From Streptomyces albogriseolus (GTDB taxonomy: Bacteria > Actinomycetota > Actinomycetes > Streptomycetales > Streptomycetaceae), in assembly GCA_014650475.1 (NCBI GenBank), contig BMVA01000004.1:186001-250000 (forward strand): a DNA stretch of 64,000 nucleotides. The letters are read 5' to 3'. A program made the position numbers and the translations under genes. The notes under the pieces are model-generated. The model searched no databases, was not told where the DNA came from, and saw nothing but the letters and a program-made list of their open reading frames with translations. Shown here in pieces: positions 1 through 64,000 of this stretch; within the stretch, counting starts at the first letter, position 1, and every line of letters begins with the position of its first letter.

Positions 1-351
1 GCCGACGGCCCGCACGGCGGCCCGGGGCGCCCCGACGCGCGCGGCGATCTCCCCGTAGGTGACGGTCCCGCCGTACGGCACGTCGTCCAGGGCGGCCCAC
101 ACCTTCTCCCGGAAGGGGGTGCCGACGGCCCGCGTCGGCAGCCGGAACTCCTTGAGGTCGCCGGCGAAGTACGCGGCGAGCTGCCGTTCCGCCTCCCGGA
201 AGGGCCCGGGGTCGTGCGTCCAGTCGTCCCGCACCACGGTCGCCTTCTTCTGCCCGGGCACGGTGAGCGAGGTCAGCTCGCCGCTCGGTGCGGCGGTGAG
301 CAGCAGCGGCCCGAGCGGGCTGTCCACGTGGGTCCAGTACGTCGTCGTCAT
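1..351 (-). CDS. ogt: Methylated-DNA--protein-cysteine methyltransferase (partial, 3' end outside window)
   Basis: Repairs O6-alkylguanine by irreversible transfer of the alkyl group to its own cysteine. The 117 visible residues start MTTTYWTHVDSPLGPLLLTA and run through the FREKVW and YGGTVTYGEIAARVGAP segments typical of the MGMT C-terminal domain. The catalytic PCHR motif would follow and lies beyond the window edge. The start ATG is only 5 bases after the stop of the upstream Ada-AlkA gene, so the two are almost certainly one operon for alkylation damage. The family assignment is secure; completeness of the gene cannot be judged. Confidence 0.93.
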   Translation of the reverse strand, partial: MTTTYWTHVDSPLGPLLLTAAPSGELTSLTVPGQKKATVVRDDWTHDPGPFREAERQLAAYFAGDLKEFRLPTRAVGTPFREKVWAALDDVPYGGTVTYGEIAARVGAPRAAVRAVG

Positions 352-356
352 GAGGG

Positions 357-1793
357 TCACTCCAACTCCCCTGCGGCTCGCAGGTGGTTCAGGGCGTACG
401 AGCGCCAGGGGCGCCAGCTGTCGGGGGCGTCGAGGCCGGGCGGGGCCACGTCGGGGTCGCCGAGCGCACGGGTGCGGATGGCGGCGATCGTAGGGTCGTC
501 GAGGCCGGGGACGGCGGCGAGGGCGTCCCGCGCCGCGTCCCGGTCGGCGCCGGGGCCGAGCCGTACGGCGCCGTCGGCGAGGGCGGCGGTGAGCGCGCCC
601 AGGGTGCCGTCGGGCTCGGCGCCGGCGAGGACGGCGGCCTCCGGGAACAGGTGGGTCAGCGCGCCGCAGGGCGCGTCGAGGCGTTTGCCGTAGCGGCGGA
701 CCAGCTCGGCGGCCGTGTCGCGGCCGACGAGCGCCCGCACGGCGACCTCGTCGGGGTCGGCGGCGCCGGGCGAGCGCAGTCCGGGGCGGGCGGCGACCAG
801 CGGGGCGAGCCGGGCGTCGGCGCCGAGGCGCTCGTCGACGGCGTAGGGGTCGGCGTCCAGGTCGAACAGCCGGCGCAGCCGCTGCACCGCGGTGGTCAGG
901 TCGCGCAGGTCGGTGAGGTGGACGCGGGCGTCGAGCCAGCCGCCGGGGCGGGCGCCGGTGCCGGTGTGCGGGCGCTCCTCGACGGCGGCGATGCCGGTGC
1001 CGTAGGGCAGGCGCAGGGTGCGCCGGTAGGTGCGCGCGCCGGGCGTCCCGGTGATCTCCTCGACGCCGGGGACGGCCTCCCGTTCCAGCAGGTCGAAGAC
1101 GGGGCGCGCCTGGTAGGGGCCCCGGTGGGCGAGCCGCAGCGGCACGCCGGCGGTGGGGGTGCCGGGGCGGGCGCGGCCCCTGCGGGGCGCGGCGGCGCGC
1201 AGTCCGGTGGGCGTGGTGGCGTACACGGCGCGGACGGTGTCGTTGAACTGCCGCACGCTGGCGAACCCGGCGGCGAACGCGATCTCGGTGACCGGCAGGC
1301 CGGTGGTCTGGAGCAGGACGCGCGCGGTGTGGGCGCGCTGGGCGCGGGCCAGGGCGACCGGTCCGGCGCCCAGCTCCGCGGTGAGCTGCCGCTGCACCTG
1401 GCGAGGGCTGTAGCCGAGGCGCGTGGCGAGTCCGGCGACGCCCTCACGGTCGACGACGCCGTCGGCGATGAGGCGCATGGCGCGGCCCACGGCGTCGGCC
1501 CGTACGTTCCACTCGGCGGAGCCGGGCACGGCGTCGGGGCGGCAGCGCCGGCAGGCCCGGAAGCCCGCGCCCTGCGCCGCGGCGGCGGTCGGGAAGAAGC
1601 GCACATGGGCGCGTTTGGGGGTGACCGCGGGGCAGCTGGGCCGGCAGTAGATGCCGGTGGTCTCGACGGCGAAGAAGAACGCGCCGTCGAACCGGGCGTC
1701 CCGGCTGCGCACCGCCTCGTACCTGCTGTCCTCGTCCGTCATACGGTCCAGTGTCCCCTGGCGGGGAAGGCCGGGCTGGCGGAAATCGGACAT
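357..1793 (-). CDS. Ada-AlkA fusion: methyl-phosphotriester sensor/regulator with AlkA-like glycosylase domain
   Basis: Domains in order: an Ada zinc domain (about 20-90), an AraC-type helix-turn-helix (about 95-190), an AlkA N-terminal domain and a short HhH-GPD region. Zinc and methyl-acceptor cysteines are C50, C54, C81 and C84, with exactly the spacing of E. coli Ada C38/C42/C69/C72, so the protein should accept methyl from phosphotriesters and then activate its operon, which continues into ogt. Odd: the glycosylase end reads VPGLDDPTIAAIRTRALGDP, losing the usual PGIGPWTA hairpin, and the block that normally carries the catalytic aspartate appears shortened before WRPWRSYA. Glycosylase activity is therefore doubtful. 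An internal ATG at 1742 (MTDEDSRYEAV) fits the usual family N-terminus and is an equally good start. Confidence 0.9.
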   Translation of the reverse strand: MSDFRQPGLPRQGTLDRMTDEDSRYEAVRSRDARFDGAFFFAVETTGIYCRPSCPAVTPKRAHVRFFPTAAAAQGAGFRACRRCRPDAVPGSAEWNVRADAVGRAMRLIADGVVDREGVAGLATRLGYSPRQVQRQLTAELGAGPVALARAQRAHTARVLLQTTGLPVTEIAFAAGFASVRQFNDTVRAVYATTPTGLRAAAPRRGRARPGTPTAGVPLRLAHRGPYQARPVFDLLEREAVPGVEEITGTPGARTYRRTLRLPYGTGIAAVEERPHTGTGARPGGWLDARVHLTDLRDLTTAVQRLRRLFDLDADPYAVDERLGADARLAPLVAARPGLRSPGAADPDEVAVRALVGRDTAAELVRRYGKRLDAPCGALTHLFPEAAVLAGAEPDGTLGALTAALADGAVRLGPGADRDAARDALAAVPGLDDPTIAAIRTRALGDPDVAPPGLDAPDSWRPWRSYALNHLRAAGELE

Positions 1794-1823
1794 GGAACCT
1801 CAGGGGGTCTCCCCCGGGTTCTT

Positions 1824-1846
1824 GACCTTGACACGGTGAGAAGGTC
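1824..1846 (+). promoter_or_regulatory. MerR-type operator within the promoter of the HEAT/MerR operon
   Basis: GACCTT (1824-1829), 11 bases, then AAGGTC (1841-1846). The left arm overlaps a TTGACC -35-like hexamer, and the spacer to the downstream AT-richer stretch is about 19 bases. This is the layout of MerR-family promoters, where the regulator sits between overlong-spaced -35 and -10 boxes. The MerR gene at 2559 is the second gene of the transcript, so autoregulation is the simplest reading. Confidence 0.75.
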
Positions 1847-1873
1847 TTCACTGGCGGGCCTGGAGGTGCTCCG

Positions 1874-2551
1874 ATGACCACGCCCAAGGCGGAGACGATG
1901 ACATCACGGGTGCTCGCGGGACTGCGGCACGACGATTCCTCGGTGCGGCTGCGCGCGGCGCTGGCGGCCGGGTCGGACCCGGACCCCGGGTTCGTGGGGC
2001 CGCTGGTGGAGCGGTGCGGGGTGGAATCCGTGTTCCATGTGCGGGACATGCTGACGTGGGCCCTGACCCGGCACCCGGGGACGGTGACGGTGCCGCGGGT
2101 CGTGGCCGAGCTGCGGTCGCCCAACGCCCGGGCGCGGAGCCAGGCGCTGCACACCCTGTCCAAGATCGGGGACCGGAGCGTGTGGCCGGCGATCCCCCGG
2201 TCGCTGCTGACCGACCCGGACGACGAGGTGGCGCGGACCGCCTGGCGGACGGCGGTGCTGCTGGCGCCGGAGGGGGAGGCGGCGGAGCTGGCGGAGGTGC
2301 TGGTGTCGCAGCTCGGGCGGGGCGGGCGAGAGACGCAGATGAGTCTCAGCCGGGCGCTGATCGAGCTGGGCGAGGCGGCGGTCCCGCCGGTGCGGGCGGC
2401 GGCGGACCATACGGACCCGCGGGTACGGGGCCACGCGCTGGCGACGGAGCAGTTGCGGCGCGACCCCGAGGCGGGGTTCGCGTACGCGGTGGAGGAGGCG
2501 AAGCGCGTGGTGTCGCTGGGGCCCGACGGACCTGGCGGTGCGGAGGGGTGA
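1874..2551 (+). CDS. HEAT-repeat protein
   Basis: 225 residues made of degenerate 30-35-residue helical repeats (for example SVRLRAALAAG, NARARSQALHTLSKIGD, DDEVARTAWRTAVLLAP, DPRVRGHALATEQL), as in HEAT/PBS-lyase-like scaffolds. No catalytic motif, signal peptide or membrane segment is visible, so it is probably a soluble protein-binding scaffold. The ATG follows GGAGGTGCTCCG, a strong ribosome site. Its end lies against the MerR gene, whose C-terminal half has the same kind of repeats, suggesting that the two arose together or contact each other. The function is unknown. Confidence 0.8.
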   Translation: MTTPKAETMTSRVLAGLRHDDSSVRLRAALAAGSDPDPGFVGPLVERCGVESVFHVRDMLTWALTRHPGTVTVPRVVAELRSPNARARSQALHTLSKIGDRSVWPAIPRSLLTDPDDEVARTAWRTAVLLAPEGEAAELAEVLVSQLGRGGRETQMSLSRALIELGEAAVPPVRAAADHTDPRVRGHALATEQLRRDPEAGFAYAVEEAKRVVSLGPDGPGGAEG

Positions 2552-2558
2552 GGCAGGG

Positions 2559-3563
2559 GTGCTGATCGGTGAGGTGGCGCGGCGGTCCGGGGTGAGCCCC
2601 CGGATGCTGCGGCACTACGAGTCGCTGGGCCTGGTGCGGCCCACGGGCCGTACGGCGGCCGGGTACCGCGCGTACACGGAGGAGGACATCCGGCGGATCT
2701 TCCACGTGGAGAGCCTGCGGTCGCTGGGGTTGTCGCTGCGGGACGCGGGCCGTGCCCTGGACGACCCCGGCTTCACCCCGTCCGGTCTCGTCGCGGACCT
2801 GGCCCGGCGGACGCGGGAGCGCATCGCGCGGGAGACGGAGCTGCTGACCCGGCTCCAGCGGATCGACGCGGCGGAACCCGCCGACTGGCAGGACGTCCTC
2901 CAGGTCGTCGCGCTGCTGCGGAACCTGCGGTCGGGGGACGCGGGGATGCGGCAGCGGGCCGCCCTGTCGTCGGTGGACACGGCGCCGGTGCCGGTGGAGG
3001 CGCTGGTGGAGGCGGTGCTGAGCGAGACGGACCCGCATGTCGCCGGCGCCCTGCGGTGGGCGCTGGCGCAGGCGGGCGAGCGGGGCCCGGAGCTGCTGGC
3101 GGCGGGGCTGGGGTCGGCGCTGCCGGAGGTGCGGGGGCGGGCGGTGCGGTGCCTGGCGGAGATCCCGGGCGAGCGGGCGACGGCGCTGCTGCGGGACGCC
3201 CTCGGGGACCCGGACCCGTCCGTGCGCCGGACCGCGGCCCTGGAGCTGGGGGCGCGCGGGGTGGCGGACGCGATGCCGGAACTGGTCGGCATGGTCGTCG
3301 AGGAGGCGAACGACGTCGACGCGGCGGACGCGCTGGGCACGCTGGCGGGCGACGCGGCGGTGGCGGACCGTATCGGGGCGGAACTGGCGGACCGCCTCGC
3401 CGATGCCGCCCTCGACCCGTCCGCGCGCCGCCGTCTGACGCAGGCCCTGGCCGAGATCCCGGGGCCGGCGGCCACGGACACGCTGAGGTCGCTGACCGGG
3501 GACGGGGACCGGGCGGTGGCGCTGACGGCGCGGTACGTGCTGGAGCTACGGGAGTCGGGCTGA
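2559..3563 (+). CDS. MerR-family regulator with C-terminal HEAT repeats
   Basis: The N-terminus (LIGEVARRSGVSPRMLRHYE) is a canonical MerR winged helix, followed by the dimerisation helix and then about 200 residues of HEAT-like repeats (for example DPHVAGALRWALAQAG, LPEVRGRAVRCLAEIPG, DPSVRRTAALELGARG). This replaces the usual small effector-binding tail and suggests that a protein partner or large ligand is sensed. GTG 2559 was chosen because it places the family N-terminus at residue 1 and follows GGAGGGG at 2542-2548; GTG 2538 would add seven residues and overlap the upstream gene. It is cotranscribed with the HEAT protein behind a MerR-type operator. Confidence 0.85.
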   Translation: MLIGEVARRSGVSPRMLRHYESLGLVRPTGRTAAGYRAYTEEDIRRIFHVESLRSLGLSLRDAGRALDDPGFTPSGLVADLARRTRERIARETELLTRLQRIDAAEPADWQDVLQVVALLRNLRSGDAGMRQRAALSSVDTAPVPVEALVEAVLSETDPHVAGALRWALAQAGERGPELLAAGLGSALPEVRGRAVRCLAEIPGERATALLRDALGDPDPSVRRTAALELGARGVADAMPELVGMVVEEANDVDAADALGTLAGDAAVADRIGAELADRLADAALDPSARRRLTQALAEIPGPAATDTLRSLTGDGDRAVALTARYVLELRESG

Positions 3564-3613
3564 CCCTGTTCCGCCCCGCCGGGTGCCCGCTGAGGGCACC
3601 CGGCGGAACAGGG
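3564..3613. terminator. Bidirectional stem-loop terminator
   Basis: CCGGGTGCCC (3578-3587) pairs with GGGCACCCGG (3593-3602) around a 5-base loop, and outer CCCTGTTCCG (3564-3573) pairs with CGGAACAGGG (3604-3613), with a small internal asymmetry. It sits exactly between two convergent genes, so it can serve both strands. Confidence 0.85.
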
Positions 3614-3616
3614 GTG

Positions 3617-4720
3617 TCAGCGCATCCGCCCCCGCTTGGCCTCCATGGCCGCCTTGCCGATGGCGCCCTTGCGCTTCCAGTCCTTGCGGAGTTCGGCGCG
3701 GACGCGGGCGTCGGTCTTGGCGACGATGTACTGGTTCTCGCGGAGCAGCTTGCGGTAGCTGTCCAGGCGGCGCTGCGGCAGCTCACCGGCCTCGATGGCG
3801 TCGAGGACGGCACAGCCCGGCTCGCTCTCGTGGGCGCAGTCGTGGAACCGGCAGTTCTCGGCGAGATCCTGGATCTCGGAGAACACCTGGCCGACACCCG
3901 TGCCGGCGTCCCACAGGCCGACGCCCCGCAGGCCGGGGGTGTCGATCAGGACTCCCCCGCCGGGCAGCAGGAGCAGGTTGCGGGTCGTGGTGGTGTGGCG
4001 GCCCTTGCCGTCGACGTCCCGGGTGGCCTGGACATCCATGACGTCCTCGCCGAGGAGGGCGTTGGCCAGGGTGGACTTGCCCGCGCCGGACTGCCCGAGC
4101 AGGACGGAGGTCCCGCCGGACACGACCGCGGCGAGCACGTCGAGCCCTTCGCCGTCCTGCGCGCTGACGGTGACGACGGGCACGCCCGGCGCGGTCGTCT
4201 CGACGTCCTGCACGAGGTACGCCCGGGTCACCGCGTCCGGCACGAGGTCGGCCTTGGTGAGCACCACGACCGGCTGCGCCCCGGACTCCCACGCCAGCGC
4301 GAGGAACCGCTCGATCCGGGCGAGGTCCAGCTCGACGGCGAGGGACACGGCGACGACCGCGTGGTCGACGTTGGCGGCGAGGATCTGCCCCTCGGACCGC
4401 TTGGAGGAGGTGGACCGCACGAACGCGGTACGGCGCGGCAACAGCGTCCGCACGTAACGGGGGCGGGCGCCCTCCGGGTCGACGGCGGCCCAGTCGCCCG
4501 TGCAGACGACCTTCATCGGATCGCGGGGGACGACGTACTCGGTGTCGGCGCGGATCACGCCGTCCGGGGTGGCCAGGTCGCACAGCCCCCGGTCGACCCG
4601 GACCACCCGGCCCGGCACCAGCCCCTGCGCGGCGTACGGAGCGAAGGCGTCCGCCCACTCCTCGTCCCAGCCGTAGGGAGCGAGGGCGTGCGAGGAGGCG
4701 GAAAGAGAGGAGAGATTCAA
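3617..4720 (-). CDS. rsgA: Ribosome small-subunit-dependent GTPase A
   Basis: Circularly permuted GTPase that helps late maturation of the 30S ribosomal subunit. An N-terminal OB-fold-like region precedes the G4 motif TKAD (155-158), the P-loop GQSGAGKST (209-217) and DTPG (260-263), and the zinc knuckle C290, C295, H297, C303 is intact. Length (367) is normal. TTG 4720 was chosen because GAAGGG lies 6 bases upstream and the protein then begins LNLSSLSASSHALAPYGWDEEW; GTG 4753 would add 11 residues without a ribosome site. A short ORF with its own strong ribosome site precedes it on the same transcript. Confidence 0.93.
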   Translation of the reverse strand: MNLSSLSASSHALAPYGWDEEWADAFAPYAAQGLVPGRVVRVDRGLCDLATPDGVIRADTEYVVPRDPMKVVCTGDWAAVDPEGARPRYVRTLLPRRTAFVRSTSSKRSEGQILAANVDHAVVAVSLAVELDLARIERFLALAWESGAQPVVVLTKADLVPDAVTRAYLVQDVETTAPGVPVVTVSAQDGEGLDVLAAVVSGGTSVLLGQSGAGKSTLANALLGEDVMDVQATRDVDGKGRHTTTTRNLLLLPGGGVLIDTPGLRGVGLWDAGTGVGQVFSEIQDLAENCRFHDCAHESEPGCAVLDAIEAGELPQRRLDSYRKLLRENQYIVAKTDARVRAELRKDWKRKGAIGKAAMEAKRGRMR

Positions 4721-4783
4721 GGGAAACCCTTCGAAGGGCGGCCCCGGCGGCACGCGTTCAGGAACGCGCGAGAAGAGGAGAGG

Positions 4784-4855
4784 TCAGCCGGTGGCCACGG
4801 AGGTGAATGAAACGATCGACTGAATGCGGGCACGGCCCATCACAGAGACAGCCAT
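4784..4855 (-). CDS. Upstream short ORF (23 codons) in the rsgA leader
   Basis: ATG at 4855 follows GGGAGGTGTGACCG, a stronger ribosome site than that of rsgA itself. The product is 23 residues beginning MAVSVMGRARIQSIVSFTSV and ending ATG (Ala-Thr-Gly) before TGA; it has no motif I recognise. The stop lies 64 bases before the TTG start of rsgA. It may be a leader peptide or upstream ORF tuning rsgA translation, or a genuine microprotein. Support is the ribosome site and position only. Confidence 0.5.
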   Translation of the reverse strand: MAVSVMGRARIQSIVSFTSVATG

Positions 4856-5043
4856 CGGTCACACCTCCCAAGAACCTCGTCACGAACAGCGCCCGTGGGC
4901 GCCTTGCCGACTCGGCACAGACTAGAGGGCCCGGCGGCGGCCCGCCATCTAATTTCCCGGCGCATCCGCGTGGGGCGCGCCAGGTGGGCGGGGTCGCCGT
5001 CCCACCGCCCCGCTTCTGGTACTTGGCACTTCCCAACCGTTCA
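4856..5043 (-). promoter_or_regulatory. Promoter and leader region for the short ORF and rsgA
   Basis: Noncoding between the rsgA leader and the MATE stop. On the minus strand TAGTCT (4924-4919) is a plausible -10, about 60 bases before the short ORF's ATG; no good -35 was seen. The rest (4930-5043) shows no gene or repeat. Confidence 0.45.
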
Positions 5044-6432
5044 TCAGGCACGTCGATTGCCGGATGAAGGGCTGTCGGGTCTTGCGTCGCCGATCTTCAG
5101 CCGACTGTCGTCGTCGCCAGTGACGGTCGGATGTTCCGTGCGCCGATACATCCTGGCAATGGCTGCGCACTGAAGTGCCATGGCCAGCGCCATGGCCAGA
5201 CAGATTCCGGGCAGCCCCCAACCCGACAGGCTGTATGCGAGTGCGAGTTGGAGCGCCGTGCCGCACACCGTGATCCGCGCAAGGGCGGCGCTGCCACCGC
5301 TGCCCTCGAAAACCCCGCCCAGTGCGATGAAACAAGCGAGAAGCACCAGGTACGGCCCCAGACAACGCAGATAGAGTGCGCCTGCCTCGGCCACCTCTCC
5401 CTCACTGCCGAAGACCCACATGATCCACGGCCCGGCGGCGAGCAGTATCAGCAGAGCCGCGAACCCCAGCGATCCGGCGACGAGCAACACCTGTCGACCG
5501 ATGGCCCGCCGCTCGTCGCGTCCGGCACCGAGCAGATGGGCGGTGCGGATGGCCGCGGCCTGGCGTACCGCGTAGAAGGCCATGGTCGCGACGTACATCG
5601 CCTTCGTCGCGATCCCGTACGCGGCGACCTCGCTGACGCCGATCCGGGCGACGACGGCGACGAGCGCGAGCGCCCCCGCCATGCGTGCGACGAAGTCGGC
5701 CGACATGGGAAGCCCGGTCGCAGCGGTCTTGCGCGCATCGGCGCTGAGCGAACCGGCCCGGTACGGGGCCGCCTGAGCTGCCTGCCGCAGTACGCCGTTG
5801 CGGTGCAGCGCCACGAACCCGCAGATGAGCGCGACTGTCCGGCCCAGCACTGTGGCGATCGCCGCTCCGCGCACCCCGAGGTCGAATCCCAGGATGAACA
5901 AGGGATCCAGCCCGAGAATCAGGCCGTTCGCGAGGATCGCCAGCTTCATCGGGGTGCGGGTGTCACCCGCACCCTTGAGGATGCCGTCGACGACGTTGGT
6001 GGCGAAGAACACCGCGATTCCTGGCAACGCGATCGAGAAATAGCCAGTGGCGAGGGTCAGCGAGTCGCCGCCGCTGCCGCCGAGTACGAGGTGGGCGAGC
6101 GGTTCGCGGCACAGGTACCCGCCGATGGCGACCACGGGTGTGACGAGTGCCCACAGGACCCATCCGCCGCGCACGGCGGAGCCCATCGCCGCCGGATCCC
6201 CCGCTCCTCTGGCTCGGGCGACGAGCACCGTCGTGCCCGAGCCGGCGACGAGGATGACGCCGAGCAGCAGGTTCTCGACATTCGTGGCGACAGCCACCGC
6301 GGCAACAGCGCTCCCGCCGAGCCGGGCCACCCAGACCATGTTGATGATCCCGGCCGTGACCCCCGCGAGTAGCTCGAAGTAGACCGGATACGCGAGCGAC
6401 ACCAGCCTGCGCCGGTGTTCTGCTGCCCCCAT
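5044..6432 (-). CDS. MATE-family multidrug efflux transporter
   Basis: 462 residues with about 12 hydrophobic segments in two related halves. It starts with the characteristic LVSLAYPVYFELLAGVTAG and has the first-half MATE pattern GIINMVWVARLGG and NVVDGILKGAGDTRTPMK. MATE proteins export cationic drugs in exchange for Na+ or H+ across the cytoplasmic membrane. It is divergent from a PadR regulator 56 bases away, with a long palindrome between, so drug-responsive PadR control is likely. This pair looks somewhat lower in G+C than its neighbours (more A/T third positions), which may mark later acquisition. The substrate is unknown. Confidence 0.92.
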   Translation of the reverse strand: MGAAEHRRRLVSLAYPVYFELLAGVTAGIINMVWVARLGGSAVAAVAVATNVENLLLGVILVAGSGTTVLVARARGAGDPAAMGSAVRGGWVLWALVTPVVAIGGYLCREPLAHLVLGGSGGDSLTLATGYFSIALPGIAVFFATNVVDGILKGAGDTRTPMKLAILANGLILGLDPLFILGFDLGVRGAAIATVLGRTVALICGFVALHRNGVLRQAAQAAPYRAGSLSADARKTAATGLPMSADFVARMAGALALVAVVARIGVSEVAAYGIATKAMYVATMAFYAVRQAAAIRTAHLLGAGRDERRAIGRQVLLVAGSLGFAALLILLAAGPWIMWVFGSEGEVAEAGALYLRCLGPYLVLLACFIALGGVFEGSGGSAALARITVCGTALQLALAYSLSGWGLPGICLAMALAMALQCAAIARMYRRTEHPTVTGDDDSRLKIGDARPDSPSSGNRRA

Positions 6433-6442
6433 GACCGCACCC

Positions 6443-6483
6443 CTCTTTTCGCTGTACCTCTAATCGAGGTACAGCGAAAAGAG
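6443..6483. promoter_or_regulatory. Perfect 18+18-bp palindrome, likely PadR operator
   Basis: CTCTTTTCGCTGTACCTC (6443-6460), the 5-base centre TAATC, then the exact reverse complement at 6466-6483. It ends 5 bases before the padR ATG and covers its ribosome site, and starts 10 bases before the MATE ATG. Bound protein would shut off both genes. A hairpin role in RNA is also possible. Confidence 0.85.
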
Positions 6484-6488
6484 ATAGC

Positions 6489-7067
6489 ATGGCAGGGTGG
6501 AGCGAGCAAGCGCGCCGACAGGCGCAGGAAGGAGCTCGGGGCGTGCTGGAGCTGTCAATTCTGGGTTTCCTCTTCGAGGAGCCCCTGCATGGATACGAGC
6601 TGAAAGCCCGCATCCAGGGCCTCAGCGGCCACATCCGCCCAGTGAGCGACGGAGCGCTCTATCCGGCCATCTCCAGGCTCGTGAAAGCGGGTCTGATCGA
6701 GCAGCGCACCGAGCCCGGAAGCGGTGCCGCGCCCCGCCGGATCCTGTCCCTCACCGAGGCGGGCCGCGCCGAACTGCTCGCCCGGTTGCGGCACCCCAAG
6801 GATGCCGACATTACCGATGGGCAGCGCTTCTTCACCCTGCTTGCCTTCCTGCACCATCTCCCGGACCGTGCCGAGCAGGCTGCGGTGCTGCGCCGGCGAC
6901 AGGCCTTCCTCAACATCCCGGCGAGCTTCTTCTACCGCGACGGGGAGCCCGTGCGAGCCGAGGAATCGCCCAGCCTCTTCCGGCAGGGCATGCTGCGCAT
7001 CGCTCGCGCAACCGGCACCGAGGAAAAGAAGTGGCTGGCCGAGGCCATCGGCAGCCTGGAGGGTTGA
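6489..7067 (+). CDS. PadR-family transcriptional regulator
   Basis: 192 residues. The winged helix at about 18-90 contains LELSILGFLFEEPLHGYELK, DGALYPAISRLVKAGLIEQR and RRILSLTEAGRAEL, all family hallmarks, followed by the C-terminal coiled-coil dimerisation domain (Vir_act_alpha type). PadR proteins repress efflux or detoxification genes and release DNA on binding a drug. Divergent from the MATE gene and overlapping the palindrome at 6443-6483, it is the obvious candidate repressor of both itself and the pump. The ATG at 6489 has only a weak AAGAG ribosome site, which lies inside the palindrome. Confidence 0.93.
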   Translation: MAGWSEQARRQAQEGARGVLELSILGFLFEEPLHGYELKARIQGLSGHIRPVSDGALYPAISRLVKAGLIEQRTEPGSGAAPRRILSLTEAGRAELLARLRHPKDADITDGQRFFTLLAFLHHLPDRAEQAAVLRRRQAFLNIPASFFYRDGEPVRAEESPSLFRQGMLRIARATGTEEKKWLAEAIGSLEG

Positions 7068-7193
7068 GCACGGCCCGACGACGAAGCCCATCCCGCCGCA
7101 GGGCGTGGTGGACGCCGTCGCCTCTGAGGCGGCGGCCACGCAGCGGGCGAGAGTCGCAGCGGGTGACCGGCCACTCGGAGGCCGCCGTGCGGT

Positions 7194-7646
7194 TCAGCCT
7201 CGGGCGACGGCCAGGAGGGCGAAGGCCGCGGCGATCAGGGCGAGGCGGCCGTAGTGGTAGCGGGCCCAGCGGTTGAGCTGCTCCCTCCAGTCGGCGGGGC
7301 GGTTCTCGGGCGTCCAGGTCTTGTTGCGGTTGTTGATCGGGACGAGCAGCAGCAGCGACATGATCACGCTGAGGACGAGCAGTGCGGCGGCGCTCACGAG
7401 GAGACCGGTGCCGGGGCCGGGGTCGCCCCGTCCCGCGACGGCCCATACGGCGACGAGGACGAGCGAGCCGATGTACCAGACCGGCATCACCGCACCGAGC
7501 ATGCGGCCGCCGTGGGCATGAGCCTGTTGGGCGCTGTCCTCGGGCAGTGCGTCGATCACGCGGTTCAGGACGAAGGCGACGGAGAATTCCACGCCGACCA
7601 TCAGGCCGACGATCACGACGGTGGCGACTTCGAGTGTGCCGAGCAT
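7194..7646 (-). CDS. DUF1772-type integral membrane protein
   Basis: 150 residues with four predicted membrane helices, a conserved GVEFSVAFVLNRVIDALP near the N-terminus and the LVPINNRNKTW loop with RPADWREQLNRWARYHYGR, as in DUF1772/anthrone-oxygenase-like proteins. Some relatives oxidise anthrones in polyketide pathways, but most, including this one, have no known substrate. The ATG was chosen because AGGGAG precedes it by 6 bases. It is divergent from a TetR gene, with CTAGC boxes between, so it is probably that regulator's target. Confidence 0.8.
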   Translation of the reverse strand: MLGTLEVATVVIVGLMVGVEFSVAFVLNRVIDALPEDSAQQAHAHGGRMLGAVMPVWYIGSLVLVAVWAVAGRGDPGPGTGLLVSAAALLVLSVIMSLLLLVPINNRNKTWTPENRPADWREQLNRWARYHYGRLALIAAAFALLAVARG

Positions 7647-7663
7647 GCGATCTCCCTGATTTT

Positions 7664-7727
7664 CTAGCGTTGCTAGCTGATGGGTCAACGCTAGATCTGT
7701 CGATGCTTGATTGTCTAGCAGTGCTAG
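7664..7727. promoter_or_regulatory. Repeated CTAGC-box operator between DUF1772 and TetR genes
   Basis: Palindromic boxes CTAGCGTTGCTAG (7664-7676) and CTAGCAGTGCTAG (7715-7727), with CAACGCTAG (7686-7694) forming an inverted pair with CTAGCGTTG (7664-7672). The boxes lie within the 90 bases between two divergent starts. They are probably TetR dimer sites controlling both genes. Confidence 0.75.
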
Positions 7728-7736
7728 GATCGGTCT

Positions 7737-8321
7737 ATGTCGGTACAGGAACGCAAGCAGCGGGAGCGGGCGGAGCGGGAGCGGCTCATCGTCGCCACGG
7801 CGCGGCAACTCGCCGAGGAGCAGGGGTGGGACGCGGTCACGACCCGGCGGCTCGCCGAGCGCATCGAGTACAGCCAGCCTGTGCTGTACAGCCACTTCCG
7901 CGGGAAGCGGGAGATCATCGGCGCCGTGGCCCTGGAGGGGGCCGCCGAGCTGGCGGCGGAGTTGCGGGCCGCGTCCGGGTCCGCGTCGGCGGAGGGGGCG
8001 CGAGGGCGGGTCACCGCCCTGGCCCGGGCGTATCTGGACTTCGCCGAGCGGAATCCTGCTGTCTACGACGCGATGTTCCAGCTGGACGGTGGGCTGGTGT
8101 TCGCGGCGGAGGAGACGCCGGAGGCGTTGAAGGACGGGTTCGCCGCGTTGTTGGAGACGCTGAAGGATGTGGCGGGGGAGGGTGTCGAGGCGGGGTTGCT
8201 CACCGAGGTGTTCTGGGCGTCGTTGCACGGGTTGGTGACGTTGAGCCGTGCGGGGCGGTTGCCGGTGGGCGATGCGGAGCGGAGGGTTTGGCTGTTGGTC
8301 AGCCGTCTTGCCGTTGTCTGA
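7737..8321 (+). CDS. TetR-family transcriptional regulator
   Basis: 194 residues. The N-terminal helix-turn-helix (about 15-62) contains LIVATARQLAEEQGWDAVTT and RIEYSQPVLYSHFRGKREII. The C-terminal ligand domain, with a WASLHGLVTLSRAGRL segment, matches the TetR_C_33/WHG class. The ATG is preceded by AGGA at 7725-7728, inside a CTAGC box, so binding would also mask the ribosome site. Its likely target is the divergent DUF1772 gene plus itself. Confidence 0.92.
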   Translation: MSVQERKQRERAERERLIVATARQLAEEQGWDAVTTRRLAERIEYSQPVLYSHFRGKREIIGAVALEGAAELAAELRAASGSASAEGARGRVTALARAYLDFAERNPAVYDAMFQLDGGLVFAAEETPEALKDGFAALLETLKDVAGEGVEAGLLTEVFWASLHGLVTLSRAGRLPVGDAERRVWLLVSRLAVV

Positions 8322-8411
8322 GCATCTTGGCGGGTCGCTGCGTCACCCGTGTCGCAGTGGGCCGGGGGGTGTGGCGCAGCCCGGCGCCGACGGGGTGCCG
8401 CCGCGCCCACC

Positions 8412-8431
8412 CGTGCCGCCCCAGCGGCACG
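8412..8431. terminator. Hairpin between convergent genes
   Basis: CGTGCCGC (8412-8419), loop CCCA, GCGGCACG (8424-8431), in the 183-base gap between the tetR stop and the convergent stop at 8505. The surrounding G+C-rich sequence holds no ORF that I can support. Confidence 0.55.
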
Positions 8432-8504
8432 AATGCCCGCTAGTTGCGGAGCGCGCGGCCGCGCGGGCGTCGGTGCTGCCGGGGTGCTCGGAGCGCCCGC
8501 CCCC

Positions 8505-10019
8505 TCACGCCACCGCGCAGGCACGCCCGTTGAGCGTGAAGTCGGACGCCAAGGTGTCCGAGCCCTGCCGGGCCGTGAGGTAGCCGAAGGCCAGGCGGCT
8601 GCCTGCCGAGACCTTGGCGTTGTAGTCGGCCGCGGCAGCGGTCACCCGTGTGTCCGTCTGGTGCACCGACGCATCCCACATGTGGGTGACGCGGTGGCCC
8701 TCGGGGACGGTGAAGGCGACGCGCCAGCCGTCCAGGGCGTGGCGGGTCGTCACGGTGACGGCGGCCTGGTAGCCGTCCGGCCACTGGTTGAGCACGTCGT
8801 AGTCGACCACGCACGCGGCAGGCGAGTCGTCCCCCGGCGTGGCGGCGGCGCCCGAGGACGTGCCCTGCGGTTCCGGGTCGGGCTCGGGCGTCGGGTCCGC
8901 CGTACGGGAGGGCGGGGCGGCGGCGCTGCTCGGCGGGGAGCTGGGGGTCGGGGGTTCCGACGGGTCCGCGCCGGCGGAACCGGACGGCGCCGTGCCCACC
9001 GGCGGCAGGGAGGGCGCGGGCGCGGCCACGGGGCCGCCGCGGTCGTTGTCGGCGGCGGGCGTACCCGGGTCCCCGCCGTCCCCGAACGGCATCAGCGACA
9101 CCGCGAGCGCGAGCAGGGAGACGACGACGGCCGCGGCCATGGGCCCGTGCCGGACGACCCGCGCCTTGCGGTCCCGTCCGTCCGCCGGGTCGTCGTGGTC
9201 CGCGTCGGGCCCCTCCGGGCGCCCCGCGCCCAGCCGGACCTCGGCGGCGCGGCGGCGGCGCTCCAGGTAGGCGAGGCCGCCCCAGCCGATGACGCCGCCG
9301 GCCAGCGCGCCGGGCAGGGTGCCGCCGTGCAGACGCAGACAGGCGGCGGCCTCCGCGCACTGGCGGCAGGTGGCGAGGTGCCGGGACAGGTCCTCGGGGG
9401 TGTCCGCGGCGGGCGAGCGGGTGACGGCGTCGAGCAGCCGGGCGTAGCTGCGGCACTCGACGTCCATCGGCGAGTCGAGGTGGTTGCGGTGGCAGCGGTC
9501 CCGGAACAGGCGGCTGACCTGGGCGAGTTCGTCGGCCGTGGTGGCGGGGTCGAGGCCCAGCCGGCGGGCCACGAGGGGCAGCGGGAGCGCCTCCGCCTCG
9601 GCCAGCCACAGCAGTTCGGCGTCCGCCTGCTGGAGGTCGCGCAACCCCCGCAGCGCGATGGGCCGTTCGAGCGGCGGGCCGGTGTAGCGGGCGGCCTCGT
9701 CCGAGTGCAGCCACAGCCGCAGTTCGGGGTCGAGCTTGTGGCCCTGCCCCTCCTTCTCCCACGCGGCGGCCGTGTTGCGCACGGCGGTCAGCAGGAGGGG
9801 GATGCGGGGCAGCCGGGAGGAGCGGCGGCCGGTCCCGCGCACGCTTCCCGACTCGGCCGCGCGCAGTTCCCGTATGCCCTCGGCGAAGGCCTCGCGGGCC
9901 AGTTCCGCGGCGGCGCTCGAGCCCGCCGTGCACAGGTCGGCGTAGGAGAGCACCGCGTCCCAGCATTCGGTGAACAGGGCCGCCTCGGTGGCGTCCTGAG
10001 GGCTCGGCAGGTCGGGCAT
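8505..10019 (-). CDS. Membrane protein fusing ECF-sigma-like region, zinc anti-sigma motif and CBM2
   Basis: 504 residues. Residues 10-180 resemble the two helical regions of an ECF sigma factor (TEAALFTECWDAVL; LLWLAEAEALPLPLVARRLG). Residues 189-221 form C189-x24-H214-x3-C218-x2-C221, the zinc pattern of anti-sigma factors. A membrane helix lies at 293-311, then a Pro/Ser-rich linker to about 400, then a cellulose-binding CBM2 module (403-504) with bracketing cysteines C403 and C501. In CBM2 the usual third surface tryptophan is Tyr466. I infer that carbohydrate sensed outside alters transcription inside. Actinobacterial ECF groups with such extensions are known. The start is ATG 10019, preceded by AGGAG. 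Confidence 0.82.
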   Translation of the reverse strand: MPDLPSPQDATEAALFTECWDAVLSYADLCTAGSSAAAELAREAFAEGIRELRAAESGSVRGTGRRSSRLPRIPLLLTAVRNTAAAWEKEGQGHKLDPELRLWLHSDEAARYTGPPLERPIALRGLRDLQQADAELLWLAEAEALPLPLVARRLGLDPATTADELAQVSRLFRDRCHRNHLDSPMDVECRSYARLLDAVTRSPAADTPEDLSRHLATCRQCAEAAACLRLHGGTLPGALAGGVIGWGGLAYLERRRRAAEVRLGAGRPEGPDADHDDPADGRDRKARVVRHGPMAAAVVVSLLALAVSLMPFGDGGDPGTPAADNDRGGPVAAPAPSLPPVGTAPSGSAGADPSEPPTPSSPPSSAAAPPSRTADPTPEPDPEPQGTSSGAAATPGDDSPAACVVDYDVLNQWPDGYQAAVTVTTRHALDGWRVAFTVPEGHRVTHMWDASVHQTDTRVTAAAADYNAKVSAGSRLAFGYLTARQGSDTLASDFTLNGRACAVA

Positions 10020-10187
10020 GAGACTCCTGCATCCACAAGCGAGGTCAACTCGCCATACCGGCGGGTGGAGTTGAAGGGAACCTCGCGGCAGTGGACGAGA
10101 GCTTTGCACGTCTCCGACACAACTGACAAGCGCTGTCTTCACTTTGTGTGGCGGTGCCGCGACCCCTCGCAGGGACCATACGCGGAG

Positions 10188-10215
10188 AAGGCCGGAACGT
10201 CTCGGTTCCGGCCTT
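10188..10215. terminator. Stem-loop terminator
   Basis: AAGGCCGGAAC (10188-10198) and GTTCCGGCCTT (10205-10215), 11 perfect pairs with a 6-base loop. It lies downstream of the radical SAM gene (minus strand) and shortly upstream of the CBM2 gene start, separating the two transcripts. Confidence 0.85.
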
Positions 10216-10237
10216 TCCCGAACGCCTCGACGGGCTC

Positions 10238-12971
<2,734 letters not shown>

Positions 12972-13023
12972 CCGGGGCACGGGGGCCTGCCCGGCCCCCA
13001 CGCCCCGGCCTGCTTCAGCGGGT

Positions 13024-13539
13024 TCAGTGGTCGGCGCAGCAGGGTGTCGGGTCCGGCGCCTCGAAGGGCACCAGCGTGTCCCCCAGGGCCGGGGTGGCGG
13101 CGAGGACCAGGGCGCCGCCCTGCCACTGGGGCCGTACATGGTCGCGGGTCACCATGCGGGTGTCCGGCTCCGGCGGCAGGGGGGAGCCCAGCACCGTCAC
13201 CCGGTCGATCGCGGAGCGTTCCAGCAGCTCCGCGACCGTCAGGGTGCCCGTGAGCCGGGACGCCCCCGGGTAGAGCACCGCGTGCCCCGACGGGTCCGGC
13301 AGTCCCGCCGAGACGGCGCCGTACTCCCCCGCCGCGAGCCGCTCCCGCACGGTGTCCAGGAGCGGCGCCGAGGGCAGGGACAGCGACACCACGACCCGCG
13401 GGCGCCCGTCCCGCACCAGGTGGGTGCAGCCGACGGTGTCCCCGGGCAGGGCGAGCCGGTCCGCCAGCGCATGGAGCAGATGGTCCGCCGCCCGCAGGTC
13501 CCGTGCGCCCGCGTCCACGGTGAGCGCGTACGCCGTCAC
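13024..13539 (-). CDS. Conserved hypothetical protein downstream of PHP hydrolase
   Basis: 171 residues starting VTAYALTVDAGARDLRAADH and ending with a cysteine/histidine tail (PTPCCADH). No signal peptide or membrane segment is visible. The start GTG overlaps the TGA of the PHP gene (GTGA), so it is translated by coupling and should work with that protein. The CC-x-D-H tail could bind metal. I do not recognise the family. Confidence 0.75.
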   Translation of the reverse strand: MTAYALTVDAGARDLRAADHLLHALADRLALPGDTVGCTHLVRDGRPRVVVSLSLPSAPLLDTVRERLAAGEYGAVSAGLPDPSGHAVLYPGASRLTGTLTVAELLERSAIDRVTVLGSPLPPEPDTRMVTRDHVRPQWQGGALVLAATPALGDTLVPFEAPDPTPCCADH

Positions 13540-15215
13540 GACGGCAGCACCCACACGGGGTTGGAGTAGAACCACAGGTCGCGCCAGGGGTCGGCGTCGC
13601 CGACGACGTCCAGGGCGGGACCGGCCGGGTCGACCTCGGCGCCCATGACGCCGACGGCGGACCGGTTGCCGTCGGTGCCGCGCAGCCGCAGGTACACCGG
13701 CCGGTCGACCCGCCCCAGGTCGAAGGTGAGCCGCACGCTGCCCGTGGACTTCCTGACGTCGTACGACCGGACGACGGCCGCCGTGGGCGCGGTGAACGTG
13801 TCCTTGTCGGCGACCGGGCCGGTGACGTCGCCCCGGATGACGTCGACGCGGGCCAGTTCGGGCGTGAAACCGGCCCAGTTGGGGCCGCCGGCCAGGGTCA
13901 CGTCGGCGGTCAGCGTGACCCTGGCGCCCTTGCGGACGTGCAGGGCGCCGCCGAGGGTGGCCCAGCGGCCGCCGCCGGAGACGCGGACGTCGAGGCCGGA
14001 GATCAGCTGCCCGTGGTCGACCCAGATGCGGCCGGCGCGGATGCCGTCCATGACGGCGGCGTAGGAGAAGCGGTCGGCGCCGACGTGGGTACGGCTGTAC
14101 TGGCCGGGCCAGAAGTCGCCCTGCCGGGTGTCGATCTTCCCGGCGTAGACGGGGTCGCCGTAGCGGCCGTCGGCGGCGAAGTCGCCGGCGCCGCGGGCGG
14201 TGGTGTCGGCGTACACCTGGTGGGAGTCGGAGTTGGCGGTGATCCACCAGGGGCGGCCCTCGGCGAGGAGGCTGTCCCACAGGCCGCCGACGGTGGCGGT
14301 CATCCAGTCGAAGCCGCCCCAGGTGCGGTAGCTCTCCAGCGGGTAGCCGGGGAAGGAGTTCGGGCCGGGGCTGCCGTCGTAGATGCCGCGGGCGCCGCCC
14401 GGGCCGAGCGGGCCGGGCAGTCCGGCGGCCTGGTGGCCGGGGGCGCCCTCGAAGCCGACGGCGATCTGCCGGTCCCGGCCGGTGGCGTCGCGCCAGGCGC
14501 GGATCTCGTGCGGGGAGTCGATGCCCTTGCGGGAGGGGTGGTTGGCGAGCATCAGCGCGTCCTCGACCTTGCGGCGCCTGACCTGCTCGGCGAGGAACCG
14601 GAGACCGGCGACCGCGAGGGCCTCGTTGGCGGGGGTGGAGTCGCCCGCGCCCTTCACGCCGCCGTCGTAGTCGTTCTCGAACTGCTTGAGGACGGCGACC
14701 TCGTTGCGTCCGGGGTGGACGAACACGGTGCCGTGCTCGGCGGCCGGGATGTTCCACTCCAGGCCCTGGAAGACGAGGGTGTCCCGGTGGGCGGCGCGTG
14801 CCTGCTTGATGTCGGGGTTGACCTTCTCCACGCCGATCCTGGCGTGCGTGGCGCTGCCGTGGTCGGTGATGACCAGCCAGTCCATGCCGTGCCGGGCGCC
14901 CTGGCGCACCTGGTCGACGACGCGGTACTTGCCGTCGCTGCTGTAGTGGGTGTGGATGTGGTGGTCGCCGGCCAGCCAGAGGTACCCGCCGCGCGGGGTT
15001 CTGCTGTCTCCTCCGCGGTCGTCCGCCGCGGCGGTGCTTCCGGTGAGCACGGTGCCGGCGGCCAGGCCCGCGCCCAGCAGGCCTGTGCGGCGCAGGAGGG
15101 CGCGGCGGGACGCCTGTTCGGGGGTCAGTGCCTCGTCGGGCACGGAGGTGTCGAAGGCGGCGGGCAGGGAGGCGGGGGCGGTCGCGCCGTGCGCGTGGTC
15201 GTGGTTGTGGCCCAT
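13536..15215 (-). CDS. Exported PHP-domain (CehA/McbA-type) metallohydrolase
   Basis: 559 residues. Twin arginines at 37-38 and 42-43 (SRRALLRRTGLLGAGLAAG) form a Tat signal followed by a hydrophobic stretch. The PHP metal site is seen in DHHIHTHYS (84-92) and ITDHG (116-120), with later metal ligands such as NSDSHQVY. CehA-like proteins are phosphoesterases or carbamate hydrolases; the substrate here is unknown. The N-terminus is His-rich (GHNHDHAHG), which might bind metal before export. The downstream gene overlaps it by 4 bases. Confidence 0.85.
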   Translation of the reverse strand: MGHNHDHAHGATAPASLPAAFDTSVPDEALTPEQASRRALLRRTGLLGAGLAAGTVLTGSTAAADDRGGDSRTPRGGYLWLAGDHHIHTHYSSDGKYRVVDQVRQGARHGMDWLVITDHGSATHARIGVEKVNPDIKQARAAHRDTLVFQGLEWNIPAAEHGTVFVHPGRNEVAVLKQFENDYDGGVKGAGDSTPANEALAVAGLRFLAEQVRRRKVEDALMLANHPSRKGIDSPHEIRAWRDATGRDRQIAVGFEGAPGHQAAGLPGPLGPGGARGIYDGSPGPNSFPGYPLESYRTWGGFDWMTATVGGLWDSLLAEGRPWWITANSDSHQVYADTTARGAGDFAADGRYGDPVYAGKIDTRQGDFWPGQYSRTHVGADRFSYAAVMDGIRAGRIWVDHGQLISGLDVRVSGGGRWATLGGALHVRKGARVTLTADVTLAGGPNWAGFTPELARVDVIRGDVTGPVADKDTFTAPTAAVVRSYDVRKSTGSVRLTFDLGRVDRPVYLRLRGTDGNRSAVGVMGAEVDPAGPALDVVGDADPWRDLWFYSNPVWVLPS

Positions 15216-15346
15216 GGGGGGAGGATCCGGGGGGTGCGTGAATCGAGGGCGGCGGTGGGGTGGCCGGTGGGTGCCGTCGTCACGACAGGTGCGGGCCGTC
15301 GGGAACCGCGGGCGAGCCGCGAGCCGCCCACGTCGGCTACATTCAC

Positions 15347-15964
15347 GTGTCCCGAACCCCGCCCGCCCGACCGCCGGAGGCCCGCATCCCCCGCGCCGGA
15401 CTCACCGCCGACCGCCTCGTCGCGGCCGCCGCCGACCTCGCCGACGAGGCCGGTTACGAGAACGTCACCCTGTCGGCGCTGGCCCGGCGTTTCGACGTCA
15501 AGGACGCGAGCCTGTACACGCATGTGCGCGGGCTGCGGGACCTGCGCACCCGGATGGCGCTGCTGGCGGGCGGCGAGATGATCGACCGGATCGCGGCGGC
15601 GGTCGAGGGCCGCACCGGCAAGGAGGCGCTGGCCGCCTTCGCCGGCGCGTACCGGGGCTACGCCCTCGCCCACCCCGGACGGTACGCCGCCACCCAGATC
15701 CCCCTGGACGAGGCCACGGTGACGGACTCCCCCGTGCTGCGCCGCACCGCCGAGGTCACCTACGGTCTGCTCCGTGCGTACGGTCTGGAGGAGCCCGATC
15801 TCACCGACGCGGTACGGCTGTTGCGCAGCTCCTTCCACGGCTACTGCGCCCTGGAGTCCGCCGGCGCGTTCGGCGCCCCGCGCGACCTGGAGGCGTCCTG
15901 GGACCGGATGATCGACGCGCTGCACCTCACCTTGCGGAACTGGCCCCGCAGAGCGGCGGGCTGA
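15347..15964 (+). CDS. TetR-family transcriptional regulator
   Basis: 205 residues with an N-terminal helix-turn-helix (TADRLVAAAADLADEAGYEN, VKDASLYTHVRGLRDLR) and a TetR C-terminal domain with HPGRYAATQIP and FHGYCALESAGAFG. GTG 15347 was chosen because upstream codons look noncoding. There is no Shine-Dalgarno; TACATT at 15338-15343 lies 3 bases before the GTG, so a leaderless or near-leaderless message is possible. It is divergent from the PHP hydrolase, a candidate target, and convergent with the lyase-family gene 12 bases downstream. Confidence 0.88.
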   Translation: MSRTPPARPPEARIPRAGLTADRLVAAAADLADEAGYENVTLSALARRFDVKDASLYTHVRGLRDLRTRMALLAGGEMIDRIAAAVEGRTGKEALAAFAGAYRGYALAHPGRYAATQIPLDEATVTDSPVLRRTAEVTYGLLRAYGLEEPDLTDAVRLLRSSFHGYCALESAGAFGAPRDLEASWDRMIDALHLTLRNWPRRAAG

Positions 15965-15976
15965 CCCCCGCGGGCG

Positions 15977-16756
15977 TCAGCCCACGAACTCCTGCACCTC
16001 CCGGTACGACGGCACCGTGCCCTCCGCCACCGTCCGCCCCTCCCGCACCGCGACCACCGCGTCCAGCGCCGCGCCGAGCGCCCGCCGGTACAGCAGCGAG
16101 CCGAGACTGACGCGCCGCACGCCGAGGCCGGCGAGCCGGGCGAGGGACGGCCCGCCGGGCGCGTACAGGACGTTGAGGGGGCACCCCTCCAGGGCGCGCA
16201 CCAGGACGGCGATCCCGTCCGGATCGGTGAGACCCGGCACGAACACGCCGTCCGCACCGGCATCCCGGTACGCCCGCACCCGCTCCAGGGCGCCCTCACC
16301 GTCACCGAGCCAGTACGTGTCCGTCCGGGCGTTGACGAAGAGACCGGGCGCGGCGGCGCGCACGGCCCGGATCTTCGCCACGTGCCGGTCGACCGGCCCG
16401 AGCCCGTCCTCGAGGTTGATCCCGACCGCGCCGCGTGCCTTCAACTCCGCCGCAAGGGCGCCCACTTCGCCGGGATCGTCGCTGAAGCCGTCCTCCGCGT
16501 CGACGGAGAGGAGACACGGCAGCGCGCCGAGGGCGCCGGCGAGGCGCAGGGTCTCCTCGCGGGTGGCCCGGGCCCCGTCGGGCAGCCCGGCCGCCGCGGC
16601 GACGCCCAGGCTGGTCGTGCCGACGGCGGGGAAGCCGTGGGTGTGGAGGAGGGCCGCGGAGGCGTGGTCCCAGGCGTTGGGCAGCAGCAGGGGCGTGTCC
16701 TGGTGGTGGAGCGCGGCGAAGGTCTCCGCGCGCACGGCGGCGTGGTCGTCGGTCAT
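15977..16756 (-). CDS. Isocitrate lyase/PEP mutase superfamily protein
   Basis: 259 residues, the size of short PEP mutase-like enzymes rather than full isocitrate lyase. LLPNAWDHASAALLHTHGFP, GTTSLGVAAAAG, SVDAEDGFSDD and GAVGINLEDG give the metal-binding strand ends, and the typical carboxyl-binding NARTD loop is present. It lacks the KKCGH-type lyase motif, so it is not the glyoxylate-shunt enzyme. The substrate is unknown; candidates are C-C or P-C lyases of small oxo acids. ATG 16756 was chosen. Confidence 0.88.
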   Translation of the reverse strand: MTDDHAAVRAETFAALHHQDTPLLLPNAWDHASAALLHTHGFPAVGTTSLGVAAAAGLPDGARATREETLRLAGALGALPCLLSVDAEDGFSDDPGEVGALAAELKARGAVGINLEDGLGPVDRHVAKIRAVRAAAPGLFVNARTDTYWLGDGEGALERVRAYRDAGADGVFVPGLTDPDGIAVLVRALEGCPLNVLYAPGGPSLARLAGLGVRRVSLGSLLYRRALGAALDAVVAVREGRTVAEGTVPSYREVQEFVG

Positions 16757-16821
16757 GCGGGCCACGCTAGGCCCTTGACGCTTCGGCGCCCGCCGAACCG
16801 TCGGCGGGGTGCGCGGCCGGC

Positions 16822-17649
16822 TCACTCCGGCGCGAAGGTGTGCATCTCGTCGCCCTCCGCCTGCACCACCCCGTACGAGCTCTCCGGGACCTCGTTCCAG
16901 GCGCCGGGCAGGTCGCCGAGGGGTTCGGAGACGATGAGGCGGGCGTCGTCCGCGATGTCGCGCAGGAACGCCACGTCCGGGTGGAGGGACTTCAGCGTCT
17001 CGCCGCGGGTGCTGTAGAAGAGGGAGCGCGACTGACGCCGGGTGGAGTAGCGGAACGCCCACAGCCGTACCCCGTCGGTGACCGCGACCGTCATCTGTAC
17101 GGGATGGTCGACGCCGTGCCGGCGGCCGGTGCGCTCGACGAGGCCGGCCATGCGGGCGACGGCGCCGCGCGGGTCGTCCTCCAGGCCGAAGGTGAGCGCC
17201 AGGTAGAACATCATCTCGGAGTCCGTGGACCCCTCGATGTACGGGAACAGGTCCGGGCGGACGGCCAGGGCGAGGTCGCGCCGCAGCAGGGGGAAGCCCT
17301 CGATGGCCCCGTTGTGCATCCACATCCAGCGGCCGTGCCGGAAGGGGTGGCAGTTGGTCTGCTGCACCGCCGTACCGGTGGAGGCGCGGATGTGGGCGAA
17401 GAACAGCGGGGAGACGACGTGCCCGGCGATCTCCCGCAGATTGCGGTCGCTCCAGGCCGGCCCGATGTCCCTGAACACGGCGGGGCTGTCCTTGTCCGGC
17501 ATGTACCAGCCGATGCCGAAGCCGTCGCCGTTGGTGGTCTCCACGCCCATCCGGGCGTGCAGGCTCTGGTCGATCAGGGAGTGGACCGGCCGGTAGAGCA
17601 GGTTCTCGAGCAGGATCGGCGTGCCCGAATAGGCGAGCCAACGGCACAT
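16822..17649 (-). CDS. Class II glutamine amidotransferase (EgtC-like)
   Basis: 275 residues. The N-terminus MCRWLAYSG exposes Cys2 as the Ntn nucleophile after Met removal. The GDGFGIGWY, HIRASTG and CHPFRHGRWMWMHNGAIEGF segments are the glutaminase active-site pieces. EgtC cleaves gamma-glutamyl in ergothioneine synthesis, but this copy has no egt neighbours, so another gamma-glutamyl substrate or a housekeeping role is as likely. ATG 17649 is required to place the cysteine at position 2; upstream in-frame codons are noncoding. Confidence 0.9.
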   Translation of the reverse strand: MCRWLAYSGTPILLENLLYRPVHSLIDQSLHARMGVETTNGDGFGIGWYMPDKDSPAVFRDIGPAWSDRNLREIAGHVVSPLFFAHIRASTGTAVQQTNCHPFRHGRWMWMHNGAIEGFPLLRRDLALAVRPDLFPYIEGSTDSEMMFYLALTFGLEDDPRGAVARMAGLVERTGRRHGVDHPVQMTVAVTDGVRLWAFRYSTRRQSRSLFYSTRGETLKSLHPDVAFLRDIADDARLIVSEPLGDLPGAWNEVPESSYGVVQAEGDEMHTFAPE

Positions 17650-17779
17650 GTCCACCGCCTTCCCAGTGGGGACGGACCCCGTGTACGCACCGGCGGGCGT
17701 GAGCCGCAGGGCCCACGCCCGCCCGGGACACCGCACGCCGCACCGGGTACCCATCGCGCCGGACGGGACGCGTCCGGCG

Positions 17780-18202
17780 TCAGGTGCGGGAGCGGCCGCC
17801 CACGCACAGCGCCCAGATGACGAAGCCGGAGAAGGCGATCATCACCACGGACCAGACCGGGTAGTACGGCAGGGACAGGAAGTTCGCGATGACGATGAAC
17901 CCCGCGATCACCACGCCGGAGACGCGGGCCCACAGGGCTCCCCGGCCGAGGCCGAGGCCGACGAGCACCGCGATCGCGCCGAGCACGAGGTGGGTCCAGC
18001 CCCAGGCCGTCAGGTCGAACTTGAAGACGTAGTCCTGTGTCGTCACGAAGACGTCGTCCTCGGCGATGCCCATGATCCCGCGGAAGATGTCCAGCACCCC
18101 CACGAGCATCAGGGTGACGGCGGCGAAGACGGTCAGGCCGCCCGCCCACTCGCGCTTCGCGGACGGCGCGTGCGCCCCGTGTGTCGGATGTGTGGCTGTC
18201 AT
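17780..18202 (-). CDS. Four-helix integral membrane protein (DUF7144-like)
   Basis: 140 residues. A short polar N-terminus is followed by four hydrophobic helices (GGLTVFAAVTLMLVGVLDIF; WGWTHLVLGAIAVLVGLGL; VSGVVIAGFIVIANFLSL; SVVMIAFSGFVIWALCV). The DVFVTTQDYVFKFDLTAWGW loop is typical of an actinobacterial family without known function. It is followed on the same strand by the amidotransferase 130 bases on, and preceded by another small membrane protein, so it may be part of a loose envelope cluster. Confidence 0.82.
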   Translation of the reverse strand: MTATHPTHGAHAPSAKREWAGGLTVFAAVTLMLVGVLDIFRGIMGIAEDDVFVTTQDYVFKFDLTAWGWTHLVLGAIAVLVGLGLGRGALWARVSGVVIAGFIVIANFLSLPYYPVWSVVMIAFSGFVIWALCVGGRSRT

Positions 18203-18278
18203 GACTGTGCCTCGGTTCCGTGTCGTGTCCGCGGCGTGGCGGACGGTGTCCCCCGCGCGGGCGGGCGGGGCGTCCCGG

Positions 18279-18707
18279 TCACGAGTGGGGCCCGTGGCCG
18301 CTCAGGACCAGCTCCTTGGCCCTGCGGAACTCGTCGTCCGAGATGTCCCCGCGCGCCTTGATCTCGGAGAGCCGGGCCAGTTCGTCCACGCTGCTGGTCC
18401 GCTCCCCCGTCCCCTTCGCCGTCTCCCGGATGTAGCTGTCGAGCGCCTCCTGCTGGGCGCGCGCCTGGGCCATCTCCCGGCTGCCCATGTTCCTGCCGCG
18501 GGCGATCACGTAGACGAAGACGCCCAGGAAGGGCAGGACGATCGTGAAGACCAGCCAGCCCGTCTTGGCCCAGCCGCTGAGGGAGTCGTCGCGGACGATG
18601 TCGACGATCACCCGGAAGAGCAGGATGAACCACATGATCCACAGGAAGAACACCACCATCGTCAGCAGTGCGCTGAGCAGCGGGTAGTCGTACGCGAGAT
18701 ACGTCAT
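18279..18707 (-). CDS. Membrane protein with PLDc_N-like helices and SHOCT domain
   Basis: 142 residues. Two membrane helices (VVFFLWIMWFILLFRVIVDI and TGWLVFTIVLPFLGVFVYVI) with a DDSLSGWAKTGW turn resemble the PLDc_N membrane module. The tail DELARLSEIKARGDISDDEF is a SHOCT oligomerisation motif. ATG 18707 was preferred over 18716 because GGAGGAG is then about 9 bases upstream. Probably an envelope-stress or transport accessory; no enzymatic motif. Confidence 0.88.
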   Translation of the reverse strand: MTYLAYDYPLLSALLTMVVFFLWIMWFILLFRVIVDIVRDDSLSGWAKTGWLVFTIVLPFLGVFVYVIARGRNMGSREMAQARAQQEALDSYIRETAKGTGERTSSVDELARLSEIKARGDISDDEFRRAKELVLSGHGPHS

Positions 18708-18896
18708 GCCGGTCATCTCCTCCTCGCTCGCGGGCCCTCTGCGCCCGCCCGCGCCACGCCGGCGCGTCGTGCCGGTCTCAGCGTGGCCCGTACGGCGTCC
18801 CGGCCGCCTCACCCGGCGCGGGTGATCCGGCGGGCGGGTCGCACGGGGTGGGATGGACGGCGTGGAGTCGTGGTCATGCGCGACGGGAGGACGGCG

Positions 18897-20303
18897 ATGG
18901 CGGTACCGGACGTGTTCGACGCCTCCCTCTCCCCGGCCGCGCGGGCCTCGTACGGCAGGCGGGCGCGTGGCCGTGCGCCCCGCTCGTCCCATGCCGGGTT
19001 CGCTCCGGCCCCTGGACGGCCGGACCCCGTGGACGTGCTGGAACGGCGGTCCGCGACCCGGCTGCCCGAGCTGGTGCCGGTCCGCTACGGGCGGATGCTG
19101 GAGTCGCCGTTCCGCTTCTACCGGGGCGCCGCCGCGATCATGGCGGCGGACCTCGCGCCGCTCCCGGACGCCGGGCTCGTCGTGCAGCTGTGCGGGGACG
19201 CGCATCTGTTGAACTTCCGGCTGCTGGCCTCCCCCGAGCGGCATCTCGTCTTCGACATCAACGACTTCGACGAGACCCATGCCGGCCCCTTCGAATGGGA
19301 CGTCAAGCGGCTCGCGGCCAGCTTCGCCATCGCCGGGCGCGCGAACGGCTTCACCGTGGCGGAGCAGAGCGACGCGGTGCGGGCCTGCGTCGCCGCGTAC
19401 CGGCTGCGCATGCGGGAGTTCGCCGGGATGCGGACGCTGGACATCTGGTACGCGCAGGACGACGCCGACCGGCTGCCCGAGGCGGCGGCCTCCGCCCTGA
19501 CCTCCGAGGCCCGGCGGCGTACGGCCGAGGCGGCCCGCAAGGCGCGTACCCGCACCCATCTCCAGGCGTACGCGAAGCTCACCCGTGCCACGCCGCAGGG
19601 GCGGCGCATCGCGGCGGACCCGCCGCTGATCACCCCGCTGCGGGATCTGCTGGACGGCGCGTCGGCCGAGGAGAAGGGCCTGCGCGCGGTGCTGGACGGC
19701 TACGCGCGGTCGCTGGCGTCGGACCGCCGGCATCTGCTGAGCCGTTACCACCTCGTGGACATGGCCCGGAAGGTGGTGGGGGTCGGCAGTGTCGGCACCC
19801 GCTGCTGGATCGTGCTGCTGCTCGGCCGGGACGACGACGATCCGCTGTTGCTCCAGGCCAAGGAGGCGCAGGAGTCGGTGCTCGGCCCGTACACGGACGG
19901 CGAGGAGACCGGCCACCAGGGCCGGCGGGTCGTGGAGGGGCAGCGGCTGATCCAGACGACCAGCGACATCCTGCTCGGCTGGACGCACGCGACGGGCCTC
20001 GACGGCAGGCCCCGCGACTTCTACGTACGGCAGCTGCGGGACTGGAAGGGCATCGCCCGGCCCGAGACGATGGACCCCGGTCTGCTGCGCCAGTTCGCCC
20101 GCCTGTGCGGGGCGAGCCTGGCGCGGGCCCACGCGCGGTCCGGCGACCCGGTCGCGATCGCCGCCTACCTGGGGCGCGGCGACCGCTTCGACCGGGCGCT
20201 CGCGACGTTCGCGCAGGACTACGCCGACCGCAACGAACGCGACTTCGCGGCGCTGGGCGAGGCGGTGCGGTCCGGCCGGGTGCGCGCCGAGGGGCATCCC
20301 TGA
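18897..20303 (+). CDS. DUF2252 family protein
   Basis: 468 residues. The conserved CGDAHLLNF (99-107) and DINDFDET (120-127) recall the catalytic and metal loops of aminoglycoside-kinase-like folds, and RYHLVDMARKVVGVGSVGTR and QARAVDVA-like positions are typical of DUF2252. A phosphotransferase activity is suspected in the family but not shown. GGGAGG at 18885-18890 fixes ATG 18897; an in-frame ATG at 18876 would add seven residues. It stands alone, divergent from the SHOCT protein. Confidence 0.9.
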   Translation: MAVPDVFDASLSPAARASYGRRARGRAPRSSHAGFAPAPGRPDPVDVLERRSATRLPELVPVRYGRMLESPFRFYRGAAAIMAADLAPLPDAGLVVQLCGDAHLLNFRLLASPERHLVFDINDFDETHAGPFEWDVKRLAASFAIAGRANGFTVAEQSDAVRACVAAYRLRMREFAGMRTLDIWYAQDDADRLPEAAASALTSEARRRTAEAARKARTRTHLQAYAKLTRATPQGRRIAADPPLITPLRDLLDGASAEEKGLRAVLDGYARSLASDRRHLLSRYHLVDMARKVVGVGSVGTRCWIVLLLGRDDDDPLLLQAKEAQESVLGPYTDGEETGHQGRRVVEGQRLIQTTSDILLGWTHATGLDGRPRDFYVRQLRDWKGIARPETMDPGLLRQFARLCGASLARAHARSGDPVAIAAYLGRGDRFDRALATFAQDYADRNERDFAALGEAVRSGRVRAEGHP

Positions 20304-20342
20304 CCTCAGGCGTCCCTGACCTCCGGCGTCCCGCCGGGTGGC

Positions 20343-20540
20343 TCACTGGGGCATCTGGCGCAGCTCCAGGACCCGCAGGCCGAGGGACTGGCAGCGGGCC
20401 AGCAGCCCGTAGAGGTGCGCCTCGTCGACCACCTGCCCGAACAGCAGGGTCTGCCCGGACATCGTCACGTGGTCGAGCTCCGGGAACATGCGGATCAGCG
20501 GTTCCGACAGCTGCCCCTCGACGCGGATCTCGTAGCGCAT
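20343..20540 (-). CDS. Small conserved protein, 65 residues
   Basis: MRYEIRVEGQLSEPLIRMF starts a compact soluble protein with LLFGQVVDEAHLYGLLARCQ and LRVLELRQ, a pattern of beta-alpha-beta stretches seen in small actinobacterial proteins often annotated hypothetical. GGGAG lies 8 bases before ATG 20540. No motif for metal or nucleotide binding was found. It converges with the DUF2252 gene, 39 bases apart. Confidence 0.8.
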   Translation of the reverse strand: MRYEIRVEGQLSEPLIRMFPELDHVTMSGQTLLFGQVVDEAHLYGLLARCQSLGLRVLELRQMPQ

Positions 20541-20669
20541 GAGCCGCTCCCCGGGTGGTGCCTGAACCGGGCGGACCACGCCCGCACCTTCCGATGGTCC
20601 AGCCCTCGGCGGCGGCGCGGCTCACCCCGGGCAGGTGAGAGCGGCGCCCCGGGGCGCGCTCAGTGGTGC

Positions 20670-21251
20670 TCAGTGTTTCAGCCACAGTTTGCTCGCCAGG
20701 ATGACCAGTCCCAGGACGAGATTGACCAGCGCCGACAGCACCAGCAGCCGCCCCGGCGCGCCCGCCTGCCGGGCCGCGGCCACGGACCATCCCACCTGCC
20801 CCGCCACGGCGACGGACAGCGCGAACCACTGGCCGCCCTGCACACCGAAACCCAGCACGGGCCCGACCCCCACCGCGACCGCAGGCGGCACCGCCGCCTT
20901 GACGATCGTCCACTCCTCCCGGCACACCCGCCGCACGACGGCGCGGTCCGGCGGACGCTGCGCCAGCCGCGCCCCGAACAGGTGGGCGTGCACATGGGCG
21001 ATCCAGAACACGACGCCGGTGAGCAGCAGCAGGAGGACGAGTTCCAGCCGCGGGAAGGACCCGAGCGTGCCGGCACCGACGATCACCGAGGCGGCGAGCA
21101 TGGATCCGTAGACACCCCCGGTGTAGTCGGCGTGGGGGCGGCGGGGTGCGGACGCGTCGTCCGCCACCGTCGCGGAGTCGCGCGCGTCCGCCGGGCTCCG
21201 CGCGGGACGCCCGGGTCGGCCGGGTGGCCGCGGGGTCCGTTCGCCGGTCAT
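20670..21251 (-). CDS. Integral membrane protein
   Basis: 193 residues. A 40-residue Pro/Arg-rich cytoplasmic-looking N-terminus is followed by four hydrophobic segments (MLAASVIVGAGTLG, LELVLLLLLTGVVFWIAHVH, AVPPAVAVGVGPVLGFGV, LLVLSALVNLVLGLVILASK). I do not recognise the family. The gene begins 13 bases after the stop of the LuxR-type regulator, so it is in that transcript and might be its membrane partner or target. Confidence 0.8.
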   Translation of the reverse strand: MTGERTPRPPGRPGRPARSPADARDSATVADDASAPRRPHADYTGGVYGSMLAASVIVGAGTLGSFPRLELVLLLLLTGVVFWIAHVHAHLFGARLAQRPPDRAVVRRVCREEWTIVKAAVPPAVAVGVGPVLGFGVQGGQWFALSVAVAGQVGWSVAAARQAGAPGRLLVLSALVNLVLGLVILASKLWLKH

Positions 21252-21264
21252 GGCCGTCGTCGCC

Positions 21265-23961
21265 TCACAGGAGGCCCAGTTCCCGGGCTCGGCGTACCGC
21301 CTCGCTGCGGCGGCCCACCGACAGCTTGCGGTAGGCGTTCTTCAGGTGCGTCTTCACCGTGTTCACCGAGACGTACAGATCGGCGGCGATCTCCTCGGTG
21401 GACATCGCCAGGGCGAGCCGCCGCAGCACGTCCCGTTCGCGGCCGCTCAGTTCCTCGACCGGCGGGGGCGGGCTGCCGGCCGGGCGGGGCGCGGCGGGGC
21501 GGCGGTGGCGTGGGGTGGGCGTCAGGTAGGGGCGGATCCATGACCCCGCCTCGGTGAGGGGCCGTCGCAGTCCTTCCCGGTGGGCCTCCGTCACCGCGTG
21601 CGCGACCAGGCGGCGGGCCGCGGCGGCGTCCCCCGCCCGGTCGGCCGCCCGTGCCCGTACCAGCGCGGCCCGTACGGTCACGGCCGGGCCGGCGTGCTCG
21701 TCGACGGCCGCCCGGTCGAGCAGCCGTACGGCCGCCTCGGGCCGTCCGGCGGCGAGCAGCACCCGGGCGGCGCCGACCGCGCACGCCGGCTGGTCGGGAG
21801 GCACCTCGGGCAGCAGCGCGGCGGCGTCCTGCGGCCGTCCCTCCGCGAGGTCGGCGGCCGCCGCGACCAGGGCCGTCTCGCCCCGCGCCCACGGTGAGAC
21901 GGCGTGGGCCGGCACCCCGGTCTCCACCGCCTTCCGCGCCGCACCGGGCTCGCCCCGCGCCAGGTGCAGACGCGCGGCGACCAGGGCGCGCCCGGCCTCC
22001 AGGACGGGGTCCCGCAGCGCGGGGTGCGACTCGCCCGCCGTGCCGAGCAGCGCCCGCGCCTGCCCCAGCTCCTCGCGCTCCACGGCCACGGCGGCGAGGA
22101 CGAGCCGTTCCACGCCGGAGGCGGCGGGCCGGGCGAGCCCGGACCGTTCGGTCTCCGCGAGGGCCTCGCGTGCCGTGCGTTCGGCGCGGCCCGGCCAGCC
22201 GTGCAGGACGTCCAGGAGGGCGAGCCGGGCCAGCGCGTCCTCACGCGGCAGGGCGGTGACGGCCGCGCCGGGGGCGCTCTCCGCCGCCCGTGTCAGCGCG
22301 GCCCGCGCCCCCGTGAAGTCCCCGGCCCACAGCCGGGCGGACCCCAGGTGGTCCAGCAGCAGCGCGAACAGCTCGGGGTGCCGGTCCAGCAGTTCGGCGG
22401 GAAGCAGGTCCCGCAGCTCCTCGGCCTCGCGTACGGCGTCCTCCGCGCGGCCGGGCGCGCCTTCCAGCCGGGCGACGAGGGCGTCCAGGAGGGCGCAGCC
22501 CATCCGGACGGCCGCCGTGTCGGGCTCGCCCGCCGGGCCGTCGTACCGCGCCATGCGCTGCCGCGCCCGGCGCAGCCGCACGGCGCCTCCGGCGAGGTCG
22601 CCGCGGGACAGCCGGGCGGCGGCCCGCACGAGTTCCGGCGCGGGGCCGTCGCCGCCCCGCGGCCCCATCCGGGAGAACAGCGCGGCGAGCGTGTCGGCGC
22701 GGGGGCCGGTGAAGAACTGGCCGAGGGCGAGGTCGTCGACCAGGGCGGAGGCGGTGAACTCCCAGTCGTCGGCGGCGGCGCCGTGCCCGAGCGCCGCCGG
22801 GAGCGCCCCGGACGTACGGAGGCAGACGGCGGCCCGCCGGTGCAGTTCGGGTTCCAGTCCGGGCCGGCGCATCCGCAGATGGGCGCGGAGGATCTCCGCG
22901 AACAGGGGGTGCAGCCGGTACACGCCGTGGCCGACGTGCTGGACGAAGGCGTTGCTCCGGTGCAGCCGGGCCAGCGCGTCCTCGGCGTCCGCGCGTCCCG
23001 TGACCGCGTCGGCGAGCCGCGGGCCGAACCGGTCGAGGACGCTGACCCGCAGCAGCAGTTCCTGCGTCCCTGCGTCCTGCCGCTTGAGCACCTCGGCCAG
23101 CAGGAAGTCGGCGACGGCGCTCCGATCGGCCTCGAACTCCTTGAGGCAGAGCTCGGGGTCCGGGGCCTCCTCGGCCGCCAGCGCGCACAGCCGCAGGCCG
23201 GCGGCCCACCCCCGGGTCCGCTCCACGACCCCGCGCACCGCGGCCGGGGACAGCCGCAGGCCGTGCGCCTCCATCAGCCGGGCCGCCTCGCCGGGCGTGA
23301 AGGCGAGTTCCGCGTCGCGAATCTCGGTCAGTTCGCCGGCGGCGCGGTAGCGGTGCAGGGGCAGCAGCGGCTCGGTACGGGTGACGAGGACCAGCCGCAG
23401 CCCCGGCGCGGAGTGGCGCAGCAGGAAGTCGAGCTGAGCGGCGATCTCCGGGGCGGTGACCCGGTCGAACTCGTCCAGCACCAGGACCACCGGCCGGTCC
23501 CGCTCGCCGAGGAGGGCGGCGAGCCGGACCGGCAGGGCGTCGCCCACCCGGTTCGCGTCGGCCGGGGAGGCGATGTCCCCGGGCAGCGGCACGCCGGAGG
23601 TGCGCAGCGCCTGGAGGAGGTACGCCCAGAACATGCCGGCGCCCTGCCCGTCGGCGTCGGTGGTGAGCCAGGCGACGGGCAGCTCGGGGTGCCCGGCCAC
23701 CCAGTCCGCGACCAGCAGCGTCTTCCCCGCGCCGGCGGAGCCGTTCACCATGGTCAGGGGGGTGCGCAGGGCGCCTTCGAGGTGCCCGGCCAGCCGCTCC
23801 CTGCGCAGGAACGTGTCCGGCGGCGCGGGGACGGCGAAGCGGGTGCGCAGGAACGGGTCGCCGCGCGGGTCGCACGGCCCGCCCTGCGGATCCTGGGGGC
23901 CGTCGTGTCTCTCCACGGCCGGGCGGTCGTCGCCCTGATGTGCGGTCGTCACGGCACTCAC
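21265..23961 (-). CDS. LAL-type LuxR-family regulator (MalT-like ATPase)
   Basis: 898 residues. An N-terminal STAND ATPase has Walker A GSAGAGKT (74-81) and Walker B VVLVLDEFD (158-166), followed by the long helical (TPR-like) sensor region (about 400-800) and a C-terminal LuxR helix-turn-helix (LSGRERDVLRRLALAMSTEE ... VSVNTVKTHLKNAYRKL, about 835-898). Such MalT-like proteins switch between ADP and ATP states on binding an inducer. The start is GTG 23961; an in-frame GTG three codons later is also possible. The target is unknown; the nearest candidate is the following membrane protein. Confidence 0.92.
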   Translation of the reverse strand: MSAVTTAHQGDDRPAVERHDGPQDPQGGPCDPRGDPFLRTRFAVPAPPDTFLRRERLAGHLEGALRTPLTMVNGSAGAGKTLLVADWVAGHPELPVAWLTTDADGQGAGMFWAYLLQALRTSGVPLPGDIASPADANRVGDALPVRLAALLGERDRPVVLVLDEFDRVTAPEIAAQLDFLLRHSAPGLRLVLVTRTEPLLPLHRYRAAGELTEIRDAELAFTPGEAARLMEAHGLRLSPAAVRGVVERTRGWAAGLRLCALAAEEAPDPELCLKEFEADRSAVADFLLAEVLKRQDAGTQELLLRVSVLDRFGPRLADAVTGRADAEDALARLHRSNAFVQHVGHGVYRLHPLFAEILRAHLRMRRPGLEPELHRRAAVCLRTSGALPAALGHGAAADDWEFTASALVDDLALGQFFTGPRADTLAALFSRMGPRGGDGPAPELVRAAARLSRGDLAGGAVRLRRARQRMARYDGPAGEPDTAAVRMGCALLDALVARLEGAPGRAEDAVREAEELRDLLPAELLDRHPELFALLLDHLGSARLWAGDFTGARAALTRAAESAPGAAVTALPREDALARLALLDVLHGWPGRAERTAREALAETERSGLARPAASGVERLVLAAVAVEREELGQARALLGTAGESHPALRDPVLEAGRALVAARLHLARGEPGAARKAVETGVPAHAVSPWARGETALVAAAADLAEGRPQDAAALLPEVPPDQPACAVGAARVLLAAGRPEAAVRLLDRAAVDEHAGPAVTVRAALVRARAADRAGDAAAARRLVAHAVTEAHREGLRRPLTEAGSWIRPYLTPTPRHRRPAAPRPAGSPPPPVEELSGRERDVLRRLALAMSTEEIAADLYVSVNTVKTHLKNAYRKLSVGRRSEAVRRARELGLL

Positions 23962-24049
23962 CGCCCTGGTCGGGCCACACTTGCTTTCAGCATCCCAGCA
24001 GCCGGGCCGGGGGGCGCGCCGAGGCCGGGGCCTCGGTTAACGTCACCGT

Positions 24050-24964
24050 ATGAGCACCACGGAGTCCCTCGCCGCGGCCCTGGCGGACGGCGCGGTCGTC
24101 CTGGACGGCGGCATGTCCAACCAGCTCACGGCGGCCGGTCACGACCTGAGCGACGAGCTGTGGTCGGCGCGGCTGCTCGCGGACGAGCCGGAGGCGGTCA
24201 CGGCGGCGCATCTCGCGTACTTCGAGGCGGGCGCGGACGTGGCGATCACGGCGAGCTACCAGGCGACGTTCGAGGGGTTCGCGCGGCGCGGCGTCGGCCG
24301 GGAGCGGGCCGCGGAGCTGCTGGCGCTGAGCGTGGAGTGCGCCCGTACGGCGACCCGGCGCGCCCAGGGTCCGCGCCGCCCGCGGTGGGTGGCGGCCTCC
24401 GTCGGCCCGTACGGCGCGATGCTCGCGGACGGCTCCGAGTACCGGGGCCGCTACGGGCTGTCCGTGGCGGAGCTGGAGCGGTTCCACCGCCCGAGGATGG
24501 AGGTCCTGGCGTCCGCCTCCCCGGACGTCCTCGCGCTGGAGACGATCCCCGACACGGACGAGGCCGAGGCGCTGCTGCGCGCGGTGCGCGGGCTGGGGGT
24601 GCCCGCCTGGCTGTCGTACTCGGCGGCCGGCGGCCGCACCCGGGCGGGCCAGCCGCTGGAGGACGCGTTCGCGCTGGCCGCGCGGGCGGACGAGGTGATC
24701 GCGGTCGGCGTCAACTGCTGCACGCCGCAGGACGCGGACCACGCGGTCGCCGTCGCCGCGCGGGTGACGGACAAGCCGGTGGTGGTGTACCCGAACAGCG
24801 GCGAACGGTGGGACGCCCGGGCCCGCGCCTGGACCGGCGAGCCCACGTTCTCGGCGTCCCGGGTGACGGCCTGGCGGGATGCGGGGGCGCGGCTGGTCGG
24901 GGGGTGCTGCCGGGTGGGGCCGGAGGCGATCACGTCGATCGCGCGGACGCTGCGGGGGTCGTAG
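24050..24964 (+). CDS. mmuM: Homocysteine S-methyltransferase
   Basis: 304 residues. It transfers a methyl group from S-methylmethionine (or SAM) to homocysteine, making methionine. The zinc ligands lie in GVNCCTP (C223) and GGCCRVGP (C286, C287), the hallmarks of this family, and LDGGMSNQL near the start binds homocysteine. Length is normal. There is no Shine-Dalgarno; TAACGT at 24038-24043 ends 6 bases before the ATG, so a leaderless transcript is likely. It connects to the sulfur theme of the window but lies 21 kb from the cys cluster. Confidence 0.92.
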   Translation: MSTTESLAAALADGAVVLDGGMSNQLTAAGHDLSDELWSARLLADEPEAVTAAHLAYFEAGADVAITASYQATFEGFARRGVGRERAAELLALSVECARTATRRAQGPRRPRWVAASVGPYGAMLADGSEYRGRYGLSVAELERFHRPRMEVLASASPDVLALETIPDTDEAEALLRAVRGLGVPAWLSYSAAGGRTRAGQPLEDAFALAARADEVIAVGVNCCTPQDADHAVAVAARVTDKPVVVYPNSGERWDARARAWTGEPTFSASRVTAWRDAGARLVGGCCRVGPEAITSIARTLRGS

Positions 24965-25002
24965 GGGCTGTCGTCGGACTCCCGCCTGCCCGCGGGACCC
25001 TC

Positions 25003-25030
25003 TTGTCCCGGGCCCGCCCCGTGGTACGGT
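25003..25030 (+). promoter_or_regulatory. Promoter for rho paralogue
   Basis: TTGTCC (25003-25008), a 16-base spacer, then TACGGT (25025-25030), a good housekeeping-type promoter. The start of transcription would fall near 25037, giving a leader of about 249 bases. Confidence 0.65.
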
Positions 25031-25036
25031 GCCATG

Positions 25037-25285
25037 AGTGCCGTGCAGCGCCCGTCGGGCGCCGGGCCGGTCTCCACCGCCGACATCATCGTCGGTTCGG
25101 CTTCTCTCTCAGCCGTCACGTCGGCTCTCGCACCGCCCGCGTACGGCTTTCCCCCACGGTCGCACGGCGACCGCAGCGAGGTTCCCACCGCTGCGAGGCG
25201 CGGACGCGCCCTCCCGAAGACCGCGGTTCCCCCCTTCCTTGCCGTTCCGCTCTTCTTCTTTCCGTCCTTCGAAAGGACCGACCAC
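25037..25285 (+). promoter_or_regulatory. Long pyrimidine-rich 5' leader of rho
   Basis: About 249 bases with no convincing gene, although the frame stays open. The last 60 bases before the ribosome site are almost entirely C and T (for example 25226-25275), which is what Rho prefers to load on. Autoregulation by premature termination is inferred; in E. coli rho is known to control its own leader. The rest of the 24965-25285 gap holds the promoter. Confidence 0.5.
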
Positions 25286-26455
25286 ATGACCACCGCTCTC
25301 GACCGCCCCGGCCGTCGGACTTCCGGCCGTCAGACATCCCACCGTCAGCAGCCGCAGTCCGTGACCGTCACCGGTGTCCTCGACACCGACGCGACCGGGA
25401 AGGGCTACCTGCGCGGCGCCGGCCTCGTGGCCGGCTCGTCCGACCCCGTCGTCTCCTCCGCCCTGGTGCGCCGGCACGGCCTGCGCAAGGGCGACCTGGT
25501 GGAGGGCGTCCTCGGCGACCGGCGCGCGCTCACCGACATCGCCCGCGTCGACGGGCGCACGCCCGGCTCGCTCGCGGGCCGTCCCGACTTCCGCGACCTG
25601 ACCCCGGTCCACCCTCATCGCCGGCTGCGCCTCGAACACCGGGCCTCCGGGCTCGCCGGCCGCGTCGTCGACCTGCTGGCGCCGGTGGGCAAGGGACAGC
25701 GCGGCCTGCTCGTGGCGCCGCCCAAGACCGGCAAGACGGTGCTCATCCAGCAGCTCGCGGCGGCCGTCGCGGGCAATCACCCCGAGTGCCGGCTGATGGT
25801 GGTGCTGCTCGACGAGCGCCCTGAAGAGGTCACCGACATGCGGCGCTCGGTGCACGGCGAGGTGTACTCCTCGACGTTCGACCGGCCCGCCAAGCAGCAC
25901 ATCGCGCTCGCCGAGCTGGTCGTGGAGCGGGCCAAGCGGCTCGCGGAGGCGGGCGAGGACGTGGTGATCCTGCTGGACTCGCTGACTCGGCTGTGCAGGG
26001 CGTACAACAACGCGGCGGGTCCCGGCGGCCGCACCCTCAGCGGCGGCGTGGACGCCGGTGCGCTGACCGGCCCGAAGCGGTTCTTCGGCGCCGCCCGCCA
26101 GACGGAGGAGGGCGGTTCGCTGACGATCCTCGCCTCCGCGCTGGTGGACACCGGTTCACGTGCGGACGAGTTCTTCTTCGAGGAGCTCAAGGGCACGGGC
26201 AACATGGAGCTGCGGCTGCACCGCGAGTCGGCGTCACGGCGGCTGTTCCCGGCGGTGGACATCACCACCTCGGGCACCCGCCGCGAGGAACTCCTCTTCA
26301 CCCCGGAGGAGCTGACGGCCACCCAGGGCCTGCGCCGCGCCCTGACCTCCCGCGACTCGGCGACCGACCTGGAGACCCTGCTGACACGCCTGCGGGAGAC
26401 CCCGGACAACGCGACGTTCCTCCGCCAGGTCCGCCCGACCCTGCCGAACACCTGA
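25286..26455 (+). CDS. rho: Transcription termination factor Rho, short form
   Basis: 389 residues. The ATP-dependent helicase core is complete: Walker A APPKTGKT (144-151), Walker B LMVVLLDERPEEVTDM (170-185), Q-loop LSGGVDAGALTGPKRFFGAA and R-loop GTGNMELRLHR. The RNA-binding OB-like region (about 25-110) is present, but the usual N-terminal helix bundle and the long charged insertion of the housekeeping actinobacterial Rho (over 600 residues) are missing. It is thus a second, minimal Rho. The start ATG 25286 follows AAGGA. Whether it works alone or mixes with the main Rho is unknown. Confidence 0.92.
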   Translation: MTTALDRPGRRTSGRQTSHRQQPQSVTVTGVLDTDATGKGYLRGAGLVAGSSDPVVSSALVRRHGLRKGDLVEGVLGDRRALTDIARVDGRTPGSLAGRPDFRDLTPVHPHRRLRLEHRASGLAGRVVDLLAPVGKGQRGLLVAPPKTGKTVLIQQLAAAVAGNHPECRLMVVLLDERPEEVTDMRRSVHGEVYSSTFDRPAKQHIALAELVVERAKRLAEAGEDVVILLDSLTRLCRAYNNAAGPGGRTLSGGVDAGALTGPKRFFGAARQTEEGGSLTILASALVDTGSRADEFFFEELKGTGNMELRLHRESASRRLFPAVDITTSGTRREELLFTPEELTATQGLRRALTSRDSATDLETLLTRLRETPDNATFLRQVRPTLPNT

Positions 26456-26469
26456 CGCTCACCGGAGGG

Positions 26470-27000
26470 TTACAGCCGCTCCCCCGGGGTCGGTATGTCC
26501 GGCGGGTGCACCCCGCCGCCGTCCTTCATGTCGTCCTCGCAGGTCCGCCGGTCGTGGTCCGACTGGTCGTTGGGGATCAGCAGGACCTCGGCGACCTGTT
26601 CGGGGCGGTCGACCGCGAGGTAGTAGTCACCCGTGTAGGGGCCCTTCGGGCCGAACACCTCGGCCGAGTAGACCGTTTGACAGCCCAGCACCACGCGCTT
26701 GTCGTCCACCGCGCAGGCGTCGACCGCGGGTTCGTCTCCCTGCCCGGCCCCCTCGAAGCGGATCTGGAAGTGGATCTCATCGCCGTCCGCGGGCACCTGC
26801 GGGTGAGGTTCCCTGCGCCAGCCGGGCACCTCGGCGGTGACGCCGACGGGCCGGCCGCTCTCGTCCACGATGTCCACCCGCACACCCGCCTCCCCGCGCT
26901 CCGCGGTCGTGTCGGTGCAGCTCCACAGCATGCCGCAGCCGGACAGGGTGAGCATCGCCAGGGCCGAACCGGCTCCGGCGACCATCCGTGCGATGACCAC
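26470..27000 (-). CDS. Putative lipoprotein
   Basis: 176 residues. The GTG-initiated N-terminus MVIARMVAGAGSALAMLTLS ends in a lipobox LSGC with Cys22, so it should be lipid-anchored outside the membrane. The rest is beta-rich with several cysteines (SCTD, DACAVD, GCQTVY, RTCEDD) and no known domain; a YYLAVDRPEQVAEVLLIPND stretch is present. Position between rho and the 2H protein gives no functional hint. Confidence 0.8.
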   Translation of the reverse strand: MVIARMVAGAGSALAMLTLSGCGMLWSCTDTTAERGEAGVRVDIVDESGRPVGVTAEVPGWRREPHPQVPADGDEIHFQIRFEGAGQGDEPAVDACAVDDKRVVLGCQTVYSAEVFGPKGPYTGDYYLAVDRPEQVAEVLLIPNDQSDHDRRTCEDDMKDGGGVHPPDIPTPGERL

Positions 27001-27062
27001 TCGGGTGACCTCCCGTCAGACGAAGCGGGGAGTCTATGCCCTACCGGGGAGCGAGGGATGCC

Positions 27063-27596
27063 TCAGCCCCGGGGCGTCAGGATCTCCAGGGTCCCCGTCT
27101 CCGTGTCGAAGCTGCGCAGGGTGGTGAGGCGGGCCGACAGCGGGGGCGGCGGGAGGATGCCGGGGATGCGGCGGCTGGTGAAGGCGCCGGGGCGGCGGGT
27201 GCGGCCGAGGGTGATGTGCGGGCTCCAGCCGCTCGGTGCGTGGAAGGGGTTGAGGGTCTCGGGCCGGTAGTCCGAGGTCACCGCGTCCCACACCTTCCGG
27301 TGCAGGTCGGCCAGCGCGGCGTCGAGCGCCAGCGACCAGGCCAGGACGGACGTGGGCCGCTCGAAGCGGATCAGGCCGGCGAAGCGGACCGGCAGGGGCA
27401 ACGCGGCTGCCGCCTCGGCCAGTTCCCAGCGGATCGGGGCCGTCAGCTCCGGGCAGGCGGCCAGGGTGAGATGCGGGCCGTTGGTCGGTGAACGGTGGCG
27501 CGCCTGACTCGGCAGTCCGGCGTCCGCCAGCCGCCGCCAGGCCTCCCGTACCGCCGACTCCGCCGCCTCGTCCAACAACAGTTCCACCGTGCGCAC
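27063..27596 (-). CDS. 2H phosphoesterase (2'-5' RNA ligase/AKAP7-like family)
   Basis: 177 residues with the two HxT/S motifs that define the 2H superfamily, H42-L-T44 in GPHLTLAACPEL and H127-I-T129 in SPHITLGRTRR, spaced as in LigT-like proteins. Members act on 2'-5' RNA links or cyclic phosphodiesters in the cytoplasm. GTG 27596 gives the family start MRTVELLLDEAAE. The substrate is not predictable. Confidence 0.87.
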   Translation of the reverse strand: MRTVELLLDEAAESAVREAWRRLADAGLPSQARHRSPTNGPHLTLAACPELTAPIRWELAEAAAALPLPVRFAGLIRFERPTSVLAWSLALDAALADLHRKVWDAVTSDYRPETLNPFHAPSGWSPHITLGRTRRPGAFTSRRIPGILPPPPLSARLTTLRSFDTETGTLEILTPRG

Positions 27597-27718
27597 CGCA
27601 GCAGCCTACGTGTGCGCCGGTGCGCCTCCCTCCGCATCGAACAGCGCGTTGCGGGTGGGTCAAGTCCGCGACCACACGCGCGTCCGCGGAGACGGCGGTC
27701 GTCGGGGACGAGGTCGAG

Positions 27719-27916
27719 ATGGTCGCGCCGGTCCACGGGTCGGGCTACCGCATCGCCGGATGCTCCGGGGGCGGCAGCGTCACGTCGCGGGGCGGCGGAG
27801 GCGTTCGGCTCCGGTGCGGTGAGGGGCCCGCGGCGACCCTGGACGACGCCATGCGCCTCACGGTCGTCGAGGTGCGGGGCACGACCGCCGTGCTCCGTGT
27901 CGCGCCCGCCTCCTGA
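27719..27916 (+). CDS. Possible small ORF in otherwise noncoding 383-base gap
   Basis: The 27597-27979 gap holds an open frame ending TTAVLRVAPAS at 27916, with MVAPVHGSGYRIAGCSGGGS from ATG 27719 and a plausible beta-rich pattern (LTVVEVRGTT). There is no ribosome site and a longer frame is open upstream, so it may be a decayed fragment. No function is claimed. A 13-base palindrome, GACCGTCACGGTC, lies at 27954-27966 before the next gene. Confidence 0.25.
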   Translation: MVAPVHGSGYRIAGCSGGGSVTSRGGGGVRLRCGEGPAATLDDAMRLTVVEVRGTTAVLRVAPAS

Positions 27917-27979
27917 GCGGCCGCCGGGAGCGGCGAAAACCATTGGCGGCCGGGACCGTCACGGTCGAGCATGGGCCGC

Positions 27980-28540
27980 ATGACCGACGCACCCGCGCGA
28001 TGGACCCAGGCCACCGTCTACCCCGACATGTGGACCGACCCGGACGACGACCCCCGGAACAACGAGGGGCCAGGGCCCGACGGTGAGCTGCCGACGCTCA
28101 AGGACGTCCTCCACAACTACCGGCTGACGCTGCTCATGAAGTGCGAGGGGCTCACCCCGGAGGAGCTGGCGCGGCGGTCGGTGCCGCCGTCGACGATGTC
28201 GCTGCTCGGGCTGGTGCGGCACGTCGCCGAGGACGAGCGGGACTGGCGGAACTGGATCACCCACGGCGAGCCGCTGCCGAAGCTGTACGGGCGGCGGGAC
28301 GCGGACTTCGACGAGGCCGTCGGCGAGCAGGCCGTGGTCGACGCCGCGTACGCGGACCTGAAGCGGGAGCAGGAGGCCACCGACGCCGTCCTGGACGCGC
28401 ATCCGGACCTCGGCGAACGCATCGGGCGGGAGAGCATCGCCGTGCGCGAGCTGCTCGTGCACCGGATCGAGGAGTACGCCCGCCACTGCGGCCACGCCGA
28501 CCTGCTCCGGGAGTGCGTCGACGGCCGCGTGGGGCAGTGA
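27980..28540 (+). CDS. DinB-like (DUF664) protein
   Basis: 186 residues. The four-helix pattern of the DinB/YfiT superfamily is visible: TLKDVLHNYRLTLLMKCEGL, STMSLLGLVRHVAEDERDW with the first metal-site histidine, and VRELLVHRIEEYARHCGHAD with the last two. Members are often bacillithiol- or mycothiol-dependent transferases or hydrolases, so a mycothiol substrate is plausible in Streptomyces. ATG 27980 (MTDAPARW) was preferred over 27971, as it matches the family N-terminus. Confidence 0.85.
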   Translation: MTDAPARWTQATVYPDMWTDPDDDPRNNEGPGPDGELPTLKDVLHNYRLTLLMKCEGLTPEELARRSVPPSTMSLLGLVRHVAEDERDWRNWITHGEPLPKLYGRRDADFDEAVGEQAVVDAAYADLKREQEATDAVLDAHPDLGERIGRESIAVRELLVHRIEEYARHCGHADLLRECVDGRVGQ

Positions 28541-28778
28541 GCGAGGCGCCGCGGTAGCGGGGCCGTCGCCCCGGCAGCACCCGGGTCCGCCCGCGCGCGA
28601 CGGCATGCCGATGGCGTACCAATGGGGGAAATGACCGCTTTGCCCGTGTCATGCTGTGGTTTTGGTCGAGCACGGGCGTGTCGGGAGGCCGGGTGTACCC
28701 CTCGCGTGGAGGGCTGGATGGGCGGACCAGCCGTGGCCGGCGTGCGGCTGCCGCCGGGGCGTCGCCGAGGGGGACGCG

Positions 28779-30170
28779 TTGAGCGAGCAGGAAGGGGAGC
28801 GGGAGGGGCACGGTCCCGCGCCGCAGCCTCCCCAGGACCCCGGCCTCCGGCTCCGCCTGGACGGCGAGCTGGAACGGATCGGCACCCAGCTGCGGGCCCT
28901 GGCCGACGCCAAGGACCGGCTGCAGGGGCTGCTCAACGCAGCCCTCGCCATCAGCAGCGAGCTGGACCTGCCCGCCGTGCTGCGGCGCATCGTCACCACC
29001 GCGATGGACCTCGTCGGCGCCCGCTACGGCGCCCTGGGCGTGCTCCACGAGTCCGGCGAGTACCTGAGTGAGTTCATCACCGCGGGCCTGAGCGAGGAGG
29101 AGCGCGCCGCGCTCTCCGGTGTGCCCTTCCCGCACGGCCGCGGTGTGCTGGGGCTGCTGATCAACGACCCGGAGCCGCTGCGCGTCGAGAACATCCCCGC
29201 GCATCCCTCCTCCGCGGGGTTCCCGCCCGGCCATCCGCCGATGCGGACGCTTCTCGGCGTGGCCATCAGCGTCCGCGGCGAGATCTACGGCGACCTGTAC
29301 CTCTCGGAGCGCCACGACGGCCGGCCGTTCGACCGGGAGGACGAGGACATCGTCGTCGCCCTGGCCGGCGCGGCCGGCATCGCCATCGAGAACGCCCGCC
29401 TGTTCGGGCACGTCCGGGAGAGCGCCGAGCGCTTCCAGCGGCTGCTGCTGCCCACCCTCCCCGACCTCAGCCCCTTCGAGGCGGCCACCGTGTACCGGCC
29501 GGCCGCCCGGCCGAACCAGCTCGGCGGCGACTGGTACGACGCCATGGTGCTGCCCGACGACACGGTCGGCGTGGCGATCGGGGACGTCGCCGGGCACGAT
29601 CTGGACGCGGCCGCCGCCATGGCCCGTATCCACAGCATGCTGCGCGCTCTGCACTACGACCGCCGCACCCCGCCCAGCCAGGTCCTCGTCCAGCTGGACC
29701 GCACCCTGCAGGCCACCGCGGACATCCCCGTCACCACCGTCTGCCTGGCCCGTGTCGAGCCGCACGAGACCGGCTGGGTGCTGCGCTGGAGCACCGCGGG
29801 ACACTTCCCGCCGCTGTTGATCACGCCGGACCTGGAGACGGCGTACCTGGACGCCGAGCCGGGCGTGCCGCTCGGGGTGAGCACCGGGATCGAGCGGCCC
29901 GACCACACGCGCGAACTGCCCGCCGGCTCGCTCCTGCTCTTCTTCACCGACGGGCTGGTCGAGCACCACGCGCGCTCCATCGACGAGGGCCTGACCGCGC
30001 TCGCCGGTCTCGCCGCGACCCACGCGGAACGCCCGCTGAAGGAGTTCGTGCGGGTGCTGGCGGACCACCACCCGAGCGACGGCCAGGACGACATGGCGCT
30101 GCTCGCACTGCGCATCCCGGCCGGCACGCGCCGCCCGGAGCCGGATCCACCGGGGGACCCGGCTGTCTGA
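28779..30170 (+). CDS. GAF domain plus SpoIIE-type PP2C phosphatase
   Basis: 463 residues. A GAF sensor (about 65-212, with ALAISSELDLPAVLRRIVTT and LLGVAISVRGEIYGDLYLSE) is followed by a PP2C phosphatase domain (about 235-455) with GGDWYD (Asp251), IGDVAGHDLDAAAAM and the metal site DGQDDMALL. These proteins dephosphorylate anti-anti-sigma factors and release stress sigma factors. No RsbW-like kinase domain is fused. TTG 28779 was chosen since GAGGGG lies about 6 bases upstream; the frame is open further upstream without a better start. Confidence 0.9.
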   Translation: MSEQEGEREGHGPAPQPPQDPGLRLRLDGELERIGTQLRALADAKDRLQGLLNAALAISSELDLPAVLRRIVTTAMDLVGARYGALGVLHESGEYLSEFITAGLSEEERAALSGVPFPHGRGVLGLLINDPEPLRVENIPAHPSSAGFPPGHPPMRTLLGVAISVRGEIYGDLYLSERHDGRPFDREDEDIVVALAGAAGIAIENARLFGHVRESAERFQRLLLPTLPDLSPFEAATVYRPAARPNQLGGDWYDAMVLPDDTVGVAIGDVAGHDLDAAAAMARIHSMLRALHYDRRTPPSQVLVQLDRTLQATADIPVTTVCLARVEPHETGWVLRWSTAGHFPPLLITPDLETAYLDAEPGVPLGVSTGIERPDHTRELPAGSLLLFFTDGLVEHHARSIDEGLTALAGLAATHAERPLKEFVRVLADHHPSDGQDDMALLALRIPAGTRRPEPDPPGDPAV

Positions 30171-30193
30171 GCGGTACCCCTGGAGGGTGGGCC

Positions 30194-31750
30194 TCAGCCG
30201 CGGCGCAGCGCCCCGCTGCGGCGGAGCCGGCGGATCACCGAGCGGAGTTCCGGCGACTGCGGTGTGCGCGCGGCCCGCTCGGCGTCGGGGGCGCTCCACA
30301 GGGCCAGTTCGCGGTCGCGGGGGCCGTGCACGACGTGCGGGACGCCGTCGCCGTACACCTGGACCGGGTGGTGCGGGCCCCACGGCTCCCAGCCGGGGGC
30401 GCCGTCGGTGGCGAACCGTACCCACGCCCCGTGCAGGGCGTCCGCCAGTTCTTGCGGTGCTCCCTCGCCCGCGAGCTTGCGCGCGTCGGGGCTGTCGCCG
30501 CTGTCGAAGACGAAGCCCAGCTCCAGGGCGTGGCAGGCGCCCATGCCGGGGCGGCGGGAGGGCCAGGCGAACTCGTAGACGTACGAGGGTTCCGCGCGGC
30601 CGTCGGACAGACGGTGCAGGGGGCCGCGCAGGAGGTGGTCGGTGACCATCTGGCCGACGGTCTCGGCGATGCCCGCGTCGGGGTGCAGGGCGCGGTAGCC
30701 GCGCGGGACCTCGCTGCCGCAGCGGCAGCGCGCCATCGCCCCGGCCAGGGCGACCGCGCCGAGGCGGTCGATGCGTTCCGTGAGACCGCCCGGGACCAGC
30801 CAGAGGCGGTACTCGTCGCGGGTCCAGCCGGTCATCAGGGTGACACCGGGGGCCGCGCCGTCGGTGAGGGCCTCCAGGGGGTCGCGCGGGACGAGGTCGC
30901 CGTCGACGACGATGCCGAAGGCGGGGCCGCCGAGCACCGGGCCGCCGAGCCGGCCGACGTCGGCCTGGGCGCGCAGCAGCTGCCGGCGGTCGACGGCGGC
31001 GAAGGCCTCGGCGGTGGCGGGCACCTTGAGGCGGTTGGCCATCCGGCGGACCATGCGCCGCACCTTGTCCCGCTCCAGGGACTCGGGCGGTCCGCTCTGC
31101 AGGACGGCCCGCCGTACCAGCCCCTGGGACTGCGGTGCGGCGACCAGCGCGCCCGCGCTGATGGCTCCGGCGGACTGCCCGGCCAGGGTGACCCGGCCGG
31201 GGTCGCCGCCGAACGCGGCTATGGACTCGTGCACCCACCGGAGCGCGGCGAGCTGGTCGCGCAGGCCGGGGTTGGCGGGGGCGTCCGGGAAGAGCCCGTA
31301 CCCCTCGACGCCGAGGCGGTAGTTGAGGGAGACGAAGACGACGCCGTCGCGGGCGAAGGTGCTGCCGTCGTACACCGGGACCGCGGAGGAGCCTCTGGTC
31401 AGCGCGCCGCCGTGCAGCCACACCAGGACGGGCAGCCGGGCGCCCGGGGCCGGGTCGGGGGTCCAGACGTTCAGGTTGAGACAGTCGTCGCCCTCGATGT
31501 CGGGGTCGGAGAGGTACGCGGCGAAGGCCGGGGAGTACGGGGGTTTCGGGGCCGTGGGCCCGAAGGCACCCGCGTCCCGCACGCCGTCCCAGGGCTCCGG
31601 GGGGACGGGCGGCCGGAAGCGGCGCGGCCCGAAGGGGGGCGCCGCGTAGGGGATGCCGCGGAACACGGCGACCCCCCTCTCCCACCGCCCCCGCACGGCA
31701 CCGTACGCCGTCGTGACCACGGGCTTCTCCCGCTCCGCCGGCACCGTCAT
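30194..31750 (-). CDS. Type-B carboxylesterase/lipase
   Basis: 518 residues of the alpha/beta-hydrolase carboxylesterase family. The nucleophile Ser193 is in GQSAGA (191-196), the signature DDCLNLNVWTP is at 88-98, the oxyanion loop is WLHGGALTRG, and the histidine region is SYVYEFAWPS...ACHALELGFVF. No signal peptide is apparent, so it is probably cytoplasmic. It is divergent from a LacI-type regulator with an operator-like palindrome 200 bases upstream, suggesting carbon-source control. Confidence 0.9.
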   Translation of the reverse strand: MTVPAEREKPVVTTAYGAVRGRWERGVAVFRGIPYAAPPFGPRRFRPPVPPEPWDGVRDAGAFGPTAPKPPYSPAFAAYLSDPDIEGDDCLNLNVWTPDPAPGARLPVLVWLHGGALTRGSSAVPVYDGSTFARDGVVFVSLNYRLGVEGYGLFPDAPANPGLRDQLAALRWVHESIAAFGGDPGRVTLAGQSAGAISAGALVAAPQSQGLVRRAVLQSGPPESLERDKVRRMVRRMANRLKVPATAEAFAAVDRRQLLRAQADVGRLGGPVLGGPAFGIVVDGDLVPRDPLEALTDGAAPGVTLMTGWTRDEYRLWLVPGGLTERIDRLGAVALAGAMARCRCGSEVPRGYRALHPDAGIAETVGQMVTDHLLRGPLHRLSDGRAEPSYVYEFAWPSRRPGMGACHALELGFVFDSGDSPDARKLAGEGAPQELADALHGAWVRFATDGAPGWEPWGPHHPVQVYGDGVPHVVHGPRDRELALWSAPDAERAARTPQSPELRSVIRRLRRSGALRRG

Positions 31751-31951
31751 ACGCCCACCGCCCTTCACCCCGCGCGTACGCCCGCGCCGCACGCGCTCCG
31801 TGCCCCTCGGCCGCTGAGGGCCGGCGCCACGGACCGAACCCGCCGGTAACAACAAGAGCACCACACCGCCCACCGTTATTCCTGCCGGAACAGGACGCGG
31901 CCCGGGGCCGCATGACGGGGTTCTTCCCGCCCCGCGGCCGCGGATCTACAG

Positions 31952-31967
31952 TAGGAAGCGCTTTCTA
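31952..31967. promoter_or_regulatory. LacI-type operator
   Basis: TAGGAAGCGCTTTCTA, a 16-bp palindrome with a CG centre and one mismatched pair. The AAGCGCTT core is typical of LacI/GalR-family sites. It lies 18 bases upstream of the lacI-type GTG start and 202 bases upstream of the esterase start. Confidence 0.75.
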
Positions 31968-31984
31968 TCCGGCGGGAGAGGTGG

Positions 31985-33121
31985 GTGGGCCCGATGGGCC
32001 GAACGGGGCGTGCGCGGACGGCGGCCGGGCCGACCCTGGCGGTGGTGGCCCGCGAAGCGGGCGTCTCCGTGCCGACGGCGTCCAAGGTCGTCAACGGCCG
32101 CGAGGACGTCGCCCCCGAGACCCGCCGCCGCGTCACGGAGGCCCTGGACCGGCTCGGTTACGTCCGCCGCCACCGGTTCGACGGGGCAGGGGCGACCCCC
32201 CTGGTGGACCTGGTGGTCAACACCCTGGACGACTCCGCCTCCGGCGCCGTCCTGCACGGCGCCGAGACGGCCGCGCACGACGCCGGCCTCGAAGTCGTCG
32301 TATGCGCCGCCCGCACCCGCACCGGATCGGAGCGGCCCGGCCGCGCCTGGCTGGAGCGGCTCGTGCTGCGCGGTTCGGCGGGCGTCCTGTTCCACCTCGC
32401 CGAGCCGAGCCCGGCGCAGTGCGTCCGGCTGGAGCAGCACCGCGTGCCGTTCGCGCTGATCGACCCGGCCTGCGAACCGCCGTCCGGCGCGGTCTCGGTC
32501 GGCGGGGCGAACTGGCAGGGCGGGGTGACGGCGACCGAGCATCTGCTGGCGCTGGGCCACGAGCGCGTCGCCGTCCTCGCCGGTCCCCCCGGCCGCACGC
32601 TGTCCGGCCGCGCCCGCCTCGCCGGTTACCGCTCGGCGCTCGCCTCCGCCGGGGTGCGTCACCGCCCCGAGTACGTGCGCCACGCGGACGGGACGGACGA
32701 CGCCGCGGCGGGCCACGTCATGCGTGAGCTGCTCGGCCTGCCGGAACCGCCGACGGCGGTCTTCCTCTGCTCCGACCGGATGGCGCCCGGCGTGTACGGG
32801 GCGTTGGCCGAGCGCGGCCTGCGGGTGCCGGAGGACATGAGCGTGGTGGGTTTCGACGATCTGCCCGAGGCCCGCTGGCTCTTCCCGCCGCTCACGACGG
32901 TTCGCCAGCCGCTCGCCGAGATGGCGGCCACCGCCCTGCACCTGCTGCTGCGCATGCGGGAGGGGCACCGCCCGGAAAGCACCCGCACCGAGCTGTCGAC
33001 CCGGCTGGTGGAGCGCGCCAGCACGGCCCCTCCCCCGGCGCCGCCGCTCGGCCGTCCGGCCGCCGTGCTGCTCGGCGGTGCTGCGCCGTGGCGCGAGGTC
33101 AGCGGCCCGCGGCCCAGGTGA
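31985..33121 (+). CDS. LacI-family transcriptional regulator
   Basis: 378 residues. The N-terminal LacI helix-turn-helix reads TLAVVAREAGVSVPTASKVV with NGREDVAPETRRRVTEALDR, and the periplasmic-binding-like effector domain contains GVLFHLAEPSP, VGGANWQGGVTATEHLLALG and SVVGFDDLPEARWLFPPLTT. The ligand should be a sugar or derivative. The 3' end overlaps the convergent ThuA gene by 23 bases. Either GTG 31985 or ATG 31994 could be the start. An operator-like palindrome precedes it, implying autoregulation and control of the divergent esterase. Confidence 0.92.
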   Translation: MGPMGRTGRARTAAGPTLAVVAREAGVSVPTASKVVNGREDVAPETRRRVTEALDRLGYVRRHRFDGAGATPLVDLVVNTLDDSASGAVLHGAETAAHDAGLEVVVCAARTRTGSERPGRAWLERLVLRGSAGVLFHLAEPSPAQCVRLEQHRVPFALIDPACEPPSGAVSVGGANWQGGVTATEHLLALGHERVAVLAGPPGRTLSGRARLAGYRSALASAGVRHRPEYVRHADGTDDAAAGHVMRELLGLPEPPTAVFLCSDRMAPGVYGALAERGLRVPEDMSVVGFDDLPEARWLFPPLTTVRQPLAEMAATALHLLLRMREGHRPESTRTELSTRLVERASTAPPPAPPLGRPAAVLLGGAAPWREVSGPRPR

Positions 33122-33746
33122 TCCCGCCGCGCAGATGGGCGCGGAAGAGCGGGTCGTCGTAGGCCTCGACGGTGTGGCCGAGGGCGGTGTAGAAGACGCG
33201 GCCCGCGCCCTGTGCGCGGCACCAGGCCAGGGGGTGGTCGTCGCCCATCGTGCCGCCGGTGTACGACGACTCGTCGGCGCGGAGCAGGACGTGCGCGGTC
33301 CGCCGCGGGCAGGCGCGGAAGTCGTACCACTCGTCGGTCACCTCCCAGACGGGAGGCAGGTGCCGGGTCGCCGGGTGGTCGCGGTCCTCCACGAGGACGC
33401 GCCCTGGCTGGACCGGAGGGTGCCCGGCGAAGCGGGCGCCGAGGAGGTCGCCGTAGTAGGGCCAGTCGTCCTCGGTGCAGGCCGCCGCGTGCACGCCGAC
33501 GAAGCCGCCGCCGCCCTCGACGTACGCCGCGAGGCGCTCGCGCCCGGCCGGGGTGAGCACCTCGCCGCTGGTGGAGAGGAACACGACCGCCGCGTACCGG
33601 TCGAGCGGCTCCTCCAGCGCCGCCGGGTCCTCGTGGGCGTGGACCTCGAAGCCGCCGAGGGCGCGCAGGGCGGCGACGCCGGCCGGGATGGAGTCGTGCC
33701 GGTAGCCGGTGGTGCGGGTGTAGACGAGGAGCGCGGGGTCGGCCAT
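33099..33746 (-). CDS. ThuA-domain protein
   Basis: 215 residues of the ThuA/trehalose-utilisation fold, a class-I amidotransferase-like flavodoxin fold: LLVYTRTTGYRHDSIPAGVA, YVEGGGGFVGVHAAACTEDD, and the C-terminal GRVFYTALGHTVEAYDDPLF typical of the family. ThuA homologues take part in catabolism of trehalose-like sugars, often via 3-keto intermediates. Its 3' end overlaps the LacI gene, so the two may interfere by convergent transcription. Confidence 0.9.
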   Translation of the reverse strand: MADPALLVYTRTTGYRHDSIPAGVAALRALGGFEVHAHEDPAALEEPLDRYAAVVFLSTSGEVLTPAGRERLAAYVEGGGGFVGVHAAACTEDDWPYYGDLLGARFAGHPPVQPGRVLVEDRDHPATRHLPPVWEVTDEWYDFRACPRRTAHVLLRADESSYTGGTMGDDHPLAWCRAQGAGRVFYTALGHTVEAYDDPLFRAHLRGGITWAAGR

Positions 33747-33848
33747 GCGCCGGAGCCTACGCGCGCGCGCGGACCCCGGCCGCGGGGGCCCCGCGCCTAC
33801 GATGGCGGTCAGCGCGACCGCACCACGGGAAAGGGGACGCCGGAGCCG

Positions 33849-34757
33849 ATGAGCCTGCGCCAGTACGAGTACGCCCTGGCCGTCGCCGAGGAGGGCTCGG
33901 TGACCGCGGCCGCCGAGCGGCTGCGCGTGGCCCAGCCGTCGGTGTCCCAGCAGATCCGCGGCCTGGAGCGGGAACTCGGGGTGAAGCTGTTCGCCCGCAC
34001 CCCGACCGGGCTGGTGCCCACCACGGTCGGCCGGGCGTTCCTGCGGGAGGCGGAGGTCGCCGTCAGCGCGTCCCGGCGGGCACGGGCGACCGCCCGGGCC
34101 GGCGCCGAGGACCTGGTGGGCGAGCTGGTGGTCGCCGTGCAGATGGGTTTCGGCACCCGTCAGCTGCCCCGCGCCCTGGGCGAACTGCGCCGTCGGCACC
34201 CCCGGTTGGAGATCACGGTCTTCGAGGAGCCGAGCGCGGCCGAGCTGGACCGGCTGTGCCGCCGGGGCGCGCTGGACTTCGCGCTGATGGCGGCCTGCGA
34301 CCGCACCCCCTCCGACGCCCACCGCCTGGGCGACGAGGAGCTGGTCGTGGTGCTGGGCGAAGGACATCCGCGACTGGAGTCGGAGCGGGTGGAGCTGAGC
34401 GAGCTGAAGGATGAGCCGTGGGTGCGGTTCGACCGGGACAGCACGCTCGACGCCGTCCTGGTGGAGGTGCTCAAGGACCACGGACCGATGCCGGCCACCG
34501 CCGCCCGGGTGTCCCAGGCGGCGACGGCCGTGCGCTGGGCCGCCGAAGGGCTGGGCGTGACGCTGCTGCCCGCGTCGGCGGTGCCGCCCGGTCACGGGCA
34601 TGTCGTCCGCCCGGTGTCCCCGGCCCTGTCCCGGCCGGTCATCGCCGTGCTCCGGCAGGACGCGGGCCCGGCGGAGAGGACGCTGCTCGCGCTTCTGCGG
34701 AAGGAGAAGTGGTCGGGGTCCGCGCCGGATGCCGTGCCGCTTTCTCAGCGTTTCTGA
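33849..34757 (+). CDS. LysR-family transcriptional regulator
   Basis: 302 residues. The N-terminal helix-turn-helix (MSLRQYEYALAVAEEGSVTA, VAQPSVSQQIRGLERELG) is canonical, and the C-terminal two-lobed effector domain begins at about residue 90 (LVGELVVAVQMGFGTRQLP). TACGAT at 33798-33803 is a likely -10, and GGAG lies about 6 bases before the ATG. It faces the SDR gene; the palindrome upstream of the SDR promoter (35703-35735) is the best candidate site for this activator, though the two are not adjacent in the divergent manner usual for LysR. Confidence 0.92.
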   Translation: MSLRQYEYALAVAEEGSVTAAAERLRVAQPSVSQQIRGLERELGVKLFARTPTGLVPTTVGRAFLREAEVAVSASRRARATARAGAEDLVGELVVAVQMGFGTRQLPRALGELRRRHPRLEITVFEEPSAAELDRLCRRGALDFALMAACDRTPSDAHRLGDEELVVVLGEGHPRLESERVELSELKDEPWVRFDRDSTLDAVLVEVLKDHGPMPATAARVSQAATAVRWAAEGLGVTLLPASAVPPGHGHVVRPVSPALSRPVIAVLRQDAGPAERTLLALLRKEKWSGSAPDAVPLSQRF

Positions 34758-34801
34758 GGCGGCCGGCCGGGAAAGGACCGGGAATCGCACCACGGGCATT
34801 T

Positions 34802-34840
34802 ATCGCGGGAATCCATCGCGGGAATTCATCGCGGGAATTC
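34802..34840. repeat. Three tandem 13-bp repeats at the end of the SDR gene
   Basis: ATCGCGGGAATCC (34802-34814), ATCGCGGGAATTC (34815-34827) and ATCGCGGGAATTC (34828-34840). The third copy encodes the last sense codons of the SDR gene and the second covers part of its stop, so the unit was duplicated outward from the gene end, probably by slippage. Confidence 0.85.
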
Positions 34841-35599
34841 CCCGCCGTCCACCACGAGATTGGTGCCGGTGACCCAGCTCGCCCGGTCGGAGACCAGGTA
34901 CAGCACCGCGTGGGCGATGTCGTCCGGCAGGCCCTCGCGGCCGAGCGGCGGGGTCGCCGTGGCGCCGGTGGTGTCGCTCAGGGCGGCCCACTGCCTGCGC
35001 GTCTCCTCGCCGCCGGGGGTGGCGGTGCGGCCCGGGGTCACGACGTTGACCCGGACGCCGTCGGGGGCCAGCTCGGCGGCCAGACCGCGGCTGTAGTTCT
35101 CCAGGGCCGCCTTGGCCGCCGTGTAGTGCAGGAACAGCGGACCGGGAACCGGCACCACGGCCGACGACACGTGCACGATCGCCCCCGCGCGCCGCTCCCG
35201 CATCCCCGGCGCGAGCAGCGCGTCCAGCCGCACCGCCGACAGGTAGTTGAGGTCCAGCGCGTCCTGCCATTCCGCGTCCGGGATGGCCAGCGCGCCGGGG
35301 TGCGGGGTGGCGCCGCCCGCGTTGTGGACGACGATGTCCACGCCGCCGAGCCCGTCCCGCACAGCCTCCGCGAGCGCCTCCGCGCCCTCGCGGGTCCGCA
35401 CGTCGGCCGCCGTGAACCGGGCCCCTTCCGGGACGGTGCCGGAGGCCGAGCGGGCGGTGGTGAGCACATCGGCGCCCGCGTCGAGGAGCCGGCGCACGAC
35501 GGCCGCCCCGATGCCGCGGGTGCCGCCCGTGACCAGGGCCCGCTTTCCGGTGAGCTCGGGCGTTCCGGCGGCCGTTTCGTTCCGCGGTGCGGTGGACAT
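34826..35599 (-). CDS. Short-chain dehydrogenase/reductase
   Basis: 257 residues of the classical SDR fold. The nucleotide motif TGGTRGIGAAVV (TGxxxGIG), HNAGGA, the catalytic Ser in VHVSSAVV and YTAAK (Y-x3-K) are all present. An NAD(P)-dependent oxidoreductase of unknown substrate. AAGGA lies 8 bases before ATG 35599. Its promoter carries a 15-bp inverted repeat upstream, and the LysR gene is convergent with it across 68 bases. Confidence 0.92.
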   Translation of the reverse strand: MSTAPRNETAAGTPELTGKRALVTGGTRGIGAAVVRRLLDAGADVLTTARSASGTVPEGARFTAADVRTREGAEALAEAVRDGLGGVDIVVHNAGGATPHPGALAIPDAEWQDALDLNYLSAVRLDALLAPGMRERRAGAIVHVSSAVVPVPGPLFLHYTAAKAALENYSRGLAAELAPDGVRVNVVTPGRTATPGGEETRRQWAALSDTTGATATPPLGREGLPDDIAHAVLYLVSDRASWVTGTNLVVDGGEFPR

Positions 35600-35659
35600 G
35601 CGAAGGTCCTTTCTCGGAGGGGAATTCCGCGGAGGTGAACGGTTCCGCGGAATGAGAAG

Positions 35660-35735
35660 ACCGTACGCGCGCCGCGAAACGAGAATCAAAGACGAAAAGT
35701 GAGCGGAGGGTATAGGCGGCGCCTATGCCCTCCGC
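35660..35735 (-). promoter_or_regulatory. SDR promoter with upstream inverted repeat
   Basis: On the minus strand TTGATT (35689-35684), an 18-base spacer and TACGGT (35665-35660) form a promoter. Just upstream, 35703-35717 and 35721-35735 are 15-bp arms (14 matching) around a 3-base centre, containing TATAGGC/GCCTATG. The position suits an activator such as the nearby LysR protein. The inverted repeat also lies upstream of the divergent VOC gene. Confidence 0.7.
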
Positions 35736-35795
35736 CGGGCCCCGTGTCCGATTCGTTCAAGACACCCCGGCCGCCCCCGCCCTACCGTCGGCCGC

Positions 35796-36197
35796 ATGAG
35801 CACACGATTCGATGCCATCGGAATGGTCGTCTCGGACATGGCCGCCTCCGTCGCCTTCTACCGGCGGCTCGGTCCTGCGTTCCCGGAAGGGGCCGAGGCG
35901 GAGGGACATGTGGAGGCGGAACTGCCGGGCGGGATGCGGTTGATGCTGGACACCGAGGAGACGGTCCGGTCGTTCCACCCGGGGTGGCGGCCGCCGTCGG
36001 ACGGGGGCCGCACCTCCCTGGCCGTGCGGTGCGACAGCCCCGCGGAGGTCGACGCGCTGTTCGCGGAGCTGGTGGAGTCCGGCGCCCGTGCCGAGCTGAA
36101 ACCGTGGGACGCGGTGTGGGGGCAGCGGTACGCCGTCGTGCTCGACCCGGACGGCAACGGGGTGGACCTGTTCGCCCCGCTCCCCGCGGGCGACTAG
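35796..36197 (+). CDS. VOC-family (glyoxalase/dioxygenase fold) protein
   Basis: 133 residues with the paired beta-alpha-beta-beta-beta modules: FDAIGMVVSDMAASVAFYRR near the start and AVVLDPDGNGVDLFAPLP at the end, which carries the usual last ligand region. The first-half metal residue is not conserved clearly (GMVVSD), so metal binding is uncertain; related proteins can be antibiotic-binding. There is no Shine-Dalgarno, and TACCGT at 35783-35788 ends 7 bases before the ATG, suggesting a leaderless message. Its stop TAG is formed at the edge of the inserted element at 36197-36381. Confidence 0.88.
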   Translation: MSTRFDAIGMVVSDMAASVAFYRRLGPAFPEGAEAEGHVEAELPGGMRLMLDTEETVRSFHPGWRPPSDGGRTSLAVRCDSPAEVDALFAELVESGARAELKPWDAVWGQRYAVVLDPDGNGVDLFAPLPAGD

Positions 36198-36381
36198 GGT
36201 CTTTCGTTTGGATCAGGCTGGCGGTGAGGCGCGGTGCGTCTTCGGCCGACCCGAGCGGGGTCTGGTGCGTGCAGCTGCAAGGCGGAGGAGGGCGTCAACG
36301 CGGAGCGTTGGCAACCGACGACAACGCCGCAGATGGGCGTGCCAGACCCCGCGACGACGGGATGATCCAAACGAGAGACCC
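36197..36381. mobile_element. 185-bp MITE-like element with 19-bp terminal inverted repeats
   Basis: GGGTCTTTCGTTTGGATCA at 36197-36215 and TGATCCAAACGAGAGACCC at 36363-36381 are inverted copies with one mismatch. TA flanks both ends, the target duplication expected of IS630/Tc1-mariner-type movement. Inside, GCGGGGTCTGG (36255-36265) and CCAGACCCCGC (36342-36352) form a second inverted pair. There is no ORF. It sits exactly between two convergent genes whose TAG stops both use the TA plus a base of the element. It probably also acts as a bidirectional terminator. Confidence 0.8.
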
Positions 36382-37094
36382 TAGGGGCAGGCCCGGCGGA
36401 CCGGCGGACCGGGCGGCACGAGCTCCCGCAGCGCCACCCCCGTCAAGCTCCGTACCTCGCGTGACAGATGGGGCTGGTCCGCGTAGCCGGCGCGGATCGC
36501 GGTCTCGGCGAAGGGGACGCCCGAGCGGGCCAGGGCCAGGGCGCGGCGCATCCGGAGGATGCGGGCCAGGGTCTTCGGGCCGTAGCCGAACGCGGTGAGC
36601 GAACGGCGGTGCAACTGGCGGGCCCCCAGACCGAGTTCGTCGGCGGTCCCGGCGACCGGGCGGCCCGCGTCGAGGGCCGCGACCAGGCGGGTCAGCAGCG
36701 GGTCGGGCGGGGCGGCCGACGCGGCCAGGCGGAGGGCGACGTCCTCCAGGCCGCGCGCCGGGTGGTGCGCCGCGTGCACGCGGGCGGTCGCGTGCCGCAC
36801 CTCCGCCGCCGGCCACAGGTCGGCCAGCTCCACGCGGCGGTCACGCAGTGCGTGGGCGGGCACGCCCAGCAGGGTGGGCGCGGTGCCGGGGTGGAAACGG
36901 ATCCCGGCCCAGGGGCCGGCCGCTCCCCCGTCGACGTGGGCGTGGGTGTCGGGGCCCGCGACCAGCAGGCGGCCGTCGTGCCACAGCAGGTCCATGCAGC
37001 CGTCGGGCAGCACCCGGCCCGGCCCGTCGTCGCCGGAGGGGGTGCTGGTCCACACGGCCGCGCCCGGCAGCCGTGACGCGCGCTCCCTGTACAC
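36381..37094 (-). CDS. AraC-family regulator with DUF6597-type N-terminal domain
   Basis: 237 residues. The N-terminal half [20 protein letters not shown] and [12 protein letters not shown] matches the DUF6597 domain that often precedes AraC helix-turn-helices; the C-terminal pair reads [20 protein letters not shown] and [23 protein letters not shown] 37094 fits family starts ([12 protein letters not shown]). It starts 10 bases after the stop of the second AraC gene upstream, so they form an operon. Its stop is at the MITE boundary. Confidence 0.88.
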
Positions 37095-37104
37095 GGGGTC
37101 CAGG

Positions 37105-38043
37105 CTACGCGGCGGCCCGGTTCCGCCACTCCTGCGGACTGACGCCGTAGGCCCGTTTGAACGCCGTGGAGAGGGCGAAGGCGCTGCTGTAGCCGACCTG
37201 GCGGGCGAGGGCGGCGAGGGTGTCGTCGGTGTCGCGCAGCCGGTCGGCGGCGAGGGCGAGACGCCAGCCGGTGAGGTAGGACATCGGGGGTTCGCCGACG
37301 AGCCGGGTGAAGCGGCGGGCGAGGGCGGCCCGGGAGACGCCGGCCTTCTCGGCGAGCCCGGCGACGGTCCAGGGGCGGGCCGGGTCGTCCTGGAGGAGCC
37401 GCAGCACCGGGCCGACGACCGGGTCGGACAGGGCCTCGTACCAGGCGGGCGGCTCCGCCTCGGGGCGTGCGAACCAGGCCCGCAGGGCGGCGATGACGAG
37501 AAGGTCGAGCAGCCGGTCCAGGACGACCTCCTGGCCGGGTGCGTCCCGCGTGACCTCCTGCGTCAGCAGCGGGGTGAGCGGGCAGTCCCACACGTCGGCG
37601 CCGAGGGAGAGCAGCGGCGGCAGCGCGTCCAGCAGCCGGCCGCCGATCTCGCCGCGCATCTGGTAGGCGCCGATGAGCAGCACGGTCTCGCCGTCGGGCC
37701 GGTCGCCCCAGGTGCGGACGCCAAGGTCCATCGAGCCGTTGAGGGGCCGTCCGTCGGGGTAGTGGCAGTCGCCGCCGGGCAGGATCAGCGCCTGCGGCGG
37801 GGTGCCGGGGGCGTCGGCGCAGGTGTAGGGGTCGGGGCCGCGGGCGACGGCGAGGTCGCCGGCGCGCAGCCGGATCCGTTCGCCCCGGTCGGGCAGCAGC
37901 CAGGCGTCACCACGAACGACGAGCATCACCGTCAGCGGGGCGCGGTCCTCCACCCGCACCGCCCACGGCGGGTCGAAGCACGCCCGGATCATGAACGCGC
38001 CGCGGGCGCGGGGACCCTCCAGCAGGCCGGTGAGTGCGTCCAT
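37105..38043 (-). CDS. AraC-family regulator with cupin-type sensor domain
   Basis: 312 residues. An N-terminal cupin-like domain ([40 protein letters not shown]) carries the AraC_binding_6-type pattern. The C-terminal tandem helix-turn-helix reads [40 protein letters not shown] and [12 protein letters not shown]. It is divergent from the NmrA-like reductase with an inverted repeat between, so that reductase is its probable target, as is common for this regulator type. Confidence 0.92.
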
Positions 38044-38090
38044 GGGGCCAGCGTAGACGCGGGCGTATGCGGGCGCGCCGCTCGACGATG

Positions 38091-38106
38091 GTTCCGGGCG
38101 CGGAAC
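38091..38106. promoter_or_regulatory. Inverted repeat between AraC and NmrA-like genes
   Basis: GTTCCG-GGCG-CGGAAC, perfect 6-base arms, within the 81-base divergent gap (38044-38124). A plausible regulator-binding site or overlapping promoter element. Confidence 0.55.
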
Positions 38107-38124
38107 GGCAGTTGACTCGGAGGC

Positions 38125-38964
38125 ATGAACGGGACGACACGTACGAACGACATGACACTGGTGGTCACCGGGGCCTCGGGGCGGACCGGGAGCCGGGTGG
38201 CGCGGGCCGCTCGGGCGGCCGGGATGACGGTGCGTCCCGCGTCGCGGGCGACCGGCTTCGACTGGGCGGACCGCGCGACGTGGGAGGGCGCGCTGCGCGG
38301 GGCCGACGCGGCCTATCTGGTGCACCCGGCCGACGTGGGCGCGCCGGGGACGGCCGAGGCGGTCGGCGAGCTGGCGGCGGCCGCCCTGGGCGTGGGGGTG
38401 CGGCGGCTGGTGCTGCTGTCCGCGCGGGGGGAGGACCAGGCGCTGCCCACGGAGGAGGCGCTGCGGGCGTCCGGCGCGGACTGGACGGTGGTGCGGTCGG
38501 CGTGGTTCGCGCAGAACTTCGGCGAGGGACCGCTGGCCGGGGAGCTGCGCCGCGGGGAGCTGGTGTTCCCGGCGGGCGAAGTGGCGGAGCCGTTCGTCGA
38601 CGTGCGGGACGTCGCGGACGTGGTGGTGGCCGCGCTGGCCGGCGGGGAGCGGTACGCGGGGCGGACGCTGACCGTGACCGGACCGCGGCTGCTCACCTGG
38701 GCGGAGGCGGTGGCCGAGATCGCGGAGGCGACGGGACGTGCGCTGACGTACCGGGCGGTGCCGGCGGACGCCTACCGGGAGACGCTGACCGGGTTCGGGG
38801 TGCCGGACGAGGAGGCCGCGTTCCTCGTCGGGGTGTTCGCGACCCTGCTCGACGGGCGCAACGCGCGCGTGGAGGACGGGGTGCGGCGGGTGCTGGGCCG
38901 GGAGCCGCGGGACTTCTCCGACGTCGTGCGGGAGGCCGCGACGGACGGGGCCTGGAAGGAGTGA
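38125..38964 (+). CDS. NmrA/ergot-alkaloid-type NAD(P)-binding protein
   Basis: 279 residues. The N-terminal Rossmann motif GASGRTGSRV, FVDVRDVADVVVAALAG and the absence of the SDR YxxxK pair place it in the atypical SDR (NmrA-like) family; relatives act as NAD(P)H-dependent reductases or redox sensors. ATG 38125 has GGAGG almost touching it, so ATG 38152 (MTLVVTGASGRTG) is possible. It is divergent from the cupin-AraC regulator, which probably controls it. Confidence 0.88.
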   Translation: MNGTTRTNDMTLVVTGASGRTGSRVARAARAAGMTVRPASRATGFDWADRATWEGALRGADAAYLVHPADVGAPGTAEAVGELAAAALGVGVRRLVLLSARGEDQALPTEEALRASGADWTVVRSAWFAQNFGEGPLAGELRRGELVFPAGEVAEPFVDVRDVADVVVAALAGGERYAGRTLTVTGPRLLTWAEAVAEIAEATGRALTYRAVPADAYRETLTGFGVPDEEAAFLVGVFATLLDGRNARVEDGVRRVLGREPRDFSDVVREAATDGAWKE

Positions 38965-38991
38965 CCTCCCGGAGGCCCGCCCCCCGGCAGG

Positions 38992-40152
38992 TCAGTCGCG
39001 GCGCTTGTCGTCGTGACCCGGCCCGTCCCCGTTCCCGTTCACGTCGCGGGGCTGGACGGACTTGGAGTGGGTGCGGAGGCGGGCCGTGACGTCCTCGGGG
39101 GGCAGGAAGCGCGACCAGCGTTCGGGGAACTCGGAGGGCATGTCGGGGTCCGCGTCCCCGGACGCCGTGGTGCGGGCGACGTACTCGGCGACCTGCGCCT
39201 GCCGCTGCCGCTCGTTGGCCTCGCGGGCCGCGGCGGTGGCGGCGGCCGGCCACACCCGGTCGATGGCCGCGTTGACGGCCGCGCCGACGAGCACGGCGAA
39301 CGCGGACACGCCGATCCACAGCAGCACGGCCACGGGCGCCGCGAGGGAGCCGTAGATGGTGGGGCCCTCGACGGTGTTGGTGAGGTAGATGCGCAGCAGG
39401 AAGCTGCCGAGCACCCACATGGCGAGGGCGACCAGCGCGCCCGGCACGTCCTCGATCCACGGGGACCGCACGGGCACGGACACGTGGTAGAGCGTGGTCA
39501 GGAAGGCCACGGAGAGCAGGATGACGACCGGCCAGTAGAGGATCTGCACGAGCGTCGTCGACCAGGGCACGACGTCCACCACCGCGTCCGGTCCCGCGAC
39601 CATCAGCGGCAGCGCGACCGAGCCGATCAGCAGGGCCACGATGAACAGCAGGAAGGAGAGCAGCCGGGTCCTGACGATGCCCCGGACGCCGTCGAGGCCG
39701 TACATGACGGTGATGGTGTCGATGAAGACGTTCACCGCGCGGGACCCGGACCAGACGGCGATCAGGAAGCCGAGGGAGATCACGTCGGGCCGGCCGCCCT
39801 TGGTGACGTCTCTGAGGATCGGCTCGGCGATCTCCGTGACGCCCCGGTCGGACAGCACCGTGCGGGAGGCGTCCAGGAGGTTGCGCTGCACGCTCTGGAT
39901 GGTGTCCGCGCCGGTCCAGGCGTCGACGTAGCCGAGCAGGCCGATCAGGCTGAGCAGCAGCGGGGGCACCGACAGCAGCGTGAAGAACGCCGCCTCGGCC
40001 GCCAGGCCCAGGATGCGGTACTCCATGCACGAGTTGACGGTGTCCTTGAGCAGCAGCCAGGCCGTCCTGCGTTTGGACACGTTCCGGTACAGGGCACGGG
40101 CCCGGTGGAGGCGACCGGAGGGCGCGTCTGGGGAATCACTTGCTGGCTGCAC
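38992..40152 (-). CDS. YihY/virulence factor BrkB family membrane protein
   Basis: 386 residues with six hydrophobic helices (for example AAFFTLLSVPPLLLSLIGLL, FLLFIVALLIGSVALPLMVA, VLLWIGVSAFAVLVGAAVNA) and the family motif GVRGIVRTRLLSFLLFI. The C-terminal 60 residues are charged and cytoplasmic. The family is widespread and of uncertain function (earlier called RNase BN). GTG 40152 starts VQPASDSPDAPS; the ribosome site is weak. It is divergent from aidB-like dehydrogenase across 90 bases. Confidence 0.88.
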   Translation of the reverse strand: MQPASDSPDAPSGRLHRARALYRNVSKRRTAWLLLKDTVNSCMEYRILGLAAEAAFFTLLSVPPLLLSLIGLLGYVDAWTGADTIQSVQRNLLDASRTVLSDRGVTEIAEPILRDVTKGGRPDVISLGFLIAVWSGSRAVNVFIDTITVMYGLDGVRGIVRTRLLSFLLFIVALLIGSVALPLMVAGPDAVVDVVPWSTTLVQILYWPVVILLSVAFLTTLYHVSVPVRSPWIEDVPGALVALAMWVLGSFLLRIYLTNTVEGPTIYGSLAAPVAVLLWIGVSAFAVLVGAAVNAAIDRVWPAAATAAAREANERQRQAQVAEYVARTTASGDADPDMPSEFPERWSRFLPPEDVTARLRTHSKSVQPRDVNGNGDGPGHDDKRRD

Positions 40153-40242
40153 GAACCAAAGGTATCCGCCACGCACGGCGCCACTCACCCACAGGCCCGG
40201 TCCTCGCGTGAGGCGGGGCGGGGGGCGGGGTAGGTTCGCCTC

Positions 40243-41874
40243 ATGGCAGGCATCACGCACACCGTGACCAACCAGGTTCCGCCGCTCGTCCAGTACGACG
40301 TGTTCGGCTCGGACCGGGCCCTGGTGGAGGCGGTCGAGCGGCACCTGACGGCCGAGGCCCGGGAGGACGGGCTCGCGGAGCTGTCGGCGCTGGGGCACAC
40401 GTGCGGGTCCGCGCAGGTGCAGGAGTGGGGGGTGCAGGCGAACGAGAACCCGCCGCGGCTGCGCACCCACGACCGGTACGGCCACCGGATCGACGAGGTC
40501 GACTTCCACCCGGCCTGGCACCGGCTGCTCGGCAAGGGCGTCTCGGCGGGTCTGACGGCGGCCTGGGGCCGGCCCGGCGGGCATGTGCGCCGGGCGGCGG
40601 CCTTCCTGATGTGGACGCAGGTGGAGGCGGGCAACTGCTGCCCGCTGTCGATGACGCACGCGGCGGTGCCCGCGCTGCGCACCGACCCGGAGCTGGCCGC
40701 CGTGTGGGAGCCCCGGCTGACGTCGATGGTCTACGACCGCGCCCTGCGGCCCGCCGGACAGAAGCCCGGCGCGCTCTTCGGCATGGGGATGACCGAGAAG
40801 CAGGGCGGCAGCGACGTCCGGGCGAACACGACGGCCGCGCGGCCGCTGGCCGAGGACGGGACGTACGCGCTGACCGGGCACAAGTGGTTCTGCTCGGCGC
40901 CGATGTCGGACGCCTTCCTGGTGCTGGCGCAGGCGCCCGGCGGACTGACCTGCTTCCTGGTGCCGCGGGTGCTGGAGGACGGCAGCCGCAACGTGTTCGC
41001 CCTGCAGCGGCTCAAGGACAAGTTGGGCAACCGTTCCAACGCCTCCGCCGAGGTCGAGTTCGACGGCACGTGGGCGCGCCGGGTCGGCGAGGAGGGGCGC
41101 GGGGTGCGCACCATCATCGGGATGGTGGCGGCCACGCGGCTGGACTGCGTGCTGGGCTCGGCGGGGCTGATGCGGCAGGCCGTGGCGCAGGCGGTGCACC
41201 ACTGCGCGCACCGGGCGGCGTTCGGCGGGAAGCTGCTGGACAAGCCGCTGATGCGCAACGTGCTGGCCGATCTGGCGCTGGAGTCGGAGGCGGCGACGAC
41301 GCTGGCGCTGCGGCTGGCGGCGGCGTACGACGACGGCGGCGAGCAGGAGCGGGCCCTGCTGCGGATCGCGGTGCCGGCGGCGAAGTACTGGGTGACGAAG
41401 CGGTGCGCGCCCGTCGCGGTGGAGGCGGCGGAGTGCCTCGGCGGCAACGGCTACGTGGAGGAGTCGGGGATGCCCCGGCTGGTGCGGGAGTCGCCGCTGA
41501 ACTCGGTCTGGGAGGGCGCGGGCAATGTGCAGGCGCTCGACGTGCTGCGGGCGCTGCGGGACCCGGCGACGCTGGACGCCTATCTGCGGGAGGTCGGCCG
41601 GGCGCGCGGGGCGGACCACCGGCTGGACGCGGCGATCAAGGACCTGCTGACCGACCTGGCGGACCTGGAGGGCGTCGAGGGGCGGGCGCGGCGGCTCACG
41701 GAGCGGCTGGCGCTGGTGCTGCAGGGGTCGCTGCTGGTGCGGCACGCGCCGCCGGAGGTCGCGGACGCGTTCTGCGCGGGGCGGCTGGGCGGCGACGCGG
41801 GCGCCGCGTTCGGGACACTGCCGCCCACCCTGGATCTGGCGTCGGTGGTGGACCGGGCCCGCCCGTTGTCCTGA
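40243..41874 (+). CDS. AidB-like acyl-CoA dehydrogenase
   Basis: 543 residues, close to E. coli AidB (541) and longer than ordinary acyl-CoA dehydrogenases. EKQGGSDVRANTT, the GHKWFCSAPMSD loop and RESPLNSVWEGAGN are AidB-type motifs. AidB binds DNA and flavin in the adaptive response, while others of the family are isovaleryl-CoA-like dehydrogenases; whether this copy helps against alkylation is inference, although an Ada gene lies in the same window 38 kb away. No Shine-Dalgarno; TAGGTT (40231-40236) ends 6 bases before the ATG, so a leaderless start is likely. Confidence 0.9.
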   Translation: MAGITHTVTNQVPPLVQYDVFGSDRALVEAVERHLTAEAREDGLAELSALGHTCGSAQVQEWGVQANENPPRLRTHDRYGHRIDEVDFHPAWHRLLGKGVSAGLTAAWGRPGGHVRRAAAFLMWTQVEAGNCCPLSMTHAAVPALRTDPELAAVWEPRLTSMVYDRALRPAGQKPGALFGMGMTEKQGGSDVRANTTAARPLAEDGTYALTGHKWFCSAPMSDAFLVLAQAPGGLTCFLVPRVLEDGSRNVFALQRLKDKLGNRSNASAEVEFDGTWARRVGEEGRGVRTIIGMVAATRLDCVLGSAGLMRQAVAQAVHHCAHRAAFGGKLLDKPLMRNVLADLALESEAATTLALRLAAAYDDGGEQERALLRIAVPAAKYWVTKRCAPVAVEAAECLGGNGYVEESGMPRLVRESPLNSVWEGAGNVQALDVLRALRDPATLDAYLREVGRARGADHRLDAAIKDLLTDLADLEGVEGRARRLTERLALVLQGSLLVRHAPPEVADAFCAGRLGGDAGAAFGTLPPTLDLASVVDRARPLS

Positions 41875-41890
41875 GGCCCTTGACCCGAGC

Positions 41891-41950
41891 GCCCAAGGGG
41901 CGCGGGGAACTGCGCGACCAGCCACGACGGACGCGCACCCGCCGACGCGC
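41891..41950. repeat. Streptomyces-type intergenic repeat (tentative)
   Basis: The stretch containing AAGGGGCGCGGGGAACTGCG and CGACCAGCCACGACGG resembles a repeat I have often seen between Streptomyces genes. I recall it from memory and could not align it. It lies in the 350-base gap between the AidB-like gene and the GAF regulator. Confidence 0.4.
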
Positions 41951-41999
41951 ATCAAGCCGCACCCCGTGCCGCGCACCGCCCAGCTGCCGCAGGCATGCC

Positions 42000-42037
42000 G
42001 CGGGGGTGGTGCTGCGCCGACACGGCACCACCCCCGC
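42000..42037 (+). terminator. Long stem-loop terminator
   Basis: GCGGGGGTGGTGC (42000-42012) and GCACCACCCCCGC (42025-42037), 13 perfect pairs with a 12-base loop, downstream of the AidB-like gene. It probably ends that transcript. Confidence 0.85.
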
Positions 42038-42120
42038 CGCCACGGACTCCCGAAGAGCCGTGCACGCCGCTCGGGACGGCGTCGTTCGAGTTTCGGACAG
42101 TGAGCGCTTCTGTCACCAGA

Positions 42121-42138
42121 GTTGCAGGGGGTTGCAAC
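42121..42138. promoter_or_regulatory. GTTGCA inverted repeat upstream of GAF regulator
   Basis: GTTGCA (42121-42126), 6 bases, TGCAAC (42133-42138), about 90 bases before the GTG start. A possible autoregulatory site; the remaining bases to 42224 hold the GGGAGG ribosome site and no gene. Confidence 0.5.
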
Positions 42139-42224
42139 GTGCTGTCCTCGTGCCGGTACTGAGCGTCCTCATCGGGGGCAGACGGCAGTATTGGGGTCCG
42201 ACAGGTTTTCTCCCGGGAGGTCCG

Positions 42225-43502
42225 GTGGCGCTCTCGCCGATGGACGTGTCGCATCTGGCCGCCGTCGACACCGTGCGCGCGGCGCGCGTGCTCGACGAGG
42301 TCCGTTCCGCCGCGCTGTCGGGGCGGCCCGCGCCCGTTCCTCCCCGCCCGGTGATCGGGCAGTCCTGGGAGCGGGTGCTGCGCAGCGGGGTGGACCCGGA
42401 CCACGGCCGGCGCAGCGGGCTGCTGTCGATGGAAGAGGTGCGCCGGCGCCGGGAGGCCTCGCCGCTGAGGCATGTGCTGCCGGTGCTGCGCGAGGGGCTG
42501 TTGTCGGTCGCGGACGTCGCCCGCCACATCATGGTGGTGGCCGACGACGAGGGCCGGGTGCTGTGGCGGGAGGGCAGCGCGCCGGTGCTGCGCAAGGCGG
42601 ACGGGCTGGGCTTCGAGGTCGGCGCGGACTGGCGGGAGGACGTCGTCGGCACCAACGGGGTGGGCACGCCCGCGGTGACCGGACGCCCCGTGCAGGTCTT
42701 CGCCTTCGAGCATTTCGTACGGTCGCACGCCACCTGGACCTGCTCGGGCGCGCCCGTCACCGACCCGCGGGACGGGCGGCTGATCGGCGTGGTCGACGTG
42801 AGCGGCCCGCTGGAGACCATGCACCCGGCGACGCTGGCGTGGGTGGACTCGGTGGCGAAGCTGGCCGAGGCGCGGCTGCGGGAGATGCACGTGCGGTCGC
42901 TGGAGAGGCTGCGGGCGGTGGCGGCGCCGGTGCTGTCCCGGACCGACGGACGGGCGCTGGTCGTCGACCGGCACGGGTGGACGGCGGCGGTGACCGGGAT
43001 GCCGTACACGGAGCGGCTGGCGCTGCCCAAGTCGGTGTCCGCGGGCCAGCGGTGGCTGCCGGCGCTGGGGCGGTGCACGCTGGAGCCGCTCGCCGGGGGC
43101 TGGCTGGTGCGGGCGGCGGACGAGCCGTCGCCGCGTCCCGCCGCGCGGATCGTGCTGGACCTGGGCGGGCCGGGCCGGCGGTCGGTGCGGGTGTCCGACG
43201 GGGCCGGCTCGTGGACCCGTGAACTGAGCCCTCGGCACGCCGAGTTGCTGTATCTGCTGGCCGTGCACCGTGCGGGCCGCAGCGCCGCCGATCTGGCCCG
43301 TGACGTGTTCGGCGACCCGGCCCGCACGGTGACGGTCCGCGCGGAGATGTCCCGCGTACGGCGCTATCTGGGGGCGCTGCTGGAGCACCGGCCGTACCGC
43401 TTCACGGAGTCCGCCGAGGTGGAGGTGGTGCTGCCGGACAGTCCCGGGGACCTCTTCCCGCGCACGGGGTCCGCCCCGGGCCTGGTGCGCGGCCCGCGCT
43501 GA
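42225..43502 (+). CDS. GAF-domain signal regulator (AcoR-like N-terminus, no ATPase)
   Basis: 425 residues. The N-terminal region PVIGQSWERVLRSGVDPDHG and a GAF domain with VVADDEGRVLWREG, EDVVGTNGVGTPAVTGRPVQ and HPATLAWVDSVAKLAEARL resemble the sensor half of acetoin activators (AcoR). The sigma-54 ATPase is absent; instead the C-terminus (ELLYLLAVHRAGRSAADLAR, TVTVRAEMSRVRRYLGALLE) looks like a winged DNA-binding domain. GTG 42225 has GGGAGG at a rather short spacing. The ligand and targets are unknown. Confidence 0.85.
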   Translation: MALSPMDVSHLAAVDTVRAARVLDEVRSAALSGRPAPVPPRPVIGQSWERVLRSGVDPDHGRRSGLLSMEEVRRRREASPLRHVLPVLREGLLSVADVARHIMVVADDEGRVLWREGSAPVLRKADGLGFEVGADWREDVVGTNGVGTPAVTGRPVQVFAFEHFVRSHATWTCSGAPVTDPRDGRLIGVVDVSGPLETMHPATLAWVDSVAKLAEARLREMHVRSLERLRAVAAPVLSRTDGRALVVDRHGWTAAVTGMPYTERLALPKSVSAGQRWLPALGRCTLEPLAGGWLVRAADEPSPRPAARIVLDLGGPGRRSVRVSDGAGSWTRELSPRHAELLYLLAVHRAGRSAADLARDVFGDPARTVTVRAEMSRVRRYLGALLEHRPYRFTESAEVEVVLPDSPGDLFPRTGSAPGLVRGPR

Positions 43503-43701
43503 GGATCTGGCCGGAAACCGCCGCGCCGACGGGGTACATCTGTACGTGGGTACGTGCCCTTGGGCGGCCCACGCGTGAAATTGCAGGGTCTTCGTCCCGT
43601 CCGGCCTCCGGCTGTCGTAGCATCCGGGGACGGGCCGTCCCATCTGCTCCACGGTCAACCCGCGGATCACCGGACGCAGTTGGCTTGCTCGGGAGGACGT
43701 C

Positions 43702-44976
43702 ATGAAGCATCGCGGCAGACATCGCCGGCGCCGCAGAGGCAGGGCGCTGCGCGCCACGCTGGCCGGTATGGCCCTGGCGCTCACCGCGGCCGCCACCATG
43801 ATCAGCACCTCGCAGGCCACCGACGCCGACGACCCCGGCGCCCTGAAGCCGCTCACCGCGGCCGCCGACACCGCGCCGCTGCGGCTGACCGAACACGCCG
43901 TCCCCGGCGCCGAACTGGACCGTCTCACCGCGTCGATGGGTCCCGCCGTGGGCGTGGGCGCCGTGCTCGCCGACCCGGACGGGGCGCTGAAGGACGCCGA
44001 CGACTGCACGGACGACGACCGGCGGGCGCTGCCCGTCGAGCCGGCCGTGACCACGGCGTACTGCTGGCCCGAGCGGGACACCGACGGCTGGCGGGCCGGC
44101 GCGGTCACCACCTCGGGGGACGCCGACGAGGACGGCCGCTGGGGCCCGCACCGGGTGATCCTCTCCGGGTGGACCCGCAGCTCCGGCACGCCCGCCGAGC
44201 AGGGGCTCGCGCGGATCGCCTTCGTGGCCGCCGACGACGACCGGGCGCCGCGCTACACCTGGGCGCTGCTCGCCGTGCCGGAGGACGGCGGACGGGACTT
44301 CCGCGGGCTGGGCTCCGACGTGTCGGGCATGGTCTGGTACCAGGACAAGCTGCTCGTCACCGCGGGCCGGGGCGAGGGCGGCGCGCTGTACGTGTACGAC
44401 CTGGACCGGGTGCAGCGGGCCTCGGTGGACGCCCGGGCCGTGGGGCGCGTGCCCGGCGGCTGGTCGGCGGCGGGCGCCCGGTACGTCCTGCCGGCGGTCG
44501 CCTCCTACGGGACGGCGGGCGCCGGCGCGCCGCGGCCCGGCGGGATCGCCCTGGACCGCAGCACCGCGCCCGACAGCCTGGTGGCGCACGAGGCGACGGC
44601 CCCCGAAGAGGAGGGCCCGACCCGGCTGTGGCGGTACGCGTTCGGTCCCCGCCCGGAGCGCGGCGCGCTGCTGCGGACCGATCCGGTCGAGGTGTACGCG
44701 ACCGAACTGACGGACGTGCGCGGGGTGCTGGCGCACCGCTCGGACTGGTACGTCAGCCGTGCCGCGGGCGCGCCGGAGGAGCGCGGCACGCTGTGGCGGC
44801 AGGACGCGAAGGGCGCGAGCCCGGTGCGCTGCGGCGCGGACGAGACGTACCGCTGCTGGAGCGGTCCCGCGACGTCCCTGTCGTACTGGCAGGCGACCGG
44901 GGACGTGTGGGCGCAGTCGGGGCGGATGCTGTTCGCGCTGCCGCTCGCCGCGGTCGACGAGGCGCTGGAGCGGTAG
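43702..44976 (+). CDS. Secreted protein, beta-propeller-like, unknown function
   Basis: 424 residues. A long Arg-rich N-terminus ([20 protein letters not shown]) precedes a hydrophobic stretch and ALTAAATMISTSQA, a Sec signal with a probable cut near residue 40. The mature part has repeated beta motifs (GPHRVILSGWTRSSG, YTWALLAVPEDGG, MVWYQDKLLVTAGRGEGG, ALYVYDLDRV), suggesting a propeller. Cysteine pairs (DDCTDDD; AYCWPE; RCGADETYRCW) may form disulfides outside. GGGAGG lies 6 bases before the ATG. The preceding 199 bases hold no gene. Confidence 0.82.
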   Translation: MKHRGRHRRRRRGRALRATLAGMALALTAAATMISTSQATDADDPGALKPLTAAADTAPLRLTEHAVPGAELDRLTASMGPAVGVGAVLADPDGALKDADDCTDDDRRALPVEPAVTTAYCWPERDTDGWRAGAVTTSGDADEDGRWGPHRVILSGWTRSSGTPAEQGLARIAFVAADDDRAPRYTWALLAVPEDGGRDFRGLGSDVSGMVWYQDKLLVTAGRGEGGALYVYDLDRVQRASVDARAVGRVPGGWSAAGARYVLPAVASYGTAGAGAPRPGGIALDRSTAPDSLVAHEATAPEEEGPTRLWRYAFGPRPERGALLRTDPVEVYATELTDVRGVLAHRSDWYVSRAAGAPEERGTLWRQDAKGASPVRCGADETYRCWSGPATSLSYWQATGDVWAQSGRMLFALPLAAVDEALER

Positions 44977-45047
44977 CGGACCCACGGGTGTCCGGCCTGT
45001 GGGCAGGCGTTCGACACGGACGGGCGGCGGATGGTTGTCTTTCGGAC

Positions 45048-45620
45048 ATGACGACCCTCTCCGTGACCACCTGGTCCCTGGAGCAGACCGCGCCCACCGA
45101 TCTCCGTCCGGCCGCCGTGCCCGAGGGGGACGTGCGCGTGGTCCGCTCCGAGGTGCCCTCCCCCGAGTTCAGCCGGTTCCTGTACGCGTCGGTGGGCGGC
45201 GACATCCGCTGGACCGACCGGCTGGGCTGGACGTACGCGCGGTGGCAGGAGCATCTGGAGCGGCCCGGCGTGGAGACGTGGGTCGCCTACGACCGGGGCA
45301 CCCCGGCCGGGTACGTGGAGTTGGAGGCGCAGGACGAGGGGGTCGTGGAGATCCTCTACTTCGGGCTGCTGCCCGCCTTCCGCGGCCGGCGCATCGGCGG
45401 TCATCTGCTGTCGTACGGCGTGGCGCGCGCCTGGGACCTGGCGGACCGCCGGCCGGAGGTGAAGCCGACCACGCGGGTGTGGCTGCACACCTGCAGCAAG
45501 GACGGCGAGCACGCCCTGGACAACTATCTGCGGCGGGGTTTCCGGCTGTTCGACACCACGGTGGAGGACGAGCCGGAGGTGGCCACGCCGGGCCCGTGGC
45601 CGGGGGCCTACTCCGCCTGA
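45048..45620 (+). CDS. GNAT-family N-acetyltransferase
   Basis: 190 residues. The central GNAT core reads YVELEAQDEGVVEILYFGLL and PAFRGRRIGGHLLSYGVARA, the acetyl-CoA R/Q-x-x-G-x-G/A loop being RGRRIGG. The LHTCSKDGEHALDNYLRRGF ending is typical of family members acting on small amines. No Shine-Dalgarno is visible. It lies just before the cys cluster but is separated by the 45659 stem-loop, so it is probably its own unit. Confidence 0.88.
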   Translation: MTTLSVTTWSLEQTAPTDLRPAAVPEGDVRVVRSEVPSPEFSRFLYASVGGDIRWTDRLGWTYARWQEHLERPGVETWVAYDRGTPAGYVELEAQDEGVVEILYFGLLPAFRGRRIGGHLLSYGVARAWDLADRRPEVKPTTRVWLHTCSKDGEHALDNYLRRGFRLFDTTVEDEPEVATPGPWPGAYSA

Positions 45621-45658
45621 GCGGCTCCGGCAAGACCGCTCGCACCGCGTGTGACCAA

Positions 45659-45695
45659 GGACACCCTTGTCTCGTATACCGGGACAAGGGTGTCC
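45659..45695. terminator. Stem-loop between GNAT gene and sulfur operon
   Basis: GGACACCCTTGTC (45659-45671) and GACAAGGGTGTCC (45683-45695), 13 perfect pairs, 11-base loop containing GTATAC. It ends the GNAT transcript. Its spacing 53 bases before the leader-peptide start also allows a role as regulator site for the sulfur operon. Confidence 0.75.
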
Positions 45696-45747
45696 ACATT
45701 TCGGATGACGGTGGACTGCCTCCATTTCGCCGTGCCACGCTTCCGTC

Positions 45748-45831
45748 ATGCCTGGAACTGGAATCGCCTTGGTGAGTCGGCGGCACGTCGACCTCGGCCG
45801 CATGTCCAGCGCCATCTGTCCGGCGCGCTGA
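45748..45831 (+). CDS. Leader peptide of the sulfate assimilation operon
   Basis: 27 codons, MPGTGIALVSRRHVDLGRMS followed by SAICPAR and TGA. The LVSRRHVDLGRMSSAIC pattern is the conserved actinobacterial sulfur-gene leader peptide (annotated as putative leader peptide), with a single Cys near the end. Cysteine-dependent translation of such leaders is reported to attenuate downstream sulfur genes in mycobacteria, though those are poly-Cys. It lies 160 bases upstream of sulfite reductase with a small stem-loop (45865-45880) in between. No strong ribosome site was found. Confidence 0.8.
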   Translation: MPGTGIALVSRRHVDLGRMSSAICPAR

Positions 45832-45991
45832 GAGCACCCAGCAGCGCCCGACACCCCTCTCCCTTCCTTTGCTGCGCAAGGACGCGCACAACTCTGCCCG
45901 CGTGCGCGTAAGCGCAGGTCAGAGCCGCTCCGCCAGCATGGCGCCTCGCGCCGAGAGACCATCCACCGCTGTCCCGAAGGACGTATCAACC

Positions 45992-47707
45992 ATGGCCGCC
46001 ACCCCGCAGAAGCCTGCCGCCGCGCAGCAGCCTGCCACCGCGACCCCCCGCCGCAGGGCGAGCCGTCACCGCGGAGAGGGACAGTGGGCCGCGGGGCACT
46101 TCACCCCGCTCAACGGCAACGAGCAGGTCAAGAAGGACGACGACGGTCTCAATGTGCGGACACGCATTGAGACGATCTACTCCAAGCGGGGCTTCGACTC
46201 GATCGACCCCAGCGACCTGCGCGGCCGCATGCGGTGGTGGGGCCTCTACACCCAGCGCAAGCCCGGGATCGACGGCGGCAAGACCGCGGTCCTGGAGCCG
46301 GAGGAGCTGGACGACACGTACTTCATGCTGCGGGTGCGCATCGACGGCGGCGCGCTGACCACGCGGCAGCTGCGCGTCGTCGGCGAGATCTCGCAGGAGT
46401 TCGCGCGCGGCACCGCGGACATCACGGACCGTCAGAACGTCCAGTACCACTGGATCCGCATCGAGGACGTGCCCGAGATCTGGGACCGCCTGGAGGCCGT
46501 CGGCCTGTCCACGGTCACCGCCTGCGGCGACACGCCCCGCGTGATGATCGGCTCCCCCGTCGCGGGCATCGCCGAGGACGAGATCATCGACGGCACCCCG
46601 GCGCTGGAGGAGATGAAGCGCCGCGTCCTGGGCAACAAGGCGTACTCGAACCTGCCCCGCAAGTTCAAGACGGCCATCTCCGGCTCGCCGGTGCTCGACG
46701 TGGTGCACGAGATCAACGACGTGGCGTTCGTCGGCGTCCGCCACCCCGAGCACGGGCCCGGTTTCGACCTGTGGGTCGGCGGCGGCCTGTCCACGAACCC
46801 CAAGCTGGGCGTGCGGCTCGGCGCCTGGGTGCCCGTCGAGGACGTGCCCGACGTCTACGAGGGCGTCCTGTCCATCTTCCGCGACTACGGCTACCGCCGG
46901 CTGCGCAACCGGGCGCGGCTGAAGTTCCTGGTCGCCGACTGGGGCGCGGAGAAGTTCCGTCAGGTGCTGGAGGACGAGTACCTGAAGCGCAGGCTGACCG
47001 ACGGCCCGGCGCCCGCCGAGCCGGTGTCGCGCTGGCGCGACCACATCGGGGTGCACCGCCAGAAGGACGGCCGCTACTACGTCGGCTTCGCGCCGCGCGT
47101 CGGCCGGGTCGACGGCGCCACCCTCACCAAGATCGCGGACATCGCCGAGGCGCACGGCTCGGGCCGGGTGCGCACCACCGTCGAACAGAAGATGATCATC
47201 CTCGACGTCGAGGAGTCCCAGGTCGACTCCCTGGTGGAGTCCCTGGAGGCGCTGGACCTCAGCGCCCGCCCCTCGCCGTTCCGGCGCGGCACCATGGCCT
47301 GCACCGGCATCGAGTTCTGCAAGCTCGCCATCGTCGAGACCAAGGCGCGCGGCGCCTCGCTGATCGACGAACTGGAGCGCCGCATGCCGGAGTTCGACGA
47401 GCCGATCACCATCAACCTCAACGGCTGCCCGAACGCCTGCGCCCGTATCCAGGTGGCGGACATCGGTCTCAAGGGCCAGCTCGTGCTGAACGACAAGGGC
47501 GAGCAGGTCGAGGGCTACCAGGTGCACCTCGGCGGCGCGCTCGGCCTGGAGGCCGGCTTCGGCCGCAAGGTGCGCGGCCTGAAGGTCACGGCGGACGAAC
47601 TGCCGGACTACGTGGAGCGGGTGCTGAAGCGTTTCCAGGAGGAACGCGAGGACGGCGAGCGATTCGCGTCCTGGGCCACCCGCGCCTCCGAGGAGGCCCT
47701 GTCGTGA
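45992..47707 (+). CDS. Assimilatory sulfite reductase, SirA/NirA type
   Basis: 571 residues. Ferredoxin-linked reduction of sulfite to sulfide on siroheme and a 4Fe-4S cluster. Cluster ligands are C437-x5-C443 (MACTGIEFCK) and C479-x3-C483 (NGCPNACAR). Tyr86 in WGLYTQR and Cys178 in TACGDTPR are 92 residues apart, the same as the Tyr-Cys crosslink of the M. tuberculosis enzyme, supporting sulfite rather than nitrite. Start ATG 45992 follows AAGGA at a distance of about 10 bases. First structural gene of the operon; its TGA overlaps the next GTG. Confidence 0.93.
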   Translation: MAATPQKPAAAQQPATATPRRRASRHRGEGQWAAGHFTPLNGNEQVKKDDDGLNVRTRIETIYSKRGFDSIDPSDLRGRMRWWGLYTQRKPGIDGGKTAVLEPEELDDTYFMLRVRIDGGALTTRQLRVVGEISQEFARGTADITDRQNVQYHWIRIEDVPEIWDRLEAVGLSTVTACGDTPRVMIGSPVAGIAEDEIIDGTPALEEMKRRVLGNKAYSNLPRKFKTAISGSPVLDVVHEINDVAFVGVRHPEHGPGFDLWVGGGLSTNPKLGVRLGAWVPVEDVPDVYEGVLSIFRDYGYRRLRNRARLKFLVADWGAEKFRQVLEDEYLKRRLTDGPAPAEPVSRWRDHIGVHRQKDGRYYVGFAPRVGRVDGATLTKIADIAEAHGSGRVRTTVEQKMIILDVEESQVDSLVESLEALDLSARPSPFRRGTMACTGIEFCKLAIVETKARGASLIDELERRMPEFDEPITINLNGCPNACARIQVADIGLKGQLVLNDKGEQVEGYQVHLGGALGLEAGFGRKVRGLKVTADELPDYVERVLKRFQEEREDGERFASWATRASEEALS

Positions 47708-47883
47708 GCGAGCGCGCGGCGCCGTTCTACTGCCCCTACTGCGGCGACGAGGACCTCCGCCCCAGTGAGGAGGGGCACGGCGCCTGGGAGTGCGCGGCCT
47801 GCAACCGCGCCTTCCGGCTGACGTTCCTCGGGCTGCTGGCCCGGGGTCTGGACCGATCCGACACGGGAGGGGACCCGGCATGA
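47704..47883 (+). CDS. Small zinc-ribbon protein in the sulfur operon
   Basis: 59 residues with two CxxC knuckles, FYCPYCGDEDLRPSE and WECAACNRAFRL, forming a zinc ribbon. The GTG start overlaps the sulfite reductase stop (GTGA) and its own stop overlaps the cysH start (ATGA), so it is translated in tight coupling with both. This small gene accompanies sirA-cysH in other streptomycetes. A role in electron transfer or cluster delivery to the reductases is inference. Confidence 0.85.
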   Translation: MSERAAPFYCPYCGDEDLRPSEEGHGAWECAACNRAFRLTFLGLLARGLDRSDTGGDPA

Positions 47884-48590
47884 CGGCCGTTCCGGACGAG
47901 CGCGGCACCGTCGAGTTGCGGGAACTGGCCGAGCAGGCGGGCCGGGACCTGGAGGACGCCTCCGCGCCGGAGATCCTCACCTGGGCCGCCGAGACCTTCG
48001 GCAGGCGCTTCTGCGTGACCTCCTCCATGGAGGACGCGGTGGTCGCCCACCTCGCCTCCCGGGCGCTGCCCGGGGTGGACGTGGTGTTCCTCGACACCGG
48101 CTACCACTTCCCCGAGACCATCGGTACCCGGGACGCCGTGGAGGCCGTGATGGACGTCAACGTCATCACGCTCACCCCCCGGCAGACGGTCGCCGAACAG
48201 GACGCCGAGTACGGGCCGAGGCTCCACGACCGCGACCCCGACCTGTGCTGCAGGCTCCGCAAGGTGCGGCCGCTGGAGGAGGGCCTGAAGGACTACCTGG
48301 CCTGGGCGACCGGCCTGCGCCGCGACGAGTCCCCGACCCGGGCGGACACCCCCGTCGTCGGCTGGGACGAGAAGCGCCGGAAGGTGAAGATCTCCCCCAT
48401 CGCCCGGTGGACCCAGGACGACGTGGACGCCTACGTCGCCGAACACGGCGTCCTCACCAACCCGCTGCTGACGGACGGCTACGCCTCCGTGGGGTGCGCC
48501 CCCTGCACCCGCCGCGTGCTGGAGGGCGAGGACGCCCGCGCCGGCCGCTGGGCGGGCCGCGCCAAGACCGAGTGCGGACTGCACGGCTGA
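47880..48590 (+). CDS. cysH: Phosphoadenosine/adenosine phosphosulfate reductase
   Basis: 236 residues. It reduces activated sulfate to sulfite. C123-C124 and C206-x2-C209 (DLCCRLRKV; GCAPCTR) bind a 4Fe-4S cluster, which marks the APS-reducing bacterial type, and the catalytic cysteine is in the C-terminal ECGLHG (Cys232). The nucleotide loop is SSMEDA and DTGYHFPET. ATG 47880 overlaps the preceding stop. The next gene is APS kinase, so the route through PAPS is also encoded; APS use is favoured by the cluster. Confidence 0.93.
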   Translation: MTAVPDERGTVELRELAEQAGRDLEDASAPEILTWAAETFGRRFCVTSSMEDAVVAHLASRALPGVDVVFLDTGYHFPETIGTRDAVEAVMDVNVITLTPRQTVAEQDAEYGPRLHDRDPDLCCRLRKVRPLEEGLKDYLAWATGLRRDESPTRADTPVVGWDEKRRKVKISPIARWTQDDVDAYVAEHGVLTNPLLTDGYASVGCAPCTRRVLEGEDARAGRWAGRAKTECGLHG

Positions 48591-48628
48591 CCCCCATGAC
48601 CGCGCCTTCGACGAACCAGGAGAACCAC

Positions 48629-49165
48629 GTGACGACCGGAGCCACCGTCTGGCTCACGGGTCTGCCGAGTGCGGGCAAGACCACCATCGCGCACGAACTC
48701 GCCGCCCGGCTGCGCGAACAGGGCCGGCCGGCCGAGGTGCTCGACGGCGACGAGATCCGCGAGTTCCTCTCGGCGGGCCTCGGCTTCAGCCGCGAGGACC
48801 GGCACACCAACGTGCAGCGCATCGGCTTCGTCGCCGAACTGCTCGCCCGCAACGGCGTGCTGGCGCTCGTCCCGGTGATCGCCCCCTACGCCGACAGCCG
48901 CGAGGCCGTCCGGGCCCGGCACGAGGCGAACGGCACCCCGTACGTCGAGGTGCACGTGGCGACGCCGGTGGAGGTGTGCTCCGTCCGTGACGTGAAGGGC
49001 CTGTACGCCAAGCAGGCCGCGGGCGAGCTGTCCGGGCTCACCGGCGTCGACGACCCGTACGAGGAGCCCGAGAAGCCCGATCTGCGCATCGAGTCGCAGC
49101 ACCAGACCGTGCAGGAGTCCGCGGCGGCCGTTCACGCCGTGCTCAGCGAAAGGGGACTGGCATGA
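48629..49165 (+). CDS. cysC: Adenylyl-sulfate kinase
   Basis: 178 residues. It phosphorylates APS to PAPS. P-loop GLPSAGKT (11-18), the DGDEIREFLSAGLGFSREDR substrate region and the GLTGVDDPYEEPE loop are canonical. GTG 48629 was chosen because AGGAG lies 6 bases upstream; an ATG at 48596 would add 11 residues without a ribosome site. It overlaps cysD by 4 bases. Confidence 0.92.
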   Translation: MTTGATVWLTGLPSAGKTTIAHELAARLREQGRPAEVLDGDEIREFLSAGLGFSREDRHTNVQRIGFVAELLARNGVLALVPVIAPYADSREAVRARHEANGTPYVEVHVATPVEVCSVRDVKGLYAKQAAGELSGLTGVDDPYEEPEKPDLRIESQHQTVQESAAAVHAVLSERGLA

Positions 49166-50100
49166 CGACCGCCGCCACCACCGTCGAGGAGGGTACGGAC
49201 AGCCCGTACGCCCTCTCCCACCTGGACGCCCTCGAGTCCGAGGCCGTGCACATCTTCCGCGAGGTGGCGGGTGAGTTCGAGAAACCGGTGATCCTGTTCT
49301 CCGGCGGCAAGGACTCCATCGTCATGCTGCACCTGGCGCTGAAGGCGTTCGCGCCCGCGCCGGTGCCGTTCGCGCTGCTCCACGTGGACACCGGGCACAA
49401 CTTCCCCGAGGTCCTCGACTACCGCGACCGCACGGTCACCGAGCACGGGCTGCGGCTGCACGTCGCCTCCGTGCAGGACTACCTCGACCGCGGCGTCCTC
49501 AAGGAGCGCCCGGACGGCACCCGCAACCCGCTGCAGACGGTGCCGCTCACGGACACCATCCGCGAGCAGGGCTTCGACGCGGTGTTCGGCGGCGGCCGGC
49601 GCGACGAGGAGAAGGCCCGCGCCAAGGAGCGGGTGTTCTCGCTGCGCGACGAGTTCTCCCAGTGGGACCCGCGCCGCCAGCGCCCCGAGCTGTGGAACCT
49701 GTACAACGGCCGGCACGCCCCCGGCGAGCACGTGCGCGTGTTCCCGCTGTCCAACTGGACCGAGCTGGACGTGTGGCAGTACATCGCCCGCGAGAACATC
49801 GAACTGCCCGAGATCTACTACGCGCACGAGCGCGAGGTCTTCCAGCGCGGCGGCATGTGGCTCACCGCCGGCGAATGGGGCGGCCCCAAGGACGGCGAGA
49901 CGGTCGAGAAGCGCCTGGTGCGCTACCGCACCGTCGGCGACATGTCCTGCACCGGCGCGGTCGACTCCGACGCCGACACCATCGAGAAGGTGATCACGGA
50001 GATCGCCGCCTCCCGGCTCACCGAACGCGGCGCCACCCGCGCCGACGACAAGCTGTCCGAGGCCGCGATGGAAGACCGCAAGCGCGAGGGGTACTTCTAA
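49162..50100 (+). CDS. cysD: Sulfate adenylyltransferase subunit 2
   Basis: 312 residues. The catalytic subunit that makes APS from sulfate and ATP. The PP-loop SGGKDS (47-52) binds ATP, and YALSHLDALESEAVHIFREV, HVDTGHNFPE and the long C-terminus with RYRTVGDMSCTGAVDSDADT are family features. It pairs with CysN next door, whose GTPase drives the reaction. The start overlaps the cysC stop. Confidence 0.95.
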   Translation: MTTAATTVEEGTDSPYALSHLDALESEAVHIFREVAGEFEKPVILFSGGKDSIVMLHLALKAFAPAPVPFALLHVDTGHNFPEVLDYRDRTVTEHGLRLHVASVQDYLDRGVLKERPDGTRNPLQTVPLTDTIREQGFDAVFGGGRRDEEKARAKERVFSLRDEFSQWDPRRQRPELWNLYNGRHAPGEHVRVFPLSNWTELDVWQYIARENIELPEIYYAHEREVFQRGGMWLTAGEWGGPKDGETVEKRLVRYRTVGDMSCTGAVDSDADTIEKVITEIAASRLTERGATRADDKLSEAAMEDRKREGYF

Positions 50101-50102
50101 GC

Positions 50103-51437
50103 ATGAGCACGATCACGACCGAGGAGCTCTCGGCCACCACCCTGCTGCGGTTCGCCACCGCCGGCTCCGTCGACGACGGCAAGTCCACCCTGGTGGGCCG
50201 GCTGCTGCACGACTCCAAGTCGGTGCTCGCCGACCAGCTGGAGGCGGTCGAGCGGGCCTCCGCCAGCCGTGGCCAGGACGCCCCCGACCTCGCGCTGCTC
50301 ACCGACGGCCTGCGCGCCGAGCGGGAGCAGGGCATCACGATCGACGTGGCGTACCGTTACTTCGCCACGCCCCGGCGGCGGTTCATCCTCGCCGACACCC
50401 CCGGCCATGTGCAGTACACGCGGAACATGGTCACCGGCGCCTCGACCGCCGAGCTGACGGTGATCCTGGTCGACGCCCGCAACGGCGTGGTCGAGCAGAC
50501 CCGCCGGCACGCGGCGATCGCCGCACTGCTGCGGGTGCCGCACGTGGTGCTCGCCGTGAACAAGATGGACCTGGCCGGCTACCAGGAGCCGGTATTCGCC
50601 GCGATCGCCGAGGAGTTCACCGCCTACGCCACCGAGCTGGGCGTCCCCGAGGTGACCGCCATCCCGATCTCGGCGCTGGTCGGCGACAACGTGGTGGACC
50701 CGTCCGCGCACATGGACTGGTACGGCGGCCCCACCGTGCTGGAGCACCTGGAGACCGTGCCGGTCAGCCACGACCTGACCCGCTGCCACGCCCGGCTGCC
50801 CGTGCAGTACGTGATCCGGCCGCAGAGCACCGAGCACCCCGACTACCGCGGCTACGCCGGGCAGATCGCCGCCGGCACCTTCCGGGTCGGCGACGAGATC
50901 ACCGTGCTGCCCTCGGGCCGCTCGACCACGATCACCGGCATCGACCTGCTCGGCAAGCCCGTCGACGTCGCCTGGACGCCGCAGTCGGTGACGCTGCTGC
51001 TCGCCGACGACATCGACATCTCCCGCGGCGACCTGATCGTCCCGGCAAAGGACGCCCCGGCCACCACGCAGGACCTGGAGGCGACCGTCTGCCACGTCGC
51101 CGACGAGCCGCTGAGGGTCGGCCACCGCGTGCTGCTCAAGCACGGCACCCGCACGGTCAAGGCGATCGTCAAGGACATCCCGTCCCGGCTCACGCTGGAC
51201 GACCTGTCCCTGCACCCGCACCCGGGCCGGCTCTCCGCCAACGACATCGGCCGCGTCACCCTCCGCACCGCCGAACCGCTGCCCGCCGACACCTACGCCG
51301 ACTCCCGCCGCACCGGGTCGTTCATCCTGATCGACCCCAACGACGGGACCACGCTGACCGCGGGCATGGTCGGCGAGTCCTTCGCCTCCCCCGACCCGGT
51401 CGACGACCAGGCGGACGACGACGGGTGGGACTTCTGA
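50103..51437 (+). CDS. cysN: Sulfate adenylyltransferase subunit 1 (GTPase)
   Basis: 444 residues of the EF-Tu-like family. P-loop GSVDDGKST (21-29), DTPGH (98-102) and NKMD (153-156). It couples GTP hydrolysis to APS formation by CysD. There is no fused CysC kinase at its end; kinase is separate here. The start is 2 bases after the cysD stop, at ATG 50103. It is followed by the ABC importer 108 bases on. Confidence 0.95.
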   Translation: MSTITTEELSATTLLRFATAGSVDDGKSTLVGRLLHDSKSVLADQLEAVERASASRGQDAPDLALLTDGLRAEREQGITIDVAYRYFATPRRRFILADTPGHVQYTRNMVTGASTAELTVILVDARNGVVEQTRRHAAIAALLRVPHVVLAVNKMDLAGYQEPVFAAIAEEFTAYATELGVPEVTAIPISALVGDNVVDPSAHMDWYGGPTVLEHLETVPVSHDLTRCHARLPVQYVIRPQSTEHPDYRGYAGQIAAGTFRVGDEITVLPSGRSTTITGIDLLGKPVDVAWTPQSVTLLLADDIDISRGDLIVPAKDAPATTQDLEATVCHVADEPLRVGHRVLLKHGTRTVKAIVKDIPSRLTLDDLSLHPHPGRLSANDIGRVTLRTAEPLPADTYADSRRTGSFILIDPNDGTTLTAGMVGESFASPDPVDDQADDDGWDF

Positions 51438-51545
51438 CCGCCCGCCGGCCCCGCCCCGCACCCGTACAGCTCTGAACCCGCCGACGGCCCGGCCGCGCAC
51501 CGACCGCGCGTGACCGCCGGGCCGCCACCGAGAGGAACGTCTCCC

Positions 51546-52649
51546 TTGCCTGCCACGACCGCCCTGCGCCGCGCCCTCGCGGCGTTGGCCATGCTGCCGT
51601 TGCCGGCCCTGGCCGCCTGCGGTTACGGGTCCCAGGCCAAGGACACGGACCCCGCGCGGGTCGTCTCGGGCGCCAGGACCGACGGTCTGGACGCCGTCCG
51701 GATCGGCTACTTCGGCAACCTCACCCACGGCACCGCCCTGGTCGGCGCCCAGAAGGGGTTCTTCCAGAAGGAACTCGGGGGCACCGAGGCGAAGTACGCG
51801 GTGTTCAACGCGGGCCCCTCGGCGATCGAGGCGCTCAACTCCGGTTCCCTGGACATCGGTTTCCTCGGCCCCTCCCCCGCGGTCAACGGCTGGGCCAAGG
51901 CGGACGGCAAGAATCTGCGCATCGTGGCCGGTTCGGCGTCCGGCGGGGTGAAGCTGGTCGTGAACCCGGACAAGGTGAGGTCGCTCGAGGACGTCGAGGG
52001 GAAGCGGATCGCGACCCCGCAGCTCGGCAACACCCAGGACGTGGCGTTCCTCAACTGGGCCGCCCGGCAGGGCTGGAAGGTCGACCCGCAGAGCGGCAAG
52101 GGCGACGTCACCGTCGTCCGCAGCGACAACAAGGTCACCCCGGACGCGTTCAGGTCCGGGTCGGTCGACGGGGCCTGGGTGCCGGAGCCGACCGCGTCGC
52201 GGCTGGTCGCGCAGGGCGGAAAGGTGCTGCTGGACGAGGCGTCGCTGTGGCCGGACGGCAAGTTCGTGATCACCAACATCGTCGTCCGCCAGGAGTTCCT
52301 CGACAAGCACCCCAAGGCCGTCGAGGCCGTGCTGCGGGCGTCCGTCGCGTCCAACCGGTGGATCAACGCCCACCCGGAGGAGGCCAAGGAGGCCGCCAAC
52401 GCGCGGCTCGCGGCCGACACCGGCAAGCCGCTGCCCGCGGAGGTGCTCGACCCGGCCTGGAAGTCGATCACCTTCCTGGACGACCCGCTGGCCGCCACCC
52501 TCAGGACGCAGGCGCGTCACGCCGTCGAGGCGGGCCTGCTGGAGCAGCCGGACCTGAAGGGCATCTACGACCTCTCCCTGCTCCGCAAGGTCCTCCAGGC
52601 GGCCGGCCGGCCCGCCGTCGACGACGCCGGACTCGGCGTCCGGTCCTGA
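51546..52649 (+). CDS. ssuA: Sulfonate/taurine-type ABC transporter substrate-binding lipoprotein
   Basis: 367 residues. The N-terminus (RRALAALAMLPLPALAAC) ends in lipobox LAAC with Cys25, so the protein is tethered outside the membrane. The SsuA/TauA-like fold shows LTHGTALVGAQKGFFQKELG, FLGPSPAVNGWA and WVPEPTASRLV. TTG 51546 was chosen because AGAGGAA lies 8-10 bases upstream; a GTG at 51510 is in frame. It supplies organosulfur or sulfate-related substrate to the assimilation enzymes before it. The exact substrate is unknown. Confidence 0.88.
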   Translation: MPATTALRRALAALAMLPLPALAACGYGSQAKDTDPARVVSGARTDGLDAVRIGYFGNLTHGTALVGAQKGFFQKELGGTEAKYAVFNAGPSAIEALNSGSLDIGFLGPSPAVNGWAKADGKNLRIVAGSASGGVKLVVNPDKVRSLEDVEGKRIATPQLGNTQDVAFLNWAARQGWKVDPQSGKGDVTVVRSDNKVTPDAFRSGSVDGAWVPEPTASRLVAQGGKVLLDEASLWPDGKFVITNIVVRQEFLDKHPKAVEAVLRASVASNRWINAHPEEAKEAANARLAADTGKPLPAEVLDPAWKSITFLDDPLAATLRTQARHAVEAGLLEQPDLKGIYDLSLLRKVLQAAGRPAVDDAGLGVRS

Positions 52650-52677
52650 CCCGCACGCATCCCAGGAGGTGACGACC

Positions 52678-53466
52678 ATGGCCACGACCCTCGCCAAGGC
52701 CGCCGACGGCACGCAGTCGGCCACGCACGCGGCCCGTGTCGAGCACGTCTCGAAGTCCTTCGCGGGCCCCGCCGGGCGGCAGCTCGTGCTGGACGACATC
52801 AGCCTCGACGTCGCCCCCGGCGAGTTCGTCACCCTCCTCGGCGCCTCCGGCTGCGGCAAGTCCACCTTGCTCAACCTGGTCGCCGGCCTCGACCGGCCCA
52901 CCGCCGGAGCCATCACCACCGACGGCCGGCCCGCCCTGATGTTCCAGGAACACGCCCTGTTCCCCTGGCTCACCGCCGGCAAGAACATCGAACTCGCCCT
53001 CAAACTGCGCGGCACCCCCAAGAACGAACGCCGCGAGCGCGCCGAACAGCTCCTGGAGCTGGTCCGCCTCAAGGGCGCCCACGGCAAGCGCGTCCACGAG
53101 CTGTCCGGCGGCATGCGCCAGCGCGTCGCCCTCGCGCGCGCCCTCGCCCAGGAGAGCCGGCTGCTGCTGATGGACGAGCCGTTCGCCGCGCTCGACGCCA
53201 TCACCCGCGACGTCCTCCACGACGAACTCACCCGCATCTGGCGCGAGACCGGCCTGTCGGTGCTGTTCGTCACCCACAACGTCCGCGAGGCCGTCCGTCT
53301 CGCCCAGCGCGTCGTCCTGCTGTCCTCCCGCCCCGGCCGCATCGCCCGGCAGTGGACCGTGGACATCCCGCACCCGCGCCGCATCGAGGACACCGCCGTA
53401 GCCGAGCTGTCCGTCGAGATCACCGAGCAACTCCGTGGGGAGATCCGCCGACATGGCCAGCACTGA
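52678..53466 (+). CDS. ssuB: Sulfonate-type ABC transporter ATPase
   Basis: 262 residues. Walker A GASGCGKST (55-63), signature LSGGMRQ (142-148) and Walker B LLLMDEP (162-168). The AGGAGG ribosome site lies 8 bases before ATG 52678. The C-terminus overlaps the permease ATG. Together with the lipoprotein and permease it forms a complete importer. Confidence 0.92.
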   Translation: MATTLAKAADGTQSATHAARVEHVSKSFAGPAGRQLVLDDISLDVAPGEFVTLLGASGCGKSTLLNLVAGLDRPTAGAITTDGRPALMFQEHALFPWLTAGKNIELALKLRGTPKNERRERAEQLLELVRLKGAHGKRVHELSGGMRQRVALARALAQESRLLLMDEPFAALDAITRDVLHDELTRIWRETGLSVLFVTHNVREAVRLAQRVVLLSSRPGRIARQWTVDIPHPRRIEDTAVAELSVEITEQLRGEIRRHGQH

Positions 53467-54343
53467 CACCACCTCCAAGGACGCCGGCGACCTCGCCGGA
53501 CTGGAAGCGGGCCTGGACGCGCTCGAGACCGTCCAGACCACCCGCACGCCGCTGCGGCAGACCCTCACCCAGAAGATCCTCCCGCCGGTCGTCGCCGTCG
53601 CGCTCGTGCTGACCGTGTGGCAGTCGCTGATCACCTTCAGGATCGTCGACGACCCCACCAAGCTGCCCGCGCCCGCCGACGTCTGGCACGTGCTGGAGAA
53701 GGCCTGGCTCCAGGGGGAACTCCTCGGCTACATCTGGACCTCCGTCTCCCGCGGCCTGCTCGGCTTCTGCCTCGCCCTCGTCATCGCCACCCCCCTCGGC
53801 CTGCTCCTCGCCCGCGTCAAACTGATCCGGGCGGCGATCGGCCCCATCCTGTCGGGCCTGCAGTCCCTGCCCTCGGTCGCCTGGGTCCCGCCCGCCGTCA
53901 TCTGGCTCGGCCTGAACAACCAGATGATGTACGCGGTCATCCTCCTGGGCGCCGTGCCCTCCATCGCCAACGGACTGCTCTCCGGCGTCGACCAGGTTCC
54001 GCCGCTGTTCCAGCGCGCCGGACGCACCCTCGGCGCCACCGGCCTCAAGGCCACCTGGCACATCACCCTGCCCGCCGCCCTCCCCGGCTACGTCGCCGGC
54101 CTCAAGCAGGGCTGGGCCTTCTCCTGGCGCTCCCTGATGGCCGCCGAGATCATCGCCTCCTTCCCCGACCTCGGCGTCGGCCTCGGACAGCTCCTGGAGA
54201 ACGGCCGCAACGCCAGCGACATGGCGATGGTCTTCGAGGCGATCCTGCTCATCCTCACCGTCGGCATCGCCGTCGACCTGCTGATCTTCAGCCCGCTCGA
54301 ACGCCGGGTCCTGCGCACCCGCGGACTCCTGGTGAAGAGCTGA
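53453..54343 (+). CDS. ssuC: Sulfonate-type ABC transporter permease
   Basis: 296 residues with about six membrane helices and the conserved EAA-like loop (LGATGLKATWHITLPAALP). The N-terminal 40 residues are polar. GGGGAG lies about 10 bases before ATG 53453. It overlaps the ATPase gene by 14 bases, so the two are coupled. Confidence 0.92.
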   Translation: MASTDTTSKDAGDLAGLEAGLDALETVQTTRTPLRQTLTQKILPPVVAVALVLTVWQSLITFRIVDDPTKLPAPADVWHVLEKAWLQGELLGYIWTSVSRGLLGFCLALVIATPLGLLLARVKLIRAAIGPILSGLQSLPSVAWVPPAVIWLGLNNQMMYAVILLGAVPSIANGLLSGVDQVPPLFQRAGRTLGATGLKATWHITLPAALPGYVAGLKQGWAFSWRSLMAAEIIASFPDLGVGLGQLLENGRNASDMAMVFEAILLILTVGIAVDLLIFSPLERRVLRTRGLLVKS

Positions 54344-54353
54344 GGTGCGTGTG

Positions 54354-55091
54354 ATGCGTCGTCCCGTCCTGCTCGTCGTCGCCCACGGCAGCCGCGATCC
54401 GCGGCACGCCGCGACCGTCCACGACCTGGTGCGCCGGGTGCGCGCCCAGCGCCCCGGACTGCGGGTGGAGACCGGGTTCCTGGACTTCAACGTGCCGTCC
54501 GTCGGCGCGGTGCTGCGGTCCCTGGACGCGGAGGGGGTGCGCGACGTGGTCGCGCTGCCGCTCCTGCTCACCCGGGCCTTCCACGCCAAGGCGGACATCC
54601 CCGCGGTGCTGGCCGAGGCGCCGCCGCGGCTGCGGATCCGCCAGGCGGACGTGCTGGGCCCGTCCCCGCTGCTGCTGGCGGCCCTGGAGCGCCGGCTCCA
54701 CGAGGCGGGCCTGACGCCCGCCGACCGGTCCTCGACCGGGGTCGTGCTGGCCTCGGCGGGGTCCTCCGACCCGGAGGCGATCGCAGTGATCGCAGACGTC
54801 GCGCGGGAGTGGCGGCACACCGGTTGGTGCGCCGTGCGGCCTGCGTTCGCCTCCGCATCCCTTCCCCGCACCGAGGACGCGGTGCGGGAGCTGCGGGAGC
54901 TCGGCTGCGCCCGCGTCGCCGTCGCCCCGTACGTCCTGGCGCCGGGCCGGCTGCCCGACCGGATCGCCCGGGGCGCGGCCGGGGCGGACGTCCTGGCGGA
55001 CGTGCTGGGCCCGTCCCCGGAGGTCGCCCAGGTCCTCCTGGAGCGCTACGACGCGGCCCGGACGCCGCTGCTGACGGCGCTGGGCGCCTGA
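54354..55091 (+). CDS. Sirohydrochlorin chelatase-like (CbiX/SirB) protein
   Basis: 245 residues made of two related chelatase halves: VAHGSRDPRH and LLLTRAFHAKADIP in the first, VLASAGSSDPEA and VAPYVLAPGRLPDRI in the second. The histidines in the first half, typical iron ligands, are present, while the second half is degenerate. It likely inserts iron (or cobalt) into sirohydrochlorin for the siroheme of sulfite reductase. GAGG lies 8 bases before ATG 54354; GTG 54345 is possible. Last gene of the sulfur cluster. Confidence 0.88.
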   Translation: MRRPVLLVVAHGSRDPRHAATVHDLVRRVRAQRPGLRVETGFLDFNVPSVGAVLRSLDAEGVRDVVALPLLLTRAFHAKADIPAVLAEAPPRLRIRQADVLGPSPLLLAALERRLHEAGLTPADRSSTGVVLASAGSSDPEAIAVIADVAREWRHTGWCAVRPAFASASLPRTEDAVRELRELGCARVAVAPYVLAPGRLPDRIARGAAGADVLADVLGPSPEVAQVLLERYDAARTPLLTALGA

Positions 55092-55099
55092 GCCGGGGC

Positions 55100-55648
55100 T
55101 CAGTCCGCGGTCATCTCCGCCAGCTTGCGCACCGTGTTCCAGTTGCGGCTGGTGGCGACGACGCCTCGGGCCAGGCGGGGCTTCGACAGATGCTCGGCGA
55201 GCTTGGAGCGGCCGAGGCCGTCGGGGACGTACAGGTAGAGGGCGCGGTCGCCGAGGCGGAAGTCCTCGGGGAGGTAGGTCTCGCGGTCGATCTCCGCGAA
55301 CCGGTCCTCGGTGACGGGTGCGGAGTAGTAGGTGACGTGGAGCTGCTTCGGCTCCAGATCGCCGGCCGGGAAGGGGCAGGCCTCGACCACGCCCCTCAGA
55401 TAGGCGTGGTCGCGGACGATCACGTCCACGTCGAAGCCGAAGCGGCCGGCGAGCGCCCCGGACAGATCGGCGGCCAGGGACTCCTCGCCGCCGTGTCCCG
55501 CGGTGAACGCGGCCTGGCCGCTCTGCAGATACGTGCGGACGTCCCTGAGGCCGAGGCTCTCGAGCAGGCCCCGCAGCTCGGCCATCGGGACCTTCTTGCC
55601 GCCGCCCACGTTGATGCCGCGCAGCAGCGCCGCGTATCTCGTCGCCAT
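55100..55648 (-). CDS. DUF1697 family protein
   Basis: 182 residues starting with the family hallmark RYAALLRGINVGGGKKVPMA and containing DVRTYLQSGQAAF and SRNWNTVRKLAEM. The fold is unresolved functionally; it occurs widely in bacteria. It converges with the chelatase gene, 8 bases apart. Cytoplasmic, no membrane segment. Confidence 0.9.
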   Translation of the reverse strand: MATRYAALLRGINVGGGKKVPMAELRGLLESLGLRDVRTYLQSGQAAFTAGHGGEESLAADLSGALAGRFGFDVDVIVRDHAYLRGVVEACPFPAGDLEPKQLHVTYYSAPVTEDRFAEIDRETYLPEDFRLGDRALYLYVPDGLGRSKLAEHLSKPRLARGVVATSRNWNTVRKLAEMTAD

Positions 55649-56037
55649 GGCCCCGACTGTAGTGCGGCCGTCGTGCCCCGTGGGGGCGGGCACGACGGCC
55701 GGGGCGCCCGCGCGCGGCGGGCCTCGCAACTCTGACCGACGGGCGGGGCCCGGAGCAACCTGAACACACAGCTGTGACTTGTTCAACAAGGTTGCGGAAT
55801 GGCTGTGACCGGTTTCCGTCCCCCCGCCCCCCGACCCTGATCCACCGTGCCGGTGTCCCGGACATGTGTAGGGGGCCACGGTCCTCCCCTGTGCGGAGAA
55901 GGGGCGCACCACAGGGATGACCACGGGCCCGGCAGCTTCACCGGGCAGCACGACGAGACGCGCTCACACCGCCCCTACCGTCGAAACGTCAGGTGGCGGC
56001 AGGGGGTCGCCGCCGCGGACGAGGGAGCGGACCCGTC
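55649..56037. other. 389-base noncoding region upstream of MMPL gene
   Basis: No gene was supported. Two palindromes lie close together: CACAGCTGTG (55767-55776) and CTTGTTCAACAAG (55778-55790). They could bind a regulator of the MMPL gene 250 bases downstream or of the divergent DUF1697 gene. The rest is G+C-rich sequence without features that I can name. Confidence 0.5.
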
Positions 56038-58281
56038 ATGGGGAACGGAGACACGCGGGTACGGGGGCTCGCCGCCCGCGCCGGCGGCTGGAGCGCCCGG
56101 CACCGCTGGGCGGCCGTCGGCATCTGGGTGCTGTTCGTGGTGCTGGCGATGGGGCTCGGCTCGGCCGCGGGCCGGGTCGACGTCGAGGACAGTGAACAGC
56201 TCAAGGGGGAGACCGGCACCGCGGCCCGCATCATCGAGGAGGCCGGGATCGAGGAGCCGGCCGCCGAGACCGTGCTCGTCCAGGCGAAGGACGCCGGGCT
56301 CACCTCCGCCGACGCGGAGTTCCGCTCCGCGGTCGCCGCGGTGATGACGGCCGTGGAGCGGACCGGCGAGGTCACGGACGTCACCTCGCCGTACGACAGC
56401 GGCACGGTGTCGAAGGACGGGCGCAGCGCGCTGGTCCAGTTCGACGTGCGGGGCGACCCGCAGACGGCCGGTGAGCGGATCGAGCCGGTGCTGGACGCGG
56501 TGGCGGACGTCCAGAAGGAGCACGGGTCGCTGCGGATCGAGGAGATCGGCGGCGCCAGCATGATGAAGACGTTCGACGACGCGTTCGGCGACGACTTCAA
56601 GAAGGCCGAGTACTCGGCGGTGCCGGTCGCCCTCGGCATTCTGCTGATCGCGTTCGGCGCGCTGGTGGCGGCGCTGCTGCCGGTCGCCCTGGCGATCACC
56701 GCGATCATGGCGACGATGGGCCTGATGGGGCTCGTCAGCCACCTCCAGCCGATGAGCGACACCGCCAACTCGGTGATGCTGCTGGTGGGTCTGGCCGTCG
56801 GCGTCGACTACTGCCTCTTCTACCTGCGCCGTGAGCGCGAGGAGCGGGAGGCGGGCCGGGACGCGCGGACCGCGCTGCGGATCGCCGCCGCGACCAGCGG
56901 CCGGGCGATCGTCGTCTCCGGTGTCACGGTGTGCGTGGCGATGGCGGGCATGCTGTTCACCGGGATCGCCGAGTTCGAGGCGATGGGCCTGGCCTCGCTG
57001 ATGGTGGTGGCCGTCGCCATGGTCGGCTCCGTGACCGTGCTGCCCGCGCTGCTGTCGCTGCTGGGCGAGCGGGTCGAGAAGGGCAAGGTGCCGTTCCTGC
57101 GCCGGCGGACGAGCGGCGGCAACGACAGCCGGTTCTGGTCGGCGGTGCTGAAGAGGGTCCTCGCCCGGCCGGTGCTGTCGGTGGCGGTGGCGACCGGTGC
57201 GCTGCTCGCGGTGGCCGCGCCCGCGCTCGGCATGAAGACCGAGAACCTCACGCTGGACCAGGAGTTCGGCGACTCGCTGCCGATCGTGCAGACGTACAAC
57301 CGGGTCAACGAGGCGTTCCCGGGCGGTTCGGAGCCGGCCGAGGTGGTCGTCAAGGCGGACGACATCAACGCGCCGGAGGTGAAGGCGGCGCTGGCCGACT
57401 TCCGTGAGCAGGCGGTCAGTTCGGGCGCCTCGCGCGGCCCGGTCGAGATCAAGCTGCACGACCAGCAGAACCTGGCGTTCGTCTACGTACCGCTGGTGGG
57501 CGGCTCCGACCAGGACGCGGCGGGCGCCAGCCTGGAGAAGCTGCGCGACGAGGTGCGGCCCGCGACGCTCGGCGAGGTCGACGGGGTCGAGGCGCCGATC
57601 ACCGGTCAGGTGGCGGGCAACAAGGACTTCAACGACCAGCTGGTCGGCTCGGTGGTCCCGGTGTTCGCGTTCGTGGTGGTGTTCGCCTTCCTGCTGATGC
57701 TGCTGTCGTTCCGCTCACTGACGGTCGCGGTCACCTCGATCGTGCTGAACCTGCTGTCGGTGGGCGCCGCGTACGGCATCCTCGTGGCGGTCTTCCAGCA
57801 CGGCTGGGGCGCGTCCCTGGTGGGCGCGGAGGGCGTGGGCGCCATCATCACCTGGCTGCCGCTGTTCCTCTTCGTGATCCTGTTCGGCCTGTCGATGGAC
57901 TACCACGTGTTCGTGGTGTCCCGGATCCGTGAGGCGCGGGCGCGCGGGCTCCAGACGCGGGACGCGATCCGGCACGGGGTGGTCACCACGGCCGGCGTGG
58001 TCACCAGCGCCGCGGTCATCATGGTCGCCGTGTTCGCGATCTTCGGGACGCTGTCCATGCAGTCCATGAAGCAGATGGGCGTGGGCCTGGCGGCGGCGGT
58101 GCTGATCGACGCCACGGTCATCCGGGGCGTGCTGCTGCCGGCGGTGATGGCGCTGCTGGGCGAGCGCAACTGGTACTTCCCGAAGTGGCTGCACCGGCTG
58201 CCCGACCTGACGCACGACGAGGCGCCCGCGGCCGTCACGCCGAAGGCGCGGGACGACGAGGGCGAGAAGGTACCGGTCTGA
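56038..58281 (+). CDS. MMPL-family RND transporter
   Basis: 747 residues with about 12 membrane helices in two halves, each with a large external loop (about 40-180 and 410-540). GVDYCLFYLRREREER after the first half and FGLSMDYHVFVVSRIREARA after the second are the MMPL/SSD signatures. It uses the proton gradient to export lipids or drugs. A GAGGG ribosome site precedes ATG 56038. No lipid-synthesis genes are adjacent, so the cargo is unknown. Confidence 0.93.
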   Translation: MGNGDTRVRGLAARAGGWSARHRWAAVGIWVLFVVLAMGLGSAAGRVDVEDSEQLKGETGTAARIIEEAGIEEPAAETVLVQAKDAGLTSADAEFRSAVAAVMTAVERTGEVTDVTSPYDSGTVSKDGRSALVQFDVRGDPQTAGERIEPVLDAVADVQKEHGSLRIEEIGGASMMKTFDDAFGDDFKKAEYSAVPVALGILLIAFGALVAALLPVALAITAIMATMGLMGLVSHLQPMSDTANSVMLLVGLAVGVDYCLFYLRREREEREAGRDARTALRIAAATSGRAIVVSGVTVCVAMAGMLFTGIAEFEAMGLASLMVVAVAMVGSVTVLPALLSLLGERVEKGKVPFLRRRTSGGNDSRFWSAVLKRVLARPVLSVAVATGALLAVAAPALGMKTENLTLDQEFGDSLPIVQTYNRVNEAFPGGSEPAEVVVKADDINAPEVKAALADFREQAVSSGASRGPVEIKLHDQQNLAFVYVPLVGGSDQDAAGASLEKLRDEVRPATLGEVDGVEAPITGQVAGNKDFNDQLVGSVVPVFAFVVVFAFLLMLLSFRSLTVAVTSIVLNLLSVGAAYGILVAVFQHGWGASLVGAEGVGAIITWLPLFLFVILFGLSMDYHVFVVSRIREARARGLQTRDAIRHGVVTTAGVVTSAAVIMVAVFAIFGTLSMQSMKQMGVGLAAAVLIDATVIRGVLLPAVMALLGERNWYFPKWLHRLPDLTHDEAPAAVTPKARDDEGEKVPV

Positions 58282-58302
58282 CCGGCACGGACGGCACGGC
58301 CC

Positions 58303-58332
58303 AGGGCCCGGCGGCTGCCACCGCCGGGCCCT
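58303..58332. terminator. Stem-loop terminator downstream of MMPL gene
   Basis: AGGGCCCGGCGG (58303-58314), loop CTGCCA, CCGCCGGGCCCT (58321-58332), 12 perfect pairs, located between the MMPL stop and the convergent glycosyltransferase stop. Confidence 0.85.
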
Positions 58333-58370
58333 TCCCGTGCCGTCGGGCCCGGGAACGGCGGGCGTGGGCC

Positions 58371-59570
58371 TCAGCCGTGGGCGGGGAGTTCCGCCTCGAT
58401 CAGGTCGGCGGCCCTGCGGGTGCCGCCCTCCTCGGCCATGTCCGCCTGGACGGCCTTGAGGCGGCGGGCCACCTCCGGGTCGTCGACCAGGGCGAGGGCC
58501 GCGGTGCGCAGCGCGTCGGCCGTCGCCTCCTGGGCGGGCAGGTGCCGGGCCACCCCGAGCGCCTGGAGCATGTCCGCGTTGCCGAACTGGTCCACGGCCT
58601 GCGGCACGGCGATCATCGGGGTGGCGGTGGCCAGTCCCTCCTGGCTGCCGCCCGCACCCGCGTGGGTGACGAACAGGTCGGCCTGCTTGAGGACCGCGAG
58701 CTGCGGCACCCAGGACCGCACCTCGACGTTGGACGGAACGTCGTCGAGCTCGGCGGGGTCGACGTGCTTGCCGATCTGCAGCACCAGATGCCAGCCGGGC
58801 AGCCCGGCGAACGCCTCGACGCACGCCCGGTAGAAGGCCGGCTGCTTGGTGAAGGAGGAGCCGAGCGACACCAGGACGACCTTCTCCGCCCCGGCCGGCC
58901 GCTGCCAGTCCCCCTCGGCGCCGCGGTCGCCCTGGCAGGCGCCCACGAAGGAGTACACGCGCTCGTCGACCCGGTCGGCGTTCGGCTGGAGCGCCTTCGG
59001 GATGAGCACGAGGGAGCGGTCCGGACGGCCGGCGAAGTCGTCGGGGTGCAGGGAGATCCCGTTCTCCTCCAGCCAGGCCTGGAAGCGGGCGTAGTACGCC
59101 TTGCCGCGTGCGGTCTTCTTGGGCTCCTCCCACATCGGCTCGGCGATCTCCTTCTCGTAGCCCTCCCAGGCGACGAGGTTCGGCGAGAGGGAGACGGCGG
59201 GCACGCCCCAGCGGTGGGCCAGCACGCGGGCCGGGTAGGCGGTGATGTCGTGCAGCACGAGGTCGGGGGTGTCGCCCTCGTACGCCTCGAGGAGCTGCGG
59301 GAGCGCCTGCACGGCGTCCGCGAGGAAGGGCTCGACGTTGTCGAGGAGGGTGGTGCCCCAGGCCTCGGGGTCGTCGTCGGGGCCGGGCAGGGTGGAGTTC
59401 CACAGCTTGGGCTCGGCGCCGGTCTCGGCGACCTTGTCGGCGAACAGGGGCGGGATCGCGTACGTCACCCGGTGCCCGCGCGCCACCAGCTCGCGGATCA
59501 CCTCGAGGCTGGGGTTCACGTGCCCGTGGGCGGCGATGGAGAACATGGCGATGTGCGCGGGAGCGGTCAT
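58371..59570 (-). CDS. Macrolide-inactivating-type glycosyltransferase
   Basis: 399 residues of GT1/GT-B fold, close in size to OleD and Mgt of Streptomyces. The catalytic histidine is in AAHGHVNP (His15). The nucleotide-sugar motif near the C-terminus reads [20 protein letters not shown] with [10 protein letters not shown]. Such enzymes glucosylate macrolides at the 2'-OH for self-protection; other phenolic acceptors are also used by relatives. A 14-bp palindrome lies 18 bases upstream of the start. Confidence 0.9.
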
Positions 59571-59588
59571 GCGACGACCTTAAGCGAG

Positions 59589-59602
59589 ACGAGACGTCTC
59601 GT
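59589..59602. promoter_or_regulatory. 14-bp perfect palindrome upstream of glycosyltransferase
   Basis: ACGAGACGTCTCGT, typical in size and form of a TetR-family operator. The gap is 56 bases and no TetR gene is adjacent. It lies between the divergent-looking glycosyltransferase start and the 3' end of the sugar-binding protein gene, so it most likely serves the glycosyltransferase. Confidence 0.75.
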
Positions 59603-59626
59603 ACAACTCAATAACGCGCGCACTGC

Positions 59627-60919
59627 TCACCGCTGGTACCGGGCGAGGACCAGGTTGCCGTCCTTCTCCAGCCTCTTCCGCAGCTCGTCGAGGCCGATCG
59701 CGCCGCTGTAGTACTCCTGGAGCGCCGGGGTGGCGACCTTGTCCTTCCACTCCGGGTAGCCCCGTACGGACTGCGCGGGCGCCGGGCGCAGACGGGCGGC
59801 CAGCGCCGTGCCGGTGGCCCACCCGTGTTCGGGGGTGCGCAGGGCCGGGTCGGCGAGGGCCTGGCGGCCGGTGGGCAGCATCCAGTCGCCGAGCGCCAGG
59901 CGCACCATGTTCCGCGGCTGGAGCAGGAAGTCGAGGAAGGCCACGGCCTCCTTCTTGTGCGGGCAGTCCTCGGCGACGGACAGCGTCTGCGGGCTGACGC
60001 CCTGGGCGAGTCCGCCGGCCCCGGCCGGTGCGGGCAGCACCTGCCACTCGAAGCCCTCCGGCGCCTGCTGGACGATCTGCTGGCGGTACGAGAAGCCGAG
60101 CGGCACCATCGCGTACGTGCCCGCGAAGAGGCCGGGCAGGGTGTCGGAGCCCCCGCTGCCGAGGGTGGTCGGCGAGGCGCTGCGGTCAATGTTCACCTGC
60201 TCGTGGATGGTGCGCGGGACGACCTCGTCGCCCTCCTCGAACCGCACGGTGACCTTCCCGCCGGCGTCGCGGTGGAAGAGCCGGCCGCCCGCGGAGAGGG
60301 ACAGGTTGAGGGTCGCGGACACCGGCTCCTTGAGCGGCCAGGCCACCCCGTAGCGGCCGTCGCCGGACAGCTCCTTCGTCACCTCGCGGAACTCGTCCCA
60401 GCTCCAGGGGTGTTCGGGCGTCGGGACGCGGACGCCCGACTCCCTCAGGCGGGCGGCGTCGGCGATGAGGACGCGCGGCTCCTGGAGGAAGGGCACGCCG
60501 TAGACGCCGTCGCCGAAGGTGACGGACTGCCAGGCGAGCGCCGGGATGTGGGAGGTGAGCCGCTCGGGCAGCAGCTCCGTGAGGTCGGCGAGGTGGCCTC
60601 CGTACGCGAAGTCGGCGAGGTCGTCGGAGGCGTCGTGGACGATGTCGGGCGCCTCGCCGCCCTCGAAGGAGGTGAGGAGCTGGTCGTGGACGCTGTCCCA
60701 GCTGCCCTGGACGTACTCCACGCGGACGTCCGGGTGGAGGGCGTTCCACTCGTCGACCAGTTCCTTGGTGGCCTCGACCGACTCCTGCTGCCAGGCCAGG
60801 GACTGGAAGCGCAGGGTGACCCGGCCGTCGTCGCGGGTGGGTCCTGAGGAGCAGCCCGCGAGGAGCAGGGCCGACGCGAGGATTCCGACGAGCATCCTGG
60901 TGCGGGTCATGCGGGTCAT
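59627..60919 (-). CDS. Carbohydrate ABC transporter substrate-binding lipoprotein
   Basis: 430 residues. Lipobox LLAGC with Cys23 after MTRMTRTRMLVGILASALLL. The family 1 sugar-binding fold is seen in LRFQSLAWQQESVEATKEL, APDIVHDASDDLADFAYGG, and SWDEFREVTKELSGDGRYG. It captures a saccharide outside for the two permeases upstream. The ATG overlaps the permease stop (TGATG), ensuring coupled translation. Confidence 0.9.
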   Translation of the reverse strand: MTRMTRTRMLVGILASALLLAGCSSGPTRDDGRVTLRFQSLAWQQESVEATKELVDEWNALHPDVRVEYVQGSWDSVHDQLLTSFEGGEAPDIVHDASDDLADFAYGGHLADLTELLPERLTSHIPALAWQSVTFGDGVYGVPFLQEPRVLIADAARLRESGVRVPTPEHPWSWDEFREVTKELSGDGRYGVAWPLKEPVSATLNLSLSAGGRLFHRDAGGKVTVRFEEGDEVVPRTIHEQVNIDRSASPTTLGSGGSDTLPGLFAGTYAMVPLGFSYRQQIVQQAPEGFEWQVLPAPAGAGGLAQGVSPQTLSVAEDCPHKKEAVAFLDFLLQPRNMVRLALGDWMLPTGRQALADPALRTPEHGWATGTALAARLRPAPAQSVRGYPEWKDKVATPALQEYYSGAIGLDELRKRLEKDGNLVLARYQR

Positions 60920-61752
60920 CAGCCCTTCACCGCCCCGGCGAGGAGGGAGCCGGTGATGCGGCGCTGGATGAGCGCGAACACCAGCAGGGAGGGAAGCGTC
61001 GCGAGGAACGCGGCGGCGGCCAGCGGGCCGAGGTCGGCGACCCCCTCGGCGCCGATGAAGCGGGTGAGGAGCACCGGCAGCGTCTGCTGTTCCGGCGTCT
61101 TCAGCAGCACGAGGGCGAAGAAGAACTCGTTCCACGCGGTGACGAAGGCGAACAGCGCGGTCGCCGCGATGCCCGGCGCGAGCAGCGGCGCGGTCACCGA
61201 CACCAGGGTGCGCAGCCGCCCCGCGCCGTCCACGGCCGCCGCCTCCTCCAGCTCGGCCGGCACGGCACGGACGTACCCGGTGAGCATCCACAGGGCGAAG
61301 GGCAGCGACCAGACGACGTAGACCAGCACCAGGCCGGGCAGCGAGTCGATGAGCCGCAGGTTCTTCAGCACCAGGAACAGCGGGATGATCAGCAGCACGA
61401 ACGGGAACGCCTGGCTGACCACCACCCAGCCGGTCGCCGCCCGCGCCAGGGCGCCGCGGTGGCGGGCCATGACGTACGCCGTCGGGGTGGCCACGGCGAC
61501 CGCGACGAGGGCCGCGGCGGACGCGGTGAGCAGGGAGTTGAGGGCGGCGCGCAGCAGCGGCTGCTCGTCGAAGGCCTGACGGAAGTTGGCCAGGGTGGGG
61601 TCCCGCGGGATCCAGGTGGGGTGCAGCCCGGCGAGCTCGGTGGCCGGCTTGAACGCGGTGGACACCAGCCAGACGAACGGGAAGGCCAGGAAGACCAGGT
61701 ACGCGAGCAGGGCGGCGTACTGGCCGGCGCGGGCGGCGGGACGGGTCCTCAA
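60919..61752 (-). CDS. Carbohydrate ABC transporter permease (MalG-type)
   Basis: 277 residues with six helices and the inner loop VPAELEEAAAVDGAGRLRTL, which holds the EAA motif that docks the ATPase. The TTG start overlaps the stop of the first permease (TTGA), with GGAGG about 9 bases upstream. No ATPase gene lies in this cluster; in Streptomyces MsiK serves many such importers in trans. Confidence 0.9.
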   Translation of the reverse strand: MRTRPAARAGQYAALLAYLVFLAFPFVWLVSTAFKPATELAGLHPTWIPRDPTLANFRQAFDEQPLLRAALNSLLTASAAALVAVAVATPTAYVMARHRGALARAATGWVVVSQAFPFVLLIIPLFLVLKNLRLIDSLPGLVLVYVVWSLPFALWMLTGYVRAVPAELEEAAAVDGAGRLRTLVSVTAPLLAPGIAATALFAFVTAWNEFFFALVLLKTPEQQTLPVLLTRFIGAEGVADLGPLAAAAFLATLPSLLVFALIQRRITGSLLAGAVKG

Positions 61753-62687
61753 CTCTCGTCGCCTCCCCTCAGCCGACCCACGAGGAACACGGCGAGCGAC
61801 ACCGAGATCAGGGCGACCATCACACAGCCCATGGCGGCCGCGTAGCCGAACTGCCCGTACCGGAAGGCCTCTTCGTAGGCGAACAGCATGGGCAGACGGG
61901 TGCGTCCGCCGGGGCCGCCGTTGGTGAGCACATAGACCAGGGCGAAGGAGTTGACGTTCCAGATCAGGTTGAGCGCCGTGATGGCGAGGGCCACGGGCCG
62001 CAGCGCGGGCCAGGTGACCGTGCGGAAGCGGCGCCAGGCTCCCGCGCCGTCCACGGCCGCGGCCTCGTGCAGTTCGCGCGGGGTGTTCTGGAGTCCGGCG
62101 AGCAGCGCCACCGTGGTCTGCGGCATGCCCGCCCACACGCCGACGACGATCACCGCGGGCAGGGCGGTGGCGAGGCCGCTCAGCCAGTCCCGGTCGCCGC
62201 CGAACCCGAGGTCGCGCAGCGTCTCGTTGAGGATGCCGGCGTCCGGGTTGTAGGTGATGCGCCACATGATGCCGACGACCACCTCGGGCATCGCCCAGGG
62301 CACGATCGCCAGGGCCCGGGCCGCCCAGCGCAGCCGCAGGTCCTGGTCGAGCAGCAGGGCCAGGCCGAGCGCCAGCAGGAACTGCGGGACCGTCACGCCG
62401 ACCGCCCACACCAGCCCGATGCGGAACGACTCCCAGAACAGGGTGTCCCGCAGCAGGTCCTGGAAGTTCAGCGTGCCGATCCAGCGGGTCGGCTCGGTAC
62501 GGCCGGACTGGGCGTCGGTGAAGGACAGCAGGATGCCGTAGAGCAGCGGGCCGACGCTGAGCACCAGGATCGGGATCAGCGCGGGCAGCACCAGGAACCA
62601 CGGGCCGTGATCGACGGCACGCCGTCCCGGGCGGCTCGGGCCGGGCGCGCGGGGCTCGGATCTCCTCGCCTCGGTGACCGACGTCAC
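61749..62687 (-). CDS. Carbohydrate ABC transporter permease (MalF-type)
   Basis: 312 residues. A 30-residue polar N-terminus precedes six helices, with the EAA loop TPRELHEAAAVDGAGAWRRF. GTG 62687 follows AAGGGG. First gene of the importer operon; no regulator gene is adjacent and no clear operator was seen. Confidence 0.92.
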   Translation of the reverse strand: MTSVTEARRSEPRAPGPSRPGRRAVDHGPWFLVLPALIPILVLSVGPLLYGILLSFTDAQSGRTEPTRWIGTLNFQDLLRDTLFWESFRIGLVWAVGVTVPQFLLALGLALLLDQDLRLRWAARALAIVPWAMPEVVVGIMWRITYNPDAGILNETLRDLGFGGDRDWLSGLATALPAVIVVGVWAGMPQTTVALLAGLQNTPRELHEAAAVDGAGAWRRFRTVTWPALRPVALAITALNLIWNVNSFALVYVLTNGGPGGRTRLPMLFAYEEAFRYGQFGYAAAMGCVMVALISVSLAVFLVGRLRGGDES

Positions 62688-62868
62688 GGCATCAGCCCCT
62701 TCGCACGGTGGGGGGTGTGGCCTCGGTCATGGTCGTGAACACGACACCGCACGTCAAGGGCCCGCGCACACCACCCGACCTGTGCGAATGCGAGACTGAC
62801 CGGCGAACGGCCGGACGGAGGCGCCCGGCGGGGCCGGCGGGCCCGGTACGGACACGGAGGCGGAAGCG

Positions 62869-63732
62869 ATGGACGAGGCGCGGGCGCGGGAGGTTCTGGA
62901 GGCCGCGGGGGTGCTGCCCCAGGACGCCGGGGACGTACGGCTGCTGGCGCTCGGGGAGAACGCGGTGTTCGCCGCCGGGGACCTGGTGGTCAAGGTGGGC
63001 CGGGACGCGGAGTTGAGGGAGCGGGCCCGCCGCGAGCTGGCCGTCGCCGGATGGCTGGCCGAGCGGGGCGTGCCCGCCGTGCGGCCTGCCGTGTCCGAGG
63101 CGCTGCTGGTGGAGGGGCACCCGGTGACCGTGTGGCACCGGCTGCCCGACCCGGTGCGGCCCACCGAGCCGAAGGACCTCGCCGCGCTGCTGCGGCAGGT
63201 GCACGCGCTGCCCCCTCCCCCCTTCACCCTGCCGCCCCGCGCGCTGCTGGACGGCGTCGAGCGCTGGCTGCGGCTCGCGGGCGACGCGATCGACCCGGCG
63301 GACGCGGCGTATCTGCGCGAGCGGCGCGACGGGTTCGCGGCGGCGGCCGCCGCGCTGACGCCCCGGCTGCCGCGCGGGCCGATCCACGGCGACGCGCTGC
63401 CGCGCAACGTGCACGTCGGCCCGGACGGTCCCGTGCTGATCGACCTGGAGACCTTCTCGTCGGACCTGCGCGAGCACGACCTGGTGGTGATGGCCCTCTC
63501 CCACGACCGCTACGGGCTGCCGGACGAGGCCTACGACTCCTTCACCGAGACCTATGGCTGGGACGTGCGCGAGTGGGAGGGGTGCTCGGTGCTGCGCGGG
63601 GCGCGGGAGACCGCCAGCTGTGCCTGGGTCGCCCAGCACGCCCCGGGCAACCCCAAGGCCCTGGCCGAGTTCCGCCGCCGGGTGGCGTCGCTGCGGGACG
63701 GGGACGAGACCGTGCGCTGGTACCCGTTCTGA
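62869..63732 (+). CDS. Aminoglycoside-phosphotransferase-fold kinase
   Basis: 287 residues of APH/choline-kinase fold. The catalytic loop HGDALPRN (173-180) and metal motif IDLE (191-194) are intact, and a conserved lysine lies in DLVVKVGRD (Lys42). The substrate is unknown; resistance is not implied. An in-frame ATG 62869 starts MDEARAREVLEA. It is separated from the importer and reads toward the partial exonuclease gene. Confidence 0.9.
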   Translation: MDEARAREVLEAAGVLPQDAGDVRLLALGENAVFAAGDLVVKVGRDAELRERARRELAVAGWLAERGVPAVRPAVSEALLVEGHPVTVWHRLPDPVRPTEPKDLAALLRQVHALPPPPFTLPPRALLDGVERWLRLAGDAIDPADAAYLRERRDGFAAAAAALTPRLPRGPIHGDALPRNVHVGPDGPVLIDLETFSSDLREHDLVVMALSHDRYGLPDEAYDSFTETYGWDVREWEGCSVLRGARETASCAWVAQHAPGNPKALAEFRRRVASLRDGDETVRWYPF

Positions 63733-63742
63733 GCGGGGCGCG

Positions 63743-64000
63743 TCAGAGGGCGGGCCGCAGGGGCTGCTCCGCCGGTTCGCGCAGCGGCCAGGTGCTGTCG
63801 ACCACGGCGGCCGGGTCGCCCTTGCGGCGCAGGAAGTCCTGGAAGTCCGCCGCCCAGGCCGCGTACCACTCGATCTGACGGCGGTGCAGCTCCGCCGGGC
63901 CGAGGGCCGCGACCTTCGGGTGGCGGTCGGCTATCGCGCAGGCCAGGCGCGCGGCGGCGAGGGCGTCGGCCGTCGCGTCGTGCGCCGCGTCGAGGGGGAC
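63743..64000 (-). CDS. 3'-5' exonuclease domain protein (partial, 5' end outside window)
   Basis: The last 85 residues are visible, beginning VPLDAAHDATADALAAARLA, where HDATADA matches the Exo III motif (HxAxxD) of DnaQ-like exonucleases. ELHRRQIEWYAAWAADFQDF and FLRRKGDPAAVVDS follow, as in the actinobacterial exonuclease family with an added C-terminal tail. Upstream Exo I and II motifs lie outside the window. It converges with the kinase gene, 10 bases apart. Confidence 0.87.
   Translation of the reverse strand, partial: VPLDAAHDATADALAAARLACAIADRHPKVAALGPAELHRRQIEWYAAWAADFQDFLRRKGDPAAVVDSTWPLREPAEQPLRPAL

What the first reader, a model, noticed from the sequence alone, without database searches (positions are those of the whole stretch)
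8505..10019. One-piece signalling protein: sigma-like domain, zinc anti-sigma motif, membrane helix and cellulose-binding module
C189-x24-H214-x3-C218-x2-C221 follows a sigma-like helical region, a membrane helix (293-311), a long linker and CBM2 (403-504). This would let the organism sense insoluble polysaccharide outside and free or alter a sigma-like domain inside without a separate anti-sigma factor. ECF groups with zinc and carbohydrate-binding extensions are known in actinobacteria; CBM2 with a Tyr at the third binding position is of interest.
Basis: partly seen in the sequence, partly recalled or inferred. Interest (0 to 1): 0.7.

Follow-up and report, generated by a model that had tools for sequence, protein, structure and literature searches.

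The report
Membrane cellulose receptor with worn-out sigma domain
A Streptomyces membrane protein carries a cellulose-binding module, probably outside the cell, and inside it a domain shaped like a transcription-starting sigma factor whose promoter-reading surfaces look worn away, so it may signal by imitating a sigma factor rather than by acting as one.

Summary
Window 8505-10019 (minus strand) encodes 504 aa: sigma2/sigma4-like region, C189/H214/C218/C221 motif, one membrane helix, Pro/Ser linker and CBM2 (403-501). All 75 full-length orthologues examined keep the zinc quartet and a membrane helix. The one-piece layout is known (ECF52/ECF53, e.g. SCO4117).

Pfam and NCBIfam find no sigma domain in it. 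Profile comparison with SCO4117-like proteins (99%, residues 8-253) and the predicted fold do. But it sits in a separate clade with CBM2 or ricin-lectin tails. There the -35 recognition helix is neutral or acidic (43 of 45 rows; 76 of 76 CBM2 sequences), against 1 of 21 sigma-competent one-piece relatives and 0 of 12 ordinary ECFs of this genome, and the core-binding Asp of region 2.2 is missing. Yet the sigma-like part is under stronger purifying selection than the CBM2.

Best reading: a single-pass polysaccharide receptor with a pseudo-sigma domain acting by protein contact, perhaps like PhyR, not a released sigma factor. Partner, ligand, topology and cleavage are untested.

The parts
8505..10019 (-). 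Whole gene, 504 aa one-piece pseudo-sigma / zinc / membrane helix / CBM2 protein (P0001)
   Evidence: translation; orthologues; start and ribosome site conserved
9720..9992 (-). sigma2-like region, residues 10-100
9660..9719 (-). sigma2-sigma4 linker, residues 101-120; lowest median dN/dS of the eight regions (0.13, only 20 codons)
   Evidence: conservation
9474..9659 (-). sigma4-like region, residues 121-182; -35 recognition-helix equivalent 157-171 is acidic
9330..9467 (-). zinc module, residues 185-230, C189-x24-H214-x3-C218-x2-C221
   Evidence: 76 of 76; aligned with the zf-HC2 segment of relatives
9234..9329 (-). post-zinc segment, residues 231-262 (GGTLPGALAGGVIGWGGLAYLERRRRAAEVRL), best conserved part by identity; perhaps the last helix of the anti-sigma module
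   Evidence: mean identity 0.94-0.98 for 221-260, dN/dS 0.21; role inferred
9087..9143 (-). membrane helix, residues 293-311; basic residues before and acidic after suggest N-in, C-out
   Evidence: hydropathy; orientation inferred
8820..9074 (-). Pro/Ser/Ala-rich linker (by eye), residues 316-400, fast evolving
   Evidence: dN/dS 0.82
8517..8813 (-). CBM2, residues 403-501, with W413, W448, Y466 at the three aromatic positions and C403/C501
   Evidence: Pfam E 1e-22; conservation
10104..10131 (-). conserved upstream block GCTTGTCAGTTGTG-N7-CGTGMAA, 85-112 bases before the start; one copy in the genome within 3 mismatches
   Evidence: alignment; genome pattern search
10040..10085 (-). conserved inverted repeat (CGAGG..CAACTC / GAGTTGACCTCG) between that block and the start codon
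   Evidence: no covariation, so RNA hairpin or DNA operator undecided

Best explanation
A single-pass membrane receptor of Streptomyces. SHOWN by sequence and model: a CBM2, one membrane helix, and an N-terminal region homologous to one-piece ECF sigma factors of the SCO4117 kind, including the fused zinc module. SHOWN by sequence comparison: in its clade positions that in working sigma factors meet promoter DNA and core RNA polymerase have changed away from the sigma pattern while the domain stays under purifying selection. INFERRED: the CBM2 lies outside and binds cellulose, chitin or a related insoluble polysaccharide; binding or proteolysis alters the inside; the inside part acts as a sigma mimic (pseudo-sigma) through protein contacts, for instance by taking up an anti-sigma factor or competing for a sigma partner, as the degenerate sigma-like domain of PhyR does, rather than by starting transcription itself. 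The partner is unknown.
For: Homology: hhalign of 48 orthologues against 8 ECF52-type proteins gives 99.0%, E 7e-18, residues 8-253; 6 of these 8 were scanned with Pfam: Sigma70_r2 and zf-HC2 in 6 of 6, NPCBM in 5 of 6. Fold: Foldseek ranks 1-22 come from sigma-factor entries. Loss: recognition-helix net charge at or below 0 in 43 of 45 clade rows (11 of 11 CBM2, 11 of 11 ricin, 21 of 23 further), against 1 of 21 sigma-competent one-piece relatives and 0 of 12 ordinary ECFs. Region 2.2 Asp (residue 39 equivalent): 0 of 22 CBM2 and ricin rows, against 8 of 8 ECF52-type and 11 of 12 ECFs; the 36 further relatives were themselves sorted by this residue (23 without, 13 with), so for them only the charge is an independent readout. 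In 76 of 76 CBM2 sequences the recognition helix is -3 to -1, mean -2.1; region 2.4 mean 0.05 against +3.9 in ECFs and +2.0 in ECF52-type. Glu164 is invariant in the 48-sequence alignment, where 9 of 12 ECFs have Arg. Pfam (E up to 0.001) sees Sigma70_r2 in 0 of the 23 and 12 of the 13. Constraint: median dN/dS 0.28, 0.13, 0.35, 0.22, 0.21 for sigma2, linker, sigma4, zinc and post-zinc, against 0.76 for CBM2 (15 of 75 orthologues). The clade is one side of a branch with support 100/98. PhyR precedent: passages of PMC8103513.
Confidence: 0.55

Rival explanations
1. A working one-piece ECF sigma factor: polysaccharide binding triggers cleavage in or near the membrane, the zinc module is removed or inactivated and the sigma domain drives transcription, as proposed for SCO4117.
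For: Same layout as ECF52 (passages of PMC5826349; PMC8999054); homology through the zinc module; Glu43 kept in 10 of 11.
Against: Acidic recognition helix in 76 of 76 CBM2 sequences and loss of the region 2.2 Asp; the upstream block has no second copy in this genome within 3 mismatches, so no obvious shared regulon through it; one diverged orthologue has no zinc segment.
Confidence: 0.25
2. An attachment protein: the CBM2 holds hyphae to cellulose or to the cell's own surface polymer, and the inside part is a relic or a mere anchor.
For: CBM2 strongly matched; sigma surfaces eroded.
Against: The inside part is better conserved than the CBM2 (dN/dS 0.13-0.35 against 0.76), the opposite of a relic.
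Confidence: 0.12
3. A membrane-held inhibitor that binds core RNA polymerase or the flap tip through the sigma-like fold without DNA binding, lowering use of other sigma factors until released or degraded.
For: Sigma4 fold modelled; Glu43 kept in 10 of 11 of the CBM2 group.
Against: Region 2.2 Asp absent in 11 of 11 CBM2 rows; no interaction data.
Confidence: 0.08

Closest known systems
ECF52 one-piece sigma factors (SCO4117 of Streptomyces coelicolor)
   Same: Sigma-like N-terminus, zinc finger, membrane segment, proline-rich linker and carbohydrate-binding module in one polypeptide (PMC5826349 passages); homologous over residues 8-253 to proteins of that layout
   Different: CBM2 instead of NPCBM; not seen by Pfam or NCBIfam sigma models; separate clade; promoter- and core-contact residues eroded. 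SCO4117 itself was not fetched; NPCBM-tailed relatives stood in for it. No NPCBM match in this genome
ECF53 / ECF48 groups
   Same: Review passages give a zinc domain and one or two membrane helices in C-terminal extensions (PMC8999054), and say some ECF52/53 have predicted glycosyl hydrolase and carbohydrate-binding domains (PMC10766802)
   Different: No group models or reference sequences were at hand, so assignment could not be tested; whether degenerate members were included in those groups is unknown to me
PhyR sigma mimic of Alphaproteobacteria
   Different: PhyR is a response regulator with a receiver domain; here a membrane helix, zinc module and CBM2. No NepR-like partner known
Ricin-lectin-tailed paralogue in the same genome (L014, P0002)
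   Same: Same layout, degenerate sigma-like region, same zinc quartet; 31% identity over 6-373
   Different: Ricin_B_lectin tail instead of CBM2
RsgI-type anti-sigma factors with carbohydrate-binding modules (Clostridium; recalled)
   Same: Carbohydrate-binding domain outside, sigma control inside (recalled; only a reference title naming RsgI was seen)
   Different: There the sigma factor is a separate protein; here the sigma-like region is in the same chain. Not compared by sequence

Membership tests
ECF52-type one-piece sigma factor | ECF sigma domain recognisable by curated sigma models | tested here: not met
   No Sigma70_r2, Sigma70_r4 or TIGR02937 match listed with the limit at E 10, though relatives L137 and L142 match TIGR02937 at E 4e-17 and 6e-18
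ECF52-type one-piece sigma factor | Common descent with such proteins over sigma region plus zinc module | tested here: met
   hhalign 99.0%, E 7e-18, residues 8-253
ECF52-type one-piece sigma factor | Inside the ECF52-type clade | tested here: not met
   48-row tree: the 8 ECF52-type rows and the 26-row CBM2/ricin set lie on opposite sides of a 100/98 branch; the root is a midpoint, for drawing only, and SCO4117 itself is not in the tree
ECF52-type one-piece sigma factor | Zinc finger, membrane helix, proline-rich linker, carbohydrate-binding module | tested here: met
   the zinc finger by alignment, not by a Pfam hit on this protein; the linker by eye
ECF52-type one-piece sigma factor | Promoter-recognition and core-contact residues kept | tested here: not met
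   (residue identities and charge; no binding test; Glu43 is kept)
ECF52 / ECF53 / ECF48 group assignment | Best match to the published group models | not testable with these tools
   Group models not held; the two classification papers are not in the library
PhyR-type sigma mimic | Sigma-like domain with degenerate promoter and core-contact regions | tested here: met
PhyR-type sigma mimic | Receiver domain | tested here: not met
   Pfam lists only CBM_2
PhyR-type sigma mimic | Titrates an anti-sigma partner | not testable with these tools
   Needs binding experiments
CBM2 | Pfam CBM_2 over the cut-off, with the aromatic binding residues | tested here: met
   80.8 bits against a cut-off of 24; W413, W448 in 76 of 76, Y466 in 75 of 76; the role of the three aromatics is recalled

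The most novel reading that the evidence does not exclude
A clade of membrane lectin receptors, with CBM2 or ricin-type tails, in which a former one-piece sigma factor has become a sigma mimic: cellulose (or ricin-lectin ligand) sensing outside is turned into partner switching on an anti-sigma or sigma factor inside, a Gram-positive, membrane-bound counterpart of PhyR. Several copies with different lectin tails per genome would form a set of polysaccharide sensors that adjust sigma use without binding DNA.
Probability: 0.35. Interest if true: 0.78.

Novelty: new variant of a known kind. Interest (0 to 1): 0.55.

Why it matters
Streptomyces degrade plant cell walls, and how they sense an insoluble polysaccharide is, to my knowledge, poorly understood. 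If right, this shows that one-piece sigma factors have a sister clade of pseudo-sigma receptors that is easy to overlook because sigma models miss it (a homologue in S. cadmiisoli is annotated only as a cellulose binding domain-containing protein). It would also warn against reading every sigma/zinc/membrane/lectin fusion as a releasable sigma factor.

Tried and rejected
Direct Pfam and NCBIfam searches (limit E 10) for a sigma domain failed; phmmer against PDB sequences gave five CBM2 matches and one chance-level match (E 0.51) to residues 179-266, and the orthologue profile gave none; only family profiles and the fold settled it. Synteny with polysaccharide genes was sought and not found: the constant neighbours are a radical SAM gene (found in 80 of 80 loci) and an FAD sugar-lactone-oxidase-like gene (79 of 80), both upstream; the TetR gene beside it in the window recurs in 4 of 80, of which 66 have full flanks. 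A shared promoter regulon was sought with the conserved upstream block: one match in the genome, its own. A sigma70-type promoter scan of 8400-10260 found nothing. RNA structure of the leader: z -2.86 for the single sequence, but 0 of 23 predicted pairs show a double change in 24 sequences, so no claim is made. A sigma-competent one-piece relative in this genome was sought: of 9 matches only the two degenerate members extend through the zinc region, the other 7 cover only the sigma part, and there is no NPCBM match at E 1e-3. Searches of the paper library for ricin or CBM2 sigma fusions and for pseudo-sigma in Streptomyces listed nothing on this family (listings only); subscription papers are mostly not held. 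The second structure job was not used. ECF41-like and multi-region sigma factors of the genome were not compared.

Full report
WHAT IS THERE. Window 8505-10019 on the minus strand is a 504-aa ORF with a conserved start and ribosome-site region in an 81-sequence alignment. The window belongs to an 8.07-Mb genome; the nearest named relatives for this gene are Streptomyces werraensis and S. cellulosae, 97% identical over 265 aa.

IT IS A CONSERVED GENE. A scan of genome contigs found 427 stretches encoding a relative; the best 80 were kept, all titled Streptomyces, 76-97% identical. Of these, 75 are full length. With the window protein they make 76 sequences: zinc quartet in 76 of 76, membrane helix in 76 of 76, W413 and W448 in 76 of 76, Y466 in 75 of 76. 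In a sample of 61 genomes of the genus (own included), 17 have a match to the N-terminal profile at E below 1e-140 (their tails were not checked), and G094 and G043 hold diverged versions with a CBM2-like tail by eye, so 19 of 61. The gene is common but not universal.

IS IT STILL A SIGMA FACTOR? Probably not in the usual sense. The alignment runs without gaps through the helix-turn-helix of CBM2 and ECF52-type rows. At the position of the core-binding Asp of region 2.2 (D403 of sigma70; number and role recalled) the CBM2 rows have Gln, Glu or Arg and the ricin rows mostly Met: 0 of 22 have Asp, against 8 of 8 ECF52-type and 11 of 12 ordinary ECFs. The -35 recognition helix, net +4.2 in ordinary ECFs and +2.0 in ECF52-type proteins, is -2.1 on average in the 76 CBM2 sequences, range -3 to -1. 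I sorted 36 further relatives by residue 39 into 23 without and 13 with Asp; the recognition-helix charge, an independent measure, agrees with that split in 33 of 36. Taken together it is at or below zero in 43 of 45 rows of the degenerate set, against 1 of 21 sigma-competent one-piece relatives and 0 of 12 ECFs. Four other rows are in no tally; of these L152, on the degenerate side of the tree, is at +3 over a gapped helix, against my reading. Glu164, invariant in the 48-sequence alignment, stands where 9 of 12 ECFs have Arg. Region 2.4 falls from +3.9 to about 0. The rows are related, so these are not independent events. Pfam finds Sigma70_r2 in 0 of the 23 and 12 of the 13.

YET IT IS NOT A RELIC. 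Median dN/dS against 15 orthologues is 0.28 (sigma2), 0.13 (linker), 0.35 (sigma4), 0.22 (zinc), 0.21 (post-zinc), but 0.76 for the CBM2 and 0.82 for the Pro/Ser linker. The inside part is the constrained part. The stretch between sigma2 and sigma4 (residues 94-120) is well conserved in the orthologues (mean identity 0.85-0.89 per block of 20) and by eye unlike that of ECF52-type proteins, which suggests a new contact.

FAMILY PICTURE. In a 48-row tree the 13 CBM2 rows form one group (100/98), near ricin-tailed rows, and the degenerate set of 26 is split from ECF52-type and ordinary ECFs by a 100/98 branch (midpoint root, for drawing only). Tails differ within the family: NPCBM, ricin lectin, CBM2, once ricin plus CBM2 (L135). 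Of the 23 degenerate relatives 21 have a ricin lectin; 2 of the 13 others do too. The window's genome holds two degenerate members, this one and a ricin-tailed one, and of 9 matches to a profile of the 13 sigma-competent relatives only these two run through the zinc region, so a partner, if it is a sigma or anti-sigma factor, is more likely an ordinary one.

MECHANISM. Shown: anatomy, descent, change of sigma surfaces, selection. Inferred: N-in/C-out topology (basic residues before, acidic after the helix), polysaccharide binding, and signalling by protein contact. The best precedent is PhyR, whose ECF-like domain has degenerate promoter and core regions and titrates an anti-sigma factor (passages of PMC8103513). 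I hold this at 0.55 as a pseudo-sigma receptor in general. A working one-piece sigma factor, the published proposal for ECF52, keeps 0.25. Against my reading: Glu43 is kept, charge is only a proxy, and there are no interaction data.

KNOWN AND NEW. The one-piece layout, including carbohydrate-binding tails, is in print (passages of PMC8999054; PMC10766802; PMC5826349). What I did not find in the searches made is a description of the degenerate arm; the key classification papers are not held, so this absence is weak.

Noticed in passing
window 10104-10131 (-): Near-invariant block GCTTGTCAGTTGTG-N7-CGTGAAA upstream of the gene in orthologues; unique in the genome within 3 mismatches; no sigma70-type promoter found by the scan.
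   Followed up: partly
window 10040-10085 (-): Conserved inverted repeat CGAGG..CAACTC / GAGTTGACCTCG in the leader; too invariant to tell RNA hairpin from DNA operator.
   Followed up: partly
window 10238-11563 (-): Radical SAM gene (NF045502 variant_rSAM, E 2.6e-51) upstream on the same strand, found in 80 of 80 orthologous loci; no known link to the receptor.
   Followed up: partly
L162 (G043:C1:698000-701500): A diverged orthologue lacks the zinc segment (window residues about 185-234) but keeps the sigma-like region, GVIGWGG segment, membrane helix and CBM2-like tail.
   Followed up: partly
L014:1024-2721 (-): Ricin-lectin-tailed paralogue in the same genome with the same zinc quartet and a degenerate sigma-like region.
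   Followed up: yes
L135:223-2403 (-): A relative with both a ricin lectin and a CBM2 tail, a possible intermediate between tail types.
   Followed up: no
window 9660-9740 (-), residues about 94-120: The stretch between the sigma2- and sigma4-like parts has the lowest dN/dS and by eye is unlike that of ECF52-type relatives.
   Followed up: partly
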